A DNA stretch of 64,000 nt from Geodermatophilus obscurus DSM 43160 (GTDB lineage: Bacteria; Actinomycetota; Actinomycetes; Mycobacteriales; Geodermatophilaceae), in contig NC_013757.1 of NCBI RefSeq assembly GCF_000025345.1, positions 2,914,001 through 2,978,000 on the forward strand, given 5' to 3'. Within the stretch, counting starts at the first letter, position 1. Every line of letters begins with the position of its first letter. Shown here piece after piece: positions 1 to 64,000 of this stretch. The notes beneath the pieces were generated by a model that ran no database searches, had not been told where the DNA came from, and was given only the letters and a program-made list of their open reading frames with translations. Position numbers and translations under genes: made by a program.

Positions 1-1170
1 GTTCGGGTCGGCGGCCTCGATGGCCGCCAGCGTGGGCTCGGCGAACGCCGAGGCCTCCGCGAGGTAGTCGGGGTTGTCGTACGTCGACGCCCGCTTGCCC
101 GCGGGGACCTTCGACCAGCCCAGCTCCTCGCCGACGAGCTGCTCGTACTCCGCGCTGGACGCCCAGGAGATGAACTCCCACGCGGCGTCCTTCTTCGCAC
201 TGGCCTGCTGGATGCTCCAGGACCACGCGTACAGCCAGCCCGAGCTGTCGGTCTCGACCACCGGTGCCGCGACGTAACCCATCTGGCCCTTGACCGGCGA
301 GTCCGCCGCCTCCAGCGACCCGGCGGCCGAGGTGGCGTCGTACCACATGGCGGCGTTGCCCTGGATCACGTTGTTGAGGCACTCGGTGAAGCCCGCCTGC
401 GGTGCACCGACCTCGCCGTGCTCGCGGACCAGGTCGACGTAGAACTCGGTGGCCTCGCGGAACTCCGGGCTGTCGACACCGGGCTCCCAGTCCTCGGTGA
501 ACCAGGTGCCGCCGAAGGTGTTGACCACCGTGGTCAGCGGCGCGAACAGCTGTCCCCAGCCGGGCTGGCCGCGCAGGCAGATCCCGGCCATCCCGGGCTC
601 GGCGCCGTCGACCTCCGCCGCGATGTCCGCGACCTCCTGCCAGGTCGGGTTCGCCGGCATCTGGATGCCGGCCGCGTCCAGGACGTCCTTGCGGTACATG
701 AGGAACGAGGACTCGCCGTAGAACGGCTCCCCGTAGAGCCGGCCGTCGTCGCCGGACAGCGACGCGGTCAGCGGCCCGAGGACGTCGTCCTGGTCGAACT
801 CCGCATCCGCCGCGACGTACTCGTCCAGCGGGGCGATCCACTCGCTCCGGGCGTAGATGGGGATCTCGAAGTTGCTCAGGGTGGCGACGTCGTACTGCCC
901 CGCCTGGCTGGAGAACTCCTGGCTGATCTTGTCCCGGACGTCGTTCTCGGGCAGCACCGTGTAGTTCACCGAGATGCCGGTCTTGGCGGTGAAGTGCTCG
1001 GCGGTGAGCTGCTGCAGGTCGACCATCTGCGGGTTGTTGACCATCAGCACGTTGATGCTGTCCGGCCCACCGCCGGTTGGTCCCCCACCCCAGCCGGCAC
1101 ACCCGCCGACCCCCACGGCCAGTGCGGTCGCCGTCGCGGCGGCGAGCGCAGGTCGCACCTGTCTGTGCAC
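1..1170 (-). CDS. Sugar ABC transporter substrate-binding lipoprotein (C-terminus beyond window)
   Basis: This is an extracellular solute-binding protein that delivers a sugar or polyol to an ABC importer. The 390 visible codons begin with a basic, hydrophobic signal peptide and a lipobox ending in Cys24. The mature part has the family-1 binding-protein pattern (repeated aromatic and Asp/Asn-rich segments, GEPFYGE, and a late WSIQQAS stretch). GTG at 1170 is chosen because GAGGAGG lies 8 bases upstream. The gene is divergent from a SorC sugar-sensing regulator. Permease genes should follow to the left of the window. The overall pattern resembles sorbitol/mannitol binding proteins, but the ligand cannot be read from the sequence. 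Confidence 0.9.
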   Translation of the reverse strand, partial: MHRQVRPALAAATATALAVGVGGCAGWGGGPTGGGPDSINVLMVNNPQMVDLQQLTAEHFTAKTGISVNYTVLPENDVRDKISQEFSSQAGQYDVATLSNFEIPIYARSEWIAPLDEYVAADAEFDQDDVLGPLTASLSGDDGRLYGEPFYGESSFLMYRKDVLDAAGIQMPANPTWQEVADIAAEVDGAEPGMAGICLRGQPGWGQLFAPLTTVVNTFGGTWFTEDWEPGVDSPEFREATEFYVDLVREHGEVGAPQAGFTECLNNVIQGNAAMWYDATSAAGSLEAADSPVKGQMGYVAAPVVETDSSGWLYAWSWSIQQASAKKDAAWEFISWASSAEYEQLVGEELGWSKVPAGKRASTYDNPDYLAEASAFAEPTLAAIEAADPN

Positions 1171-1203
1171 GAGGCAGTCCTCCTCGGGGCCGACCCCGCA
1201 GTC

Positions 1204-1311
1204 GCTCATGTGAGCAGAGGAGGTCTCAGATGTGTGTGGCGTGAGTCTCACTCCGCCGAGTGACGGCGTCAAGGGGTGTGCCATAGTGAGCAGCTAGACG
1301 CTCAGATGAGC
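1204..1311. promoter_or_regulatory. Divergent control region with repeated GCTCA-N2-TGAGC palindromes
   Basis: Two near-identical palindromes, GCTCATGTGAGC (1204-1215) and GCTCAGATGAGC (1300-1311), flank the divergent promoters of the binding-protein gene and the SorC gene. A related GTGAGTCTCAC lies between them (1241-1251). A minus-strand -35 (TTGACG, 1272-1267) puts the middle element over the -10 of the binding-protein gene. The arrangement suits a SorC operator set. The assignment is inferred. Confidence 0.6.
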
Positions 1312-1323
1312 AGGAGTGAGTCC

Positions 1324-2271
1324 ATGGCAGAGGTCCTCGACGGCCCGGCGCGGGTCGTCCTCACGGCATCCGTCGCACGGCGCTACTACCTCGACGGCCG
1401 GTCGAAGGTCGAGATCGCCGAGGAGTTCGGCCTCAGCCGCTTCAAGGTCGCCCGGCTGCTCGACGCGGCCCGCACGAGCGGGCTGGTGCGCATCGAGATC
1501 CGCCACCAGGGCGAGATCGACGTCGACCTGTCGGCGCGGCTGCAGGACCGGTTCGGCTTGCAGCACGCGGTCGTCGTCGACATCCCCGACGACGACGCCG
1601 ACTCCCTTCGCGGACACCTCGGCCGGGCGGCGGCCCGGCTGCTCGCGGAGATCATCACGCCGCAGGACGTGCTCGGTCTCGCGTGGGCCCGGGCGGTGAG
1701 CGCGATGGCCCGGGCGCTGCCGCCGCTGCCCGGGACGCCGGTCGTCCAGCTCACCGGAGCGCTCTCGCTCCCGGACGGACCCGACACCTCGGTGGACGTC
1801 GTCCGGGAGGTGGCCAGCGCATCGGGCGGCGCGGCGCACGTCTTCTACGCGCCCTTCACGGTCCCCGACGCGGCCACCGCGCGGGCCCTCCGGGGTCAGC
1901 CCGAGGTGGCGCGCGCCTTCGCCCAGCTCCCCCTCGTCACCAAGGCCGTGGCCGGGGTCGGTCTCTGGAAGCCCGGCGGGTCCACCCTGTACGACGCCCT
2001 GTCCGAGGACGACCGCACGGCACTGCACCGCCTGGGGGTCTGCGCCGACGTGTCCGGCGTCTTCCTCTCGGCCGATGGGGAGGCCATAGGGACGGAGCTG
2101 TCCGAGCGGATGATCGGCATCAACGCCGAGCAGATGCGGGCCATCCCGGAGGTGATCGTCATCCCCTACGGCGAGCCGAAGGGCCCCGCCGTCCGCGCCG
2201 CCCTCCGCAGCGGGCTCGTCGGTGGCATCGTGACGCACACGGCCCTGGCCCACGCCGTCCTCGACGAGTGA
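1324..2271 (+). CDS. SorC/DeoR-family sugar-binding transcriptional regulator
   Basis: This is a DNA-binding regulator of carbohydrate uptake, 315 residues long and typical of the SorC family. An N-terminal helix-turn-helix (about residues 14-60, with KVEIAEEFGLSRFKVARL) precedes a sugar-phosphate-isomerase-like effector domain running to the end. That domain contains GLAWARAVSAMA and a late GEPKGPAVRAALRSGL segment. ATG 1324 is preferred over the in-frame ATG at 1306 because AGGAG lies directly upstream of the later one. It is divergent from the sugar-binding lipoprotein and probably controls it. Confidence 0.9.
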   Translation: MAEVLDGPARVVLTASVARRYYLDGRSKVEIAEEFGLSRFKVARLLDAARTSGLVRIEIRHQGEIDVDLSARLQDRFGLQHAVVVDIPDDDADSLRGHLGRAAARLLAEIITPQDVLGLAWARAVSAMARALPPLPGTPVVQLTGALSLPDGPDTSVDVVREVASASGGAAHVFYAPFTVPDAATARALRGQPEVARAFAQLPLVTKAVAGVGLWKPGGSTLYDALSEDDRTALHRLGVCADVSGVFLSADGEAIGTELSERMIGINAEQMRAIPEVIVIPYGEPKGPAVRAALRSGLVGGIVTHTALAHAVLDE

Positions 2272-2312
2272 GGGCCCGCGCCGACCGGCCGTGGACGACC
2301 TGGAGGAGGCCG

Positions 2313-3107
2313 ATGCCGGGAGAGATCGAATCCGAGGTCCTCCTCCTCGGCGGTACCGCCAACCGCGGCCGGGTCGTCCGCGTGGGCGACACCGTCCGAC
2401 GGCCACAGCGCGCCTCGAGCCCGGCGACCCACGCCCTGCTGCGCCACCTCGCAGACGTCGGGTTCCCCGGCGCCCCCCGGTTCCTCGGCGTGGACGAGCA
2501 GGGGCGGGAGGTCCTCTCCTACGTCGCCGGCACCGCCATCACGCCGCCCTACCCCGCCTGGGCCCTCACCGACGCGGCACTCGTGAGCGTCGCCCACCTG
2601 CTCCGCGACTACCACCGGGCAGTCAGCACCTTCGACCCCACGTCGCTCCCCTGGCCGCCCTCACCCCCGGCACCCTTCGCCGGCGAGCTGGTCAGCCACA
2701 ACGACGTCAACCTGGACAACGTCGTCTTCCGCGACGGGCGTGCCGTCGCCCTCATCGACTTCGACCTCGCCAGCCCGGGCTGCCGCGTCTGGGACGTCGC
2801 CTGCGCCGTGCGGCTGTGGGCGCCGCTGCGGCCCGATCGCTTCATCGACGACTCCCGGCGCGGCCGGGCGCTCGCCCGCCTCCGGCTGTTCGCCGACGGC
2901 TACGGGCTCCCCGGCGCCGACCGGGAACGCCTGGTGACCGCGGTGCGGCAGAATCACGAGTGGTCCTACGACATCGTCGGGACCGCGGCGGCGAACGGTC
3001 ACGCCGGCTTCGCCGACTACTGGACCGGCGGGACGCGGGAACGGGCGGAGCGGACCCGGCAGTGGTACCTCGACTCCGGGGACCGGCTGCGGACCGCACT
3101 GCTCTGA
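2313..3107 (+). CDS. Aminoglycoside-phosphotransferase-fold kinase
   Basis: This is a small-molecule kinase of the APH/choline kinase fold, 264 residues. The catalytic loop SHNDVNLDNVVF (Asp131) and the metal-binding motif IDFDLA (149-152) are intact. The N-terminal nucleotide-binding lobe is short. The start follows GGAGGA at good spacing. The gene lies 41 bases after the SorC gene and is probably cotranscribed with it, so the substrate may be a sugar or related metabolite rather than an antibiotic. The sequence does not settle the substrate. Confidence 0.8.
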   Translation: MPGEIESEVLLLGGTANRGRVVRVGDTVRRPQRASSPATHALLRHLADVGFPGAPRFLGVDEQGREVLSYVAGTAITPPYPAWALTDAALVSVAHLLRDYHRAVSTFDPTSLPWPPSPPAPFAGELVSHNDVNLDNVVFRDGRAVALIDFDLASPGCRVWDVACAVRLWAPLRPDRFIDDSRRGRALARLRLFADGYGLPGADRERLVTAVRQNHEWSYDIVGTAAANGHAGFADYWTGGTRERAERTRQWYLDSGDRLRTALL

Positions 3108-3147
3108 GGACCCCGGGGGCGCCTCGCCCGGCGACCGCCGCGGCCGC

Positions 3148-4470
3148 TCACTCGAAGCGCACGGGCTGCCCGGTGGCCTCCAGCACCGACAGCCACAGGT
3201 CGCCGAGCGGGTCGACGTGGTTGCGACGGCTGACCGCCAGCGGCATGGGGATGTGCACGAACCTCCGCCGTCGCCGGGCGACGATGACCTCGGTGCGCCC
3301 GGCCATCGCCGCGTGCACGGCGGCGTGGGCCAGACGGAGGCAGTAGGCGCTGTCGAACGGATTGGCCGGCACGCTGCGGATCGCGTAGCTCGGGTCGAAG
3401 TACCGGACGTTGTTCTCCACGCCGTGCGCGTCCAGGTGCTCGACGATCCGCTTGCGCAGCAGCCGGCCGATGTCACCGAAGCGGACGTTGCCGGAGGCGT
3501 CCCGGCCCGGCTCCTCCCCCTCGATGTACTCCTGCCCGGCGCCCTCGGCGACGACCACCACGGCGTGCCCCCGCTCCTGCACCCGCTGGCGCAGGTGCTC
3601 CAGCAGCCCGCGCTCACCGTCCAGCGCGAAGGGCACCTCGGGGATGAGGACGTAGTCGGCGTCGTCCTTGGCCAGCGTCGCGTAGCAGGCGATGAAGCCG
3701 GAGTGCCGGCCCATGAGCTTGACCAGGCCGATGCCCCCGGGCGCGGAGCGGGCCTCGACGCTCGCCGCGTGGATGGACTTGGTCGCCTCGGCCATCGCGG
3801 TCTGGAAGCCGAAGCTCTGGTCGATGTAGGGGATGTCGTTGTCGATCGTCTTCGGGATCCCGACCACGGCGACCTTCAGGCCCCGCTCCCCCACCACGCG
3901 GACGACGTCCATGGCCCCGCGGATGGTGCCGTCGCCGCCGATGACGAAGAGGATGTTGATGTTGAGGCGCTCCAGCGCGTCGACGACCTCCTCCGGATCC
4001 TGCTCCCCACGGGAGGTGCCGAGGATCGTGCCGCCCTCGTCGTCGATGTGCATGACGACCTCCGGCGTGAGGTCGACGACGTCCTCCCCGTACCGCGGCA
4101 CGAAGCCCCGGTAGCCGTTGCGGAAGCCGACGATCCGCCGCACCCCGTAGTGCCGGGAGAGCTCGAGCACCAGCCCGCGGATGACGTCGTTCAGGCCGGG
4201 ACACAGCCCTCCGCAGGTGACGATCCCGACCCGGGTCTTGGCGGGGTCGAAGTAGATCCGCTTCCGCGGGCCGCCCGGCTCCAGGCTCGGCAGCTGCTCG
4301 ACGGGGAGATCCCGCCCACCGGCCATGGAGATCGTGTCGTCGAAGAGGATCCGGTCCTCCTCCACGACGGAGTGCTGGGTCGTCTCCCGCGCCACGAGCC
4401 GTTCGGCGAGCGGGGAGTCGATCCGGCAGGGTCCGAGCGTGCGCACGGCGAGGTCCTCGTGGCTGACCAT
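3148..4470 (-). CDS. 6-phosphofructokinase, plant-like ATP-dependent group
   Basis: This enzyme phosphorylates fructose 6-phosphate in glycolysis. It has 440 residues, longer than classical bacterial PfkA. The visible motifs are TCGGLCPGLND (85-95), GGDGT (178-182), PKTIDND (206-212) and MGRHSGFIA. Gly after GGD favours ATP as donor, while Lys in PKTIDND is shared with PPi enzymes. That Gly/Lys pair marks the long plant-like group. An N-terminal extension of about 75 residues precedes the catalytic core. It is downstream of the antiporter pair on the same strand but separated by a hairpin, so it is probably its own unit. Confidence 0.92.
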   Translation of the reverse strand: MVSHEDLAVRTLGPCRIDSPLAERLVARETTQHSVVEEDRILFDDTISMAGGRDLPVEQLPSLEPGGPRKRIYFDPAKTRVGIVTCGGLCPGLNDVIRGLVLELSRHYGVRRIVGFRNGYRGFVPRYGEDVVDLTPEVVMHIDDEGGTILGTSRGEQDPEEVVDALERLNINILFVIGGDGTIRGAMDVVRVVGERGLKVAVVGIPKTIDNDIPYIDQSFGFQTAMAEATKSIHAASVEARSAPGGIGLVKLMGRHSGFIACYATLAKDDADYVLIPEVPFALDGERGLLEHLRQRVQERGHAVVVVAEGAGQEYIEGEEPGRDASGNVRFGDIGRLLRKRIVEHLDAHGVENNVRYFDPSYAIRSVPANPFDSAYCLRLAHAAVHAAMAGRTEVIVARRRRRFVHIPMPLAVSRRNHVDPLGDLWLSVLEATGQPVRFE

Positions 4471-4591
4471 GCCCGGAACGCTGCCACACCCGCGGCCCTC
4501 GTCCTCCCGCGGGGACCGGCCGGACCACCACCGGGCAGGGCGCGCCGGTGATCGCGAGCAGGCCCACCGAGCCCAGCAGCAGGACCGACCA

Positions 4592-4616
4592 GCGGACGGC
4601 GGCAGCCACCGTCCGC
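4592..4616 (-). terminator. Hairpin after the antiporter gene
   Basis: An 8-bp perfect stem (GCGGACGG at 4592-4599 pairing with CCGTCCGC at 4609-4616) lies just past the stop codon of the antiporter gene. It could end that transcript before phosphofructokinase. No U-tract is visible, which is normal in this GC range. Confidence 0.45.
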
Positions 4617-4621
4617 CGACG

Positions 4622-5785
4622 TCAGGCGGGCGCCACCGCGGTGCCGCGTGCGCCGCGCGGGTCGGCGAGGCGGGTGAGCACCGGGCCGGCCACGGCGAGC
4701 ACGAGCACGTACCCGGTCGCCAGCGGCCCGAGCTCGGGGACGCCGGCCGTCACCGCGAGGCCGGCGATGACGATCGAGAACTCGCCGCGGGCGACCAGGG
4801 CCGTCCCGGCGCGCAGCCGGCCGGGCCGGGCCACCCCGTCGCGCCGGGCGGCGAACCAGCCGGTGGCGACCTTGGTGCCCGTGGTGACCAGGGCGAGCAG
4901 CAGGACGGCGGGCAGCACGGGCAGCACCGCTCGGGGATCGGTGGACAGCCCGAAGGCGACGAAGAAGGTCGCCGCGAACAGGTCCCGCAGCGGGCCGAGC
5001 ACCGATCGTGCCCGCTCGGCGAAGGACGCCGGCAGGGCCAGCCCGACCAGGAACGCGCCGACTGCCGCCGACGCGCCCAGGGACTGGGCGAGGCCGGCGA
5101 CCAGCAGCGTCAGACCGACCAGCCGCAGCAGCAGCTGCTCGTCGTCGGCGGAGGCCAGCAGCCGGCCGAGCCGGTGTCCCTGCCGCTGGGCGGCCAGCAG
5201 CGCCAGCGTGACCGCCCCCACCGCCAGGCCGGTGCCGGCGACGGCGGCCGCCGGTCCTCCCCCGGCGAGCGCGACGACGAGCAGCGGCAGGAACAGCGCC
5301 ATGGCGAGGTCCTCCAGCACCAGGACCGACAGCACCGCCGGGGTCTCCCGGTTCGCCAGTCGCCCGAGGTCGCCCAGCAGCCTCGCGATGATCCCCGACG
5401 AGGAGATCCAGGTGACCCCGGCCAGCGCGAGCGCTCCCTGCCAGGGCAGTCCCAGCAGCAGGCCCGCCGCGAAGCCCGGCAGGGCGTTGAGCAGCAGGTC
5501 CACCAGGCCGGAGGGACCGTGGTGCCGCAGCGAGGCGAACAGCTCGTCCGCGGAGAACTCCAGGCCCAGGGCCAGCAGCAGGAGGACCACGCCGATCTCC
5601 GCGGCCGCCTCGATGAACGGCTCCGAGGTCGCCAGCGGGACGACGCCACCCTCCCCCAGCGCCAGTGCCGCGACCAGCACGAACGGCACCGAGGACAGCC
5701 CCAGGCGCCGGGCGAGCAGGCCGAGCAGGGACAGGCCGGCGAACAGCAGGCCGAGCTCGAGCAGCAGCTGTGCGACGTGGTCCAC
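4622..5785 (-). CDS. CPA2-type cation:proton antiporter, membrane subunit (KhtU/Kef-like)
   Basis: This is a 387-residue integral membrane protein with about 11-12 hydrophobic segments. It carries the CPA2 signature region (LVLEDLAMALFLPLL) and the ALVARGEFSIVIAGL helix characteristic of Kef/KhtU proteins. It should exchange K+ or another monovalent cation for H+. It lacks the C-terminal TrkA-N domain of long Kef proteins. The regulatory function is in the gene just upstream, 10 bases away on the same strand, which gives a KhtTU-like pair. Confidence 0.9.
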   Translation of the reverse strand: MDHVAQLLLELGLLFAGLSLLGLLARRLGLSSVPFVLVAALALGEGGVVPLATSEPFIEAAAEIGVVLLLLALGLEFSADELFASLRHHGPSGLVDLLLNALPGFAAGLLLGLPWQGALALAGVTWISSSGIIARLLGDLGRLANRETPAVLSVLVLEDLAMALFLPLLVVALAGGGPAAAVAGTGLAVGAVTLALLAAQRQGHRLGRLLASADDEQLLLRLVGLTLLVAGLAQSLGASAAVGAFLVGLALPASFAERARSVLGPLRDLFAATFFVAFGLSTDPRAVLPVLPAVLLLALVTTGTKVATGWFAARRDGVARPGRLRAGTALVARGEFSIVIAGLAVTAGVPELGPLATGYVLVLAVAGPVLTRLADPRGARGTAVAPA

Positions 5786-5795
5786 CGGCGGTGTC

Positions 5796-6281
5796 CTACG
5801 CCGGCTCGGCGAGGTGCCGCTCGAGCTCCTCCAGCCCCCGGACCGAGCCGATCGCGACGAGGACGTCCCCGGGGAGCAGCGTGTCGGCCGGTCCCGGGGA
5901 CGGCACGACGTCGGTGTCCCGCACGATCGCGACGATCGAGCAGCCGGTCAGGGTGCGCGCCCGCGTGTCCCCCAGGGGACGGCCCGCGAAGCGGGAGCCC
6001 GCCCCGATCGGGAACCGGCCCGACTCCAGTCCCGGTACCTCCCGGGAGAGATCGGCGAAGCGCTGCGTCAGCCGGGGAGCGCCGAGCACCTCCGCCAGGG
6101 CGTCGACCTCGTCGGGCTCGAGCCGCAGCACGCTGCGCGCCCGGTCGGGGTCACGCCGGTCGTAGACGGAGAGTTCGGCCGCGCCCTCCCGCCGGACGAC
6201 GACCCCCAGGACCTCACCGGCGGAGGTCCGCAGCCGGTAGCGGACGCCGACGCCGGGCAGGAGGGTCTCCTCGAGGTCCAT
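5796..6281 (-). CDS. RCK_C-domain regulatory subunit of the cation antiporter (KhtT-like)
   Basis: This 161-residue soluble protein has a C-terminal RCK_C/TrkA-C domain (about residues 75-155, with GRPLGDTRARTLTGCSIVAI and LLPGDVLVAIGS). RCK_C domains sense nucleotides or ions and gate potassium transporters. The start MDLEETLLPGVG is used because an earlier in-frame ATG adds only eight unrelated residues. It precedes the antiporter gene by 10 bases and almost certainly forms an operon with it. It matches Bacillus KhtT in size and layout. Confidence 0.87.
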   Translation of the reverse strand: MDLEETLLPGVGVRYRLRTSAGEVLGVVVRREGAAELSVYDRRDPDRARSVLRLEPDEVDALAEVLGAPRLTQRFADLSREVPGLESGRFPIGAGSRFAGRPLGDTRARTLTGCSIVAIVRDTDVVPSPGPADTLLPGDVLVAIGSVRGLEELERHLAEPA

Positions 6282-6357
6282 GGCCGCATGGTGGCAGAGC
6301 CGCACCCGGGCCCACGGCGGACGCCGTGCCGACGCGGCCCACCCGGAGGAAGCCTGC

Positions 6358-6882
6358 TCAGCGCTCGCCGCGCCCCACGGCGTGGTCGGCCGGGGTCCCG
6401 GTCCGGACGACGGTGACCGGGCAGGGGGCGTGCCGCACGCACTGGTCGCTGACCGAGCCGAGCACCAGGCCGGCGAAGCCGCCCCTGCCCCGGGCGCCGA
6501 CCACCAGGAGGTCGGCGCGGGCGGCGGACTCGATGAGGCCGCGGGCCGGGGTCCCGTGGGCGGTGTGGCAGGTGACCGACAACGCCGGGTCCAGCCCCGC
6601 CGCGGCCACGTGGGACTCGAGCTCCTCCCGCACCGCCCTCTCGAAGTCCTCCAGCGGGGGGATGTACCCCGGCTCCAGGGTGGCCGGCTGCGGCGCGGTG
6701 GTCATCTTCCAGGCGCGGAGGACGTGCAACGGGTAGCCGGCCCGGAGGGCCAGACCCGCCGCCCACTGCAGGGCCTCCTGCGCGCACTCCGAACCGTCGT
6801 GGCCCACCAGCACGCCACCTGCGACGTCCGCCACCCGCGCGACGCCGTCGTTGTCGGACTCCAGGTCCATCAGCTCCGTCAT
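6358..6882 (-). CDS. Universal stress protein (UspA), ATP-binding type
   Basis: This is a single Usp domain in 174 residues. It begins with VLVGHDGSECAQEAL and ends with the ATP-binding motif G-x2-G-x9-G-S in GARGRGGFAGLVLGS, so it belongs to the nucleotide-binding Usp class. ATG 6882 has no clear ribosome site and may be leaderless. ATG 6870 (MDLESDND) is the alternative. The gene is upstream of the KhtTU-like pair on the same strand with a 76-base gap and may share its stress context. Confidence 0.88.
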   Translation of the reverse strand: MTELMDLESDNDGVARVADVAGGVLVGHDGSECAQEALQWAAGLALRAGYPLHVLRAWKMTTAPQPATLEPGYIPPLEDFERAVREELESHVAAAGLDPALSVTCHTAHGTPARGLIESAARADLLVVGARGRGGFAGLVLGSVSDQCVRHAPCPVTVVRTGTPADHAVGRGER

Positions 6883-7008
6883 GGGTCGCAGCGTATGGCG
6901 ACCGGAGACCGCCCCGTGGCGGTCCTCCCGGCCGACCCCGGGCGCGTCGGGCCGGCGGAGTTCGGCACGGCTCCACGGTCGGCAGGCCGATCGCCGGCAC
7001 CACCGACC

Positions 7009-7014
7009 TACCCT
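7009..7014 (+). promoter_or_regulatory. -10 element of a probable leaderless transcript
   Basis: TACCCT sits six bases before GTG 7021. This is the spacing expected when transcription starts at the initiation codon, and the only purine tract upstream is too close to serve as a normal ribosome site. The OhrR-like mRNA is therefore probably leaderless. Confidence 0.5.
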
Positions 7015-7020
7015 GGAGGG

Positions 7021-7533
7021 GTGACGACCAGCCAGCCGTCCCCGGCCCTTGTCGACTCCGGCGACCCGCTCGCCCTGGAGCGCCAGGTGTGCTTCGCGCT
7101 GTCGGTGGCGGCGCGCAACGTGGTCGGCGTCTACCGGCCGGTGCTCGAGCCGCTGGGACTGACCCATCCGCAGTACCTGGTGATGCTGGCGCTGTGGCAG
7201 CACGGGCAGCTGTCGGTCAAGGAGCTCTCCGGCCTGCTCCAACTGGACCCCGGCACGCTCTCGCCGCTGCTCAAACGGCTTGAGGCGGCCGGCCTGCTGC
7301 GCCGCGAGCGGAACCCGGCGGACCAGCGCAACCTGGCGCTGGCGCTGACCGAACGGGGTCGGGCGCTGCGTGCCCGGGCGGAGGAGATCCCCGTCGGCAT
7401 CGTCGAGCGCCTCGGCATGCCGGTCGAGCAGCTGACGGCCCTGCACGAGGCGCTGACCCAGGTCATCGCCGCCTCCCAGGAGGCGCTGGCCGCCCCTGGG
7501 ACCGCCGCCGGGGCCCCGTCCGGCGTCGCCTGA
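7021..7533 (+). CDS. MarR/OhrR-family redox-responsive regulator
   Basis: This is a 170-residue winged-helix regulator. The N-terminal block, with a Cys at residue 24 (QVCFALSVAARNV) and GLTHPQYLVMLALW, matches OhrR proteins. In those proteins this reactive Cys senses organic peroxides. The recognition region LDPGTLSPLLKRLEAAGLLRRER is typical. No ohr peroxidase gene is adjacent, so the target is unknown. The start GTG 7021 fits a leaderless promoter. Confidence 0.85.
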   Translation: MTTSQPSPALVDSGDPLALERQVCFALSVAARNVVGVYRPVLEPLGLTHPQYLVMLALWQHGQLSVKELSGLLQLDPGTLSPLLKRLEAAGLLRRERNPADQRNLALALTERGRALRARAEEIPVGIVERLGMPVEQLTALHEALTQVIAASQEALAAPGTAAGAPSGVA

Positions 7534-7661
7534 TCCCGCAGCGGTCGCCCGGCGGTCGCCGGCTGTCGACCTCGTCACAGTTGGTGCCCCAACCGTTGGT
7601 GTCCCCGGTTTCCAGGGACCATGGGGACGTGGACCTTCCCGAGCAGGAACGGACAGCGGTC

Positions 7662-8117
7662 ATGGCAGAACCCAAAGAGCGCGGCACGCCCATCGAGTCG
7701 ATCGTCCGGCCGACTCCGCTCCGATGGCTCTGGTACGCCCTCGGCGGCAGGCTGCCGGCGCGGCACCGCGGCTGGGTGCTGCACGACACCACGACCGGCA
7801 CCTGGTGGGCCCGGCACATCGCCCGCGTCTTCGTCCAGATGTCGATCCCGATCGCCTTGATCATGGTGCTGCTGCCCGCGTCGTGGGGGCTGCGCGCGGC
7901 CGTCGCCGGTGGGGGGATCTTCCTCGCCCTGATCTACTCGCTGGCCTACATGCCCGAGACCACGGAGAACCGGGTCGTGAAGGCCGGCTACCCGGCCGGC
8001 ACCGCCACCGCGCACCGGGAGCACGCCGCGCACCTGCGGGACCTGCGGGACAGCGAGCGCCGGCGGGCCGCCAACGCCCGGCGCGCCGCCCGCTACCGCG
8101 ACCGCACCGGGCGCTGA
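7662..8117 (+). CDS. DUF5313 family membrane protein
   Basis: This 151-residue protein is of unknown function. After a short PTPLRWLWYALGG block it has two adjacent membrane segments (about residues 55-95). A charged tail rich in Arg, Ala and Glu then follows (HREHAAHLRDLRD). The DUF5313 assignment rests on the conserved start (RPTPLRWLWYALGGRLP) and the HDTT.GTWW.R segment, a family confined to actinobacteria. The start could also be GTG 7629. A direct repeat GTTGGTG lies about 60-80 bases upstream. Confidence 0.7.
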   Translation: MAEPKERGTPIESIVRPTPLRWLWYALGGRLPARHRGWVLHDTTTGTWWARHIARVFVQMSIPIALIMVLLPASWGLRAAVAGGGIFLALIYSLAYMPETTENRVVKAGYPAGTATAHREHAAHLRDLRDSERRRAANARRAARYRDRTGR

Positions 8118-8134
8118 CCGACGCGACCCGACCG

Positions 8135-8162
8135 GCCCGGCACGGCTCCCCGGCTGCCGGGC
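8135..8162. terminator. Convergent-gene hairpin
   Basis: An 8-bp perfect stem (GCCCGGCA at 8135-8142, TGCCGGGC at 8155-8162) lies between two convergent genes. It can serve as a bidirectional terminator. Confidence 0.5.
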
Positions 8163-8169
8163 GCCCGGG

Positions 8170-9279
8170 TCAGGGGGTGGGGAAGGACCGGTCGCCGAAG
8201 AGGATGCGGCGGGCCGCGGCCCGCCCGGGGGGCGTGCGCAGCAGCGCGAACGCCGCCGTCGCGACGGCGGGCGTGCGCACCTGGGCCAGCCCCCGGCGCA
8301 GCGCGAGCCTCCCCCGGAAGGCGGCGCGCAGCGCGGCCCCGTCGTAGGAGGCCAGCACGTCCGGTCGCCCGGCTCGCACGGCCGCGTCGAGGACGTCGAC
8401 GGCGTGCTCCGACAGCCGCAGGCACGGGTCGAGACCTCCCGCGGTGAGCGGCGAGACAGCACCCGCGGCATCGCCGACGAGCAACCCGTCGGGACAGCTG
8501 ATCCGGCGCAGCAAGCCACCGACGGGGATCGGACCCCCGCGCCGCTCCACCGCCTCCGGGCGCTCGACGCCCTCCAGTCCGGGTGCCGAGCCGCTGAACC
8601 GGGCCAGGGCCCGGCGCATGCCCTCGGGGAAGCGGTCGGCGTAGCCGGCGACGCCGACGTGGGCGTGCCGCCCGTCGTTGACCACCCAGGCCAGGTAGCC
8701 CGGGGCGAGCGAGGGGTCGAGCACGCAGTGGAAGGCCGGCGGCCGTTCGCTGCCGAGCACCGCGAAGACCTCCTCGGCACCGATCAGCAGGTGGTCGTTG
8801 CGGTCCAGGCCGAGGTCGCGGGCGACCCGCGACCGGGCGCCGTCCGCACCGACGACGAACCGCGCCCGCACGCGCGCCGGCCCGTCCGGACCGGCCAGCA
8901 GGGACGCGCCGTCCTGCCGGCCGGCGTAGCGGGTGCCCAGCGCGATGCGCACGCCGGCGTCGGCCGCCGCGCGCGCCGCGGCTGCGTACAGCGGCCCCAT
9001 GTCGCCCACCCGGTACTCGTCGCGCGCGCTGACCAGGCTCACCGGGCGGCCGCACCCCGGGGGGTGGAGCACCACCCGCCGGATCGGCGGCCCGAGGTGC
9101 TCGGGAGGCAGCGGGAAGTCGTCGAGCGTCCTCCGGACGAAGATCCCCGTGGTGCGGATCGCGCCGGGAAGCGTCGCCCGCCGCTCGGTCAGCAGCACGT
9201 CGTGGCCCCGCCGGGCGAGCAGTGTGGCCGTGTGCAGGCCGGCCAGCCCGGCGCCCACCACCAGGACGTCGACGGTCAC
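8170..9279 (-). CDS. FAD-dependent oxidoreductase, geranylgeranyl-reductase-like
   Basis: This 369-residue flavoprotein has an N-terminal Rossmann motif (VVGAGLAGLHTA, about residues 7-18) and a second FAD motif GDAAGAVSPLTAGGL near residue 285. That spacing is found in the geranylgeranyl reductase and aromatic hydroxylase group. It could reduce isoprenoid chains or hydroxylate a small molecule. The substrate is not apparent. GTG 9279 overlaps the stop of the XRE regulator gene by four bases (GTGA), so translation is probably coupled to it. Confidence 0.8.
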   Translation of the reverse strand: MTVDVLVVGAGLAGLHTATLLARRGHDVLLTERRATLPGAIRTTGIFVRRTLDDFPLPPEHLGPPIRRVVLHPPGCGRPVSLVSARDEYRVGDMGPLYAAAARAAADAGVRIALGTRYAGRQDGASLLAGPDGPARVRARFVVGADGARSRVARDLGLDRNDHLLIGAEEVFAVLGSERPPAFHCVLDPSLAPGYLAWVVNDGRHAHVGVAGYADRFPEGMRRALARFSGSAPGLEGVERPEAVERRGGPIPVGGLLRRISCPDGLLVGDAAGAVSPLTAGGLDPCLRLSEHAVDVLDAAVRAGRPDVLASYDGAALRAAFRGRLALRRGLAQVRTPAVATAAFALLRTPPGRAAARRILFGDRSFPTP

Positions 9280-9521
9280 CGGTGGGCCTCGGAGGCGGCG
9301 TGCGGCGCCTCCCGCCCGTCCGGGACCCACTCGAGCAGGTCGCCGGGCTGGCAGTCCAGCACCCGGCACATGGCCTCCAGGGTGCTGAACCGGACGGCCT
9401 TGGCGCGGCCGTTCTTCAGCACCGCCACGTTCGCCGGCGTGAGCCCGACGCGTTCGGCGAACTCCCCGACGCTCATCTTGCGCTTGGCCAGCTCGACGTC
9501 GATGCGCACGACGATCGGCAT
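9276..9521 (-). CDS. XRE-family (YozG-like) transcriptional regulator
   Basis: This 81-residue protein is little more than a helix-turn-helix (KMSVGEFAERVGLTPANVAVLKNGR, split about residues 15-40), with the short C-terminal LLEWVPD of the YozG/HTH_26 group. Its start overlaps the stop of the DUF2975 gene by one base (TGATG), and its end overlaps the flavoprotein start by four. DUF2975 membrane proteins are commonly paired with such regulators. Autoregulation through the repeats upstream of the operon is plausible. Confidence 0.87.
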   Translation of the reverse strand: MPIVVRIDVELAKRKMSVGEFAERVGLTPANVAVLKNGRAKAVRFSTLEAMCRVLDCQPGDLLEWVPDGREAPHAASEAHR

Positions 9522-10000
9522 CAGATGACCGCTTCCATGTCGGTCCGCAGCGTCGTGGCCTGGCGCAGCAGCGCCCGCATCACCACCATGAGCAGCCCCA
9601 GGACGGCCACCGCCACCAGCATGAGCAGCAGCACGACCGGCGGACCGGGGAGGCCCACGCCGACGACGGACCAGACGAAGGTGCCGAGCAGGAGGAACCA
9701 CGCGGCGGCGAGCGCGCCCACGATCGCGTCGACCCACGCCATGGACGCCGCGCTGAAGATGCGGTCGTCCTCGACCAGGGTCAGCAGCTGCCAGGTGCAC
9801 ACGATGACGACCTGGACGCACCCCAGCCCCAGGACGGCCACGACGAGCGTCGGCCACCGCAGGTACGCCAGCTCCGGCGAGTCCTCCGCCATCGCCCCCG
9901 AGAGCGCCGGCAGGAAGGCGACCTGGGCGAGCAGCAGGGCGGCGAAGGCCAGCGCGAGCAGGATCCGGAGGGGCACGACCACCCGTCGTGTCGTCGTCAT
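9521..10000 (-). CDS. DUF2975 family membrane protein
   Basis: This 159-residue protein has four predicted membrane segments separated by short loops. The loop ELAYLRWPTLVVAVLG and the LVEDDRIFSAASMAWVDAI segment are characteristic of DUF2975. The function is unknown. In many bacteria this family is encoded next to a small YozG-like regulator, as here. It is the first gene of a three-gene operon (DUF2975, XRE, flavoprotein). Confidence 0.85.
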   Translation of the reverse strand: MTTTRRVVVPLRILLALAFAALLLAQVAFLPALSGAMAEDSPELAYLRWPTLVVAVLGLGCVQVVIVCTWQLLTLVEDDRIFSAASMAWVDAIVGALAAAWFLLLGTFVWSVVGVGLPGPPVVLLLMLVAVAVLGLLMVVMRALLRQATTLRTDMEAVI

Positions 10001-10002
10001 GC

Positions 10003-10040
10003 ATCGACTTTCGACTACTACCTATCGAGAGTCAATCGAC
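10003..10040 (-). promoter_or_regulatory. Repeat-rich promoter region of the DUF2975 operon
   Basis: Within 40 bases before the start codon lie four TCGA-centred half sites. They include GACTTTCGA (10006-10014) and its one-mismatch inverse TCGAGAGTC (10025-10033), with AATCGAC next to it. TTGACT on the minus strand (10037-10032) could be a -35. The pattern fits an operator for the XRE protein. This is inferred. Confidence 0.4.
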
Positions 10041-10080
10041 AACACGCCCCCGGGTGACGGTCGCGCGCCCGGCGTCCGGG

Positions 10081-11319
10081 TCAGCGCCCAGCCTCGTCGA
10101 GGACCGCGCCGAGCGCGTCCACGGCCCGGTCGAGGTCGTCGGGCTCGACCACCAGCGGCGGGGACAGCCGGATGGTCTGCCCGTGCGCGTCCTTGACCAG
10201 GACGCCGCGCCCGGCCAGCCGCTCGCAGGCGGCACGCCCGGTCATCAGCGCGGGGTCGACGTCGATCCCGGCCCACAGCCCGCGGGTGCGCACGGCCTGC
10301 ACGCCGTGCCCGACCAGCCCCTCGAGCCGGTCCCGCAGCTGCACGCCCAGCTTCGCCGCCCGCTCCTGGTACTCGCCGGTCTCCAGCAGGCCCACCACCG
10401 CGTGCCCGATCGCCGCTGCCAGCGGGTTGCCGCCGAACGTCGACCCGTGGCTGCCCGGCGTCAGGACGCCGAGGACCTCGCGGGTGGACACCACCGCCGA
10501 GACCGGGACGATGCCACCGCCGAGGGCCTTGCCGAGCAGGTAGACGTCGGGGACGACGCCCTCCAGCTCGCAGGCGAAGGTCGCCCCCGTCCGGCCCAGC
10601 CCGGACTGGACCTCGTCGGCGACGAAGAGCACCCCGGCGTCCGTGCACGCCTGCCGCACCGCGGCGAGGTAGCCCGGCGGCGGCACGACGACGCCGGCCT
10701 CGCCCTGCACCGGCTCGAGCAGCACCGCGACCGTCTCCGGCGTGAGCGCCGCCCGCAGCGCGTCGGCGTCGCCGTACGGGACCACGGTGAAGCCGGGGGT
10801 GAAGGGGCCGAAGCCCTCGCGTGCCGAGTCGTCGGTGGAGAAGCTGACGATCGTGGTGGTGCGGCCGTGGAAGTTGCCCGCCGCGACGACGATCTGCGCC
10901 CGCCCGGCGGGAACGCCCTTCACCTGGTATCCCCAGCGCCGGGCGACCTTGATCGCCGTCTCCACGGCCTCGGCCCCGGTGTTCATCGGGAGCACCAGCT
11001 CCATCCCGGCCAGCGCCGCCAGGTCGCGGGCGAAGGGGCCGAGACGGTCGTTGTAGAAGGCGCGGCTGGTGAGCGTCACCCGCTCCAGCTGCTCGCGGGC
11101 CGCCCGGAGCAGCACCGGGTGCCCGTGGCCGAAGTTGAGCGCGGAGTACCCGGCCAGGCAGTCGAGGTAGCGGCGCCCGTCGACGTCGGTCACCCACGCC
11201 CCGTGCGCCTCGGCCACGACCACCGGCAGGGGCGCGTAGTTGGGTGCCGTCACCGCACCGGTGAGCGCCGCGTGCTCCCTCGAGGACGACGGGGTCGCAC
11301 TGCGCCGAGGTGTGGTCAT
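10081..11319 (-). CDS. rocD: Ornithine aminotransferase
   Basis: This PLP enzyme transfers the delta-amino group of ornithine to 2-oxoglutarate, giving glutamate semialdehyde, in arginine/ornithine breakdown. It has 412 residues, the usual length. Visible class-III aminotransferase features are MNTGAEAVETAIK, the FHGRTTTIVSFS block, DEVQSGLGRTG and the PLP lysine in LLGKALGGG. The N-terminal NYAPLPVVVAEAHGAWV is typical of RocD. It is divergent from an Lrp/AsnC regulator 163 bases away, the usual arrangement for amino-acid catabolic genes. Confidence 0.93.
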   Translation of the reverse strand: MTTPRRSATPSSSREHAALTGAVTAPNYAPLPVVVAEAHGAWVTDVDGRRYLDCLAGYSALNFGHGHPVLLRAAREQLERVTLTSRAFYNDRLGPFARDLAALAGMELVLPMNTGAEAVETAIKVARRWGYQVKGVPAGRAQIVVAAGNFHGRTTTIVSFSTDDSAREGFGPFTPGFTVVPYGDADALRAALTPETVAVLLEPVQGEAGVVVPPPGYLAAVRQACTDAGVLFVADEVQSGLGRTGATFACELEGVVPDVYLLGKALGGGIVPVSAVVSTREVLGVLTPGSHGSTFGGNPLAAAIGHAVVGLLETGEYQERAAKLGVQLRDRLEGLVGHGVQAVRTRGLWAGIDVDPALMTGRAACERLAGRGVLVKDAHGQTIRLSPPLVVEPDDLDRAVDALGAVLDEAGR

Positions 11320-11428
11320 GGGGCCTCCTCCGGATCGGACGTCGACGCTCTCGCGGCCGCCGCCCGGCGGAGCCGGGAGGGCCGTGTCCTGGAAGGCTAG
11401 GAACGTCGCGCACCGGCATCAATGCGCG

Positions 11429-11475
11429 TCCGTTGCGCTCCGAGCGTCGATCCGTTGCAGGTTCTCCCCTACGGT
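11429..11475 (+). promoter_or_regulatory. Direct repeat TCCGTTGC (two copies) and -10 of the Lrp gene
   Basis: TCCGTTGC occurs at 11429-11436 and 11451-11458, exactly 22 bp (two helical turns) apart. TACGGT (11470-11475) lies seven bases before GTG 11483, the geometry of a leaderless start. The repeats are good candidates for Lrp binding within the divergent rocD/lrp region. Confidence 0.45.
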
Positions 11476-11482
11476 GCACGGT

Positions 11483-11944
11483 GTGTTGCAGAGGACCGGA
11501 GACCGCTTGGACCTGCTCGACCGGCAGATCATCGGCTGCCTGACGCGCGACGCCCGCGCCACCTACGCCGTCATCGGCGACGAGGTGGGCCTGTCCGCGC
11601 CGGCGGTCAAGCGCCGGGTGGACCGGCTGCTCGCCGAGGGGGTGATCCGCGGCTTCACCGCGCTGGTCGACCCGGAGGTCCTCGGCTGGACGACCGAGGC
11701 GTACGTGGAGGTGTACTGGAAGGGGATCCCGTCCCCGACCGAGCTGCGCCGCGCTCTGGAGAAGGTCCCCGAGATCGTGGACGCGTGCAGCGTCACGGGG
11801 TCCGCGGACGCACTGGTGCACATCCTGGCCGCCGACATCCCGCACCTGGAGGAGGCCATCGAGCGGCTCCGGCAGCAGCCCAACGTCCAGCAGACCCGCA
11901 GCGAGGTCGTGCTCTCCCGGCTGATCGACCGCGGCCGTCCCTGA
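11483..11944 (+). CDS. Lrp/AsnC-family regulator, probable rocD regulator
   Basis: This 153-residue protein has the AsnC helix-turn-helix (DLLDRQIIGCLTRDARATYAV split about 10-55, with VGLSAPAVKRRVDRL) followed by the RAM ligand-binding domain (VEVYWKGIPSPTELRRAL to the end). It should form oligomers and respond to an amino acid. The divergent ornithine aminotransferase gene points to ornithine, arginine or proline. The start GTG 11483 fits the seven-base leaderless spacing. RFSPTVHG upstream in frame is not family-like. Confidence 0.9.
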   Translation: MLQRTGDRLDLLDRQIIGCLTRDARATYAVIGDEVGLSAPAVKRRVDRLLAEGVIRGFTALVDPEVLGWTTEAYVEVYWKGIPSPTELRRALEKVPEIVDACSVTGSADALVHILAADIPHLEEAIERLRQQPNVQQTRSEVVLSRLIDRGRP

Positions 11945-11985
11945 CGCGGCCGCCGGGAGGACCGGTGGCCACCGCCCCGGGGACC

Positions 11986-12016
11986 GCGGTGGGCCGGCCG
12001 GACGCCGGCCCACCGC
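11986..12016. terminator. Bidirectional terminator between lrp and metQ
   Basis: A perfect 12-bp stem (GCGGTGGGCCGG at 11986-11997 with CCGGCCCACCGC at 12005-12016, 7-base loop) sits between the convergent stops. Confidence 0.75.
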
Positions 12017-12025
12017 TCCCGGCGC

Positions 12026-12844
12026 TCAGAAGGCGGGGATGACGGCGCCCTCGTAGGTCTCCTCGATGAACCGGCGGACCTCGTCGGAGTGCAGCAGACC
12101 CTCGAGCTGCTGGATCCGCTCGTCGTCCTCGTCCCCGGCCCGCACCACCAGCAGGTTGGCGTTGGGGTTGCCCTCGGCCTCCTCCAGCGCGAGGGCGTCC
12201 TCGGCCGGGACCAGGTCGGCCTCGATGGCGTAGTTGCCGTTGATCACCGCGATGTCCACGTCGGCGAGCGAGCGGGGCACCTGCGCGGCCTCCACCTCGG
12301 AGATCTGCAGGTCCTTGGGGCTGTCCTGGACGTCGAGGGACGTCGGCGCGGCGTCCCCGGTGTCGGCCAGGGTGATCAGGCCGTTGGCCTCCAGCAGCCG
12401 CAGCGCCCGCGCGGCGTTGGTCGGGTCGTTGGGGATCGCGACGGTGGCGCCCTCGGGCAGGGCGGCCAGGTCGGTCAGCGAGCTGGAGTAGATGCCCAGC
12501 GGCTCGATGTGCACCGGCGCCAGCGCGGTGAAGTCGTACCCGGCGCTGGCCTCCTGCTCCTCCAGGTAGGGAACGGTCTGGAAGTAGTTGGCGTCCAGCG
12601 AGCCGTCGTCCAGGGCGACGTTGGGCTGCACGTAGTCGGTGAACTCGACGATCTCGAGGTCCAGGCCGGCGTCGGCGGCGAGCTCGTCGTCGATGTGCCG
12701 CAGGATCTCGGCGTGCGGGAGCGGGGAGGCGCCCACCCGCAGTGGCTCGTCGGCCGCGGACAGCTGGGGGTCCCCGCCGCCGCACGCGGCGAGGACCGCC
12801 ATCGCCGACGAGGCGGCCAGGAGGAGGGCGGATCGGGAGCGCAT
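12026..12844 (-). CDS. metQ: Methionine ABC transporter substrate-binding lipoprotein
   Basis: This 272-residue NlpA/MetQ lipoprotein has a signal peptide ending in a lipobox (VLAAC, Cys about residue 21). The characteristic PLPHAEILRHI, DYVQPNVALDDGSLDANYFQ, IPNDPTNAARALRLLEANGLI and INGNYA motifs follow. It captures methionine (or a related sulphur amino acid) for MetNI. It is the last gene of metN-metI-metQ, in the usual order. Confidence 0.95.
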   Translation of the reverse strand: MRSRSALLLAASSAMAVLAACGGGDPQLSAADEPLRVGASPLPHAEILRHIDDELAADAGLDLEIVEFTDYVQPNVALDDGSLDANYFQTVPYLEEQEASAGYDFTALAPVHIEPLGIYSSSLTDLAALPEGATVAIPNDPTNAARALRLLEANGLITLADTGDAAPTSLDVQDSPKDLQISEVEAAQVPRSLADVDIAVINGNYAIEADLVPAEDALALEEAEGNPNANLLVVRAGDEDDERIQQLEGLLHSDEVRRFIEETYEGAVIPAF

Positions 12845-12905
12845 GAGGGGGTTCTCCTTCGAGGTGGTGCGGTGGTGGTGGCCGGGCGGCCATCGGGGAG
12901 GCAGG

Positions 12906-13565
12906 TCAGACGTGGGCCAGGCGGCGCGCCCAGCGGTCGCCCGCCCACTGCAGGAGCTGCACGATGACGAGCAGCAGGACGACGGTCAGCAGGGTGATGT
13001 CGGTGCGGAACTGCTGGTAGCCGAAGCGGATCGCGAAGTCCCCGAGGCCTCCGCCCCCGACGGCACCGGCCATCGCCGAGTAGCTGATCAGCGCCACGAC
13101 GGTGACGGTGACCCCGGCGACCAGCGAGGGCCGCGACTCCGGCAGCAGCACGGTGCGGACGACGTCCCGGCGGCGGGCGCCCATGGACAGCGCCGCCTCG
13201 ACCTTCCCGGGGGCGATCTCGCGGAGGCTGGTCTCCACCAGCCGGGCGAGGAAGGGGATGGCCCCGAGGGTCAGCGGCACGATCGCCGCGGTCGACCCGA
13301 TCGTCGTCCCGACGATGCCGCGCGTGACCGGGGCGACCAGCACCAGCAGGATGATGAACGGGAGCGCGCGCCCCAGGTTGACCACCAGCCCGAGGGCACG
13401 GTTGAGCAGCGGCCGCGGCGCCAGCCCGCCGGGCGCGGTGACGGTGAGCAGCACGCCCAGCGGGACGCCGAGCAGCACGGTGAGCACCGCCGCGACCCCC
13501 ACCATGTACAGGGTCTCGCCGGTGGCCTCGAGCAGCTGCGGGTAGACGCGGCCCCAGTCGCTCAC
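12906..13565 (-). CDS. metI: Methionine ABC transporter permease
   Basis: This 219-residue membrane protein has five hydrophobic segments and the cytoplasmic coupling motif of MetI-type permeases (ETSLREIAPGKVEAALSMGA). It forms the membrane channel with MetN. The start codon overlaps the metN stop by four bases (13562-13565), so translation is coupled. Confidence 0.95.
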   Translation of the reverse strand: MSDWGRVYPQLLEATGETLYMVGVAAVLTVLLGVPLGVLLTVTAPGGLAPRPLLNRALGLVVNLGRALPFIILLVLVAPVTRGIVGTTIGSTAAIVPLTLGAIPFLARLVETSLREIAPGKVEAALSMGARRRDVVRTVLLPESRPSLVAGVTVTVVALISYSAMAGAVGGGGLGDFAIRFGYQQFRTDITLLTVVLLLVIVQLLQWAGDRWARRLAHV

Positions 13566-14596
13566 CGGGTCGCCCCCGAACCGGCGGCCACGCCGTCGTG
13601 CGCGGGCACCCGCTCGATGACGACGCCACCGTCGCGCAGCCCCCTCAGGCCTGCCTCCAGCCGGTCGAGGTCCCCGGTGACGCGCAGCAGCAACCGCCCG
13701 TACCGCCCGCCGGCGACGGTCTCCACCGAGCCGCCGGCGACCTCGACGGCCAGCCCGAGCTCACCGATGAGGGTCTGCAGGACGACGGTCTCCGGCGTGC
13801 GGTCGGTGACCGTCACCCGCAGGAGCGCCCCGCCGTGTCCCGCGCCGGCGTCGGCCACCGGTGCGGGCAGCAGGGCGTCGGCCAGCGGCGTGTGCCCGCG
13901 GGTCAGCACCTCGCTCAGCCGGCCGCCGTCGACGACCCGGCCCCGCTCGAGCAGCACGGCGCTGTCGCACACGGCCTTCACCACCGCCATCTCGTGGGTG
14001 ATGAGCAGGACGGTCAGCCCGAGCTCGGAGCGCACCCGGCGCAGCAGCTCCAGCACGCTGGCCGTGCTGGCCTGGTCCAGGGCGGAGGTGGCCTCGTCGC
14101 AGAGCAGCACCTTCGGGCGGGCGGCCAGCGCGCGGGCGATGGCCACCCGCTGCTTCTGGCCGCCGGACAGCTGCGCCGGGCGCGCCTCGGCCCGCTCCCC
14201 CAGCCCGACCAGGTCCAGCAGCTCGGTGGCCCTGCGGCGGCGCTCGGCCCGGCCCACCCCGGCCAGCTCGAGCGGGTGCTCGACGTTCCCCGCGGCCGTG
14301 CGCGAGTCCAGCAGCTCGAAGTGCTGGAAGACCATCCCGATGGAGCGGCGGGCCTCGCGGACCCGGTCGTCGGGCAGGTCGGTGAGCACCTGCCCGTCCA
14401 CGGTCACCGACCCGGACGTGGGTCGCTCCAGCAGGTTCACCAGGCGGACCAGCGTGCTCTTCCCCGAGCCGCTTGGGCCCACCACGCCGGCGAACTCACC
14501 GGCCTGCACCCGCAGGCTGACCCCGTCGACGGCGACCACCTCCCCGGCGCGTCTCCGGGCGGGGAACACCTTGCGGACGTCGGTCAGTTCGATCAC
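13562..14596 (-). CDS. metN: Methionine ABC transporter ATP-binding protein
   Basis: This 344-residue ATPase has Walker A GPSGSGKST (about 39-47), the signature LSGGQKQRVAIARAL, Walker B VLLCDEATSALD and the switch His in LLITHEMAV. A C-terminal NIL domain (about 265-340) is the methionine-sensing part found in MetN. GTG 14596 has GAGGA upstream. Expression is probably controlled by the cysteine-containing leader peptide and hairpins just upstream. Confidence 0.95.
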   Translation of the reverse strand: MIELTDVRKVFPARRRAGEVVAVDGVSLRVQAGEFAGVVGPSGSGKSTLVRLVNLLERPTSGSVTVDGQVLTDLPDDRVREARRSIGMVFQHFELLDSRTAAGNVEHPLELAGVGRAERRRRATELLDLVGLGERAEARPAQLSGGQKQRVAIARALAARPKVLLCDEATSALDQASTASVLELLRRVRSELGLTVLLITHEMAVVKAVCDSAVLLERGRVVDGGRLSEVLTRGHTPLADALLPAPVADAGAGHGGALLRVTVTDRTPETVVLQTLIGELGLAVEVAGGSVETVAGGRYGRLLLRVTGDLDRLEAGLRGLRDGGVVIERVPAHDGVAAGSGATR

Positions 14597-14637
14597 GGGA
14601 AGGCGGTCCTCGAGGGTGAGCAGGGCAGGGCGGCACG

Positions 14638-14684
14638 GTCGCGCGGGAGCTCGGCGCGACGCGGTCCGGCTCGGGGAGCCGGAC
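14638..14684 (-). promoter_or_regulatory. Two hairpins between leader peptide and metN
   Basis: A perfect 9-bp hairpin (14664-14672 with 14676-14684) starts 13 bases after the leader stop codon. A second 7-bp stem (14638-14644 with 14654-14660) follows before the metN ribosome site. Positioned between a Cys-rich leader and the transporter, they could act as attenuator or ribosome-site-masking structures. Confidence 0.55.
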
Positions 14685-14696
14685 GGCGCGGGGACG

Positions 14697-14768
14697 TCAG
14701 CGACAGAGACAGCTGGCGGTGCCGGCCAGATCGACGGCGCGGTCGCGCGTCACGATCGGCAGGGCCAC
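14697..14768 (-). CDS. Leader peptide ending Cys-Leu-Cys-Arg, upstream of metN
   Basis: A 23-codon reading frame (GTG 14768; GTG 14786 would give 29) ends in AGTASCLCR followed by TGA. The core VTRDRAVDLAGTASCLCR matches the actinobacterial putative leader peptide class. Those begin near L/VTRRRAVDL and end in a Cys-rich CLCR or similar, and they lie before sulphur-assimilation genes. Ribosome stalling at Cys codons when cysteine is scarce would change downstream folding. Here it precedes metNIQ, with two hairpins between. It is too short to stand out in normal gene calling. Confidence 0.75.
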   Translation of the reverse strand: MALPIVTRDRAVDLAGTASCLCR

Positions 14769-14786
14769 CCCGCCATGGTCCCCCAC

Positions 14787-15180
14787 CGTCCCGGCCGGAC
14801 TCAAATCGCACCGGCTTGGGGTGGATCACAGTGCGCAGCGTGGTCGCCTCCTGACCCGGCGGAGGACGGTGCGCCCCTCCGTCCTCCCTCGGTCGGAACA
14901 CCCCGGTCGCTCCCCTCGAGCCGTGCGTCTCCACCGGAGCCGGCCCGTCGCTCGACCCGCCCCGCCGACGACCGGGGAGCAGGACGTGCGGCGGTCGCTG
15001 CAGCGCGTGCGGGGTGCGCGTACCCGCCGTCCGGGTGCCCCCAACCCACGTCCCCGCTCACGGCGTCACGCGAGGCCCCCCCCGGGCTCGGGCGAGGCGC
15101 AGCTCGACGGACTCCCCGCGCCCCGGGCTGCTTCTCCCGCCGTCCGACCGCCTGAGCTCGAGCGCCGCCGGTCCGCACGA
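14787..15180. other. Intergenic region, metN promoter side
   Basis: No gene is supported here; open frames have no recognisable protein character. The region must hold the metNIQ promoter reading leftward and the end of the GerMN lipoprotein transcript. I see no SAM-I or SAM-IV riboswitch sequence. Confidence 0.5.
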
Positions 15181-15807
15181 TCAGGAGGGCGGTGCGGCTG
15201 ACGGTGCCGGCGGCGTCGCGTCAGGGAGCAGGAGGACGGCGTAGTCGGCGGCCGTCAGTGGCCTCGCGGTGAGCTGGCCGGAGGGCAGCGGCGCCTCGAC
15301 CCGCTCGCCGTCCCGGACCAGGACGACGGAGTCGACCCCCGGCACACTGGTCGCGGTGAGCACGATCTGGGCGACCGCGCGCCGGCTGTCCAGCCCCGTC
15401 GCCGCGGCGGTGGTGCCGCCGATCCTGATGGCCGCCGTCCCGTCGGTGACGTCCGCGGCGTCGAGCTCGATCTCGGGCGGTAGCGCGGTGGACAGCTGCC
15501 GCTCGCGCTCCACGGGGCTCGGCCCCTCGGCCAGGTCGCCGAGCAGCGCGTCGAGCCGCTCGGTCACCGAGCCGCCGTCCACCTCGCGCGGTTCGGGCAC
15601 CAGCCGGTCGCCAGGTGCGACCAGGTGGACCTCGGTGGCCATCCGGGACGGCACGGGGCTGGGGGGCGGGTCGGGCGTCGGAGTCGCCGAGGTCAGCCCG
15701 TACGGCACCTCGTCGTCCGGGATGGGCTCCGCCGCTCCGCCCGTCGGCACCCCGCACCCGGCGACGAGGGCGAGCAGACCCGCGGTCACCCAGCGGCCGG
15801 CGTTCAC
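15181..15807 (-). CDS. GerMN-domain lipoprotein
   Basis: This 208-residue secreted lipoprotein has a signal peptide with lipobox LVAGC (Cys about 18). A Pro/Thr-rich linker follows, then a GerMN domain (about 55-185, with VHLVAPGDRLVPEPREV and AVAQIVLTATSVPGVDSVVLVRDGERV). GerMN domains occur in sporulation proteins and in actinobacterial LpqB-type proteins linked to two-component systems. GTG 15807 overlaps the histidine kinase stop (GTGA), making it the third gene of a regulator-kinase-lipoprotein operon. It may modulate the kinase from outside the cell. Confidence 0.85.
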   Translation of the reverse strand: MNAGRWVTAGLLALVAGCGVPTGGAAEPIPDDEVPYGLTSATPTPDPPPSPVPSRMATEVHLVAPGDRLVPEPREVDGGSVTERLDALLGDLAEGPSPVERERQLSTALPPEIELDAADVTDGTAAIRIGGTTAAATGLDSRRAVAQIVLTATSVPGVDSVVLVRDGERVEAPLPSGQLTARPLTAADYAVLLLPDATPPAPSAAPPS

Positions 15808-17177
15808 CGGGCACACCCGGGCACGGAGAGGCTGAAGCGGGCCCCGCCTCCGGGGGCCGCGCTGCACCAGGCGGCCCCGCCGTGCCGGGAGGCGGTCTCC
15901 GCGACGATCGCCAGGCCCAGACCGGCCCCGGGCAGCGACCGGCGGGCGGCGCGGGGGCCGCGGGCGAATCGTTCGAACACCCGCTCCCGGTCCTCGACGG
16001 GCACGCCGGGCCCGCCGTCGTCCACGCTGACCAGGACCGCGCCGTCCCGCCGCTGCACGTGCACGGCGGTGGGGCCGCCGGCGTGCCGGCCGGCGTTGTC
16101 GAGCAGGTTGCGCACCGCACGCTCCAGGGCGTTCTTGTCGCCGGACACCGTGGTCGCGTCGTCCGGGTCGGCGTGCAGCAGCTCGCCGTCATACCCGCCG
16201 GCGGCCAGCACCTCCCGCACCAACGCGGTCATCGACACCGGGACGCCGGAGTCGGACGGCGGGGCGCCGTCCAGCCGAGCGAGGGCCAGCAGGTCGTCGA
16301 GCATCTGCCGGAACCGGGCGAGCTCCCCTTCGACGAGGGACAGCGCCTGGTCGGCGCGCGGCGAGAGCTCGGCGCGGCGGGCGGCGAGCACCTCCACGCT
16401 GGTCACCACCCCGGTGAGCGGGCTGCGCAGCTCGTGGCTGACGTCGCCGACGAAGCGGGCGTCGCGCTCGATCCGCGCGGCCAGGGCGTCGACCATGCTG
16501 TTGAAGCCGGCGACGATGGCGAGCAGGTCGGGGTCCTCGGTGGGCGGCAGACGGGTGGTCAGCTCGCCTCCGGCGATCCGGGTGGCCGCGCCGGCGACCT
16601 GCTCCAGCGGCTGCAGCGCCCGGCGGCTGGCCCACCCGCCGAAGGCCGCGCCCGCCGCCGTGGCGGCCAGCGCCCCGGCGCCCAGCACGACGGCCAGCGT
16701 GCGCAGCACCTGCTGCAGCTCGGTCAGCGGCGCCAGCTCGTAGTAGTCCACCCCGGCGCTGCTGATGGGGACGCCGACGAGCAGCGCCGGGCCTTCCGGG
16801 GTGTCCAGCCGAACGGTCCCGGCCGAGCCCTCGCCGACGATCGAACGCAGGTCCGCGGGGACGTAGCGGGCACCCACGTCCAGGCTCGAGGAGTACCAGG
16901 CGTCGCCGCTGCGCACGACGACGTCGGCGCCGTTGGAGGGAGTCAGCTCCGCCACGACGTCACCCACCTCCGTGCCGACGGTCGCCAGTCGGCTGCCGAG
17001 GACGTTGGCGTCGGCGAAGGCCTGCCGGACCAGCGAGGCCTCCCGCTGGTCGAGCAGGTAGCTGCGGGCCAGCAGCCAGGTCGTCGTGACCAGCACGACG
17101 GACACGAGCAGCGCGCCGACGGCCGAGCCCACCACGATCCGCGACCGCAGCCCCCGCGACCCGAGGGCTCCCTTCAC
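15804..17177 (-). CDS. Two-component sensor histidine kinase (MtrB/PrrB-like)
   Basis: This 457-residue membrane kinase has an N-terminal TM (about 12-38), an extracytoplasmic domain of about 120 residues, a second TM near 170-195 and a HAMP linker. The H-box is DVSHELRSPLTGV. The ATPase domain has N-box NLLDNAGRHAGG, VDDGGPGVP, FERF and GAGLGLAIV. It should phosphorylate the response regulator whose stop codon its own start overlaps (17174-17177). The extracellular signal is unknown. Confidence 0.92.
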   Translation of the reverse strand: MKGALGSRGLRSRIVVGSAVGALLVSVVLVTTTWLLARSYLLDQREASLVRQAFADANVLGSRLATVGTEVGDVVAELTPSNGADVVVRSGDAWYSSSLDVGARYVPADLRSIVGEGSAGTVRLDTPEGPALLVGVPISSAGVDYYELAPLTELQQVLRTLAVVLGAGALAATAAGAAFGGWASRRALQPLEQVAGAATRIAGGELTTRLPPTEDPDLLAIVAGFNSMVDALAARIERDARFVGDVSHELRSPLTGVVTSVEVLAARRAELSPRADQALSLVEGELARFRQMLDDLLALARLDGAPPSDSGVPVSMTALVREVLAAGGYDGELLHADPDDATTVSGDKNALERAVRNLLDNAGRHAGGPTAVHVQRRDGAVLVSVDDGGPGVPVEDRERVFERFARGPRAARRSLPGAGLGLAIVAETASRHGGAAWCSAAPGGGARFSLSVPGCAR

Positions 17178-17890
17178 CGCTGGTCCAGCCGGTACCCCAG
17201 CCCGCGGACGGTCACCACCACCCGGGGCGCGCCCGGGTCGCGCTCCACCTTGGTGCGCAACCGCCGGATGTGGACGTCGACGATCCGCTCGTCGCCGAAG
17301 AAGCCGTGCTCCCACACCCGCTCCAGCAGCACCTGCCGGCTGAACACCCGGCCCGGGGCCGAGGCCAGCTCGCACAGCAGCCGGAACTCCGTCAGCGTCA
17401 GCGGCACCTGCTCGCCCCCGCGGTGGACCGTGCCGGCCGCCTCGCGCAGCACGAGCGCCGGCAGGGTGGAGTCGAGGACCACCTCCTCGGGCACCGGGTG
17501 GTTGGCCGGGGTGCCCGACGTCGCCCGCCTCCGCAGCGCCCGCAGCCGAGCGGTGATCTCCTTGACCTGGAACGGCTTGGTCACGTAGTCGTCGGCGCCG
17601 GCCTCCAGCGCCGCGACGATGTCGTCGGTGTCCGCCCGGGCGCTGACCACGATGATCGGCAGGTCATGCTCGCGGCGGACCTCGCGGATGACGGTGAACC
17701 CGTCCATCGAACCGAGCATCAGGTCGACGACCATGAGATCCGGGGGCGTCACCCCGACCGCGGCCAGCGCCTCCTCACCGCTCGCGGCCTCCCCGACGTC
17801 GTAGCCCTCGTCCTCCAGCGCCCACCGCAGGGCGGTGCGGATCGGGTCGTCGTCCTCGACGACCAGCAGACGCGGAGCCACTCCGGTCAT
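17174..17890 (-). CDS. OmpR/PhoB-family response regulator
   Basis: This 238-residue regulator has a receiver domain with acidic pocket EDDD, phospho-acceptor Asp in LMVVDLMLG, Ser/Thr switch in VVSA and Lys in DDYVTKPF. A winged-helix effector domain (about 145-236, TLTEFRLLCELA and VHIRRLRTKVE) follows. It is first in the operon with its kinase and a GerMN lipoprotein. A pair of direct repeats 37-70 bases upstream of its start is a likely autoregulatory site. Confidence 0.95.
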   Translation of the reverse strand: MTGVAPRLLVVEDDDPIRTALRWALEDEGYDVGEAASGEEALAAVGVTPPDLMVVDLMLGSMDGFTVIREVRREHDLPIIVVSARADTDDIVAALEAGADDYVTKPFQVKEITARLRALRRRATSGTPANHPVPEEVVLDSTLPALVLREAAGTVHRGGEQVPLTLTEFRLLCELASAPGRVFSRQVLLERVWEHGFFGDERIVDVHIRRLRTKVERDPGAPRVVVTVRGLGYRLDQR

Positions 17891-17926
17891 GCTGCCACCG
17901 GCCGTGCAGCGGTCACCCCGATGTCA

Positions 17927-17960
17927 CGGGATCGCAAAGCAACGCCCCGCGGGATCGCAA
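17927..17960 (-). promoter_or_regulatory. Direct repeat CGGGATCGCAA (two copies), probable response-regulator site
   Basis: CGGGATCGCAA is at 17927-17937 and again at 17950-17960, 23 bp apart. OmpR-family regulators bind direct repeats at helical-turn spacing. The pair lies between the regulator start (17890, minus) and the STAS gene (18027, plus), so it could control either or both. Confidence 0.55.
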
Positions 17961-18026
17961 TCTCGGCAGCGGACCGTGGTTAGCAGCGCCACAGACGATC
18001 GCGAGCACTGACCGAGGAGGACTGCG

Positions 18027-18368
18027 ATGACGACGGCTCCCGCGCGCAGCCGGATGGACGTCGGCACCCAGGGCGACGTGGTGACCGTGCACCTCGATGA
18101 CGCCCTGCTCGCCGACGGGCTGGCCGATGTGCGGTGGCTGCTGCACGACGCGCTGCTGGTCGGCGCGCGCCGCCTCGTCGTCGACCTCTCCGGCGTGCAG
18201 CACCTGTCGAGCTCCGCCGTCGCGAGCTTCCTGTGGGCGCACCGCACCTGCCGAGCCCGCGGTGGCGCGGTCGTGCTGCGTCGCGCCAACCGGCGGACCG
18301 AGGACCTGCTGCACCGCACCGGCCTGTGGCGCGTCATCCAGCTGGAGTCCGACCGGGCGCGCGGCTGA
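18027..18368 (+). CDS. STAS-domain protein (anti-sigma-factor antagonist type)
   Basis: This 113-residue single STAS domain has a central strand-helix LLVGARRLVVDLSGVQHLSSSAVASFLW. That is the region where anti-sigma-factor antagonists carry the phosphorylated Ser (here the SSSA run). Such proteins bind a kinase/anti-sigma factor in partner switching. GAGGAGG precedes ATG 18027. It starts a three-gene set with a micro-membrane protein and a second STAS protein. No kinase partner is nearby. Confidence 0.85.
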   Translation: MTTAPARSRMDVGTQGDVVTVHLDDALLADGLADVRWLLHDALLVGARRLVVDLSGVQHLSSSAVASFLWAHRTCRARGGAVVLRRANRRTEDLLHRTGLWRVIQLESDRARG

Positions 18369-18407
18369 CCCCGCCGCGCGCCCTCGACCACGTCTCTGGA
18401 GGAGATC

Positions 18408-18611
18408 GTGACCGCCCTGCTGCTCGTCGTCGTGTCCTCGCTCGCCCTCGCCGTCGTCGGAGCCCTCGTCGACGGCCTGTTCTGGCTGACCCTCGTCGGC
18501 CTCGCGCTGTTCCTGGTCAGCGCCGCGCTCGGAGAGGCCCGCGGCCTGGCCCGCGCCCGCGACCGCGGACGCCGGCCCGTCATACGGGGCTCTGCCCCGG
18601 CGCGAGGCTGA
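18408..18611 (+). CDS. Small two-helix membrane protein
   Basis: This 67-residue protein has two adjacent hydrophobic helices (about 3-22 and 24-42) followed by a basic tail (EARGLARARDRGRRP). GTG 18408 has GGAGGAG upstream. I do not recognise a family. It lies between two STAS genes (39-base gap before, one base after) and is probably cotranscribed. It may anchor or accompany a membrane-associated signalling function, but that is only positional. Confidence 0.65.
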   Translation: MTALLLVVVSSLALAVVGALVDGLFWLTLVGLALFLVSAALGEARGLARARDRGRRPVIRGSAPARG

Positions 18612-18612
18612 C

Positions 18613-18870
18613 GTGCTCCACACCCACGACCGCGCCCTGGTCGCGACCCTCGACCGCAGCGCGGGCACCATCCGGGTCAGCGGCCACCTGACCTCGCTCG
18701 GCGCCGACCTGGTGCGCGGCACGGCCGACCAGCTCCGCAGCGACGGCCACCTCCGCGTGACCCTCGACGTCCGCGGCGTGCGCGCCGCTGATGACGAGGG
18801 CTGGGCGGTCCTCCGGGAACTGCACCGCGACTTCCGCCGGGACGGCGGTGAGCTGCTCATCCGGGGCTGA
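18613..18870 (+). CDS. Short STAS-like protein
   Basis: This 85-residue protein has the STAS strand-helix pattern (TIRVSGHLTSLGADLVRG, then HLRVTLDVRGVRAADDEGWAVLREL). The usual phosphorylatable Ser/Thr in the conserved loop is replaced by Ala-Asp-Asp, so it may be a non-phosphorylatable or divergent member. GTG 18613 follows the previous stop by one base, so it is translationally coupled to the small membrane protein. Confidence 0.7.
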   Translation: MLHTHDRALVATLDRSAGTIRVSGHLTSLGADLVRGTADQLRSDGHLRVTLDVRGVRAADDEGWAVLRELHRDFRRDGGELLIRG

Positions 18871-19040
18871 CCAGCGGGGCCCGGGTCGGACGCCGCCCCT
18901 GCGCTCGGGCATGCCGCGCGAGCGGTCCGTGCGCACGTCGAACTCGACCAGTCGCTCTACGCCGTCCTCGAACAGTGACGGCAGCCCGAGATCCTCGACC
19001 TCGGCTTGCCGCGGAACGTCGGATCGAGGACCCCCTGGCC

Positions 19041-19100
19041 CGGGACGACGGGGCCCGGGACGACGGGGCCCGGGACGACGGGGCCCGGGACGACGGAGGC
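19041..19100. repeat. Tandem 15-bp repeat, four copies
   Basis: The unit CGGGACGACGGGGCC occurs at 19041, 19056 and 19071, with a slightly altered fourth copy at 19086, between the STAS gene stop and two strong hairpins. It is multiple of three in length but lies outside any supported gene. It looks like a slipped-strand expansion. Confidence 0.85.
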
Positions 19101-19131
19101 CCCTGACCGGCACGTGCGCCGGTCAGGGGCC
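19098..19131. terminator. Strong 14-bp hairpin
   Basis: GGCCCCTGACCGGC (19098-19111) pairs perfectly with 19118-19131 across a 6-base loop. It lies between the convergent STAS and ATPase genes. Confidence 0.8.
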
Positions 19132-19137
19132 GGGCCG

Positions 19138-19169
19138 GGTGGTCTCCCCGCTCCGTCGGGGAGACCACC
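19138..19169. terminator. Second strong hairpin (12 bp)
   Basis: GGTGGTCTCCCC (19138-19149) pairs perfectly with 19158-19169 across an 8-base loop, just before the ATPase stop. With the preceding hairpin it makes a double bidirectional terminator. Confidence 0.8.
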
Positions 19170-19189
19170 CGGCGCGCTGCTCCCGTCAC

Positions 19190-20656
19190 TCAGGCGATCT
19201 CCTGCTGCCCGGTGACCCCGGCCCGCTGTGTCGCGATCACGTCGCGCACGAGTGCGGTCAGCCGCTTGGTCGCCACCTGCTCGGCGGGGCGGCCGAAGCG
19301 GGCGCTGATCTGCTCGCTGGTCACGCCGAGGGACTCCAGGCTGGCCAGCACGCCCCGGCGGGCGGCGTTGAGCCGGCGGTCCTTCGGGTCGTCCGGGGTC
19401 GGCGAGGCCTCCAGCAGCGGGTTCGCCGGCGCGTTCTCCGTGCCGGTGGCCGGGAGGGCGGCCGCGGAGGCGGCCCGGGCGGCCTGCACCACGGCGGCGG
19501 GCGTCTGCGGAGCGGCAGGAGCGGCCTGGGCCCTGCGCCGCCCGGCGGGGTGGGCCGCCATCGACGCGGCGAGGAACTGCTCGTGGCGGGCCTGCATGAG
19601 CTCGGCGACGGTGTAGGAGCCGCCGGGGGTCGGCACCTCGGCCTGGAGCAGCGCGGCGCGGTTGGCCTCGGCCCACACCTCGCGCAGCTCGTCGTCGTTC
19701 GCGGCGTCGCCGATCCGCGCGACCAGGTCGGCGACGTCGGGCTCGCCGGACCCGGTCGACCGGCCGTTCTCCCGGCCGGCGGCCTGCTCGGTGCGGGCCT
19801 GCTCGGTGCGCTCGTGGTCGAGCAGCCCACCGCCGTGGAAGGTCACCAGGTCGCGCACGTGCGCAGCACCCGGATCGCACTTCAGGGCGTCGAAGACCAG
19901 CCACTCCAGCAGCCGGCCGGTGGCGGCAGGATCGGTGACCTCCTTGGCCGGGTCGTCGTTGGGCTTGATGCCCACGTGCACGCTGCGGGCGCCGACGATG
20001 ATCGGCCGTCGTCCGCGGCGCAGCCGCATCCACACACTGGCCGCGTACGGGAACTCCCGGTGGGTCTGCACCGACCAGGTCTTCTGCCCCTCGATCGGGC
20101 GGCCGTTGGCGTCGACCTCGGTGACCTCCTTGCCGCGGGCGGTCACCACCACGATGCCGGGGAAGGTGAGCAGCTCGGTCTGCAGCTTGCGCCAGCGGGC
20201 GCCGGCGTCGTTCCACAGGTTCTGGCTGATGGTGATCTCGGCGTTGGGATCGCGCTTGAGCAGCTCGCGGTTGCGGACGGACCTCGCGGCGCGGTCGCTG
20301 GCCCAGTCCTTGAGGCCGTCCCAGATCGCCGAGCCGGTGTCGATGGCCAGCACCACCGGCGGTGCGCCGGCGTCGGCGGCACGGCGCGCCTCGGCCTTGA
20401 CCGCCTGCACCGCGGCCAGCACAGAGGCGTACGAGCCGTCGTGCTCGATGATCTGGTAGTTCGCGCCGGGGATCGCGCCGTACTCGTCGCCGGCGCCCTC
20501 GTTGAGGTCGATCCAGTACAGCGCGCCGATCCGCTCGCTGGCGCTGAACTGGGCCAGGGCCCACGACTTGCCCGCCTTCTCCTCCCCTTCCAGGAGGATG
20601 CAGGGCCACGGCACACGGCCGGTGGGCTGACGGGTCTTGAGGCCAGAGACGGCCAT
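19190..20656 (-). CDS. Phage-type RecA-like ATPase (Sak4/AAA_24-like), predicted recombination protein
   Basis: This 488-residue protein has an N-terminal P-loop core: Walker A LLEGEEKAGKSWALAQF (about 21-37), Walker B VVLAIDTGSAIWD (about 99-111) and a later PGIVVVTARGKE strand. This resembles phage ATPases grouped with Sak4, RAD51-like proteins that cooperate with SSB in strand annealing. An Ala/Pro-rich linker (about 350-420) and a small helical C-terminal domain follow. It sits with a RecD2 helicase and an SSB, and a PafBC-type damage promoter lies upstream. A DNA-repair role is inferred; the Sak4 link needs a profile search. Confidence 0.65.
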   Translation of the reverse strand: MAVSGLKTRQPTGRVPWPCILLEGEEKAGKSWALAQFSASERIGALYWIDLNEGAGDEYGAIPGANYQIIEHDGSYASVLAAVQAVKAEARRAADAGAPPVVLAIDTGSAIWDGLKDWASDRAARSVRNRELLKRDPNAEITISQNLWNDAGARWRKLQTELLTFPGIVVVTARGKEVTEVDANGRPIEGQKTWSVQTHREFPYAASVWMRLRRGRRPIIVGARSVHVGIKPNDDPAKEVTDPAATGRLLEWLVFDALKCDPGAAHVRDLVTFHGGGLLDHERTEQARTEQAAGRENGRSTGSGEPDVADLVARIGDAANDDELREVWAEANRAALLQAEVPTPGGSYTVAELMQARHEQFLAASMAAHPAGRRRAQAAPAAPQTPAAVVQAARAASAAALPATGTENAPANPLLEASPTPDDPKDRRLNAARRGVLASLESLGVTSEQISARFGRPAEQVATKRLTALVRDVIATQRAGVTGQQEIA

Positions 20657-20668
20657 GGTGAACTCCTC

Positions 20669-20691
20669 GTCGACATGGGGAAGATGTCGAC
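20669..20691 (-). promoter_or_regulatory. Inverted repeat GTCGACAT-N7-ATGTCGAC in the 5' leader
   Basis: A perfect 8-bp inverted repeat lies between the PafBC-type -10 and the ribosome site (GAGGAG) of the ATPase gene. It could be an operator or a leader hairpin. It does not match the actinobacterial LexA box. Confidence 0.5.
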
Positions 20692-20695
20692 ACGG

Positions 20696-20718
20696 AACCT
20701 ACGAACGGGTACTGACAC
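20696..20718 (-). promoter_or_regulatory. PafBC-type (RecA-NDp) DNA-damage promoter for the ATPase gene
   Basis: Reading the minus strand, GTGTCAGTA is followed by exactly eight bases and TAGGTT. The RecA-NDp motif recognised by PafBC in mycobacteria is close to TTGTCRGTG-N8-TAnnnT. Seven of nine positions in the first element and the -10 agree, at the correct spacing and about 40 bases from the start codon. Confidence 0.7.
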
Positions 20719-20980
20719 ACATCGCCGGCGGTCGCGCAAGCGCATCGCGGCGTCGGCGGTGAAGTGCCAGGTCAGGGCCACGCACGGGCACTGACCGGCG
20801 TGTCGGCCGTTCGCTCTCGGCGTAAACCGGCGAGCGCGGCGGCCCCGTCGTCCGTGGGTGGGGGACGGTTCCGGCTGCTCGACGGTCGTCCGCACTCGCG
20901 TGGTGTGCACGCATCGTCGTCGCCGGGCTCTGCCGGCAGCCGTGTGTGCACACATCGCTGCTGCTGCCGGCCGGACGGCG
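20719..20980. other. Intergenic region between the ATPase and recD2
   Basis: No gene is supported. A perfect 12-bp palindrome TGTGTGCACACA (20943-20954) and a related GGTGTGCACGC (20902-20912) are present. They lie just past the recD2 stop and may be regulatory or structural. Confidence 0.4.
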
Positions 20981-23245
20981 TCAGCCCCGTCCGGCCCCGA
21001 CGGCGAGCGGTGTCGGTGCAGCCGCGCTGCGGTGCGGTCCGCCCCGGAGGCGGTGGGCGAGGGCGGTGTGCCGGCGTCCGGAGCCGGTGACGCGGACCGC
21101 CTGGCCGAGGGCCCGGGTGGAGCCGACGAGCACCACGAGCTGCTTGGCACGGGTGACGGCGGTGTAGAGCAGGTTGCGCTGCAGCATCATCCAGGCGCTG
21201 GTGGTCACCGGGATGACGACGCAGGGGTACTCGCTGCCCTGGGAGCGGTGGACGGTGACGGCGTAGGCGTGGACCAGCTCGTCGAGCTCACCGAAGTCGT
21301 AGGGGATCTGCTCCCCCTCGTCGGTGACGACGGTGAGGGTCTGCTCGACCGGGTCGATCGCGGTGACGACGCCCTGGGTGCCGTTGAAGACCCCGTTGGC
21401 GCCCTTGTCGTAGTCGTTGCGGATCTGGCTGACCTTGTCCCCGACGCGGAACACCCGCCCACCGAAGCGCTTCTCCGCCCGGTCGGGGCGGGCCGGGGTG
21501 AGCGCCTCCTGCAGCAGCTCGTTCAGCACGGCGGCGCCGGCCGGCCCGCGGTGCACCGGGGTCAGCACCTGCACGTCCCGGCGGGGGTCGAGGCCGAAGC
21601 GGGCCGGGATGCGGCGCACCACCACGTCGACGGTGAGCCGGGCGGCCTCCTCGGCGTCGTCGGTGCTGAACAGGAAGAAGTCGTCGAGGCCGCGGACCTG
21701 CGGAAAGCTGCCGGCGTTGACGCGGTGCGCGTTGGTGACCACCCCCGACCGGCTGGCCTGCCGGAAGACCTCGGTCAGCCGCACGTGCGGGATCGGGGTG
21801 CCCTCGGCGAGCAGGTCGCGCAGGACCTCGCCGGCGCCCACCGAGGGCAGCTGGTCGACGTCGCCCACGAGCAGCAGGTGCGCGCCCGGCGGGACGGCCC
21901 GCACCAGCTTGTTCGCCAGCAGCAGGTCCAGCATCGAGGACTCGTCGACGACGACCAGGTCGGCCTCCAGCGGCCGGTCCCGGTCGAAGGCGGCGTCCCC
22001 GCCCGGCCGCAGCTCGAGCAGCCGGTGCACGGTCACCGCCTCGACCCCGGTCAGCTCGGTCAGCCGCTTCGCCGCCCGGCCGGTCGGTGCGGCCAGCACG
22101 ATCCTCGCCCCCTTGGCCGCGGCCAGCGTGACGATGGAGCGCACCGTGAAGCTCTTGCCGCAGCCGGGACCGCCGGTGAGGACGGCGACCCTCTCGGTCA
22201 GTGCCAGGCGCACCGCCGCCTGCTGTCCGGCGGCGAGCTCGACGCCGGTGCGCCTGCCCAGCCAGCTCAGTGCCGCGGTCCAGTCCACGCTCGCGAACGC
22301 CGGCATCCGGTCGACGTCGGCGTCCACCAGCCTCCGCAACCCGGCGGCCAGGGATATCTCCGCCCGGTGGAAGGGGACGAGGTAGTACACCGCCGTCGCC
22401 GGCTCCCCGCCCCGACCGGGCAGCTCCTCGCGGATCACGCCCTGGTCGGCGACGAGCAGGGCCAGGCAGTGACCCACCAGGCCCGCCGGGACCTGCAGCA
22501 CCTCGACCGCCTGGGCGACCAGTTCGGTCTCCGGGAGGAAGCAGTGACCCTGCCCCGTCGCCTCGGAGAGCACGAACTGCACCCCCGCCTCGACCCGGTG
22601 CGGACTGTCGTGCGGGATCCCCACCGCGGCGGCGATCGTGTCCGCGGTCCGGAACCCGATGCCCCACACCTCGGCGGCCAGCCGGTAGGGCTCGTTGCGG
22701 ACCACGCCAATCGAGGCGTCGCCGTACTGGCGGTAGATCCGCACGGCCAGCGAGGTGGAGACGCCCACCCCCTGCAGGAAGACCATCACCTCCTTGATGG
22801 CCCGCTGCTCCTCCCAGGCCGCGGTGATCAGCCGCGTCCGCTTGGGGCCCAGGTTCGGCACCTCGGCCAGCCGCCCCGGCTCCTCCTCGATCACCCGCAG
22901 CGCGTCGGTGCCGAAGTGGTCCACGATCCGCTCGGCCAGCCGGGGCCCGATCCCCTTGACCAGCCCCGAGCCCAGGTAGCGCCGGATGCCCTGCACCGTG
23001 GCCGGCAGCACGGTGGTGTGGTCCTCGACGAGGAACTGCCGGCCGTACTGCGGGTGCGCTCCCCACCGTCCGCGCAGCCGCAGCGTCTCCCCGGGCTGCG
23101 CACCCAGCAGCGACCCCACGACGGTGACCAGGTCGCCGCCCCGCCCGGTGTCCACCCGGGCCACCGTGTAGCCGGTCTGGGAGTTGGCGTACGTGATCCG
23201 CTCCAGCGTCGCCTCCAGGACCGTCCCGGCCCGCGCCTCCCCCAC
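20981..23245 (-). CDS. recD2: RecD2-type SF1 DNA helicase
   Basis: This 754-residue helicase has an N-terminal OB-like and helix-hairpin-helix region (about 1-330, with [17 protein letters not shown] and [12 protein letters not shown]). The helicase core follows: Walker [27 protein letters not shown], DEbox [25 protein letters not shown] and motif VI-like [15 protein letters not shown]. RecD2 acts in recombination and repair without RecBC. GTG 23245 follows GAGGAG. It is flanked by the ATPase and divergent SSB genes, both with damage-type promoters. No such motif is seen before recD2 itself. Confidence 0.93.
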
Positions 23246-23359
23246 CTGCCATCTCCTCGCTGCCGTGCCTCCGCCAACCGATGGTCACACGCACCGGGGA
23301 CAGCTCCGGGTCCTCCGTCGGCGGGGGCCGGTCCACGACGCCCGTCCGGCACCTCGGAA

Positions 23360-23382
23360 TCGTCAGTGCGTCTCCGTAGCCT
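23360..23382 (+). promoter_or_regulatory. PafBC-type (RecA-NDp) DNA-damage promoter for ssb
   Basis: TCGTCAGTG (23360-23368), eight bases, then TAGCCT (23377-23382) matches TTGTCRGTG-N8-TAGnnT with one mismatch. It lies 48 bases before the SSB start. This is the stronger of the two such motifs in the cluster. Confidence 0.75.
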
Positions 23383-23429
23383 CCGGACGCTCACCCGAGC
23401 GATGCACCGACGACACGGAGGACCGGATC

Positions 23430-23930
23430 ATGGCCGGCGACACTGTCATCACCGTCATTGGCAACCTGACCAGCGACCCCGAGCTGCGCTTCACGCCCTC
23501 GGGCGCGGCGGTCGCCAACTTCACCATCGCCTCCACCCCGCGCACCCTGGACCGCCAGACCCAGGAGTGGAAGGACGGCGAGGCGCTCTTCCTGCGCTGC
23601 AACTGCTGGCGGCAGATGGCCGAGCACGTCGCGGGATCACTCACCCGCGGCTCGCGGGTCATGGCACAGGGCCGCCTCAAGCAGCGCTCCTTCGAGACCA
23701 AGGAGGGCGAGAAGCGCACCGTCGTCGAGCTGGAGGTCGACGAGATCGGCCCGTCGCTCCGCTACGCCACGGCGACGGTCTCCAAGACCGGCCGTGGTGA
23801 CGGTGCTCCCGACCGGGGAACCGGTGGCGGTACCGGCGCCGGGAACGGCGGAGCCGCGGCCGGGCACGGCGGCTCACCCGACCCGTGGGCGGCGCCGAGC
23901 AGCGACCTCGGCGAGGAGCCGCCCTTCTGA
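23430..23930 (+). CDS. ssb: Single-stranded DNA-binding protein, probable inducible paralogue
   Basis: This 166-residue SSB has the OB fold (residues 1-115: [47 protein letters not shown]). A Gly-rich linker and the acidic tip DLGEEPPF follow, which recruits repair partners. The housekeeping ssb of actinobacteria lies between rpsF and rpsR. This copy instead lies divergent from recD2 and behind a PafBC-type promoter, so it is likely a damage-inducible second SSB. ATG 23430 follows GGAGGA. Confidence 0.92.
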
Positions 23931-23955
23931 GCTCCCTCCCGGCGCCCGGGAGCAG

Positions 23956-23992
23956 GCGGTGCGCGTGCCGACCTCGCCGGCACGCGCACCGC
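23956..23992 (+). terminator. Terminator after ssb
   Basis: A perfect 15-bp stem (23956-23970 with 23978-23992, 7-base loop) follows the SSB stop by 25 bases. A smaller CCCGGGAG hairpin precedes it. Confidence 0.75.
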
Positions 23993-24083
23993 GCCGCGAC
24001 GGTCCCCCGGGCGCGCAGGGGATGGGAGCGCCCCACCGGCGCCCCCGGACCGGGCGGCGGCGGGTCCTTCTCGAACGACGGAG

Positions 24084-24099
24084 TTGGTCGATCGACCAA
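24084..24099. promoter_or_regulatory. Perfect palindrome TTGGTCGATCGACCAA, probable TetR operator
   Basis: This 16-bp perfect palindrome lies 68 bases before the MFS start. Its first six bases (TTGGTC) can serve as a -35, with CAGGAT 18 bases later as -10, so a bound repressor would block the promoter. The TetR gene at the end of this operon is the obvious candidate binder. Confidence 0.7.
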
Positions 24100-24166
24100 G
24101 ACTGTGCCAGGATGAGAGCGCCGGCCGGTCGGCCGGCGCCCCTGTCCCCCGTCCCGAGGAACACCT

Positions 24167-25708
24167 GTGAGTCCGCTCCGTCGCTGGTCCGCCCTCGCGG
24201 TGCTGGCGCTGCCGGTCCTGCTCATCAGCATCGACATGACCGTGCTCGGTTTCGCCGTGCCGGCCCTGACCACCGACCTGGGCCCGACGTCGACCGAGCT
24301 GCTGTGGATCGTCGACATCTACTCCTTCCTGCTGGCCGGCCTGCTCGTGCTGATGGGCAACCTCGGCGACCGCATCGGCCGCCGCCGGCTGCTCGTGGCC
24401 GGCGCCGCCGCGTTCGGGGGCGCCTCGCTGGTCGCGGCCTTCTCGACGACGGCGGAGGTGCTCATCGCGGCCCGGGCGCTGCTCGGGCTCGGCGGGGCCA
24501 CGCTGATGCCCTCGACGCTGGCACTGCTGCGTTCGGTCTTCCCCGACGCCCGGGAGCGACGCCTGGCCATCGCCGTCTGGGCGGCCGCGTTCTCCGGCGG
24601 CGCCGCCCTCGGCCCGATCATCGGGGGGCTCCTGCTCGAGCACTTCTGGTGGGGCTCGGTGTTCCTGGTGAACGCCCCGGTCATGGTCCTGCTGCTCATC
24701 GGCGCTCCGCTGCTGCTGCCCGAGTCGCGCAACCCGCGACCCGGCCCGTTCGACGCGCTGTCCGCCGTGCTGTCGATCGCGGGTGTGCTGCCGCTGGTCT
24801 ACGCCCTCAAGACCGCCGCGCACGACGGCGTCAGCGTGCCGGTCCTCGTCGGCCTCGCGGCCGGCCTCGGGCTGCTGTGGACCTTCGTGCGCCGGCAGCG
24901 CCGGCTGGCCGAGCCGCTGCTGGACCTGCGGCTGTTCGGCTCCCGCGCGTTCTCCGTCGCGGTGACGACGAACCTGCTCACCGTCTTCGCCCTGCTCGGG
25001 CTGATGTTCTTCCTGCCGCAGTACCTGATGCTCGTGCTCGGCATGAGCCCGCTGGTCGCCGGCCTGTGGATGCTGCCGCTCGCCGGAGCGACCGTGGCCG
25101 GGTCACTCGCCGCCCCGTGGCTGGCCCGCGCCCTGCCGCTGCGGTGGGTCATCGGCGGCGGCATGGCGCTGGCCGCGACCGGGCTGGCGGCCGGCACGCT
25201 GCTCGGGGTCGACGGCAACCGGGTCGTCCTGGTCGCGGTCGGCCTGCTCATCGGCACCGGCGTCGGAGCCGCGGAGGCGCTGACCAACGACGTCATCCTC
25301 GCCACGGCGCCGCCCGAGCGGGCCGGTGCCGCCGCCTCGGTCTCCGAGACCGCCTACGAGTTCGGCGGCGCCATGGGGACGGCGGTGCTGGGCACCGTCG
25401 GCCTGTCGGTCTACGCGGCGCACCTCGGCGCCGTCGACGGCGTGCCCGCGCAGGACGCCGAGGCCGCCCGGGAGACCCTCGGCGGCGCCGCGGAGGTCGC
25501 GGCAGGGCTACCGGTGGAGACCGCCGCGGCCTTCCTGACCGAGGCCGGGCAGGCGTTCGTGACCGGCATGCACGTGGTGCTGCTGATCGCCGCCGTGCTG
25601 GCGGCGTACGTGGCGGTGCAGGCCGTCGTCCTGCTGCGCGACAGCCGGGGAGCCGGTGTCGCGCCGGCCGACCGGCCGGCGCCGGAGCCGGCGACGGCGG
25701 CCCGGTGA
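24167..25708 (+). CDS. MFS drug efflux transporter, DHA2 (14-TM) family
   Basis: This 513-residue transporter has about 14 membrane segments. It has motif A GNLGDRIGRRRLL between TM2 and TM3, a first helix LISIDMTVLGFAVPAL and antiporter motif C-like GAALGPIIGGLLLE, as in EmrB/QacA/SmvA proteins. It should export toxic cations or antibiotics using the proton gradient. It is cotranscribed with a TetR gene (four-base overlap) and preceded by a perfect palindrome, a typical substrate-inducible pump module. Confidence 0.92.
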   Translation: MSPLRRWSALAVLALPVLLISIDMTVLGFAVPALTTDLGPTSTELLWIVDIYSFLLAGLLVLMGNLGDRIGRRRLLVAGAAAFGGASLVAAFSTTAEVLIAARALLGLGGATLMPSTLALLRSVFPDARERRLAIAVWAAAFSGGAALGPIIGGLLLEHFWWGSVFLVNAPVMVLLLIGAPLLLPESRNPRPGPFDALSAVLSIAGVLPLVYALKTAAHDGVSVPVLVGLAAGLGLLWTFVRRQRRLAEPLLDLRLFGSRAFSVAVTTNLLTVFALLGLMFFLPQYLMLVLGMSPLVAGLWMLPLAGATVAGSLAAPWLARALPLRWVIGGGMALAATGLAAGTLLGVDGNRVVLVAVGLLIGTGVGAAEALTNDVILATAPPERAGAAASVSETAYEFGGAMGTAVLGTVGLSVYAAHLGAVDGVPAQDAEAARETLGGAAEVAAGLPVETAAAFLTEAGQAFVTGMHVVLLIAAVLAAYVAVQAVVLLRDSRGAGVAPADRPAPEPATAAR

Positions 25709-26331
25709 CCAGCGGAAGGCGCGCGCACCTGCCCGTCGAGCAGCGCCGGGCCCAGCTCGTCGCGGCCGCCATGCGGGTGATGCAGCGCGAGGGTGCCTGG
25801 TCGCTCACCACGCGGGCGGTCGCGAAGGAGGCCGGCGTGCCACTCGGAGCCGTGCACTACGCGTTCGGCTCCAAGACCGAGCTGGTGCGGGCCGTCTTCC
25901 AGGCCGACCGCGACCGGTCCACCGCCCTGCTCCGGCGAGCGGTGGAGGCCGGGGGCTCCCCCGCGGAGATCCTGACCCGCGCCCTCGCCGGCTACGTCGA
26001 CAGCGTCATCGCCGACCCCGGCGCCGAGATCGTGCTCCAGGAGCTGACGATGATGGGCGGCCGGGACGACGACCTGCGGGCCGCGGCGCGGGAGTCCACC
26101 GAGCAGTACCGCGGCGACGTCCTCGACCTGCTGCACCGCGTGGCCGAGGCATCCGGCGGCACCTGGTCCGGCGACGTCGAGGTGCTGGCGGAGTCGGTGC
26201 TCGGCCTGCTCTTCGGGGCGTCGGTGAACTGGCTGTGCACCGGCGACGACGACCTCTTCCGCCGGTGTGTCACCGATGCCGCGCAGACCCTCGCCGCTCG
26301 CCTGACGGGCGGTGCACCCGCCCCGAGGTGA
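25705..26331 (+). CDS. TetR-family regulator of the MFS pump
   Basis: This 208-residue repressor has an N-terminal helix-turn-helix (about 13-60: RRAQLVAAAMRVMQREG, TTRAVAKEAGVPLGAVHYAFGSK) and a helical ligand domain with a TetR_C-like C-terminus. GTG 25705 overlaps the pump stop (GTGA). It probably binds the palindrome upstream of the pump gene and so also controls itself. Confidence 0.9.
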   Translation: MTSGRRAHLPVEQRRAQLVAAAMRVMQREGAWSLTTRAVAKEAGVPLGAVHYAFGSKTELVRAVFQADRDRSTALLRRAVEAGGSPAEILTRALAGYVDSVIADPGAEIVLQELTMMGGRDDDLRAAARESTEQYRGDVLDLLHRVAEASGGTWSGDVEVLAESVLGLLFGASVNWLCTGDDDLFRRCVTDAAQTLAARLTGGAPAPR

Positions 26332-26387
26332 GTCAGCTGCCCACGACGGACCGACCGGCCCGGCCGCGGCGACCGACACGTCCCTGG

Positions 26388-27170
26388 TCAACTCCACGTG
26401 CTCGTCGACGCGAGAGTGCGGCCGATGCCGAGCGCGGCAGCGCGGACACCGGGCGCGTAACTGCGGACGGCGGCCGGGGAACTCCCGCGGACGACGATGG
26501 ACAGTGCGGCCACGACGGCGCCGCGGACCTCGATCGGCGCGGCAACGGAGACGGCGTCCTCGGTCACCTGCCGATCGCTGACGGCCATCCCACTGCGGCG
26601 CACCTCGGCGAGGACCCGGCGCAGCTGCCGCGCATCGGTGATGGTGTGTTGCGTGTAGGCCGTCAGGGGGCCGGCCAGGACGTGCTCCTGCACCTCGGCC
26701 GGGGCGTGCGCGAGCAGGACCAGACCGACGCCGGTGGGCGGCAGCGTGAAACGGCCGCCGACCTGGGTGAGGACGCTGACCGCGTCACGGCCGGCGATCC
26801 GCTCGACGAAGACGACCTCGTCGCCGTCCCGGACGGCCAGCTGCACGTTCTGGTGGGTGACCTCGTAGAGGTCACCCATGAACGGCAGCGCGGCCTCCCG
26901 CAGTCCGAGCGCCGGCGGCGCAAGAGCGCCCAGTTCCCAGATCCGCAGTCCGATGCGGAACCGGCCGTCCGCGTCCCGCTCGAGCGCTCCCCACCGTGTC
27001 AGCTCCCCGACCAGCCGGTGCGCGGTCGACAGCGGGACGCCGACGGTCCGGGCGATCTCGGACAGGGTCAGCGTCGGCCGCTCCCTGCTGAAGGCCGCGA
27101 GGACGGCGAGCAGCTTGCCACCCGCCGTCCTCCGGGCCCTCGGCGGTCCGGCACGGAGGGAACTGGTCAC
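26388..27170 (-). CDS. IclR-family regulator of the VanAB-like operon
   Basis: This 260-residue protein has an IclR winged helix (about 20-75: LLAVLAAFSRERPTLTLSEI, VPLSTAHRLVGEL) and an effector domain (about 90-255, with VQLAVRDGDEVVFVERI and the TGVGLVLLAHAP segment). GTG 27170 overlaps the stop of the reductase gene by four bases, so the regulator is made from the same transcript as the oxygenase genes it likely controls. Aromatic-acid catabolic operons often use IclR regulators, though usually divergent ones. Confidence 0.88.
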   Translation of the reverse strand: MTSSLRAGPPRARRTAGGKLLAVLAAFSRERPTLTLSEIARTVGVPLSTAHRLVGELTRWGALERDADGRFRIGLRIWELGALAPPALGLREAALPFMGDLYEVTHQNVQLAVRDGDEVVFVERIAGRDAVSVLTQVGGRFTLPPTGVGLVLLAHAPAEVQEHVLAGPLTAYTQHTITDARQLRRVLAEVRRSGMAVSDRQVTEDAVSVAAPIEVRGAVVAALSIVVRGSSPAAVRSYAPGVRAAALGIGRTLASTSTWS

Positions 27171-28177
27171 GGGACGTCGATGGTGACGACCCCCGGCTGC
27201 CCGTCGGCGCCGGACAGCCCGCCGGTCCGGGCGCTGACGACACGGGAGACGCAGCACTGCAACCGGTCGCCCGCCCGGTGCTGCTCGTCGCTGAGGAAGA
27301 CGTCACGGTGGTCGATGACGCCCTCGACGCCGAGCACCTTGACCTCGCAGAGGCCGCACTCGCCGCGGCGGCAGTCGAACATCATGTCCGCGCCGCACGC
27401 CTCCAGCGCCTCGAGCATCGACACGTCGTGCGGCACCAGGGTCTCCAGCCCCAGCCGCGGGATCCGCACGGTGAACGCCTCGGGGGCGAACCGGCCGCTG
27501 CTGCCGAACGTCTCGAAGCGCAGGTCCGCCGGGCGCCGCCCGGCCTGGGCCCAGGCGGCCTTGATCGCGTCGAGCATGGGCGTGGGACCGCAGACGTACA
27601 GCTCCCCGCCGTCCGGGACGCCGGCGACGAGGTCGGCGACGTCGAGGGAGCCGCCCTCGTCGTCGATCCGCAGGTCGAGGCGGTCGCCGTGCTCGGGGAC
27701 CAGCTCGTCGAGGAACGCCATCAGGTCCCGCGACCGGGCGCCGTAGACGAAGCGGTAGTCCGCGCCGCGGGCCTTGAGCGCCTTGCCCATGGCCACCAGG
27801 GCGGTGATGCCGATGCCTCCGGCGGCCAGGACGTAGCCGGGCCTGCCGTAGTTGAGCGGGAAGTTCTGCAGCGGCTGGGTGATCGACACCTCCTGTCCGC
27901 GCCGCAGGTTGTGCATGTACGCCGAGCCACCCCGGCTCTGCCGGGCCAGCTGCACACCGAGGACCAGCTCGGTGCCGTAGCCGCTCATGCCCACGACGGA
28001 GTACGAACGGACGTCGGCGCGACCGTTGACGTAGACCCCGATGTCGATGTGGCTGCCGGGGGGCGCGGGCGCCTCGAGCCGCTCGGGCTCGAGGACGATC
28101 CGCCGGACGTGCTGGGCGACCTCGCGGACGTCGATCACCCGCGCCCTCCGCCACCGCTTGGCGCTCGTGGCTGCCAT
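27167..28177 (-). CDS. Oxygenase reductase (VanB-like: flavin, NAD and 2Fe-2S domains)
   Basis: This 336-residue electron-transfer protein has a flavin domain (RSYSVVGMSGYG), an NAD-binding domain (YVLAAGGIGITALVAM, ELYVCGPTPMLDAI) and a C-terminal plant-type ferredoxin with DCRRGECGLCEV and a later QCC, giving the C-x4-C-x2-C...C ligands. This order is that of phthalate dioxygenase reductase and VanB. It feeds electrons to the Rieske oxygenase encoded 14 bases upstream. Confidence 0.92.
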   Translation of the reverse strand: MAATSAKRWRRARVIDVREVAQHVRRIVLEPERLEAPAPPGSHIDIGVYVNGRADVRSYSVVGMSGYGTELVLGVQLARQSRGGSAYMHNLRRGQEVSITQPLQNFPLNYGRPGYVLAAGGIGITALVAMGKALKARGADYRFVYGARSRDLMAFLDELVPEHGDRLDLRIDDEGGSLDVADLVAGVPDGGELYVCGPTPMLDAIKAAWAQAGRRPADLRFETFGSSGRFAPEAFTVRIPRLGLETLVPHDVSMLEALEACGADMMFDCRRGECGLCEVKVLGVEGVIDHRDVFLSDEQHRAGDRLQCCVSRVVSARTGGLSGADGQPGVVTIDVP

Positions 28178-28191
28178 GTCGACCGCTCCCG

Positions 28192-29466
28192 CTACAGCCC
28201 GCGGCCCATGAGGCCGGCCGTGGGCTGCTCCCGGTGCCGGGCCACCCCGCCGGCCACCTCCGCTGCCTGACCGGTTCCGCCGTCGCCCGGCGGCTCGGCG
28301 TTGGCCGCGCCGGTGACCTCGGCCATCGCGGCGGCGGCGTGCCCGGCCTCGTCGCTCACCGCACCGACGTCCGAACCGAGCTCGGCGTCGATCATGCGTT
28401 GCACGATGCGGCGGGTCCACATGCTGCCCGCGTCGATGTTGAGGTTGTAGAAGTCGTAGTCGAGGTTGGCCTCGATCCCCCGCTGCTGGGCCTCGAGCAT
28501 CTGCTCGTCCTCGAAGAAGACGTTGGACACGCCCTCGCGCAGCCGGGTGGTGATCACCTGCTTGTCCAGACACCAGTCGCGGGCGAAGGCCCACAGGTAG
28601 TGGCAGGTGTTGTCGGTCTCCGGCGTCATCGTGTTGATCACCGTGCCGGTGACCCCCTGGCTGCGGTCGCCCTCGGGTGCACCGGTACCCGCCTTGGCCA
28701 CGCCGACGTCGATCGCGATGGTCGACGGCGCGGTGTAGTTGATGATCTGCCAGCGGTCGACCGGCCCCTCGTAGTCGGGGAAGCGGTCCTGCAGGTTGCG
28801 CTTCCAGAACGGCGGCGGGTCGATCCCGAGCATCCACTTGGTCACCGTCACCGTCCGGTCGGTGTGGGTCACGGTGAACTCCGACTCCGACAGCGCGTCG
28901 TGGCCGATGCTCGACCCGTGCACGAACTGCTCGTGGGTGAGGTCCATGAGGTTGTCGACGATCAGCTGGTAGCTGCAGTTGACGCGGATGGTCTTGCCGT
29001 CGCCGGCCCAGTCGGGGTGCTCGTTCCAGTACAGGTCGGGCACCAGCGCGGGGTCGGCCAGCGCCGGGTCGCCCGGCCAGATCCACACGTAGCGGTGCCG
29101 CTCCACCACCGGGAAGGAGTGCACAGTGGCGCTGGGGTTGATCGTCTCCTGCGCCGGCATGAACGTGGCCCGGCCGTCGGGGTCGTAGCAGATGCCGTGG
29201 TAGCCGCACATGATCTCGTCGTCGCCGCGCAGCTTGCCCATCGACAAGGGCGCCAGCCGGTGCCAGCAGGCGTCGGCCAGCGCGACCGGACGACCGCCGG
29301 TGGTCCGGTAGAGGACGACCGGCCGGTTGGCGATCGTCGTGGGCAGCAGGTTGCGCCCCACCTCGTGGTCCCACGCCGCCGCGTACCAGGCGTTGAGCGG
29401 GAACGAGCGGAACGCGGCGTGTCCGGTCGGGCGGCCGATGGAGGCGGGTGAGGTCGAACCGGTCAT
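28192..29466 (-). CDS. Rieske aromatic oxygenase/O-demethylase large subunit (VanA-like)
   Basis: This 424-residue oxygenase has a Rieske centre C-W-H...C-G-Y-H (ADACWHRLAPLS, EIMCGYHG; about 66-88). A catalytic iron site NLMDLTHEQFVH follows near 170. The size and the separate reductase place it with vanillate O-demethylase/phenoxybenzoate-type oxygenases. The substrate is uncertain, probably a methoxylated or carboxylated aromatic. It follows an MFS aromatic-acid-type transporter and precedes the reductase and IclR genes. Confidence 0.9.
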   Translation of the reverse strand: MTGSTSPASIGRPTGHAAFRSFPLNAWYAAAWDHEVGRNLLPTTIANRPVVLYRTTGGRPVALADACWHRLAPLSMGKLRGDDEIMCGYHGICYDPDGRATFMPAQETINPSATVHSFPVVERHRYVWIWPGDPALADPALVPDLYWNEHPDWAGDGKTIRVNCSYQLIVDNLMDLTHEQFVHGSSIGHDALSESEFTVTHTDRTVTVTKWMLGIDPPPFWKRNLQDRFPDYEGPVDRWQIINYTAPSTIAIDVGVAKAGTGAPEGDRSQGVTGTVINTMTPETDNTCHYLWAFARDWCLDKQVITTRLREGVSNVFFEDEQMLEAQQRGIEANLDYDFYNLNIDAGSMWTRRIVQRMIDAELGSDVGAVSDEAGHAAAAMAEVTGAANAEPPGDGGTGQAAEVAGGVARHREQPTAGLMGRGL

Positions 29467-29509
29467 GTTCGGGGTCCCTTCGAAGTTCTCGGACGGGTCG
29501 GGGAGACGT

Positions 29510-31012
29510 TCAGGCGGGGATGGGGTCCTCGTGGTGGGCCGGTGCCTCCCGGACCATCGCGTAGAGGAAGAAGGAGACGATCATGATTCCGGCGGCGAGG
29601 TAGACCCCCGGAGCCCAGCTGCCGGTCGCGTCGCGGAGGATGCCGCTGACCACCGGGCTGAGCACGGCGCCGATCTCCGAGACGAGGTTGAGCATGCCGA
29701 AGGCCGAGCCGCGCTCGCTGGCGGGCACCAGGTCGCCGGTCATGCCCTGCACGATCGGCTGCAGCGCGTTGAAGAACACCCCGGAGCTGAACAGCAGCAG
29801 CCCGAGGAGGGCCAGCGAGGGCAGCTGGTCACCCTCCCCGCCGGAGATGCTCCAGCCGAAGAGGAGCACGAGCACCGAGTAGACGGCGGTGCAGACCAGG
29901 GCGAGTGGCTTGCGGCCGCGGCCGCGGCGGACGGCGCGGTCGGCGAGCCAGCCGCCGACGGGGAAGCCGAGGATCCCGGCACCGGCGTTGAAGGCGGCGG
30001 TCAGCGCGGCGGCCAGCAGGCTGCTCTCCGCTGCCTCGCGGACGATCTGCACCGACCAGAAGCTGAAGAACCACAGGTTCCACAGGATCGCGATGTAGGC
30101 GATGTAGATCAGCCACATGTTCCGGTTGAGCAGGGCCGCGCCGCGACCGGACTGCTTGACGCTGCGCACGATGATCGCGATGTACACCAGCGCGATGACC
30201 GACGCGATGGTCGCGGTCAGCCACTCCGGCCACTGGAACGTCTCGGCCATCAGGAAGAGGCCGACGATGACCAGGAAGGTCGGCGTGGAGAACAGCAGCA
30301 GCCGCAGGAACGGCGGCCCCAGCCGCAGCGCCCCACCGAGCTTCGACCGGAAGAAGACGAACGCCACCGCCGCGACCACGAACGTGAACGCGGCGAACAC
30401 GAAGAACGGCAGTCGCCAGGCACCGTCGCCCATCCCCAGCGACTCGCCCCAGGCGATCAGCAGCGGCGTGGCGATGATCCCGACCGTCAGGCCGATGGAC
30501 AGGCCGGTGATCACGATGCCCAGACCGAGCGTCCGCTGGGCCGCCGGGGTGTGCGTGATGATCAAGGTGCGGTCGTTGGAGTAGAACACCCCCTCCCCCA
30601 GGCCGGTCAGCACGCGGGCCGCGACGAACGCCACGAGCCCGGCCACCAGGCCGGAGACGATGGTCAGGACGCCGGCCGCCAACAGCGAGACGATGATCAT
30701 CTCGCGGTGACCGAACCGGTCGCCGAGCCGCCCGCCCGGGTACTGGGTGAGCATGTAGCCCAGGAAGAACATCGAGCCGACCAGGCCACCCACCGTCGCC
30801 GGGTTGGCCGCGTCCCCGATGAACCCCGACTCGTTCTGGATCATCCAGGCGATGACCGGGCCGGTGACCGTACGGTCCGCGTAGCTGACCACCCAGCCGA
30901 GTAACAGCACCGCCCACAAGGCCCGGTAGGGGGCGACCGGCCGGTCGTCGCGACCGGCGTCGAGCAGCTGCTCCTCCCGGGCGGTGTCGCTCTCGGAGCT
31001 CCCTGACGCCAT
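29510..31012 (-). CDS. MFS transporter, anion/aromatic-acid type
   Basis: This 500-residue protein has about 12 membrane segments. YPGGRLGDRFGHREMIIVS is the TM2-3 loop motif, preceded by SYADRTVTGPVI in TM1, as in phthalate and glucarate permeases (ACS family). It probably imports the substrate of the Rieske system encoded 43 bases downstream. ATG 31012 is chosen because the frame upstream loses protein character. Confidence 0.88.
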   Translation of the reverse strand: MASGSSESDTAREEQLLDAGRDDRPVAPYRALWAVLLLGWVVSYADRTVTGPVIAWMIQNESGFIGDAANPATVGGLVGSMFFLGYMLTQYPGGRLGDRFGHREMIIVSLLAAGVLTIVSGLVAGLVAFVAARVLTGLGEGVFYSNDRTLIITHTPAAQRTLGLGIVITGLSIGLTVGIIATPLLIAWGESLGMGDGAWRLPFFVFAAFTFVVAAVAFVFFRSKLGGALRLGPPFLRLLLFSTPTFLVIVGLFLMAETFQWPEWLTATIASVIALVYIAIIVRSVKQSGRGAALLNRNMWLIYIAYIAILWNLWFFSFWSVQIVREAAESSLLAAALTAAFNAGAGILGFPVGGWLADRAVRRGRGRKPLALVCTAVYSVLVLLFGWSISGGEGDQLPSLALLGLLLFSSGVFFNALQPIVQGMTGDLVPASERGSAFGMLNLVSEIGAVLSPVVSGILRDATGSWAPGVYLAAGIMIVSFFLYAMVREAPAHHEDPIPA

Positions 31013-31510
31013 GCCTCGCTCCTTCGTGAGGGGCGTCGCCGACGATCGGCGACTGACGCTGGAAGCGTGACGGAGGTCACCGCCCGGGGCATACCGCGCT
31101 TCCACGTGACGGAAGACAGATCCGGCCGCATCTCCGAGATGGGCCCCCTCGACGACTCCACGCACGGACGCCGACGAGGACGTCACCGGCCGGGCCGGCG
31201 ACGTCCTCGTCCGTGCCATCCGCGGCGGCCGGGAGAGCGGCGTCGGCGTCGAACTGGGCGTAGGAGGCCCGGGGACGGTCGCCGACCCGTTCGCGGCCCC
31301 GGTCCAGGCGTTCGTCATGCCCTGACGACGGCGGCGACCCGGGCCTGCCCATCCGATGGGTTGCGTGCGGCAGGCGCTGGGCTGGCCCCTCAGCACTCCC
31401 CGGTCGTGCCGCAGCGGGCTCGGTGCCCGGACGATCGCGCGGGCGGAGCAGCATCCGCTCCGCCGCGCGAACGGTCGGTCACCTCGGCGTGGACCGTCTC
31501 GGGGCGCAGA
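31013..31510. other. Intergenic region with long inverted repeat and a possible gene tail
   Basis: No full gene is supported. GACGAGGACGTC (31173-31184) and its perfect inverse (31200-31211) form a 12-bp stem around a GC-rich loop. A plus-strand frame ending at 31325 (reading VTGRAGDVLVRAIRGGRESG, later AAPVQAFVMP) has protein-like codon use but no start or family. It may be the tail of a lost gene. Confidence 0.35.
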
Positions 31511-32962
31511 TCAGATGGAGATGCCGACGAGCTTGGTGTCGAGGTACTCGTCGATGCCCTCGTAGCCGCCCTCGCGTCCCAGCCCGCTGGCCTTGACCCC
31601 GCCGAAGGGTGCCGCGGCGGACGTCGGGTTGATGTCGTTGACGCCGACCATCCCGAAGCGCAGCTTCTCGGTGACCCGGATCGCCGTCGACAGGTCGTTG
31701 GTGTATACGTACGCCGCGAGGCCGTACTCGGTGTCGTTCGCGCGGGCGACGACCTCGTCCTCGTCCTCGAACGGGGTGACCGCGGCGATGGGCCCGAAGG
31801 TCTCCTCGCGGGAGACGAGCATCTCCGGCGTCACGTCGGCCAGCAGCGTCGGCGCGAAGAAGGTCGTGCCGTCCAGCCCGTCGACCTGCACGCGCTCGCC
31901 TCCCGCCACGACCCGGGCGCCCTTGGTGCGCGCGTCGACGACCTGGGCCTCCATCTTGGCCACGGCGGGCTCGTCGATCAGCGGGCCGATCGAGACACCG
32001 TCGTGGTCACCCCTCCCCACCCGCAGCGCCGCGATGCGCTGCTCCAGCGTCGCGACGAAGGTGTCGTAGATCGAGCGGTGGACGTAGATGCGGTTGGGGC
32101 TGATGCACGCCTGACCGGTGTTGAGGAACTTCACCAGCGCTGCCCCCTTGGCCGCACGCACCGGATCGGCGTCGGGGAAGACGATGAACGGTGCGTGGCC
32201 GCCCAGTTCCACGGACACCCGCTTCAGCGTGGCGCCGGCCTTCGCCGCAAGCATCTTCCCGACCGCGGTCGAGCCGGTGAAGGTCAGCTTCCGGACCACC
32301 GGGGACTCCAACAGCGTGTCGCCGACCTCCGCTGCGTGCGTGGTGGTGACCATGTTGACCACACCGGCGGGGACACCTGCGTCGGCGAGCAGCTGCACCG
32401 TCGCGACCGCGCACAGGGGGGTCTGGTCGGCGGGCTTGAGCACCGAGGTGCAACCGGCCGCGATGGCCGGCGCGAGCTTGCGGGTCAGCATGGAGATCGG
32501 GTAGTTCCACGGAGTGATGGCCGCGACCACGCCGACCGGCTGGCGCATCGTCACGAACCGCTGGTCGGCGCGGGCCGAGGGGATCGTGACCCCGCCGATG
32601 CGCTTGGCCTCCTCGGCGAACCACGCCAGGAAGTCCGCGGCGTACGCCACCTCGTTCATCGAGGCCTTGAGCGGCTTGCCCTGCTCCCGGGTCATCAGCG
32701 CGGCCAGCTCTCTCCTGCGCTCCCGCATGAGCGTGTCCGCCCTCGCGAGGACGGCCGCCCGCTGGTACGCCGTCGTGCCCGACCAGGCCGGCAGCGCACG
32801 GTCAGCAGCGGCGATCGCCGCCTCGGTGTCGGCCCGACCGCCGTCTGCAGCCTGCCCGATGACCTCGCCCGTGGCCGGGTCCGTGACGGCGAAGGTCGCA
32901 CCCCCGTCCGCCGGACGCCACTGCCCGTCGACGTAGATCGTGCGTCCTGGGTCCTGTGTCAT
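31511..32962 (-). CDS. NAD(P)+ succinate-semialdehyde-type aldehyde dehydrogenase
   Basis: This 483-residue aldehyde dehydrogenase has ITPWNYPISMLTRKLAPAIA, the catalytic Glu in VELGGHAPFI, the catalytic Cys in NTGQACISPNRIYV and the C-terminal PFGGVKASGLGREGG. The length and these motifs fit the GabD/succinate-semialdehyde subgroup, which joins GABA-type breakdown to the TCA cycle. Specificity among short semialdehydes is uncertain. ATG 32962 follows GAGGAAG. The earlier in-frame start is not supported. Confidence 0.87.
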   Translation of the reverse strand: MTQDPGRTIYVDGQWRPADGGATFAVTDPATGEVIGQAADGGRADTEAAIAAADRALPAWSGTTAYQRAAVLARADTLMRERRRELAALMTREQGKPLKASMNEVAYAADFLAWFAEEAKRIGGVTIPSARADQRFVTMRQPVGVVAAITPWNYPISMLTRKLAPAIAAGCTSVLKPADQTPLCAVATVQLLADAGVPAGVVNMVTTTHAAEVGDTLLESPVVRKLTFTGSTAVGKMLAAKAGATLKRVSVELGGHAPFIVFPDADPVRAAKGAALVKFLNTGQACISPNRIYVHRSIYDTFVATLEQRIAALRVGRGDHDGVSIGPLIDEPAVAKMEAQVVDARTKGARVVAGGERVQVDGLDGTTFFAPTLLADVTPEMLVSREETFGPIAAVTPFEDEDEVVARANDTEYGLAAYVYTNDLSTAIRVTEKLRFGMVGVNDINPTSAAAPFGGVKASGLGREGGYEGIDEYLDTKLVGISI

Positions 32963-33301
32963 GGCGCCTTCCTCACTGGCTGATCGGTCTCGGGGTCTGG
33001 GGAGCCGGGGCCGCGGAGCCACCGCGCCGCAGGAGCGATGGTGTCATCCGTGGGACGGAGCAGGACACGGCGACGGGAACGCCTCCGCCGACGTCACCAG
33101 GAGCGGGTCGACGTCGCGCGGCGGGCGTCGACGGGTCCACCCGGGGACGGTCTCGAGCTGGACAGCTCCGGCGGTCGACCCCGCCGCCTCGGTGTGGTGG
33201 CGACGATCAGGGCCCCGTCTGCACCCTCTTCCGCCCCGTGCGGGGCTGACGCAGGTCGGGTGCAGCAGCCGGGATGGCCGGGAGCCCGGCACCGTTCGGG
33301 G
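32963..33301. other. Intergenic region between thioesterase and aldehyde dehydrogenase genes
   Basis: No gene is supported. A short GCCCCGTGCGGGGC stem-loop occurs near 33233, beyond the thioesterase in the direction of its upstream neighbour. It is more likely the aldehyde dehydrogenase promoter side than a terminator. Confidence 0.35.
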
Positions 33302-33844
33302 TCAGGCCTCGCCTCCGGCCGTGGACGACTTGATCTCCGTGGTGGCGCGCTCGATCTCCCGGCGCAGGTCGCGGCGGCGTCCGGCCGCGGCGTGCCGGCG
33401 ACGCTCGTCCGGGGTCCGCGGCCGCCAGGGCGGGACCTCCACGGGGCGTCCGTCCGCACCCAGGGCGACCATCGTGAAGTAGCAGCTGTTGGTGTGCCGG
33501 ACCACCTGGCGGACCAGGTCCTCCGTCGTCACCCGGACCCCGATCTCCATCGACGTGCGGCCGGTGCGGTTGACCGACGCCTGGAAGGTCACCAGCTCGC
33601 CGACGTGGACGGGTTCCCGGAAGACCACCTGGTCGACCGACAACGTCACCGCGTAGGTCTTGGCGTACCGGGTGGCACACGTGTACGCGACCTGGTCGAG
33701 GTACTTCAGCAACGTGCCGCCGTGGACGTTCCCCGAGAAGTTCGACATGTCAGGGGTCATCAGGATCGTCATGGCGAGCCGATGGAGGTCGTCGGTCGCC
33801 CCGTCGCGGGCCGGGTCCGTCGCGAACGCGTCGTCCGTCTGCAC
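33302..33844 (-). CDS. Acyl-CoA thioesterase, hotdog fold (YciA/BACH-like)
   Basis: This 180-residue hotdog protein has the N-x-HGG type motif FSGNVHGGTLLKYLDQVAYTCA (shown at about residues 36-57) and VVFREPVHVGELVTFQASVN, as in cytosolic long-chain acyl-CoA thioesterases. A basic C-terminal tail of about 45 residues extends beyond the domain. Two in-frame GTG codons lie 6 bases apart. GTG 33844 has the better distance from GGGAGGA. It is downstream of and close to aconitase on other evidence only by position. Confidence 0.85.
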   Translation of the reverse strand: MQTDDAFATDPARDGATDDLHRLAMTILMTPDMSNFSGNVHGGTLLKYLDQVAYTCATRYAKTYAVTLSVDQVVFREPVHVGELVTFQASVNRTGRTSMEIGVRVTTEDLVRQVVRHTNSCYFTMVALGADGRPVEVPPWRPRTPDERRRHAAAGRRRDLRREIERATTEIKSSTAGGEA

Positions 33845-33908
33845 GGTCACTGTCCTCCCAGGGGGATCCTCGTCGCCGGACGGATGGTCCCGCCCGGCCC
33901 ACCCGTCC

Positions 33909-36653
33909 TCATCCGCAACCCGTCGCGCCGAGTCTCCCGGAGGCTGCGGACGCCATGGAGCGGGCGACGTACGGCAGGACGCCACCGTGGCGGAGGTACG
34001 ACGCCTCCCGAGCCGTGTCCACGCGGACCACGGCCGGGAAGCTGATCGTGGCCCCCATGTCCGACCGCGCGTGGACGACGACGCGCCGGGGCCGGTCGTG
34101 CTGCGTCAGGTGTGCCAGTCCGCGGACGTCGTAGGTCTCCCGGCCGGACAGGCCGAGGCTCGCCACGCCGTCCCCCTCCAGGAACTGCAGCGGGAGGACA
34201 CCCATCCCGATCAGGTTGGCGCGGTGGATCCGCTCGAAGCTCTCGGCGAGGACCGCCCGGACGCCGAGCAGCGCCGTCCCCTTCGCCGCCCAGTCGCGGG
34301 ACGAGCCGGTGCCGTACTCCTCGCCCGCGAGGACCAGCAGCGGTGTACCGGCGGCGCGGTAGTGCTCCGCCGCCGCGAACACCGTCTTCTCGCGGCCGTC
34401 GAGGTGGTCGAGGGTCCAGCCGCCCCGCCGGTGCGGCACGAGTGCGTTGCGCAGCCGCTGGTTGCCGAACGCGCCGCGCAGCATCACCTCGTGGTTGCCC
34501 CGCCGGGAGGCGTAGGTGTTGAGGTCGGTCTCACCCCGCTCCCGCAGGAACTCCCCGGCCGGACTGTCCGCGGGGATGCGCCCGGCGGGGCAGATGTGGT
34601 CCGTCGTGATGGAGTCCCCGAGCACGGCCAGGGCGCGGGCGCCGGTGATGTCCCCGACCGGCTCCGGAGTCGCTGGGAGGTCGTCGAGGAACGGTGGGCG
34701 GCGGACGTAGGTCGAGTCCGGGTCCCAGTCGAAGGTGGCCCCTCCCCCGGCCGGCAACTCCGCCCAGCGCTCCTCGCCGGTGAAGACGTCGGCGTAGCGC
34801 GCGGCGAACATGGCGGGGTCGAGGTTCCCCCGGACGACCTCCTCGATCTCGGCGTCCGGAGGCCACAGATCATCCAGGTACACCGGCCGTCCGGTCCGGT
34901 CGACGCCGAGCGGCTCGTGCAGCAGGTCGACGTCCATCGAGCCCGCCAGGGCGTAGGCGACGACCAGAGGGGGTGAGGCCAGGTAGTTGAGCGAGACGTC
35001 GTTGTTGATGCGCCCGTCGAAGTTGCGGTTGCCGGAGAGCACCGCGGCGACCAGCAGGTCGCGCTCGGCGACCGCCTCGCTCACCTCCGGGGTCAGCGGG
35101 CCGGAGTTCCCGATGCAGGTCGTGCAGCCGTAGCCGACGGTGTGGAAGCCGAGCTGCTCGAGCGGGCGGTCCAGCCCGGCACGCTGCAGGTAGTCGGTGA
35201 CGACCTTGGAGCCGGGGGCCAGGCTCGTCTTCACCCAGGGCCTGGTCGCCAGCCCGGCGGCCACGGCGTTCCGCGCGAGCAAACCGGCGGCGACCATCAC
35301 CGAGGGGTTGGACGTGTTCGTGCACGACGTGATGGCGGCGATGGCGACGGCTCCGTGGTCGAGCCCGGGCTCCTGCGCCCGCAGCTCGGCGACCGCGGCG
35401 AGGGCCGGCGGGTCACTGGCCGGGAAGGACTCGCGACCGTCCTCGTCCACGGCGTCGCCGGCGGCCTCCGGCGACCGGTCGGCGAGCAGCTCGGCCAGCG
35501 TGCTCCGGAACCGGCTGCGCGCGCTGGCCAGCGGGATCCTGTCCTGCGGACGACGCGGCCCGGCCAGCGACGGCTCGACGGTCGAGAGGTCCAGCCGGAG
35601 CAGGTCGTCGAAGCGCAGCCGCGCCGCCGGGTCGTGCCAGAGTCCCTGCTCCTTGGCGTAGCGCTCGACCGCCGCGACGTGGTCGGCGTCCCGGCCGGTG
35701 AACCGCAGGTAGTCGACCGTCACCCGGTCGATGGGGAAGATCGCGCAGGTCGAGCCGAACTCCGGGCTCATGTTGGCGAGGGTCGCACGGTCGGCGAGCG
35801 GGACGGCGCCGACCGACGGCCCGGTGAACTCCACGAAGCTGCCGACGACGCCGTGGGCCCGCAGCAGCTCGGCGATGGTCAGGACCAGGTCGGTCGCGGT
35901 CACGCCGGGACGGCGCTCCCCGATCAGCTCCAGACCGACGACCGGGGGGATGAGGGTGGCCACCGGCAGGCCGAGCATCGCCGCCTCCGCCTCGATGCCG
36001 CCGACACCCCACCCCAGCACCCCGAGACCGTTGATCATCGTGGTGTGGGAGTCGGTGCCGACGAGCGTGTCCGGGAAGGCGTGCCCGTCGCGCAGGACCA
36101 CGACGTCGGCGAGGTGCTCGAGGTTGATCTGGTGCATGATCCCGGTCCCCGGGGGGACGACGGCCAGCCGGTGGAACTGCTGCTGACCCCACTTGAGGAA
36201 GCGGTAGCGCTCCCCGTGACGCGCGTACTCCCGTGCCACGTTGAGCGCCATCGCGTCCGGGCGGCCGAAGACGTCGGTGACGACCGAGTGGTCGACCGTG
36301 AGCTCCGCCGGGATCACCGGGTCCACCACCGCGGGATCCCCGCCCAGGTCGCGCACCGCCTCGCGCATCGCCGCCAGGTCCGCCAGGACGGGGACGCCGT
36401 TCGTGTCGTGGAGGAAGACCCGGGCCGGGGAGAACGACACCTCGTCCCCCGTGCCGGCCCCGCTCGCGAGGCGCTGGATGGCCGCGGCGGTTCCCGTTCC
36501 CCCGTCCTCGTGCCGGAGCAGGTTCTCCAGCACGATCTTCAGGGAGAAGGGCAGGTGCTCCGCGCCGGGGACGGCGTGCAGCGCCCACGTCTCGAACTCA
36601 CCACAGCCCAGATCGAGGGTCCGTCGGGCATCGAAGCTGTCGAACGGTGCCAT
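33909..36653 (-). CDS. acnA: Aconitate hydratase
   Basis: This enzyme interconverts citrate and isocitrate in the TCA cycle. It has 914 residues, the AcnA/IRP length. The iron-sulphur ligands lie in SCTNTSNPS and CTTCIGNSG. VGTDSHTTMINGLGVLGWGVG and the swivel-domain EEYGTGSSRDWAAKG are intact. ATG 36653 follows GGAGG. It is divergent from a GntR regulator with a short palindrome between the two starts. Confidence 0.96.
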   Translation of the reverse strand: MAPFDSFDARRTLDLGCGEFETWALHAVPGAEHLPFSLKIVLENLLRHEDGGTGTAAAIQRLASGAGTGDEVSFSPARVFLHDTNGVPVLADLAAMREAVRDLGGDPAVVDPVIPAELTVDHSVVTDVFGRPDAMALNVAREYARHGERYRFLKWGQQQFHRLAVVPPGTGIMHQINLEHLADVVVLRDGHAFPDTLVGTDSHTTMINGLGVLGWGVGGIEAEAAMLGLPVATLIPPVVGLELIGERRPGVTATDLVLTIAELLRAHGVVGSFVEFTGPSVGAVPLADRATLANMSPEFGSTCAIFPIDRVTVDYLRFTGRDADHVAAVERYAKEQGLWHDPAARLRFDDLLRLDLSTVEPSLAGPRRPQDRIPLASARSRFRSTLAELLADRSPEAAGDAVDEDGRESFPASDPPALAAVAELRAQEPGLDHGAVAIAAITSCTNTSNPSVMVAAGLLARNAVAAGLATRPWVKTSLAPGSKVVTDYLQRAGLDRPLEQLGFHTVGYGCTTCIGNSGPLTPEVSEAVAERDLLVAAVLSGNRNFDGRINNDVSLNYLASPPLVVAYALAGSMDVDLLHEPLGVDRTGRPVYLDDLWPPDAEIEEVVRGNLDPAMFAARYADVFTGEERWAELPAGGGATFDWDPDSTYVRRPPFLDDLPATPEPVGDITGARALAVLGDSITTDHICPAGRIPADSPAGEFLRERGETDLNTYASRRGNHEVMLRGAFGNQRLRNALVPHRRGGWTLDHLDGREKTVFAAAEHYRAAGTPLLVLAGEEYGTGSSRDWAAKGTALLGVRAVLAESFERIHRANLIGMGVLPLQFLEGDGVASLGLSGRETYDVRGLAHLTQHDRPRRVVVHARSDMGATISFPAVVRVDTAREASYLRHGGVLPYVARSMASAASGRLGATGCG

Positions 36654-36681
36654 GCCCACCTCCTTCGCAGTCCCCCCTTAT

Positions 36682-36693
36682 AGGCTACAGCCT
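36682..36693. promoter_or_regulatory. Palindrome AGGCTACAGCCT in the acnA/GntR divergent promoter
   Basis: AGGCT-AC-AGCCT is followed by TGTGCA and lies 29 bases from the acnA start and 48 from the GntR start. TATAGG next to it could be a -10. FadR-type regulators bind palindromes of this size. The link is positional. Confidence 0.45.
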
Positions 36694-36740
36694 GTGCACC
36701 CACGGTATCCTGGTCGCGGCACCTGGAGAGAGGAAGCCGG

Positions 36741-37415
36741 ATGGCCACGCCGACGGCGCGACCCGCGCTGACCAAGGCGGACTACGCCTACAGCGAGGTC
36801 CGGGAACGGATCATGTCCGGCGCCCTGCCGCCCGGTGCGGTCGTGAGCCAGGAGGCCCTGGCGGCCCAGCTCGCCGTCAGCACCACGCCGCTGCGCGAGG
36901 CCATGCGCCGGCTCTCCTCGGAGGGACTGGTGGTCCTCGACGCCCACCGGGACGCGCGCGTCGCACCGCTGTCAGCGGCCGAGGCGCGCAGCCTGTTCGA
37001 GATCCGCCGGCAACTCGACCCGCTCGCCGTCCGGCTGGCCGCGGAGCGGCGCGACGACGACGACCAGCAGCGGATCCGTGAGTCCGCCGCGACGCTGGAG
37101 CCCCTGGACCCTGGCAGCGGCCTCGCCGCTCTCCAGGCGCACCGGGCGTTCCACACCGCCCTGTACCGGGCCAGCCACAACGACCTCCTGATCGGCCTGC
37201 TCGACGGTTTGTGGGACAAGGCCGACCGCTACCGCCGGGCGGCCCTGGAGGCGCGCGAGGACTCCCCCGACGACCGCGCCAGGGTGCGGGCCGAGCACCA
37301 GGCGGTGATGACCGCCGTGCTCGACGGCGACCCCGACGCCGCGGAGGAGCACATGCGCCGCCACGTGGTCAACAGTCTCGGGCGTCGGGCGATCGACGTC
37401 CTCACCGACGACTGA
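36741..37415 (+). CDS. GntR-family regulator, FCD subgroup
   Basis: This 224-residue regulator has an N-terminal winged helix (about 15-75: YSEVRERIMSGALPPGAVVS, LAVSTTPLREAMRRLSSEGL) and an all-helical FCD ligand domain (about 85-215). The metal-binding His/Asp pattern is visible in HRAFHTALYRASHN and EHQAVMTAV. It likely senses an organic acid. Divergence from acnA suggests it controls aconitase, itself or both. Confidence 0.9.
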   Translation: MATPTARPALTKADYAYSEVRERIMSGALPPGAVVSQEALAAQLAVSTTPLREAMRRLSSEGLVVLDAHRDARVAPLSAAEARSLFEIRRQLDPLAVRLAAERRDDDDQQRIRESAATLEPLDPGSGLAALQAHRAFHTALYRASHNDLLIGLLDGLWDKADRYRRAALEAREDSPDDRARVRAEHQAVMTAVLDGDPDAAEEHMRRHVVNSLGRRAIDVLTDD

Positions 37416-37470
37416 CGGGAACTGCCCGGACCGGGCGCCGCCGTGCCGCCCCGGGCTGAGCGGCCGGTGC

Positions 37471-37920
37471 TCAGTCGCCGTGCGGCGCGGCTCGGTAGGC
37501 GCCGGCGGTGCCGCGACGGCCCGCCGGGCGGTGTGCGCGGGCCCGCTCGAGCTTCTCCTGGCGACGCGCGAAGACGACCGTCCCGACCAGGAAGAGCCCG
37601 GACAGGATGAGGACGACGGCGGTGAACGCGTTCACGAACGGCAGGTCCACGCCGGCCAGGGCGAGCACGCCGAGCACGACCAGCACCAGCGCGGCCAGCA
37701 CCGCCCCGGCGGCTCGCCACGGACTCTTCGCGACCTCCTCGACGCCCTGCTGCGCCTTGTCCTTGGCGTAGTCCAGCGGCTTCTTCGCCCAGGAGAACCG
37801 CGTGGCCAGCAACGCCAGGCCGGCGGCGACCAGCACGAAGCCGGGCCCGGGCAGCACGAGCAACGCGACGCCGGCGAGGGTCAGCAGGCCACCGAGGACG
37901 GCGACGACAGCGGTCTTCAC
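37471..37920 (-). CDS. PGPGW/TIGR02611-type membrane protein
   Basis: This 149-residue protein has two pairs of membrane helices (about 5-40 and 68-112). The conserved VLPGPGFVLVAAGLALLA in the first pair identifies the actinobacterial PGPGW/TIGR02611 group. A short amphipathic segment with SWAKKPLDYAKD separates the pairs, and the tail is strongly basic. The function is unknown. Confidence 0.78.
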   Translation of the reverse strand: MKTAVVAVLGGLLTLAGVALLVLPGPGFVLVAAGLALLATRFSWAKKPLDYAKDKAQQGVEEVAKSPWRAAGAVLAALVLVVLGVLALAGVDLPFVNAFTAVVLILSGLFLVGTVVFARRQEKLERARAHRPAGRRGTAGAYRAAPHGD

Positions 37921-38153
37921 CGTTGAGTGGTGCCCAACTCACCGGGTGGTCATGCCGCACCGGCCGGGCACGTGTCCGACCCCACCTGTCACGTCGGTGG
38001 CAGGACTCGAGCCGGAGGACCGGTCGGGCTGCGCCGACGGCCCAGGCCGCGGCGGCGTGGGCCGGCGACGGCGAGGCCAGGGTCGGGGTCGGAGCACGTC
38101 GTCCGCCACAGGCCGACAGCACGCCCTCGGGAGCGGCACGTCGTCGCAGGGCC

Positions 38154-38837
38154 TCACCGCGTGCAGTAGCCCCGCGCGGCCAGCCCGTCCAGGATCATGG
38201 GCAGGGCAGCGGGGGTGTTCTGCCCCGTGGCGTCGTGCAGGAGCACGATGCTCCCCGGTCGCACACCCTGCAGCACCCGGTCCCGGATGGTCGTCGCCGG
38301 TGGATCCGCCCAGTCGCGGGGGTCGACCGTCCACAGCACCATCGTGTCCAGGCCGACGTCCCGGGCGGCCGCCTGGACGAGGTCGTTCGTGGCCCCGTAC
38401 GGCGGGCGCCACTCGCTGGGAGCGTTCCCCGTGGCCAGCTCGATGGCCTGGTTGGTGCGCCGCAGCTGGGATGCCACCTGGGTCCGGTCCAGCGTGATGA
38501 GCTCCGGGTGGCTCCACGAGTGGTTCCCGATCCGGTGCCCCTCCTGGCTGGCGCGACGCACGAGGTCGGGTCGGGCAGTCGTCATCTCGCCGGTGACGAA
38601 GAACGTCGCCTCCGCGCCCCGGTCCGCCAGCGTGTCCAGGATGCGGGGTGTGGCGGTCGGGTGGGGCCCGTCGTCGAAGGTGAGCCGGACGTGGCCGGCT
38701 GCACACGGCTGCGGTGCCGATGCCGCCCGGGCCGGCGGAGCGAGCAGCACCAGCAGGAGTGCGCCGATGACCGACGCGATCCAGCGCTCCGGACCCGGGC
38801 TGACGACCGGGCAGGTCGATGCGCGACCCCGACGCAT
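38154..38837 (-). CDS. Secreted polysaccharide deacetylase (NodB fold)
   Basis: This 227-residue enzyme has an N-terminal signal peptide (ending PPARAASA near 39) and a full NodB catalytic set: TFDDGPHP (Asp base and metal Asp), HSWSHPEL (metal His pair), RPPYGA, WTVDPRDW and the C-terminal LLHD. It should remove N-acetyl groups from peptidoglycan or another polysaccharide at the cell surface. It is downstream of the secreted SLT-domain gene on the same strand. Both probably act on the wall. Confidence 0.9.
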   Translation of the reverse strand: MRRGRASTCPVVSPGPERWIASVIGALLLVLLAPPARAASAPQPCAAGHVRLTFDDGPHPTATPRILDTLADRGAEATFFVTGEMTTARPDLVRRASQEGHRIGNHSWSHPELITLDRTQVASQLRRTNQAIELATGNAPSEWRPPYGATNDLVQAAARDVGLDTMVLWTVDPRDWADPPATTIRDRVLQGVRPGSIVLLHDATGQNTPAALPMILDGLAARGYCTR

Positions 38838-39037
38838 CCTGCGTGCTGACGGACCTGCGCCGGCTCGGGCGGAGTCCTGCGACCGGGCACCGGGAGACGT
38901 TGCGGGGGTGCGGCTCGGCTCACCGCGCGGGCAGGGTCGTCCAGGCGAGACCGCCGTGGTGGGGCTCACCGATCCCGCCGGCGTGCTCCCGCAACGCATC
39001 CCGGGTGTGGGCACAGGAACTCGCTTCCTCTGGGGAC

Positions 39038-39538
39038 CTAGGCCCGGCTGAGTCGGCTGACCGCAGCCCGGGCCTCGGCCAGGTACTTCTTGTACGAGCC
39101 GTTGGTGTAGGCCACCCACGGCTTGAAGTTGCTGCCCTTGGCCGAGATCCGGTGGGCGGCGTTGGCGTTGCACTGGGCGTCGTAGGCACAGCTCTTGGAG
39201 ACCGAGGGGTGCCAGCAGTTGTTGATCTGCCAGAGACCGCGGTCCACCGAGCCGTTCGGACAGCCCTTCGTTGGGCCGTTCGCGTTGTGTGCGTCCGGAC
39301 GACAGGACGACTCCCCCATGCCCACCGCGACCGCGGTGACGAGCCTGTCCCCGCTGAAGCCGGCGCGGGAAGCGACCGTCGCGCACAGGTCTGCCGCTGC
39401 ACTGGTCGAGGCGTCAGAGGCGGCCCTCGCCGGGGCCGGTACCGCGAGGGCGACGAGGGCGACGAGGGCGACGATGCCCAGGCGGATGGGTGGCACCGCC
39501 CGGACGGGACGGCGCATGCCGAGGACGTGCTGGTGCAT
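39038..39538 (-). CDS. Secreted lytic-transglycosylase/lysozyme-like (SLT) protein
   Basis: This 166-residue exported protein has a signal peptide ending PAPARA near 39. The single compact domain has VAVGMGESSCRPDAHN (catalytic Glu context), SVDRGLWQINNCWHP and a C-terminal FKPWVAYTNGSYKKYL, typical of SLT/lysozyme-like proteins. It should cleave peptidoglycan, perhaps during growth or resuscitation. ATG 39538 follows GGAGGAT. The 5' leader carries a ydaO-type riboswitch and a Crp-like site, the control pattern known for actinobacterial resuscitation-promoting genes. Confidence 0.88.
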   Translation of the reverse strand: MHQHVLGMRRPVRAVPPIRLGIVALVALVALAVPAPARAASDASTSAAADLCATVASRAGFSGDRLVTAVAVGMGESSCRPDAHNANGPTKGCPNGSVDRGLWQINNCWHPSVSKSCAYDAQCNANAAHRISAKGSNFKPWVAYTNGSYKKYLAEARAAVSRLSRA

Positions 39539-39548
39539 GAGATCCTCC

Positions 39549-39680
39549 GAGCGCGCCTGCGGGATGAGCTGTCGGGTTCGGGCGGGAGGACTGCCCGGCC
39601 GTGGCGGTCACGGCTTCACCCCGAGGGCCACTGACGCGGCCCGGAGGTCTGCGATCTCCCGTTCCTGCCTCAGGGAAGTC
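39549..39680 (-). promoter_or_regulatory. ydaO/yuaA c-di-AMP riboswitch
   Basis: On the minus strand the leader contains CTCGGGGTGAAGCCG, then CCCGAACCCGACAGCT and CCCGCAGGCG, ending next to the ribosome site. These are the hallmark conserved blocks of the ydaO-yuaA aptamer (GGGGTGAATC, CCGAGCCCGTCAGCTAACC, CGCAGGCG), in the right order. The 5' block GGAACGGGAGATC also fits. The class binds cyclic di-AMP and commonly sits before cell-wall hydrolase genes in actinobacteria. Exact 5' end is approximate. Confidence 0.88.
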
Positions 39681-39747
39681 GAGGTCGGTCGGGCCAGCGG
39701 CAGGATTCGGCGTGCTGCCAGACCGTCCCGCGGATGCGAGCGACCTG

Positions 39748-39772
39748 AACGTAGGTTGTGACGTGCGTCACA
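39748..39772 (-). promoter_or_regulatory. Crp-type site TGTGA-N6-TCACA with adjacent -10
   Basis: TGTGACGTGCGTCACA (39757-39772) is a perfect 7-2-7 palindrome matching the Crp/GlxR consensus. TACGTT on the minus strand (39753-39748) could be the -10 of the SLT gene, giving a leader of about 200 bases that spans the riboswitch. In that geometry bound Crp would overlap the -35 and may repress. A different promoter would change this. Confidence 0.7.
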
Positions 39773-40290
39773 GCAAACGCTGCGGGGGTCGACGCGCGGT
39801 GGCCGCAGCGCCGTCACTCGTCCGGGTCGGGCGCGCACGGTGCGGAACTGCATCCCGGTCCTGCCGGTCGCGGCGCTCGTCCACCGGTCGGTGGACGGCG
39901 ACCGGTTCGTCTCGACGACTCCGGCCACTGGGTCCTCTCGCGGGCGCCGGCTCGCGCCCTCGAGGGATCGCGGGCGGCACGCGGACCTGGCCGTGGCGGC
40001 CGCGCAGGCAGCGGGCTGCTCCGGGCCCACTCCTGTGGCAGGAGCGCGTTCGACGCTGGACGGAGGCCTCGTCCACGCACTGTGGGTCGTCGGCGACGAG
40101 CAGTTGCCCGCCACCGACCCGCAGGACATCGTGGACCGCCACGGACGCCGGCTGCAGCAGCTCATCGACCCCGCGGTGCAGGGGCGTCCGCCGTCGCGAC
40201 CTGGACCGTCCCGGTCGGTGACTGGTTCGAGCCGCGACGGCGCTCGACCCCTGCGGTCGACGGGGTGCTCCACGACGAGGAAGGAGCGGC
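39773..40290 (+). pseudogene. Possible degenerate or unrecognised gene
   Basis: This stretch before the TIGR03084 gene shows GC-rich third positions in one plus frame. That frame reads IPVLPVAALVHRSVDGDRFV near 39850 and HALWVVGDEQLPATDPQDIV near 40090. A second frame looks protein-like in between (DDSGHWVLSRAPARALEG) and at the end (TWTVPVGDWFEP). No single frame spans it. It may be a frameshifted remnant. I recognise no family and the evidence is weak. Confidence 0.3.
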
Positions 40291-41145
40291 ATGACCGTCC
40301 CTGGGACCGACCGGCCGGACGCACGAGCCGCCGCGGCCGGTCATCGGCACCGGCAGGTCACCGAGGACCTCCGCGAGGAGACCGGCTCGCTGCAGCAGGT
40401 GCTCGAGGGCATCGGCCCGCGGGAGTGGTCCACACCCACGCCTGCGGCCGGGTGGACCGTCCAGGACCAGGTCAACCACCTGGCGTACTTCGACGAGGCG
40501 ACGGTGCTCGCGGTCACCGACCCGGAGCGCTTCCGGCGCGAGGCCGCCGAGCTGAGCGCGCCCGGGGATGACTTCCCCGACCGCCTGGTCCACAGCCAGC
40601 GGGACCTCGCGCCCGAGCAGACCGCCGCCTGGTTCGCCCGGGCACGCACGGCCCTCCTCGACCTCGCCGCCGATGCGTCCCCCGGCCTGCGCCTCCCCTG
40701 GTACGGGCCGGACATGGGCATCACCTCCGCCGTCACCGCACGGCTCATGGAGACGTGGGCCCACGGGCAGGACGTCGCCGACGCGCTGGGCGTCTCCCGG
40801 GCCCCCACCGACCGGCTGCGGCACATCGCCCACCTCGGCGTCGCCACCCGGGCGTTCAGCTTCCGGCTGCGCGGGCTGCCGGCGCCCGAGGACGACGTCG
40901 CCGTCGAGCTGATCGCGCCCAGCGGGGACGTGTGGCGGTGGGGCGACCCGGCCGCCGGGCAGCGCGTGACCGGCACCGCCCTGGACTTCTGCCTGGTCGT
41001 CACCCAGCGCCGGCACCCGTCCGACACGACGTTGTCGGTCACCGGGGACGTCGCCGCCCGGTGGATGACGCTGGCCCAGGCGTTCGCCGGGGTGCCCGGC
41101 CCCGGCCGGGAGCCCCTCACCTCCAGTCAGGAGGACCCCGGATGA
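40291..41145 (+). CDS. TIGR03084 family protein (mycothiol-dependent DinB/maleylpyruvate isomerase superfamily)
   Basis: This 284-residue protein begins with the DinB-like helical bundle of the mycothiol-dependent maleylpyruvate isomerase superfamily (about 20-190). It has PAAGWTVQDQVNHLAYFDE and TARLMETWAHGQDVADALG, which hold His metal ligands. A TIGR03084-type C-terminal domain follows. The exact reaction is unknown. ATG 40291 follows GAAGGAG. It lies upstream of an amidohydrolase gene with a 181-base gap, and both may serve one catabolic function. Confidence 0.85.
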   Translation: MTVPGTDRPDARAAAAGHRHRQVTEDLREETGSLQQVLEGIGPREWSTPTPAAGWTVQDQVNHLAYFDEATVLAVTDPERFRREAAELSAPGDDFPDRLVHSQRDLAPEQTAAWFARARTALLDLAADASPGLRLPWYGPDMGITSAVTARLMETWAHGQDVADALGVSRAPTDRLRHIAHLGVATRAFSFRLRGLPAPEDDVAVELIAPSGDVWRWGDPAAGQRVTGTALDFCLVVTQRRHPSDTTLSVTGDVAARWMTLAQAFAGVPGPGREPLTSSQEDPG

Positions 41146-41326
41146 CCAGCGGATCGCCCGCCGCAGTGGGCGACGACCTGCCCTGGCAGCCTGGACCTTC
41201 CAGGCTCCGCTGGTCCGCCCACCTGGCCCGGTGGTCCGTCGTCGTCGGCCGCGTCCGCCGCAGCCTGGCCTGGGTCGATCCCCTGCCCAGCGGACCGTGG
41301 GCCCGTAGCCGCGAGGAGGCGCCGAA

Positions 41327-42202
41327 GTGGACCTGGATCTGCAAGCCCTGGTCGCCATCGACGTGCACGTGCACGTCGAGCAGGACCTGCACGGGCACCT
41401 GTCGATGGACGACGAACTGCTCGCCGCCGCCGCTGAGTACTTCAAGGGCGAGCCCTACCACCCGACCGTGCCGCAGATCGCCGAGGACTACCGGTCGAGG
41501 AACATGGCCGCCGTGGTCTTCACCGTCGACAGCGAGCTGACCACCGGGCACCCGACGCTGTCCAACGAGGAGATCGCCGAGTCGGCCGCGCAGCACCCCG
41601 ACGTGCTCGTCCCCTTCGGCTCGATCGACCCCGCCCGTGGCACGGCCGGCATCCGCGCCGCTCGTCGGCTGGTCGAGCAGCACGGGATCCGCGGCTTCAA
41701 GTTCCACCCGTCCATCCAGGCCTTCGAGCCCGACGACCGCCGCCACTACCCGCTGTGGGCGGAACTGGAGTCCCTCGGCGTCCCGGCGTTGTTCCACACC
41801 GGACAGACGGGGATCGGGTCAGGACTGCCCGGGGGGCGCGGCATCAAGCTGCGCTACTCCGACCCGATGCTGCTCGACGACGTCGCCGCCGACTTCCCGG
41901 GTCTGACGATCATCATGGCCCACCCGTCCGTGCCGTGGCAGGACGCCGCGATCGCGGTGGCCCAGCACAAGGCCAACGTCTACATCGACCTGTCGGGCTG
42001 GTCGCCCAAGTACTTCCCGCCGCAGTTGGTCCGCGCTGCCAACACCTTCTTGAGGGAGAAGGTGCTGTTCGGCTCGGACTACCCGCTGATCCGCCCCGAG
42101 CGGTGGGTCAGGGACTTCGAGCAGCTGGAAATCCGCGACGAGGTCAAGCCGCTGATCATGAAGGAGAACGCCATCCGCGCGCTGGGCCTCCGCCGCACGT
42201 GA
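41327..42202 (+). CDS. Amidohydrolase family 2 protein (decarboxylase/hydratase-like)
   Basis: This 291-residue TIM-barrel metal enzyme has the HxH motif DVHVHVEQD near residue 13. A central His is in FKFHPS and another in LFHTGQTG. IMAHPSVPWQDAA and the catalytic Asp in FGSDYPLI follow. The pattern is that of the ACMSD/4-oxalomesaconate hydratase group, which acts on aromatic ring-cleavage products. The substrate is not known. GTG 41327 follows GAGGAGG at 7 bases. Confidence 0.87.
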   Translation: MDLDLQALVAIDVHVHVEQDLHGHLSMDDELLAAAAEYFKGEPYHPTVPQIAEDYRSRNMAAVVFTVDSELTTGHPTLSNEEIAESAAQHPDVLVPFGSIDPARGTAGIRAARRLVEQHGIRGFKFHPSIQAFEPDDRRHYPLWAELESLGVPALFHTGQTGIGSGLPGGRGIKLRYSDPMLLDDVAADFPGLTIIMAHPSVPWQDAAIAVAQHKANVYIDLSGWSPKYFPPQLVRAANTFLREKVLFGSDYPLIRPERWVRDFEQLEIRDEVKPLIMKENAIRALGLRRT

Positions 42203-42278
42203 CGGCAGTACAGAGGATCGCCGGCTGCGGCACCCCGACAAGGTGACCTGATGGGTGTCACGACCCCAGGCAGCGATC

Positions 42279-42309
42279 AGGGGCCGTTCCGGACGTGGGA
42301 ACGCCCCCT
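42279..42309. terminator. Hairpin after the amidohydrolase
   Basis: AGGGGCCGTTCC (42279-42290) pairs with GGAACGCCCCCT (42298-42309) with one mismatch. It can terminate the amidohydrolase transcript, and on the minus strand it lies directly after the tRNA-like 3' end. Confidence 0.6.
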
Positions 42310-42318
42310 GGCTGCTCT

Positions 42319-42350
42319 GTCGGGCCGACGGGATCTGGACCTGCGATCGC
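42319..42350 (-). other. tRNA 3'-end-like sequence (T-arm and acceptor remnant)
   Basis: On the minus strand CGATCGCAGGTCCAGATC followed by CCGTCGGCCCGAC resembles the 3' end of an actinobacterial tRNA (typically GTCGCAGGTTCAAATCCTGTC then GGGCCGAC), with about five differences. A terminator-like hairpin follows, as after real tRNA genes. The 5' half does not fold as a tRNA. It may be an old integration scar or decayed tRNA. Confidence 0.45.
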
Positions 42351-42522
42351 TCTCCAGAACTGCAGCGCCGAGAACTCTGCCCGGTGCCCCCGTGCCGACG
42401 AGGCCCGGACGACACCCATCCTCCTGAGGTCGGACCTCGCGTCACCTCCAGCGCAGGCCCGCCGGTGAAGACGGTGCCGAAGGTGGCACGTGAGGGACGA
42501 TGGCCGACCCGCGCACCGGTGG

Positions 42523-42727
42523 TCAGATGGCCTCGACCCGTGGGTACTCCGGCCGCGCATCGCGGCGTGCACCTGCCGGACCGGGGTCGTGCAGCTCGAC
42601 CCGGGCCAGGCCCTCGGCCGCCGCCTCGGCCACGGCGATGCCGACCGCGGCGGACAGCTGCCGCAGGCCGTCCACCGGCGGGAGCAGCGCGGACCCGGTG
42701 GTACCCGCGCCGGAGAGCCCGGCGACC
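42523..42727 (-). pseudogene. C-terminal remnant of malic enzyme
   Basis: The frame ending at 42523 reads LLPPVDGLRQLSAAVGIAVA and ends PEYPRVEAI, like the tail of large NAD-malic enzymes (LYPPL..LR.VS.AVAVAV...PEYP). In a second frame the interior reads HDPVRQVHAAMR, so an extra C and a later small deletion have shifted the frame and restored it. Only about 55-65 codons remain. The 5' side stops at a hairpin next to the permease fragment. Confidence 0.6.
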
Positions 42728-42771
42728 GCGCAGGGGACGACGGGACGGGCCCGCTCCGTCGTCCCCTGCGC
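42728..42771. terminator. Strong terminator after the permease remnant
   Basis: A perfect 16-bp stem (42728-42743 with 42756-42771, 12-base loop) abuts the permease stop codon. Confidence 0.8.
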
Positions 42772-43217
42772 TCAGTGGTGGCTGCCCGAGGCGCGGCGCG
42801 TCGGCCTCGTCGGGGTCGGGTGGTCGGTGTCGGTGTGCTCGACGACGATCCCCTCGGCGTCCCCCTCGTAGGTCGTGCCGATCGCCGGGGCCTCGGCGAA
42901 GATCGGCGCCTCGTCGGGCTGCCCGCGCCGCGCGTTGAACAGCAGGGTGAGCAGGATGGCGGTGATCGCGACGGCGCTGATGCCCGAGTCGAGGATGACC
43001 TCGAACCAGCTCGGGAAGGGCTCGTAGAACTGATCTGCCGGGGGGCGAGCTCGAGCGCGGTGCCGACGATGAGCGGCACGGCCACCACCCCGGCGTACAT
43101 GCTGAGCACGTGCCGCAGGCCGTAGGCCACCATCGGTCCGGGCGGCAGCACCTCGTCGACCGGGTGCACGCCCGTGTCGGCGGCACCGGCGGTCCCCTTC
43201 TTGATCCACAGCGCCAT
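42772..43217 (-). pseudogene. NCS2 xanthine/urate permease with large internal deletion
   Basis: The first about 65 codons (MALWIKKGTAG, PMVAYGLRHVLSMYAGVVAV, ALELAPRQI) are the start of a nucleobase:cation symporter-2 permease. The last about 85 (FYEPFPSWFEVILDSGISAV, ITAILLTLLFN) are its end, in another frame. About 300 or more codons are missing, given a normal length near 450-500. The junction is near 43030-43037, where ATCAG could belong to either side. The intact start, ribosome site (GAGGAGGAAG) and downstream uricase order show it was the urate/xanthine importer. Confidence 0.85.
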
Positions 43218-43251
43218 CGGTCTTCCTCCTCGGTCAACGGGTCGGTGCTGC

Positions 43252-44145
43252 TCACCAGCCCTGGCCGGGGTCGAAGGCCAGGCCGGGGGCGGGGGCGTCG
43301 TCACGGCGGACGGTCAGTTCCTGCAACCCGTAGGGCCGGTCGTCGGCGTGGAAGACCTCGCCTGCGTTCTCGATGCCGAAGCGGGCGAGGTCGTAGACGA
43401 AGTGGTGCTTGTTCGGGGCGGTCACACGGATCTCGGCGATCTCCGGCTGCTCCTCCAGCACGGCTGCGCCGCAGTCGAAGAGGGTCTGCTGGTGCGCCAG
43501 GCTGTGGTGGTTGCCGTAGGTCTCCAGCACCGTCTGCACGACCCGGTCGTGGGACTTGCCCCAGTCGACGTCCTCGCTGGTGTGCCACCACTGGGCGCGC
43601 AGCGAGGTCGCCATGAGGCGGTCGTGCGTGGGCGCCAGCGTCGTGAACCGGTCCTCGAGGAAGTCCGCGAACTCGGAGTCGGTGGTCTTCAGGATCCACA
43701 GGTCCTCGACCCCTGATACCACCCAGGTGGTCGAGCCGTCGTAGGTCACCGTCGCCGTGCGGACGAAGCGGCCGTCGCGGGTGAAGGCGTGCGGGTTGCC
43801 CAGCCGGGTCCACGGGTACATCTCGATGCGGACCCGCGCGTGCGTGATCGGCTCGGTGTCGTCGACGAAGTGACGGGCCAGCCGGATGCCGAACGACTCC
43901 GGCTGGGCGACGACGTCGTCCTCCTTCGCGAACGCGTAGACGGTGTTCTTCTGCGTGTCCGTGGGGAGCACCGGCGAGTTGTCCCCCGTGAGGTGCGGAG
44001 CGTCCTGCCCGCCCCAGAGCGCGACGCTGACGTCGTAGTCGACGATCTCGTGGGGGTCGCTGTCGCGGAACACCCGGACGACCCGGTTCTCCGCCTTGCC
44101 GTACTGGTTGTGGCCGAGGACGAATGCCATGGGGATCCACTCCAT
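43252..44145 (-). CDS. pucL: Uricase (factor-independent urate hydroxylase)
   Basis: This enzyme oxidises urate to 5-hydroxyisourate. It has 297 residues, full length for the family. Both T-fold repeats are present, with LPTDTQKNTVYAFAKE (catalytic Thr region), SFGIRLARHFVDD and the late GNHHSLAHQQTLFDCG and PNKHHFVYDL. ATG 44145 lies three bases after the broken HIU hydrolase stop. ATG 44130 is an alternative with GGATCC context only. It is intact, unlike both neighbours. Confidence 0.93.
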   Translation of the reverse strand: MEWIPMAFVLGHNQYGKAENRVVRVFRDSDPHEIVDYDVSVALWGGQDAPHLTGDNSPVLPTDTQKNTVYAFAKEDDVVAQPESFGIRLARHFVDDTEPITHARVRIEMYPWTRLGNPHAFTRDGRFVRTATVTYDGSTTWVVSGVEDLWILKTTDSEFADFLEDRFTTLAPTHDRLMATSLRAQWWHTSEDVDWGKSHDRVVQTVLETYGNHHSLAHQQTLFDCGAAVLEEQPEIAEIRVTAPNKHHFVYDLARFGIENAGEVFHADDRPYGLQELTVRRDDAPAPGLAFDPGQGW

Positions 44146-44147
44146 GT

Positions 44148-44316
44148 CTAGGAACCGCGGTAGGTGCAGAAGGCGTAGGGGCTGAGCAGGAGGGGGACGT
44201 GGTGGTGCCGGTCCTCGGCGACCGTGAAGGTCACCGCCACCTCGGGGTGGAAGCCGGTCCGCCCGGTGGCCGCGAAGTAGTCGCCCGTGGCGGAGACCAG
44301 GCGGTGGTCCCCGGGT
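44148..44316 (-). pseudogene. HIU hydrolase, C-terminal half only
   Basis: The frame ending at 44148 reads GDHRLVSATGDYFAATGR, then HHHVPLLLSPYAFCTYRGS. The terminal Y-R-G-S is the signature of transthyretin-like 5-hydroxyisourate hydrolase. The first about 55-60 residues, with the catalytic His and Arg, are gone. It is joined out of frame to allantoicase at about 44309-44317, where CCCCGGG could belong to either gene. No start codon belongs to it. Confidence 0.85.
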
Positions 44317-44905
44317 CCAGGAAGCGCGGGTCGGGGACCACCTCCCCGTGCACCCGCAGCCGGGCGACCCCGCCGTCGGGGTGCATGCACAGGCGGACGT
44401 GGGTGAAGCGCTGCGGCTGGTCGACCGCGAAGGCGTTCCGGGTGTCACCGGCGGCCGGCGCGCGGGGCACCAGCGGCACCCACTCCGCGTCCTGCAGCTC
44501 CCCCGGTGAGGGGTGGCCCTCCACCGCGGCTCCCTCGACCGACACCTCCGGCGGGTGGTTGCCCGTGAGGAACGCCGTGTCGACGACGACGCCCCGCACC
44601 ACGCCCGGCGCACCGAGGCTGACGATGGCGGAGTCGAAACCCGGCTCACGCCGCCGGCGGGTCTCCCACCCGTCGTAGACCTGGCCCTCGTGCCCGAAGG
44701 TGTACGTCGAGTACGAGGGCGCCTCCGGCTCGATCAGGTTCTCCCGCTCGGCGAAGCGCTCGTCGTTCGTGTGGACGACGCTGCCGCCCAGGCTCCGCGA
44801 GGCCAGGTCCGGCAGGCGGGTGAAGTCCTGTCCCGGTGCCGCACCGGCTCCGGAGCCCAGCACCGCGACGCCGGCCTGCTCCTGGACGTGGCTGGTCATC
44901 GTCAC
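44310..44905 (-). pseudogene. alc: Allantoicase, N-terminal half only
   Basis: About 195 residues of allantoicase remain: LPDLASRSLGGSVVHTNDER, the first repeat with YDGWETRRRR and VVDTAFLTGNHPPEVSVEG, then VRLCMHPDGGVARLRVHGEV. It should continue for about 130 more residues into the second repeat. Instead the frame runs into the HIU hydrolase tail in the wrong frame and stops at 44231. GTG 44905 overlaps the allantoinase stop by four bases, so the operon order allantoinase-allantoicase-HIU hydrolase-uricase was originally intact. Confidence 0.85.
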
Positions 44906-46254
44906 GCTTCTCCTCGGGTCAACAGGTGGCCCCGCGGTCGGTCACCGGCCGGCTCTGCGCCGCCTGTCTCGAGGCCGCGCAGCCAGGTGCTGCGGACGAC
45001 TCCGTCCAGCCACCGGCCCGCGTACGGGGTGATCGGATTGCGGTGGAAGAGGGCGGCGGGGTCGACGACGAAGCCGTCGTCCGGCGCGAAGACGCAGAAG
45101 TCGGCGTCGTGGCCGGGCTCGATGCGGCCCTTGCGCTGCAGCCCGGCGAGCTGCGCCGGCCGCTCGGCCATCCAGCGCGTGACGTCGACGAGGGAGAAGC
45201 CGCGCTGCCGCGCCTCGGTCCAGACGTCGGAGAGACCGATCTGCAGGGAGGAGATGCCTCCCCAGGCCTCGGCGAAGTCACCGAGGTCGAGGCGCTTGAG
45301 CTCGGGGGTGCACGGCGAGTGGTCGGAGACGATGCAGTCGATCGTCCCGTCGGCGAGCCCCTGCCACAGCCGATCGCGGTTGGCCGCCTCCCGGATCGGC
45401 GGGCAGCACTTGAACTGCGTCGCCCCTGCCGGGATCTCCTCGGCCGCGAACGTCAGGTAGTGCGGACAGGTCTCGGCGGTGATCCGGACGCCCTCGCGAC
45501 GAGCTCCGGCGATGAGCGGGAGGGCGTCGCTGCTGGAGAGGTGCAGGATGTGCGCCCGCGCGCCCGTGGCCCGTGCTGCGTCGATGACCCGGCGGATGGC
45601 GCGGTCCTCTGCCTCCCGTGGCCGTGAGGACAGGAAGTCGCGGTAGTCGCCGCTGTGCACGTTGGGGGCCTGCTCGATCGCGTCGCCGTCCTCGGCATGG
45701 ACGATGAGCAGCCCGTCGACGGTCCGCAGCACCCGCAGGTAGTCCTCGAGGTCCTCGGGACGCAGCGGGGGGAACTCCTCGACCCCCGAGTGCACCAGGA
45801 AGCACTTGAAGCCGAACACGCCCGCCGCGTGGAGCGCGGTCAGCTCCCCCAGGTTCCCGGGGACGGCGCCGCCCCAGAAGCCGACGTCGACGAAGCACTG
45901 GCCCTGGGCGCTCCTGCGCTTGACGTCCAGAGCGGCCGCGTCGACCGTCGGCGGGATGCTGTTGAGCGGCATGTCGAGGATCGTGGTGACGCCGCCGGCG
46001 GCAGCCGCCCGCGTGGCCGAGGCGAAGCCCTCCCACTCGGTGCGGCCCGGTTCGTTCACGTGCACGTGTGCGTCGACGAGGCCGGGGAGGACGACGACGT
46101 CGTCGCCGAACTCGACGACCCGCCGTCCGTCCAGGTCCGACTCCGGCGGGGCCACGGCGGCGATGCGGCCGTCGGTCACGCCGACACAGCCGGCCTCCTC
46201 GCGCCCGCTCGTCACCAGACGGCGAGCGCGCAGGACCGTGTCGTACTGGGCCAC
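44902..46254 (-). CDS. allB: Allantoinase
   Basis: This enzyme opens the hydantoin ring of allantoin to give allantoate. It has 450 residues, full length. Metal ligands are visible: HVHVNEPGR (HxH), the carboxylated Lys in FGFKCFLVHSG, LIVHAED, AHILHLSS and the catalytic Asp in VSDHSPC. It is the first gene of the minus-strand purine operon and has a good promoter upstream (TTGACC-N18-TAGCGT). It is intact. Confidence 0.95.
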   Translation of the reverse strand: MAQYDTVLRARRLVTSGREEAGCVGVTDGRIAAVAPPESDLDGRRVVEFGDDVVVLPGLVDAHVHVNEPGRTEWEGFASATRAAAAGGVTTILDMPLNSIPPTVDAAALDVKRRSAQGQCFVDVGFWGGAVPGNLGELTALHAAGVFGFKCFLVHSGVEEFPPLRPEDLEDYLRVLRTVDGLLIVHAEDGDAIEQAPNVHSGDYRDFLSSRPREAEDRAIRRVIDAARATGARAHILHLSSSDALPLIAGARREGVRITAETCPHYLTFAAEEIPAGATQFKCCPPIREAANRDRLWQGLADGTIDCIVSDHSPCTPELKRLDLGDFAEAWGGISSLQIGLSDVWTEARQRGFSLVDVTRWMAERPAQLAGLQRKGRIEPGHDADFCVFAPDDGFVVDPAALFHRNPITPYAGRWLDGVVRSTWLRGLETGGAEPAGDRPRGHLLTRGEA

Positions 46255-46388
46255 GACGCCTCCTGCTGCGTAGAAGTGGACGGCCGGAGGTCGCTCGCGT
46301 GGCCGGCGACGAGGGCGGCGGCCCGGAGGCGCCGGGCCGTCCCACAGGTCTGCCGGGCGGGTCGGGTCGACCGGTCCGTTGGCGCAGG

Positions 46389-46418
46389 ACGCTAGGAGCG
46401 CGGCTGCGACCGGGTCAA
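46389..46418 (-). promoter_or_regulatory. Promoter of the allB operon
   Basis: TTGACC (46418-46413), 18 bases, then TAGCGT (46394-46389) reads toward allB, which starts 135 bases downstream. It is the best sigma-70-type match in the divergent region. Confidence 0.6.
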
Positions 46419-46470
46419 CACGCGGCCCACGGATATACCAAATACTGTCCGGGCCCTCGAGAAATGGGTT

Positions 46471-46517
46471 CCGGAGTTCCTGAGTCGGTCATCCGATGTG
46501 TCTTCCCGGAACTCCGG
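46471..46517. promoter_or_regulatory. Inverted repeat CCGGAGTTCC...GGAACTCCGG in the divergent region
   Basis: A perfect 10-bp inverted repeat (46471-46480 and 46508-46517, 27-base spacer) lies between allB and the hydroxypyruvate isomerase gene. Each arm is rich in TTCC/GGAA. It may bind the locus regulator, perhaps the GntR protein at 49191. The rest of the 46255-46687 gap holds no gene. Confidence 0.5.
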
Positions 46518-46687
46518 ACCGGTACGAGCCCACCGCTTGACCGCCCCTGTCAGCGGGCCTTACGTTCCCGGGCAGCGAATCCCCGCACGGATTCACCCTC
46601 CCTGCGAGTCCACTCGTGACACCATTCCGATTCTCCCGGATCGGCGGTGCGCTCGCATTCGAACCGATCAACCCCACGGAAGACGTG

Positions 46688-47503
46688 ATGGTCGCCAGCA
46701 ATCTCCGGTACGAGGTCAACTGCTCCATCCTGTTCACCGAGCTGCCCCTGCTGGAGCGCCCGGCGGCCGCCAAGGAGGCCGGTTTCGACGCCGTCGAGCT
46801 CTGGTGGCCCTTCCCGGTCGCCGTCCCCGCCGACGCCGACGTCGACGCCTTCGTCGGGGCCATCCGGGACGCCGGTGTGCAGCTGGTCGGGCTGAACTTC
46901 TCCGCCGGAGACATGCCCGCGGGCGACCGAGGACTGGCGTCCTGGCCCGCGCGCTCACAGGAGTTCCGGGACAACGTCGACGTCACCGTCGGGATCGGCG
47001 AGCAACTCGGCTGCCGTGCCTTCAACGCGCTCTACGGCAACCGGGTCGACGACGCCGGGCCGGAGGAGCAGGACGCGCTGGCGGTGGAGACCCTGGCCCT
47101 CGCCGGCCGGGCTGCGAACCGAATCGGTGGCACGGTGCTGGTCGAGCCGGTCAGCGGCGCCCCCCGGTACCCCCTGCGCACCGCTGCCGACGCCATCGGG
47201 GTGATCGACCGCGTTGCCGGGGAGACCGGGGTGACCAACCTGGGGTTCCTCTGCGACCTGTACCACCTGGCGGTCAACGGCGACGACCTCGATCGGGTCC
47301 TCCGGACCTACGGCCGGCGGGTCGCGCACGTGCAGATCGCCGACGCCCCCGGCCGGAACGAGCCCGGCACCGGCGAGCTCGACCTGGACCGGTACCTCGG
47401 CGAGCTGGCGGCCGCCGGTTACGACGGCTGGATCGGGCTGGAGTACAAGCCCAGCGGCGCCTCGGCCGACAGCTTCGGCTGGCTGCACCGCTCCGCCGCC
47501 TGA
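46688..47503 (+). CDS. hyi: Hydroxypyruvate isomerase family protein
   Basis: This 271-residue TIM-barrel isomerase has LRYEVNCSILFTELPLLERP at its start. Metal-ligand Glu residues lie in LVEPVSG and IGLEYKPSG, and DLYHLAVNGDD is typical of Hyi. It interconverts hydroxypyruvate and tartronate semialdehyde in glyoxylate use, the pathway that consumes the glyoxylate released by ureide breakdown. ATG 46688 follows GGAAG. It is intact, but the next gene of the pathway is not. Confidence 0.9.
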   Translation: MVASNLRYEVNCSILFTELPLLERPAAAKEAGFDAVELWWPFPVAVPADADVDAFVGAIRDAGVQLVGLNFSAGDMPAGDRGLASWPARSQEFRDNVDVTVGIGEQLGCRAFNALYGNRVDDAGPEEQDALAVETLALAGRAANRIGGTVLVEPVSGAPRYPLRTAADAIGVIDRVAGETGVTNLGFLCDLYHLAVNGDDLDRVLRTYGRRVAHVQIADAPGRNEPGTGELDLDRYLGELAAAGYDGWIGLEYKPSGASADSFGWLHRSAA

Positions 47504-47512
47504 AGAGGACCT

Positions 47513-47540
47513 CCCTGCCTCCCGCCACGGGGAGGCAGGG
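47513..47540 (+). terminator. Hairpin after hyi
   Basis: CCCTGCCTCCC (47513-47523) pairs perfectly with 47530-47540 over a 6-base loop, directly after the stop codon. It could terminate or attenuate transcription into the reductase gene. Confidence 0.7.
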
Positions 47541-47557
47541 CCGGCCCCGTCCCGGGA

Positions 47558-47583
47558 CCCACCCTGAGCCTGCGAAGGGTGGG
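47558..47583. repeat. REP-like palindromic element
   Basis: CCCACCCTGAGCCTGCGA followed by AGGGTGGG forms an 8-bp stem. It closely resembles the widespread intergenic element CACCCTGAGCCTGTCGAAGGGTG, lacking one T. I found no second copy in this window. Confidence 0.55.
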
Positions 47584-47624
47584 GAGCACGGGGTCCTCCC
47601 ACCGGCACGAAGGAGGAGTTCCCT

Positions 47625-48346
47625 ATGACGACGGTCGCCTTCATCGGCCTCGGCATCATGGTGGGCCGATGGCCGGCAACCTGGTCGAGGCCGGCTTCGA
47701 CGTCATCGGTCACAACCGCAGCCCCGAGCCGATCCAGCGGCTCGTCGAGCAGGGCGGGCGCGGAGCCGGGAGCCTCGCCGAGGCGGTGCGGGACGCCGAC
47801 GTCGTCGTCACCAGGGTCCCCGACTCGCCGGACGTCGAGGCGGTCACCATCGGCGAGGACGGGTTCTCCGGGCTGGTCGAGCCGGGGACGCTGCACGTCG
47901 ACATGAGCTCCATCCGCCCGGACGTGGCGAGGCGAGTCGCCGAGGCGGGCCGTGACCGCGGGGGGCGCGTCCTCAACGCCCCGGTGAGCGGTGGTCAGCA
48001 GGGCGCGATCGACGGCACCCTCTCGATCATGGACGGCGGCAGCCCGGAGGACTTCGCCGACGGCCGGCCGGTCCTCGAGGCGGTCGGCGAGACGGTGGTG
48101 CACGTCGGCCCGGCCGGCTCCGGCCGGACGGTCAAGGCGGCCAACCAACTCATCGTCGCCGGCACCATCGAGCTGGTCGCCGAGGCGATCGTCTTCCTGG
48201 AGGCCCACGGCGTCGACACCGAGGCCGCGGTCGAGGTCCTCGCCGGCGGGCTGGCCGGGACGCGATCCTCGACCGCACGCCCGCGGCGATGCTGCGCCGC
48301 GACTTCCAGCCCGGCTTCCGCATCGAGCTGCACCACAAGGACCTGC
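47625..48346 (+). pseudogene. glxR: Tartronate semialdehyde reductase, two frameshifts and truncated
   Basis: The gene starts MTTVAFIGLGIM behind AAGGAGG. It then loses frame by about one base near 47660, where the expected next residues GGPMAGNLVEAGFDVIGHN appear in another frame. That frame continues through NAPVSGGQQGAIDGTL and the catalytic Lys motif GSGRTVKAANQL, then slips again near 48260. A third frame gives ILDRTPAAMLRRDFQPGFR and LHHKDL, where it is fused to glycerate kinase. About 50 C-terminal residues are missing. It cannot make an active reductase as read. Confidence 0.85.
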
Positions 48347-48726
48347 TCGGGGCGACGCTGCGACCGGGCACCGACCTCGTCCTCGACCTCGTCGACTTCC
48401 GCACTGCGCTGCCCGGTGCGGGCCTGGTGGTCACCGGCGAGGGCTCGCTGGACGAACAGACCCTGCACGGCAAGGCACCCGCCGGCGTCGCTGCGGCCGC
48501 CCGCGGGGCGGACGTGCCGGTGGTCGCGGTCGCCGGCCGCTCCCTGCTGATGCTCGACGACCTGGCGCCCATCGGGATCCGCGCCGCGTACGCGCTGACC
48601 GACATCGACCGCGACCCGGCCCGCTGCATGAGCGAGGCCGGCCTCCTGCTGGAGCAGCTGGCCGAGCGGCTCGCCGCCGACTGGGTCTCCGACGACGACG
48701 ACAACGACAGAGGAGCGACCGCATGA
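48346..48726 (+). pseudogene. Glycerate kinase, C-terminal third only
   Basis: The frame reads LGATLRPGTDLVLDLVDFRT, then VVTGEGSLDEQTLHGKAPAG, the conserved C-terminal catalytic block of class-I glycerate kinase (GarK/GlxK). About 250 N-terminal residues are missing. It is joined in frame to the tail of the reductase at about 48342-48350 (CTGCTCGGGG). It should have phosphorylated glycerate at the end of the ureide-glyoxylate route. Confidence 0.85.
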
Positions 48727-49145
48727 CAGCACCAGCTCGGCCTCAGGGAAGCGTCACCGTCCCCCTCTTCCTCAACGGCGAGGGCATGCGCGGGGGTCGG
48801 GTGCACCCCAGCATCGCGCACTACACCTTCCTCGGTGAGGTGCGGACTGCTCCGCGCTACCGCTTCTACGCCTGCGAGGGGGGTTTCCCGGCCCTGTGGC
48901 CGGTCACCGAGGGCGGGGTCTCCGTGCCCGGGGAGCTGTACGCCCTCCCCCTGGAGGCTGTCCGCGACGAGTTCATGCCGGTGGAGCCACCGGAGCTCGA
49001 ACTGGCGGTGATCGAGCTCGCCGACGGGTCCGCGAGTCTGGCCGTCCAGCTCCGCCCCGAGGTGCATGCCGGGGGCCACGGTCTCCTCGACATCTCCGAC
49101 CGCGGCGGCTGGCGCGCCTACCGAGCGGGTCGAGCGCAGCACTGA
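48723..49145 (+). CDS. Allophanate hydrolase C-terminal-like (gamma-glutamylcyclotransferase-fold) protein
   Basis: This 140-residue stand-alone domain reads VPLFLNGEGMRGGRVHPSIA, with later GVSVPGELYALPLEAVRDEF and PPELELAVIELADG. It resembles the C-terminal domain of allophanate hydrolase (AtzF), which has a cyclotransferase-like fold and helps decarboxylate allophanate. It lacks the amidase part. ATG 48723 overlaps the kinase-fragment stop (ATGA), so it belonged to the ureide operon. Its precise role in nitrogen release is unknown. Confidence 0.75.
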   Translation: MTAPARPQGSVTVPLFLNGEGMRGGRVHPSIAHYTFLGEVRTAPRYRFYACEGGFPALWPVTEGGVSVPGELYALPLEAVRDEFMPVEPPELELAVIELADGSASLAVQLRPEVHAGGHGLLDISDRGGWRAYRAGRAQH

Positions 49146-49190
49146 CGAACCGCGGAGGGCACACCACCTGCCACGAACGCCGGCAGAGCC

Positions 49191-49715
49191 ATGTGGCAGG
49201 TGGTCACCACGTTCCGACCGCACACCATGCAGGTGGCGGTCCTCCAGGAGCTGCGGCGTCGCATCCACGACGGGGAGCTGCGACCGGGGACCGTCATCCG
49301 CGTCGATGCCGTGGCAGGGGCACTGGGGGTCAGCCGGATGCCGGTCCGCGAGGCGCGCATGATCCTCGAGGGGGAAGGCCTGGTGACGCACCGGCCGCAC
49401 GTGGGCTTCACCGTCCCCAGCCTCACCGCCGAGGAGCTCGAGGAGATCTACTTCATCCGCGCGTTGCTCGAGGACGAGGCCCTGCGTCGGGCACTGGAGA
49501 ACACCACGGACGCCGACCGTGCCGCAGCTCGAGAAGCGTGCCGAGCAGCCGAGGAGGCCCTCCACCACGGACAGGTCAACGCCTTCAGCGACAACGGCCG
49601 TCGTTTCCACGAGGCTCTCCTCGTCCCCTGCCACATGCCGCGACTGCTCCGCCAGCTCGCCGGCGCCCAGCTCGGCACGTGTCCCCCGACGGACACGCCC
49701 ACCGGCCGGCCCTGA
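49191..49715 (+). CDS. GntR-family regulator with shortened C-terminal domain
   Basis: This 174-residue protein has a complete GntR winged helix (about 14-75: VLQELRRRIHDGELRPGTVI, LGVSRMPVREARMILEGEGL). Its FCD-type domain stops early, after RFHEALLVPCHMPRLLRQLA. The last 15 residues (LGTCPPTDTPTGRP region) are not family-like. Full members have 210-230 residues, so about 50 are missing, including part of the metal site. It is probably the former regulator of the ureide locus. Start could be internal, at the Met before QVAVLQ. Confidence 0.7.
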   Translation: MWQVVTTFRPHTMQVAVLQELRRRIHDGELRPGTVIRVDAVAGALGVSRMPVREARMILEGEGLVTHRPHVGFTVPSLTAEELEEIYFIRALLEDEALRRALENTTDADRAAAREACRAAEEALHHGQVNAFSDNGRRFHEALLVPCHMPRLLRQLAGAQLGTCPPTDTPTGRP

Positions 49716-50253
49716 CAGCAGCGGCGGCTCGGCGCGACCCCGTCACACGTCCGGTGGAGCCGCGACCGACGGGGTCGGAGCGCCCGGGCGTCGCGAGGAG
49801 CCGTCCTGACATCGGCCGGTGACCTCGGTGCCCGACGACCGACCCCGACCTCGACCGGGCACGCGGGCCCGGAGGGACGGCGTCCCCGTGACCGCGTTGC
49901 CACGGCGGACGCCCTCCCACCGACCGTGGAGACCTGTTGCTCGCTCGCACTGCGATCCCGCTGGACGAGTCCACGTCGCACCCACCTGGAGGCCGTACCC
50001 GCCGCGGCCTCGACTGCGAGCGCTGCCCGAGTGCGCCGGTACGGCGACGTCAGGACCGAACCCTCCGCCCCTGGGACGAACACGGCATGGGTGCGCCCAG
50101 GCGTCGGAGCAGCCGTGGTGGCGGTCGGCCACGAGCGTTGTGAGGGAGCCTCGGAGCAGTCGGGGGATCCGGTCCACGAGGCGGACGCTCTCGGCCCCCA
50201 TCCGGAGCGGCCCGCTGGGATCCTCGGGAGTCGCCAACGGACAGGAGACCGAC
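49716..50253. other. Intergenic region without recognisable gene
   Basis: Open frames here have no consistent codon use or family similarity. It adjoins the truncated GntR gene and may hold decayed sequence. I see no clear terminator or promoter apart from the ribosome site of the next gene. Confidence 0.35.
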
Positions 50254-51018
50254 ATGAGCAGCGGTTTCACCTTCCCCAAGCCGGAGTTCGACATCGAGTC
50301 GACCGTCGAGCGTGCGATGGCGCTGATCAACCGCACCCTCCAACCCTCCCTCGAGGAGGCCCAGCAGGTCGTCGACAAGGTCCGTGCGGGCAGGCCCCTG
50401 GTCGCACCGGGAGAGCTGGTCGGCCAGGTGACGCGCGGAAACCGGATCAGGGCGGCGCGAGCGGTCTCCTACTCCCTGCCCTCGATCCTCCCGGGCTACG
50501 GAACGGCGATCTCGGCTGCCGCCCTCCCGGTCGCGTTGCGGGAGGTCCTCAAGGAGGCGGTCAGCGCGGTGATCAAGGTGGGACTGCTCTACGACAGGGA
50601 CCTCACCGACCCCGAGCTGACCCGCACCGCCGTCCTGCTGGTCCTCACCGACGGCGCGGTCGAGCTGGACAAGACCGGGCGGATCCGCCCCGACGCGATC
50701 CTGGGACCCCACGCGCGGCTGCTGGAGCAGGCCGGTGCCTACGACGCTCTGGCGGCCCTGACGGCGCAGGAGCGGCAGGAGATCGCCGCGTCGCAGTCGG
50801 AGATGCTGCGGGCGTGGGCGCTGGCGGTCGGACCGCCGCTCCTGGCCGGGCTGCTGCCCTTCGGCCTGGGTCCCATGGCCGCCGCGAACTACGTGCAACA
50901 CGTCCTCAAGGGCACGGTCACGGCCGCCGCGAGGGTCTTCGGGCCCGCCACGCCCGCGCCGGTGACCGTCGAAGAACTCCCCCCACGTGAGGTCCAGCAG
51001 GACCATCCCCGACCCTGA
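50254..51018 (+). CDS. Unrecognised protein, possibly EcsC-like
   Basis: This 254-residue protein has no motif I can name with confidence. It starts MSSGFTFPKPEFDIESTVE, has Ala/Leu-rich helices with ILPGYGTAISAAALPVALRE (about 80-100) and LLYDRDLTDPELTRTAVLLV. A hydrophobic hairpin near 195-225 follows (LAVGPPLLAGLLPFGLGPMA). The helix-Asp-Pro-Glu pattern recalls EcsC-like proteins. ATG 50254 follows AGGAG at 7 bases, and codon use is normal for the genome. It stands alone, convergent with the GntP gene. Confidence 0.65.
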   Translation: MSSGFTFPKPEFDIESTVERAMALINRTLQPSLEEAQQVVDKVRAGRPLVAPGELVGQVTRGNRIRAARAVSYSLPSILPGYGTAISAAALPVALREVLKEAVSAVIKVGLLYDRDLTDPELTRTAVLLVLTDGAVELDKTGRIRPDAILGPHARLLEQAGAYDALAALTAQERQEIAASQSEMLRAWALAVGPPLLAGLLPFGLGPMAAANYVQHVLKGTVTAAARVFGPATPAPVTVEELPPREVQQDHPRP

Positions 51019-51176
51019 GGCCGCACGTCAGCCGGCGCCGGCTGCGCCGGTCCCGGGCCACGGCCCTGCTCCGGGACCGGCGGACGTACTGGGTGCACCA
51101 CTCCATCCCGCTGTTCAGCGACCTGGCCGATGGTCGCCGCTGACGCCCGGCTGCGGCCGGCCCGCCGGCCGGCGGC

Positions 51177-52520
51177 CTACGCGATGAGCGCCACCGCCAT
51201 GACCATCGGCAGCGAGACGACCGAAGCGACGGAGGTGACCATCGTCAAGGTCTTGAACGTCCCCTGGGTCGACAGTCCCAGCAGCGACTTGTACATCCAG
51301 AAGAAGTTGCTGTTGACCTGGAGCGCGAACATGGCGCCCGACGCGATGGCCAGGCCGATGACGATCGGCGCGACGTTGATCGACCCGAGCACCGGGCCGA
51401 TGATCCCGGCGGCTGCGATGGCCGCCACCGACACCGACCCGATCGCCAGGTGCAGCACCGCCGCGATGAGCCAGGCGAGCAGGATGCTGAGGATGACCGG
51501 CGCCCCTGCATCGGCGGTGAAGAGGCCGGCCAGGATCGCGTCGAGCCCGGTCTCCCCGATGACGGCACCCAGGGACCCGCCTATGCCGGTGATGAGGAGG
51601 ATCGCGCCGGTGGTGTGGAAGCCCTCGCTCATCGCCGTATCCGTGCCCTCCGAGCCCAGGGTGCGCCGGCACAGCACGTAGGCGCCGATCAGGCCGACGA
51701 ACAGCGCGAAGTTGGCGTCGCCGAGGAAGGCGATGAAGTCGTTGGAGAACCCCAGCAGCTCGGCGAAGGCGCCGAACGCGATCAGCACCAGCGGCACCAG
51801 GATCGGTAGCAGAGAGACGAGCAGCGGGGGTGCCGCGCTGTCGTCCTTGACGAGCTCGGTGGTCTCCTGCTCGACCATGGCCTCGTCGACGTGTTCGTCC
51901 CTGGCTGAGTTCCAGAAGCGGCTGCGCAGGAGCAACCGGAAGGCCACCGTCGTCACGATCGCGGTCAGTGGCCCCAGCACGAAGCCGTAGATCAGCCAGG
52001 TGCCGAGTGGGATCTCCAGCAGTCCCGCGATGGAGATCGCGGCCAGTCCCGGGATCACGAAGACGTAGCCGGCGAAGATCCCGGTGCCGAGCGCACCGGA
52101 CATGAGGGGCAAGCCGGTCCGGCCGATGAACGGCGCGGTCGAACGCGCCACCGGAGAAGCCAGCACGACCTGCACGTCCACGTAGATCGAGGGGAAGATC
52201 GTCGACATCGCCGCCGTCAACGCGTACGGGAGCCGGTGCGCGCCGACCCGGTCGACGAGCATCGTCACCATCTTCCGGAAGGCGCCGATCGCATGGAGCA
52301 TCGCCCCGATGAGCACGCCGAAGCCGATGAGCAGGCCGACCTCGGCCATGATCTCGCCGAAGCCGGTGGCGATCGCCGTCAGCGTCCCGGTGAAGCCGAC
52401 ACCGGTCGCGAGGCCGAGATACAGCGACCCGATGATCAGCGAGATCACCGGGTCGACCTTGGCCTTGATGATGAGCAGCACGATGACGGCGATGGATATC
52501 GCGGTGTGAAGCACGACCAT
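51177..52520 (-). CDS. GntP-family transporter
   Basis: This 447-residue permease has about 12-14 membrane segments and the GntP/CitMHS character: [20 protein letters not shown] near the start, [16 protein letters not shown] and the repeated half [20 protein letters not shown]. GntP members import gluconate or related hydroxy acids with protons. It is divergent, across 690 bases, from the enolase-superfamily gene, so its substrate may be the acid or betaine metabolised there. A GGCCGG/CCGGCC hairpin near 51155-51170 lies past its stop. Confidence 0.88.
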
Positions 52521-53208
52521 GACCTGCTCCTCCCGGTACGGGGAGTGGCGAGGTCAGCGCGCCGTCGCCACGTCGACTCCACACCTTGGCACCGATCGGG
52601 CGCCGCGGGCGGTCTGGCGCAGGTCGATGCGGTCGCCGGCCGGCCCGGTTGCCACCTCCGCGGTGTGGCTGCCCGTGCCGAACAGCCTCGCCCCCGCGGG
52701 TTCGAGCTGTCGCCGACGTCCCGAGAGACCACGTGCCCAGGCCGGCGGACCGTGGACCTACGACCCCTCGACCCCCAGGTCACGCACCCGCGGTTCGCCG
52801 ACCCGCGGGGCTGTTCCGTCTCCACGGGTCAGGTGGCTGGGACGTCCGCCGTCGTCCGCCCGGTACAGCCTCGCTCGGCCTGCGTTGCCACATCGGTTGC
52901 TGTGGTCCTTCCCCGCACTGGCGCGCGTCCGAGCTGACACGACCCGAGTCAGGGACGTGGAGCGACGCAGGTCCAGCCCGGTGTCCCCTGATCGACCGCG
53001 TCCCCGGACCGGCTACCCACCCGACACCTCGGACGGCAGGCTCCCGTCATCCACGCGCGCGATGCCGGACGCTCGGTGCGCTGGACGCATCGACGAATCG
53101 CTGGTCTCTCTCCGAGGAACGACTCACGAGGTCGACGGGGGAACCGAAGACGGTTCCTCAGCGAGGCGAGCACGGGCGAGTTCCACTCACCAGTCAGGAG
53201 ATCGGACG
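52521..53208. other. Long divergent intergenic region with a leader hairpin
   Basis: No gene is supported in this 690-base stretch. GGAACCG (53140-53146) and CGGTTCC (53151-53157) make a perfect 7-bp hairpin with loop AAGA, about 50 bases before the enolase-superfamily start. It could be an operator or leader structure. The length suggests a lost gene, but I cannot identify remains. Confidence 0.4.
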
Positions 53209-54312
53209 ATGAGGATCGCAGAGATCCACGTCTACCGGCACGACCTGCCGGTCCTCGACGGCCCCTACGAGTTGGCCCTCGCAGAAGTCCGGTCCGTGTC
53301 CACGACGCTCGTCGAGCTGGTGGCCGACACCGGGCACGTCGGCTGGGGCGAGACGTGCCCGGTCGGGCCCACCTATGCCGAGTCCCACGCCGCCGGGGCC
53401 GTGGCGGCACTGAGCGAGATGGCGCCGGGACTGAGGGGCGCCGAGGTGCTGCCGATCCCGCTGCACCGGCGCATGGATGGCTTGCTCAACGGCCACAACT
53501 ACGCCAAGGCCGCCGTCGACATCGCCGCCCACGACCTCCTGGGCAAGCACCTCGGCGTCAGCGTGTCCGACCTCCTCGGCGGCGCAGTGACGGATCGGGT
53601 GCCGTCCTACTACTCCACCGGTGTCGGCCCGCCGGACGAGACCGCACGCCTGGCAGCGGAGAAACGCGCCGAGGGATACCCGCGCCTGCAGGTCAAGGTC
53701 GGTGGGCGGCCGGTCGAGGAGGACATCGAGACCATCCGCAAGGTCTGGGAGGCCATTCGCGGGTCGGGGATGCGTCTGGCGGTCGATGGCAACCGCAGCC
53801 TGACCACGCGCGATGCGCTGCGGCTCAGTCGGGAGTGCCCGGACATCCCCTTCATCATGGAGCAGCCCTGCAACACCATCGAGGACCTGCAGAAGATCCG
53901 CTCGCAGGTCAGTCACGGCATCTACATGGACGAGAACAGCACCAGCCTGAACACGGCGATCACCGCCGCGGGCACGGGACTGGTGGATGGCTTCGGCATG
54001 AAGGTCACCCGGATCGGTGGGCTGCACCCCATGCGCGCATTCCGCGACGTCTGCGCCGCACGGAACCTGCCGCACACCTGCGACGACTCCTGGGGCGGAG
54101 ACATCATCGCCGCCGCCTGCACCCACATCGGCGCGACGGTGGCACCTGAGCTCCTCGAAGGCGTCTGGCTGGCGGCCCCCTACATCGAGGGGCACTACGA
54201 CCCGGTGAACGGGATCCGCGCCGAAGGGGGCTACATCGAGCGACCGCAAGGCCCCGGCCTGGGCGTCACGCCCGATGCGGGCCTCTTCGGCGCTCCGGTG
54301 GCATCCTGCTGA
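53209..54312 (+). CDS. Enolase-superfamily dehydratase/epimerase (MLE group; hydroxyproline or proline-betaine type)
   Basis: This 367-residue protein has a capping domain and barrel. The acid/base Lys is in LQVKVGG, where the usual K-x-K begins with Gln. Metal ligands lie in LAVDGNRSL (Asp), [13 protein letters not shown] (Glu) and IYMDENST (Asp). The second Lys is in [16 protein letters not shown] and these spacings resemble cis-3-hydroxyproline dehydratase and the hydroxyproline-betaine epimerase HpbD. Neighbours for N-demethylation make the betaine role attractive. ATG 53209 follows AGGAG. Confidence 0.82.
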
Positions 54313-54519
54313 TCGCAGCGCCGGAGCGGCTCGGTGGCCGGCGCCCGGAAACCGGAGCCGCCGATCACGCGCCGCCCGCCGGCCCGACTGTCGACCGGGG
54401 CGACACGACGACGCTGGCTGCACCCCGCCGCACGACGCACGCGCGGACGCGTCGCCTCCCGCGCTCGCGGTCGCCGACGTGCTCCCGGCCTGCATCGACG
54501 GGTGGGTGACGGAGAAGGG

Positions 54520-56553
54520 TCAGATCGCGCTGCACAGGCGGAAGGCGTCGAGCACGGCCGCGTGGATGTTGCGGCTGCTCACCGCGTCGCCCACGCGGTA
54601 GATGCGGAACCGGCCGTCCTCGTTGTGGGTCGGCGACTGGGGCGACAGGGCCAGGAGCTCCGTGGTGTCGATCTCGCCCCAGTTGATCGACGCGTCCACG
54701 AGTGCGTCGTAGAGATCGGTCACGGGCAGCGTTCCGTGCTCGATCACGATGGTGTCGACGTACCGCTCGATCGACCGTCGAGCACCGTCCACGGCGAACG
54801 TCGCCTTGAGTCGTCCGTCCGAGCGTTCGACGCGGACCAGGCGATGAGCCGGCGTCAGCGTCACGTCGTGCTCGGCGAGCATCTGCAGGTAGCCGGCCAT
54901 CGTCAGCGCACCGACGTCCGGCGAGATGGTGCGCTCCGGGGTGACCAGTTCGACCGAGGCCGCGGCGGGCGCGACCATCTCGATGGCGTCGAGCGCCTGG
55001 TGCCCTCCGTGGTCGTCGTAGACGAGCACGTCGCCGGTGGGCCTGAGCGCTCCCGACATGACGTCCCACGAGTCGACCGCGAGGTGGCTGCCCTCGGCGA
55101 CCTCGACGTCGGGCAGCCCACCGGTCGCGACGACGATGACGCGGAAGTCCCCGTCGACGAGCTCGCCCGGCTCCACGAAGTGGTTGAGCTCGAGGTCGAC
55201 ACCGAGCCGCTTGCACTCCTCGATCCGCCAGTCGACGATCCCGATCAGGTCACGTCGCCGCGGGGACTTCGCCGCGAGGGCGATCTGGCCGCCCAGGCTC
55301 GGGTTCGCCTCGAAGAGGACGACCTCGTGCCCTCGTTCGGCGAGGGTCCGAGCGGCTTCCAGTCCCGCGGGTCCACCGCCGACGACGGCGACCTTCTCTC
55401 GCTCGGCCGCCCGGCGGACCGTGTGCGGGAGGCGCAGTTCCCGGCCGGTCGACGGGTTGTGGGCGCACATGGCCGACCCGGAGCTGTAGATGCCGTCGAT
55501 GCACATGTTGGCGCCGACGCAGGGGCGGATCCGGTCCGTCTGCCGGGCGGCGACCTTGTTCGGGAGGTGAGGGTCCGCGATCAACGCCCGGGTCATCCCG
55601 ACCAGGTCCACGAGGCCCCCCGTGACGGCGTACCGCGCAGTCGCCACATCACCGATCTTGGCGGCGTGCATGACCGGCACGTCGACGTTCTCCTTGACCC
55701 AGCCGGTGAACGCCAGGTGCGGCGCCGCCGGCGTGCCCATCGGCGGGATCACCTGCGCCAGCTCGGCGTCGGTGTCGATGAACCCCTTGATCACGCTGAA
55801 GAAGTCGATGCCCGCACCGGTCAGCTCGCGCGCGATCCGCAGGGCCTCGTCGGCCTGGAGGCCGTCGCTGCGGCCCTCGTCGAAGGTCATGCGCACGCCG
55901 ACGACGAACTCCTCCCCGACGGCGGCGCGGATGGCACTGACGACCTGGAGCGGGAAGCGCATGCGGTTCTCGAACGACCCTCCGTACTCGTCCTCGCGGC
56001 GATTCCGGGCCGGGGTCCAGAAGGCGTCCAGCAGGTGCCCGTAGGCCATGAGCTCGATGCCGTCCAGTCCCCCGTCCTTGCACCGCACGGCCGCGTCGGC
56101 GAAGTTCCGGACGATGCGGTCGAGATCCCGTCGGTCCGCCGGCCGCGTGAACGCCCGGTGCGAGGACTCCCGGAGGGCGCTGACCGACAGTGCCGGTAGC
56201 CAGTCGTGGGTGTAGTTGCTGGTCCGGTGGCCGAGGTGGGTCAGCTGGGTCATGACCGCGGTGCCGTGTTCGTGGACCTCGTCCGCGAGACGACGCAGCA
56301 GCGGGACCGCTTCGTCCTTGAACAGCTGCAGGTTGCCGAACGCCGGTGCGCTCTCCGGGCTGACGATGGCGCTCCCGCCGATCATCGTGAGTCCGACCCC
56401 GCCCCTCGCCTTCTCGACGTGATAGGCCCGGTACCGGTCACCGGGGAGCCCGTCCTCGCTGTACGCGGGTTCGTGGGACGTGCTGACGATCCGGTTGCGC
56501 AACGTGACGTTCTTGAGCGTGAAGGGGCTCAGCAGCGGGTCTGCGGACTGCAC
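54520..56553 (-). CDS. Flavin-dependent N-demethylase (DgcA/N-methylproline demethylase-like, TMADH family)
   Basis: This 677-residue enzyme has an N-terminal old-yellow-enzyme FMN barrel (1 to about 370, YGGSFENRMRFPL). A Cys-rich segment RPCVGANMCIDGI...MCAHNP follows, then an FAD/NAD-like domain (VAVVGGGPAGLEAARTLAERG, about 395-415) as in trimethylamine dehydrogenase. It should remove methyl groups from N,N-dimethylglycine or N-methylproline. In the Cys motif the position of the second Cys of C-x2-C-x2-C is Ala. This may be normal for the subgroup or may mean an altered iron-sulphur cluster. Confidence 0.85.
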   Translation of the reverse strand: MQSADPLLSPFTLKNVTLRNRIVSTSHEPAYSEDGLPGDRYRAYHVEKARGGVGLTMIGGSAIVSPESAPAFGNLQLFKDEAVPLLRRLADEVHEHGTAVMTQLTHLGHRTSNYTHDWLPALSVSALRESSHRAFTRPADRRDLDRIVRNFADAAVRCKDGGLDGIELMAYGHLLDAFWTPARNRREDEYGGSFENRMRFPLQVVSAIRAAVGEEFVVGVRMTFDEGRSDGLQADEALRIARELTGAGIDFFSVIKGFIDTDAELAQVIPPMGTPAAPHLAFTGWVKENVDVPVMHAAKIGDVATARYAVTGGLVDLVGMTRALIADPHLPNKVAARQTDRIRPCVGANMCIDGIYSSGSAMCAHNPSTGRELRLPHTVRRAAEREKVAVVGGGPAGLEAARTLAERGHEVVLFEANPSLGGQIALAAKSPRRRDLIGIVDWRIEECKRLGVDLELNHFVEPGELVDGDFRVIVVATGGLPDVEVAEGSHLAVDSWDVMSGALRPTGDVLVYDDHGGHQALDAIEMVAPAAASVELVTPERTISPDVGALTMAGYLQMLAEHDVTLTPAHRLVRVERSDGRLKATFAVDGARRSIERYVDTIVIEHGTLPVTDLYDALVDASINWGEIDTTELLALSPQSPTHNEDGRFRIYRVGDAVSSRNIHAAVLDAFRLCSAI

Positions 56554-56721
56554 GGGTGCCTCCAGGAGCAGCGGCGGCCGACGGCGTCTTCCAGGCCAGC
56601 GGGCCCCGGGCCGTCGGGGGGAAGAGTGCAGCGGCCTCCATCGGTCCGGTAGTACGACGTCCGGACCCGGACCGGGCGTGAGTCACCGAGTTACACTGCG
56701 CACCTACGGTCGAGGAGCCAG

Positions 56722-58284
56722 GTGAGCGATCGGCAGTTCGAGGCCCTGTCGCGGGACGTCGACGAGGCGGTCCGCCGGCGTGCCCGACTGGTGCAGGACG
56801 TGCTGTCGCTCGGGCCCGCGCGGGCTGCCCGGGCACACGGCGTCACCAGGCAGACCGCCTCGAAGTGGGCGCAGCGGTACCGCACGGGCGGAGCAGCACA
56901 GCTGAGCCGGCCCGCCCACCGACGCCGGACGACGGAGGAGCTCAGGCACGCCGTCCTCACCGCGCCGCTGTGGATGCCCACCACCAAGTGGTCGAGTCGT
57001 TCCATCGCTGACGCCCTCGGTGTCAGCCAGTCCTTCGTGGCGCGCGCATGGGAGGCCATGCGGTCCGGCACCGCAGTCAGCGAGGACCTGACCGCCGCGA
57101 CCGCCGGGCGTCGACCGGAGGTCCTCGGCCTCCTGGTGACGGCGGAGCACGCCGTCCTGGCCCTGCAGCTCCTGCGCCCGCCCGGACGGGAGGACCCCGC
57201 CCCACCGCCACGCGTCGACCCGGCGGTGCACCGGTCGCTGCGCACGGTCCTGGCGTCCGACCTGGTCCGCCGCGAGGTCCCGGCGACTCCCACCACCGGT
57301 ACGGAGCCGTTCTGGGACGAGGTGGTGAACGCCGCCGACCCGGACGCGACCCTGATGACCCTGGAGTCCCAGGCGGCTCCCGTGCCGGCCGAGGTGCCGG
57401 TTCGAGGGGTGTGCCGGGACGTCGACGAGTGGCTCTCCCTCTTCCCGGTCCTCGTCGGCTGGGGGCCGCTGCTCTCCCCCGCTCCGGCACTGCAGCTGGA
57501 GGGCGAACTGCGCTCGTGGGCACGGGAGCCCCGCCGCGCGTTCACCTGGGTGCGCCCCGCCACCGGGGCGGCACGGAGCCCCGGATCCGCGGCCCGGCCC
57601 CCGATGCGTCACCTGGGACCGGAACGAGTTCTCGCCGACGAGATCGTCGCGGCCATCCGGCAGGGCATCGCGGAGGGCCGGATCGCCGGTGGGGACCGCG
57701 TCACCGAACGCTCCCTGGCGGGTCGGTTGCGGACGTCGCGGGCCCAGGTCAGGACGGCGATGCGACTGCTGGAGAGGGACGGCCTGCTCACGATCACGAC
57801 GGGGCACGCGGCGGTGGTCCCCGTCGTGACGACGAACGACGTCGTCGAGACGTACGCCGCCCGGCGCGCGCTGGGAGCCCTGGTGATGCGAGCCGCCGTC
57901 CGGTGGTCCCCGCAGGAGCGGCAGTCGGTCGGGGAGTCGCTGGACGCGCTGGAACGGTGCGCCGCGACCGGCGACGTCCACCGGACCGGCGAGGCGGACA
58001 TCGCGTTCCAGAACGCCCTCGCCGAAGCCTCGGGCCTGGTCCGCATCGCGCCCATGCTGGAGGTCCTGGCGGACCACCTGCGCATGTTCATCGCCGTGAT
58101 GGGGCTGGACTACGCCTACCCGATCGATGCGATCCTCCGTGACGATCGCGCCATCTTCGAGGCCATCGACTCCGGCGACGGCGAGGCCGCGGCGGAACGG
58201 TGGCGCGTCAAGATCGACGACGCCGCCACCTACATGCTCGGACAGCTCGCTGCCGCCAGAGCGCGGCCCAGCGGGAGCACGTGA
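56722..58284 (+). CDS. Chimeric regulator: IS630-like transposase N-terminal half fused to GntR-FCD regulator
   Basis: This 520-residue protein has two halves. Residues about 15-115 hold two helix-turn-helix units like those of IS630-type transposases (SLGPARAARAHGVTRQTASKWA and IADALGVSQSFVARAWEAMR, shown split). Residues about 125-285 look like the following DDE region, but where a transposase has VDEKS it reads LGLLVTAEHAVLALQLLR. Residues about 300-372 are a GntR winged helix (LAGRLRTSRAQVRTAMRLLE) and 380-510 an FCD domain. GTG 56722 follows GAGGAG. It sits between the demethylase and the BCCT transporter and probably regulates the island. Confidence 0.75.
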   Translation: MSDRQFEALSRDVDEAVRRRARLVQDVLSLGPARAARAHGVTRQTASKWAQRYRTGGAAQLSRPAHRRRTTEELRHAVLTAPLWMPTTKWSSRSIADALGVSQSFVARAWEAMRSGTAVSEDLTAATAGRRPEVLGLLVTAEHAVLALQLLRPPGREDPAPPPRVDPAVHRSLRTVLASDLVRREVPATPTTGTEPFWDEVVNAADPDATLMTLESQAAPVPAEVPVRGVCRDVDEWLSLFPVLVGWGPLLSPAPALQLEGELRSWAREPRRAFTWVRPATGAARSPGSAARPPMRHLGPERVLADEIVAAIRQGIAEGRIAGGDRVTERSLAGRLRTSRAQVRTAMRLLERDGLLTITTGHAAVVPVVTTNDVVETYAARRALGALVMRAAVRWSPQERQSVGESLDALERCAATGDVHRTGEADIAFQNALAEASGLVRIAPMLEVLADHLRMFIAVMGLDYAYPIDAILRDDRAIFEAIDSGDGEAAAERWRVKIDDAATYMLGQLAAARARPSGST

Positions 58285-58447
58285 GCACGGGTCGAGGACG
58301 ACCTGGGGACGAACACCCGGACCACGTCCCGTGGAGCGTCCTCGCCGGAGCCACCCGCCGGGAGGGCCGACCGCAGCGCGGCTGCCACCGCCCGATGCGG
58401 CGCCTCCGTGCGCCGGAGTCCCCGCGCGCGGCCCCACCGGCTGACCG

Positions 58448-58496
58448 TTGACAGTGGTCCACGTAGCACTGTTTCGTGTGGCGCTACCGAAGCGCC
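58448..58496 (+). promoter_or_regulatory. Promoter and short palindrome before the BCCT gene
   Basis: TTGACA (58448-58453) is a perfect -35. TTTCGT 18 bases later is a poor -10. GGCGCT-ACCGA-AGCGCC (58480-58496) forms a 6-bp palindrome just downstream, a possible operator for the chimeric regulator or the IclR protein. Confidence 0.5.
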
Positions 58497-58517
58497 GTGC
58501 GGAACGGAAGGTGTGCC

Positions 58518-60320
58518 ATGAGCCCCGACGACCCCGAGCGCGCCACCCCTGCCGCTCCCCGAGACCCCCGGGAGCACACCCGAGCCGCCGACGGCGACGT
58601 GACGGTCGAGGAGACGGTCCTCGTCACCCCCCGCTACGTCCACGCCGCGCCCGATGACGACCGGATGCACCCGCGAGCCGCCGACGTGGACCACCCGGTC
58701 GACAGGACCGTCTTCGTCACCGGCCTCGCTGTGACCGTGGCGTTCGTGCTCTGGGGTGTGCTCTCGCCGACGTCGTTGGCCACGGCTGCCTCCTCGGTCC
58801 TGGCGAAGATGATCGACGCCACCGGCTGGGTGTACGTGCTCGTGACGGTCGGCTTCGTCGCGCTCATGCTGCTGCTCGCGCTCTCGCGCTACGGGCGGAT
58901 CCGGTTGGGCCGCGACGACGAGCGGCCGGAGTTCAGCACCGTCTCCTGGATCTCGATGATGTTCGCCACCGGGATGGGCATCGGGCTGATCTTCTGGGGC
59001 GTCGCCGAGCCGCTGTCGCACCTGCTCACGCCGCCGTTGGGGCTCGTCGAGGCCGCGACGCCGGAGTCCGCCCAGCTCGGCATGGAGTACACGATCTTCC
59101 ACTGGGGCCTGCACCCGTGGGCGCTGTACGGCGTCGTCGGGCTCGCCCTGGCCTACGCGACGTTCCGCAAGGGCCTGCCCAACCTGCTCAGCTCGATCGT
59201 CTTCCCGCGGAAGGACCCCGCGCACCCTGCCCGCCGGGCCGTCGACATCTTCGGCCTGTTCATCACCACCTTCGGGGCGGCCACGTCCCTGGGGCTGGGC
59301 GCCCTCCAGATCAACAGCGGGCTGACGCGGGTCTTCGACGCCCCCCAGAGCAACACCGTCTCCATCGTGGTGATCGTCGTGCTGACCGCCCTGTTCGTGG
59401 TCTCCGCGGTCAGTGGCACCGAGCGGGGTATCAAGTGGCTGGCGAACACCAACGCCGGGTTGGCCGTCGGGATCCTGGTCTTCGTGTTCGCCTTCGGGCC
59501 CACGATCTTCCTGATGAACACCTTCGTCGAGTCCTTCGGCGGCTACCTGGCTCACTTCGTGCCCATGTCGTTCCGCACCGGTGCCAATGGTGGCGGCGAG
59601 TGGCTCGCCGGCTGGACGATCTTCTACTGGGCGTGGTGGATGTCGTGGGCCCCGTTCGTGGGCACCTTCATGGCCCGGATCTCCCGAGGGCGGACGATCC
59701 GCGAGTTCGTGATCTGCGTGTTGATCGTCCCGACCCTGGTCAGCACCGTCTGGTTCGTGGTGATGGGTGGCACCGCCATCCGGTTCCAGCTGAGCGGGGT
59801 CACGGACATGGCCGCGTCACTGGACACCGGCGTCGAGAACACCCTGTTCGCCATGCTCGACGCGATGCCGTTCTCGACGCTCACCGCGGTGCTCGTCGTC
59901 GTCCTGATCATGCTGTTCTACGTCGCCGGAGCCGACGCGGCGTCCCTGGTGCTCGGGATGCTCTCCCAGGGCGGCTCGCTCCACCCCCGGACCTGGCTGG
60001 TGGTGACGTGGGGATCGATGATCGGCGCGGTCGCGATCGCCCTGCTGCTCGCCGGAGGTCTGGAAGCGATCCAGACCACGGTGATCGTGATCGGGGTCCC
60101 GTTCCTGGTCGTCATGCTCGGTGTCTGCTACAGCCTGCTCAAGCAACTGCGCAGCGAGCCGGTGGTCACCACGGTCCCGCCTGGTGTCCGCACGGTGGTC
60201 GCGGAGATGCGATCGAACACGGTCCAGCCGGACCCGGCCCAGCAGCCGACGCCGGCCGGCCCCGAGAACGGCGCCGCCGCTCCCACCCGCGAACCGACGG
60301 CGTCACAGACACCGACCTGA
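58518..60320 (+). CDS. BCCT-family betaine/carnitine/choline transporter
   Basis: This 600-residue symporter has 12 membrane helices. The Trp-rich box in TM8 and the following loop (FYWAWWMSWAPFVGTF, then ISRGRTIREF) are diagnostic, and GMGIGLIFWGVAEPLSH is in TM3. Such carriers import quaternary amines such as glycine betaine or proline betaine. An N-terminal charged tail of about 65 residues and a C-terminal tail of about 45 lie outside the membrane. ATG 58518 follows GGAAGG. Its position in the island fits uptake of the betaine substrate. Confidence 0.93.
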   Translation: MSPDDPERATPAAPRDPREHTRAADGDVTVEETVLVTPRYVHAAPDDDRMHPRAADVDHPVDRTVFVTGLAVTVAFVLWGVLSPTSLATAASSVLAKMIDATGWVYVLVTVGFVALMLLLALSRYGRIRLGRDDERPEFSTVSWISMMFATGMGIGLIFWGVAEPLSHLLTPPLGLVEAATPESAQLGMEYTIFHWGLHPWALYGVVGLALAYATFRKGLPNLLSSIVFPRKDPAHPARRAVDIFGLFITTFGAATSLGLGALQINSGLTRVFDAPQSNTVSIVVIVVLTALFVVSAVSGTERGIKWLANTNAGLAVGILVFVFAFGPTIFLMNTFVESFGGYLAHFVPMSFRTGANGGGEWLAGWTIFYWAWWMSWAPFVGTFMARISRGRTIREFVICVLIVPTLVSTVWFVVMGGTAIRFQLSGVTDMAASLDTGVENTLFAMLDAMPFSTLTAVLVVVLIMLFYVAGADAASLVLGMLSQGGSLHPRTWLVVTWGSMIGAVAIALLLAGGLEAIQTTVIVIGVPFLVVMLGVCYSLLKQLRSEPVVTTVPPGVRTVVAEMRSNTVQPDPAQQPTPAGPENGAAAPTREPTASQTPT

Positions 60321-60364
60321 CGCCCGGTGGACCCCTGCCCCGCACCTGCTGTGGGGAGCCGGTC

Positions 60365-61054
60365 GTGACCGGTACACCGGGCTCGTCGTTCCGCCAGGCC
60401 ACCAGACCCGGGTACGACGTGCCGCGGTCGGTCGCGTCGGCCCGGACCCGCGAGGCACAGCCCGAGGTGGACGCCGCGCTGGTCCGTACCCACGCTGCGC
60501 TGCACCGCCATGATCTGGCAGCTGCGCTGCTCGTCGGCCCGGTGGACACCCGGTACGTCTCCGGGACCTCCACCATGCCGGTCTGGACGCTGCACGTGAC
60601 CGACCGGTACGTGCTGGTGCCGGCCGAGGGCGAGCCGATCCTGTGGGCGTACGCGTCGGCACCGCTCGAGCTAGTGTCTCCGCATCCGCACCTCGAGACC
60701 CGGACGGCGACGAGCTGGTCGGGCTTCGGGTCTGCGGAGCGAGCCCAGGACCGAGCCGAGCGGTTCGCGGCGGAGGTGGCCGACGCGCTGCGGGAGCGTG
60801 GGATCCACGACGCCCGGATCGGGGTGGAGAGACTCGACGGGTACGGGTTCCTGGCCCTTCAGACGGCCGGTCCGCACCTCAAACCGGTACAGCTGGCGAT
60901 CGAGCAGGCGCGAGCCACGAAGGGCGCGGCGGAGCTCGAGCTCATCCGCCGGTCGGTGCGCGTCTGCGACGCGGCGATGACCCACCTGCACCTGGCTTTC
61001 CGGCACCGCACGATGAGCAGCCGTCCGGCGTCTGACGGGCTCCCGAGCTCTTGA
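60365..61054 (+). pseudogene. M24 (creatinase/Xaa-Pro peptidase-like) protein, N-terminal domain only
   Basis: The 229 codons give the creatinase N-terminal domain (LVGPVDTRYVSGTSTMPVWT, then LALQTAGPHLKPVQL and ATKGAAELELIRRSVRVCDA). They end where the pita-bread catalytic domain should begin, with unrelated residues HRTMSSRPASDGLPSS. Full proteins have about 390-420 residues, so all metal ligands are absent. GTG 60365 follows GGGGAG. It was probably a hydrolase for an N-methylated or cyclic compound in the betaine island. It is now truncated, or the assembly has a deletion. Confidence 0.75.
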
Positions 61055-61199
61055 CTCCCCTCGAGACAGCGTGCTGCACTCACCTGGTGGACACACCCAT
61101 CCACTCAGTGGTCACCACCGGGCCGGCCGGCTCCTGAGCAGGTCCACGCCGCACCAGCACCGATCCGGCGAGCTCGTCCCTCCACCCAGGAGACGCATC

Positions 61200-62462
61200 A
61201 TGACCGTGCAGCTCGAGCGCCCCGCCGGTCCCGACGTGGTCGACCTGGTGGCGCGTCGTGTTCCCGGGTACAGCCTGGAGGCGCCCTTCTACACGAGTCA
61301 GGAGGTCTTCGACCTGGACGTGCGCGCGATCTTCGCCGCGCACTGGCTCTTCGCGGCCGCCGAGGCGGAACTCCCCGAACCGGGCGACTTCGTCACCGTC
61401 GCGGTGGGCAGCTACTCCGTGATCATCGTGCGGGACGACGACGAGGAGCTGCGTGCCTTCCACAACGTGTGCCGGCACCGCGGCTCCCGGCTCCTCGACG
61501 AGCCGCGCGGCAGCGTCGGGAACCTCGTCTGCCCCTACCACCACTGGACCTACGGCGTCGACGGTCGCCTGCTGCACGCCGACAACCAGCCGGCCTCGTT
61601 CGACCGCAGCTGCTTCAGCCTCAGGCCGGTCCACCTGCGCAGCATCGGCGGTCTGGTGTTCCTGTGCCTCGCCCATGACCCACCGGCCGACTTCGACGAG
61701 GTCGCCGCGCGCATCGAGCCCTTCCTGGCCCCGTACGGGCTACGTCGGGCGAAGGTCGCCCACCAGGACGACATCGTCGAGACCGGCAACTGGAAGCTCG
61801 TCATGGAGAACAACCGCGAGTGCTACCACTGCGACGGCCACCCCGAGCTGGTGAGCGCCTACTTCCCCCTGTTCGGCTACTCGCGCGAGGACCTCCCGCC
61901 GCGGCTGCGGCCCGTCTACCAGCGCTACGACGAGGCCGCCGCCGCGCTCCGGTCGGCGTGCGTCCGGCAGGGCTTCCCGGTCGAGGGAGCTCGGGAACTC
62001 GACACACGCGCCACGGGGTTCCAGCTCTCCCACGCCCCGCTCGACGGTGCCGGCAAGTCGTTCAACACGAACGGCGAGTCGGTGTGCAGCAGGCTCATGG
62101 GGTCCATGACCACCGACCGCTTCGGTGACCTGTCCCTGCACGTGCAGCCGAACTCGTGGTTCCACGTGCTGGCCGACCACGCGGTGGTGTTCTCCGTGCT
62201 GCCGCTCGCCCCCGACCGGACCCTCCTGCGGACGACGTGGCTGGTCCACCCGGACGCGGTGGAGGGCGTGGACTACGACGTGCCCACCCTGACCAGGGTC
62301 TGGCAGGCGACGAACCAGCAGGACGGGACCCTGGTGGCCCGCACCCAGAGGGGTGTCGAGGACCCCGGTTACCAGCCGGGCCCGTACTCGACGGTCGAGG
62401 GGGACGTCGAGGCCTTCGTCACCTGGTACGTCTCCCGGCTGGCCGCTCACCTGTCCCGCTAG
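61200..62462 (+). CDS. Rieske betaine N-demethylase oxygenase (GbcA/stachydrine demethylase-like)
   Basis: This 420-residue oxygenase has a Rieske centre C-R-H...C-P-Y-H (NVCRHRGSRLL, LVCPYHHWTYG; about 87-110). The catalytic iron site with NRECYHCDGHPEL (His pair) lies near 205-215. These are the patterns of glycine-betaine monooxygenase GbcA and stachydrine demethylase Stc2, which remove one methyl as formaldehyde. The reductase partner begins at 63489 after an IclR gene. ATG 61200 follows AGGAG. Confidence 0.9.
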   Translation: MTVQLERPAGPDVVDLVARRVPGYSLEAPFYTSQEVFDLDVRAIFAAHWLFAAAEAELPEPGDFVTVAVGSYSVIIVRDDDEELRAFHNVCRHRGSRLLDEPRGSVGNLVCPYHHWTYGVDGRLLHADNQPASFDRSCFSLRPVHLRSIGGLVFLCLAHDPPADFDEVAARIEPFLAPYGLRRAKVAHQDDIVETGNWKLVMENNRECYHCDGHPELVSAYFPLFGYSREDLPPRLRPVYQRYDEAAAALRSACVRQGFPVEGARELDTRATGFQLSHAPLDGAGKSFNTNGESVCSRLMGSMTTDRFGDLSLHVQPNSWFHVLADHAVVFSVLPLAPDRTLLRTTWLVHPDAVEGVDYDVPTLTRVWQATNQQDGTLVARTQRGVEDPGYQPGPYSTVEGDVEAFVTWYVSRLAAHLSR

Positions 62463-62505
62463 GGACACGTCGACGACCGGGGCCGCAGAACCGCAGAGGT
62501 GGGAC

Positions 62506-63363
62506 ATGGACGACACGGAAGGCGCGACGAGGTCACCGGCCCTGCCGGGCCCGGGACCTCGTCGCCGCACGACGACCGGTGACGAGGGAGCCAAGCTCAA
62601 CCAGTCGGTCAGGAAGGCGATCACCCTGCTGCGCGCGGCCGCCGACGACGACAGGGCGAACGTCTCGTCGCTGGCCAGGGCTGCGGGGCTCCCCCGGGCC
62701 ACGGCCCTGCGGATGATCCAGACGCTGGAACAGGAGGGCTTCCTCCTCCGGGTCGCGGGTGACGACCGGGTGCTCCTCGGGCCGGAACTGCTCCGCCTGG
62801 CCCGGAACACCGACGAGGGCCTCCTCCTCCTCGAGGCAGCCCGCCCGGTCGTCGGTGAGCTGGTGGCCGCGGTCAGGGAGACCGGGACGCTTAGCGTGGT
62901 GGCCCCCGACGGGGGCCTGGACCTGGTGCACCAGGTCGACGCGCCCCACCATCTCCGACCGGGATCCTGGGTCGGACAGCGGTTCCCGCTGCACGCCAGC
63001 GCGAGCGGGAAGGTGCTGCTCGCCACGTTCGACGACGAGCAGCTCGAGCGTTTCCTCCGCAACCCGCTCGTACGCCTCACCCCGTCGACGATCACGACGG
63101 CCGACGACCTGCGCGTCGACCTCGGCCGCGTCCGCGAGCAGGGTCATGCCCTCTCCGTCGACGAGGCGGAGGAAGGCCTGTCGGGCGTCGCGACGGGCAT
63201 CCACGGGCAGGCCGGCGAGCTCGTCGGCGTGCTCACCGTCAGCGGCCCCACGCAGCGACTCGACGGGCGCCGGGCGAGACGCGCGGCCGACCACCTCGCC
63301 CGCGCGGCCGGCCGCATCGAGGCAGCACTCCATCGGGGGCCGGCGCGCGCCCGGGCCCTCTGA
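62506..63363 (+). CDS. IclR-family regulator of the betaine island
   Basis: This 285-residue regulator has a charged N-terminal tail, a winged helix (about 30-85: LNQSVRKAITLLRAAADDDR, GLPRATALRMIQTLEQEGFL) and an effector domain with PLHASASGKVLLATFDDEQL and GLSGVATGIHGQAGELVGVL. It lies between the Rieske oxygenase and its reductase, 43 bases after the former. The island therefore has two candidate regulators, this one and the chimeric GntR. ATG 62506 follows GAGGTG. Confidence 0.9.
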   Translation: MDDTEGATRSPALPGPGPRRRTTTGDEGAKLNQSVRKAITLLRAAADDDRANVSSLARAAGLPRATALRMIQTLEQEGFLLRVAGDDRVLLGPELLRLARNTDEGLLLLEAARPVVGELVAAVRETGTLSVVAPDGGLDLVHQVDAPHHLRPGSWVGQRFPLHASASGKVLLATFDDEQLERFLRNPLVRLTPSTITTADDLRVDLGRVREQGHALSVDEAEEGLSGVATGIHGQAGELVGVLTVSGPTQRLDGRRARRAADHLARAAGRIEAALHRGPARARAL

Positions 63364-63488
63364 GCCGACGTCGTGCGGATCCTGCACGCGGCGGTCACAC
63401 CCCGGGCCTGCGCGTCCGACCGTCCACACCCAGCCCGTCGCCGGCCGACCCACCCGGTGCCCGAGCCAGCACGTCGAGAGGCCTTCCG

Positions 63489-64000
63489 ATGACCGAGCCC
63501 TCCAGCCCCGTGGCGGTTCTGGATGCCGTCCCGCCGGTGCGGTCCCCCGCTGGTGGGCACGCCGGTCTCACAGCCCACCCGTCCGCGCTCCCCGTCTGGG
63601 GGGACACGGACAACTGCACGCTGGTGTGCCGGCAGGTCCTCGACATCACCCACGACGTCAAGACGTTCCTCTTCGAGTCCGAGGACCCCGCGCTGTTCCA
63701 CTACGACCCCGGTCAGTTCATCACCCTGCGACTGCAGATGGGCGGCCGCGCGGTCGACCGGTGCTACACGATCTCCACGCCACCGACGCGGCCCCACCTG
63801 ATCGGGATCACGGTCAAGCGGCAGCCCGGAGGGCTGGTGTCCAACTGGCTGCACGACACCATGGGCTCTGGGCAGCGCATCTCCGCCGACGGACCGTTCG
63901 GGCTCTTCTCCGTCGCCCGCCACCCGGCGGGCAAGTACCTGTTCCTGTCGGCAGGCAGCGGGATCACCCCGCTCATGTCCATGACCCGCACGTTGCACGA
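63489..64000 (+). CDS. Ferredoxin-type NAD(P)H oxidoreductase of the Rieske system (GbcB/Hcr-like, cut by window end)
   Basis: The 170 visible codons contain a disordered N-terminus and then the flavin domain of the ferredoxin reductase family. FAD motif DRCYTIST is followed by VKRQPGGLVSNWLHD and GPFGLFS. The start of the NAD domain reads YLFLSAGSGITPLMSM. A C-terminal 2Fe-2S domain should follow outside the window. It should supply electrons to the Rieske oxygenase two genes upstream. ATG 63489 follows GAGAGG. Confidence 0.9.
   Translation, partial: MTEPSSPVAVLDAVPPVRSPAGGHAGLTAHPSALPVWGDTDNCTLVCRQVLDITHDVKTFLFESEDPALFHYDPGQFITLRLQMGGRAVDRCYTISTPPTRPHLIGITVKRQPGGLVSNWLHDTMGSGQRISADGPFGLFSVARHPAGKYLFLSAGSGITPLMSMTRTLH

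Follow-up and report, generated by a model that had tools for sequence, protein, structure and literature searches.

The fused gene lies at 56722-58284 on the forward strand of the window (the whole 64,000-nucleotide stretch of Geodermatophilus obscurus DSM 43160 DNA analysed here), where it forms an uninterrupted frame. GC fractions of 0.76/0.56/0.90 at the three codon positions indicate coding-like codon use; together with the full-length orthologues, this agrees with the single 520-codon gene proposed in the earlier note. The gene and its parts are as follows.

56722-58284, forward strand: whole fused gene, 520 codons, GTG start (orthologues L001-L004, L166, L170, L173, L174, L253, L256)
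56767-56940, forward strand: first IS630-type helix-turn-helix (HTH), residues 16-73, matching HTH_28/23/29
56932-57066, forward strand: second IS630-type HTH, residues ~71-115, HTH_32-like, WSSRSIADALGVSQSFVARAW resembling WSSRSMARASGLSQSTVSRMW
57067-57486, forward strand: degenerate remainder of the DDE domain (RNase H-like type), residues 116-255, D-D-E triad unrecognisable
57487-57561, forward strand: IS630 C-terminus remnant, LEGELRSWAREPRRAFTWVRPA resembling LEADIRRWINSWNKDPKPFVWAKTA
57562-57621, forward strand: variable linker, residues 281-300, pN/pS 1.0, pLDDT <50
57631-57819, forward strand: GntR winged helix, residues 304-366, Pfam match and PDB matches at Z ~19-20
57847-58206, forward strand: FCD effector-binding domain, residues 376-495, Pfam and PDB matches

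The C-terminal half is a complete regulator of the GntR-FCD type, as had been described from the sequence. GntR (PF00392) is matched at 3e-12 (46.5 bits against a cut-off of 27) and is followed by the all-helical FCD domain (PF07729) at 3e-15 (57.1 bits against 24.3); searched against the PDB, this half gives Z of about 17-20, with FadR, VanR/Atu1419, VanR/AlkR and McbR among the matches. The two HTH units that had been noticed at the N-terminus were also recovered, with HTH_28, HTH_23 and HTH_29 passing their cut-offs at residues 16-73 and HTH_32 falling under its cut-off at residues 45-110. In the structure model, the first HTH comprises helices 15-30, 32-39 and 43-56. Residues 115-300 have zero Pfam matches.

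The betaine neighbourhood and candidate control sites

The neighbouring genes are predicted to serve betaine uptake and demethylation, most of their names being taken from matches under curated cut-offs. The placement in a betaine catabolism cluster suggested earlier is upheld by the BCCT, GbcA-like Rieske and OYE neighbours, and the pathway substrate may be any of glycine betaine, proline betaine or hydroxyproline betaine. The relevant genes and sites are listed below.

53209-54312, forward strand: mandelate-racemase (enolase-superfamily) enzyme near cis-3-hydroxy-L-proline dehydratase (NF043002, E 4e-70, under cut-off)
54520-56553, reverse strand: divergent OYE-type FMN oxidoreductase, a likely target (divergent pair retained beside L256)
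56644-56666, unstranded: candidate operator between the regulator and OYE genes, GTCCGG-N11-CCGGAC overlapping a GntR-like CGGTAGTACCG
58448-58477, unstranded: conserved block in the BCCT promoter region, TTGACAGTGGTCCA...CACTGTTTCGT (ACAGTG-N10-CACTGT)
58518-60320, forward strand: BCCT betaine transporter (NF047988, PF02028), a likely target
61200-62462, forward strand: Rieske oxygenase near glycine betaine monooxygenase GbcA (NF058607, E 2e-126, under model cut-off)

The gene neighbourhood is fixed in all orthologues, which speaks against mobility. In the orthologous locus of a second Geodermatophilaceae genus (L166), a GbcB-like reductase is additionally encoded. More distant fused relatives come from another genus of the class, one with large genomes and probably Streptomyces (g58 hereafter). 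At one of these loci, L170, a GbcA-like protein and a related enzyme of the enolase superfamily are encoded, along with a divergently oriented gene of the trans-3-hydroxyproline dehydratase/proline racemase type, and two others (L173 and L174) lie near sarcosine-oxidase-like and glyA-like genes, as named from translated sequence. Because betaine or hydroxyproline genes neighbour the g58 forms too, the link to the catabolism of N-methylated amino acids is conserved.

With regard to control sites, the candidate palindrome at 56644-56666 is kept in six orthologous loci, with substitutions. The BCCT promoter block was also considered as an operator of the fused regulator and was dropped, since a Geodermatophilus genome that lacks the regulator (G002) has the same block (L246, 7696), upstream of a BCCT gene (L246 7766-9541, forward strand) almost identical to that of L004. 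The block is therefore not assignable to the fused regulator, and it may represent a core promoter only.

Two further observations were made in these clusters. An M24-peptidase-like gene (60301-61054, forward strand) is truncated in the window and apparently in L001, with lengths of 425-441 aa in L004 and L166. Additionally, the betaine cluster of another genome (G017) contains transposase-like genes between the GbcA-like and IclR genes (L248 11056-12891), and one pair of these resembles IS630 in translated sequence.

Relationship of the N-terminal half to IS630 transposases

Comparison with intact IS630 proteins indicates that residues 1-280 are derived from a transposase of this family. The HTH pair aligns with the corresponding region of intact proteins (WSSRSIADALGVSQSFVARAW with WSSRSMARASGLSQSTVSRMW; profile match 98.7%), and the far end can be aligned as well (LEGELRSWAREPRRAFTWVRPA with LEADIRRWINSWNKDPKPFVWAKTA), with W276 kept in at least 90% of 20 dead transposase halves. 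The intervening region was compared with a profile built from 37 intact IS630 DDE domains from which the HTHs had been removed. With this profile, matches were obtained to the fused g58 protein L170 (E 6e-23; shuffles at most 2.8 bits) and to two stand-alone dead proteins, L055 (7e-23; shuffles at most 6.0 bits) and L177 (2.5e-14; shuffles at most 1.7 bits). Pooled g58 middles match the intact DDE domain with 98.7% probability in a profile comparison.

For the window protein's own middle, the DDE profile gives no match, and profile comparison with intact DDE domains scores like shuffles. The Geodermatophilus middle does match the pooled dead middles, with a score of 35.0 against 18.6 for the best of 150 column shuffles. 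As a direct DDE match is absent, the IS630 origin of the window middle is demonstrated via its relatives, and the IS630-derived N-terminal half proposed in the earlier note is accepted on this indirect route. The model search of residues 1-290 that had been suggested as a check succeeded in part: the HTHs were found, along with weak NCBIfam IS481/IS630 transposase matches confined to residues 19-114 (NF033545 reaches 29.7 bits, under its curated cut-off of 100), while the DDE domain was not matched directly. No known non-transposase domain, which would have spoken against a transposase origin, was found in this half.

When residues 1-290 were searched directly against solved structures, chance matches alone were returned, and a search with the full-length model returned matches to the GntR half only. 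A model of the N-terminal half built from dead sequences alone (mean pLDDT 79) proceeds from two HTH bundles to two strands, helices, two further strands and a C-terminal helix. With this model, the top of the Foldseek list consists mostly of transposases (Mos1, the SETMAR transposase domain, TnsB, MuA and IstA) at E 0.02-0.3; structure searches with it gave zero significant matches and none exceeding Z 6.

Since the window protein by itself matches HTH models only, the HTHs could in principle have come from a non-transposase regulator, with the IS630 likeness reflecting a general likeness among HTHs. The match, however, covers the two HTHs in the order found in IS630 proteins and, in the relatives, continues through the DDE region to the PFVW end, making such an origin very improbable.

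The strand VLALQLLR, from which the catalytic Asp had been reported missing, indeed occupies the position of VVGLYLxPPxxAxVLCVDEKSQ in intact IS630 proteins, and the D-E of the DEK motif is absent; in the alignment of the window protein with intact IS630, the triad residues cannot be placed. The extent of this loss differs among relatives. All three triad positions are lost in the alignment of L173 and L177, the first catalytic Asp is gone and the other two positions are retained in L055, and in L170 (6872-8812, forward strand) the aligned triad positions are occupied by D, D and E, although the surrounding motif is missing. Loss of catalysis is consequently not universal among the fused forms; the decay is graded, with L170 as a likely intermediate. 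Stand-alone dead copies are present too (L055, L177, L179 and L180), and several stages can thus be viewed side by side: intact IS630 proteins, stand-alone dead proteins, a fused form with three acidic triad positions (L170) and decayed fused forms. L055 (1276-2451, forward strand) adjoins a DUF4280/PAAR-like gene, named from its sequence alone.

Conservation, selection and proposed function

The full fusion is found in G. poikilotrophus, siccatus, sabuli and saharensis at 81-87% identity, and the second Geodermatophilaceae genus carries the whole fusion (L166) at 78% identity. Within Geodermatophilus, its distribution is patchy (5 of 26 genomes), and the fusion is therefore dispensable. The fused relatives in g58 are 29-36% identical along the whole protein; for example, L256 matches residues 20-512 of the window protein with 36% identity (E 3e-75). 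Full-length forms are present in 5 of 316 g58 genomes, with broken or truncated forms in at least three more. A tree of 35 GntR-FCD sequences groups the fused ones in a single clade (100/99). The g58 loci L254, L255 and L257 hold relatives in which the N-terminal half is swapped or absent, or the frame is broken.

In a comparison of six orthologues from Geodermatophilaceae, the HTH pair has a pN/pS of 0.19, GntR of 0.21 and FCD of 0.25, whereas the values are 0.63 in the dead middle, 0.44 in the C-terminal remnant and 1.0 in the linker. The transposase HTH pair is held as strictly as the regulator's own GntR domain, and the catalytic part drifts. A host domain and a transposase-derived DNA-binding-type domain are joined in one conserved frame under purifying selection, and the protein is accordingly a host-transposase fusion.

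Given how common IS630 elements are in these genomes, and given the broken relatives (L254, L255 and L257), the fusion might be functionless, that is, a recent insertion or an assembly error in which a decaying transposase reads into a GntR gene. This reading is extremely improbable: full-length open frames at 29-87% identity occur in many independent assemblies, and both halves are under purifying selection. Joining of two genes by assembly, which the earlier note had named as a possible refutation, was rejected on account of these full-length orthologues.

Homology shows that, in an ancestral actinobacterium, an IS630-family transposase became linked to a GntR-FCD regulator within one reading frame. 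Its catalytic centre subsequently decayed, and strong constraint was maintained on its two HTHs. In the proposed mechanism, the FCD domain, as in other members of its family, probably senses a metabolite, here one of the betaine pathway, and the FCD dimer would position the pair of GntR winged helices for binding to a palindromic operator. The transposase HTH pair would probably contact extra DNA beside the GntR operator, and this extra contact could either lengthen the site or join two sites, one controlling the OYE/regulator pair and one controlling the BCCT gene. The dead DDE region would most likely remain as a spacer or a minor dimer surface, and the targets would probably be the genes for betaine uptake and demethylation, repressed until the metabolite is present.

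Binding of a second operator element appears to be the likeliest function of the transposase half, because its HTH pair is constrained and is fused to regulators that retain their own HTH. The transposase half may instead have no specific DNA binding and serve for dimerisation, spacing or partner binding, leaving the GntR-FCD half alone to set the operators. FCD regulators do function without such an N-terminal half, and both the former catalytic region, despite its drift, and the C-terminal W motif are still present. The constraint, however, sits on the HTH pair rather than the middle and is as strong there as in the GntR helix, and WSSRSIADALGVSQSFVARAW is invariant apart from one substitution across the five Geodermatophilus proteins, such that this alternative is considered unlikely, if by no means negligible.

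The N-terminal half might also still read the terminal inverted repeats of IS630 elements, silencing or sensing them instead of, or besides, a role in betaine metabolism. The host genome carries IS630 copies, and PMC8327481 describes SETMAR as retaining a preference for transposon ends; against this, the betaine neighbourhood is maintained across genera, and a role directed at the elements is judged improbable. Overall, a host-transposase fusion regulator that controls betaine genes through its GntR-FCD half and an HTH pair on extra DNA is the favoured interpretation, held with somewhat better than even confidence.

Relation to known systems and other joined regulators

In vertebrates, it is accepted that transcription factors can arise by transposase capture. 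The window protein shares two N-terminal HTHs, a colinear middle and a C-terminal PF-W motif with the IS630/Tc1/mariner transposases. It differs from IS630 transposases in its lost triad, its shorter middle, its single copy in its genome, its fusion to a regulator and its fixed gene neighbourhood. With GntR-FCD regulators such as FadR, VanR/Atu1419 and McbR it shares the winged helix and FCD domain, whereas the 300-residue transposase-derived half before the winged helix sets it apart.

Vertebrate host-transposase fusions (SETMAR and others; PMC8327481 and PMC12062965) likewise combine a host domain with a transposase DNA-binding domain, of mariner type in SETMAR; the present fusion is bacterial, its transposase part is N-terminal, and its partner is a DNA-binding, metabolite-sensing regulator. 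The TldR nuclease-dead TnpB repressors (PMC13418256) are also transposon proteins turned into bacterial transcription factors, but they are RNA-guided, non-DDE and without a sensor fusion. Transcription factors adopted from mobile elements (Ner/SfsB, Xre and antitoxins) resemble the present case as mobile HTH proteins in metabolic regulation and differ in having been regulators from the outset; the passages found in a review of mobile-element genes recruited by prokaryotes (PMC8987985) do not name a DDE transposase that became a transcription factor. No capture of a bacterial DDE transposase into a sensor-coupled regulator was found in the literature searched (mostly without subscription papers), where such a conversion therefore seems to be undescribed. 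The system allows one to test how the DNA-binding domain of a mobile element turns into a metabolic switch, and to ask whether regulons are rewired via old transposon-end recognition.

The suggested survey of this architecture showed the same fusion in Geodermatophilaceae and g58, and similar modules on ROK and STAND-LuxR regulators. A tree of the 17 dead halves places every one of them on one side (96/99), but the branches are very long (that of the window group measures 3.2) and the two GntR groups are kept apart. In another class of the phylum, a protein of 1130 aa (L249 1940-5332, forward strand) combines an IS630-type HTH pair, matched by HTH_23/28/29/32, with a STAND ATPase-TPR-LuxR-HTH regulator, and it has no DDE remnant. 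The GntR-FCD, ROK and STAND-LuxR partners each retain their own HTH. These findings look like recurrent transposase capture in actinobacteria. A broader proposal, that actinobacteria repeatedly join an IS630-type module (with or without a dead DDE region) to GntR-FCD, ROK and STAND-LuxR regulators and so obtain two-specificity regulators whose second operator stems from transposon-end recognition, is offered tentatively, at slightly less than even confidence. Proteins labelled as transposase fragments or as plain GntR or ROK regulators may conceal a second DNA-binding module.

Among g58 genomes, a dead IS630-type half precedes a complete ROK regulator in at least 8 of 199, with the best 10 candidates per genome considered. 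These fusions include L178 5111-7357, L167 5683-7860 and L168 5641-7848 (all reverse strand) and L172 5653-8646 (forward strand), and these four, among the ROK loci whose neighbours were read, have a GH38 alpha-mannosidase gene near the fusion.
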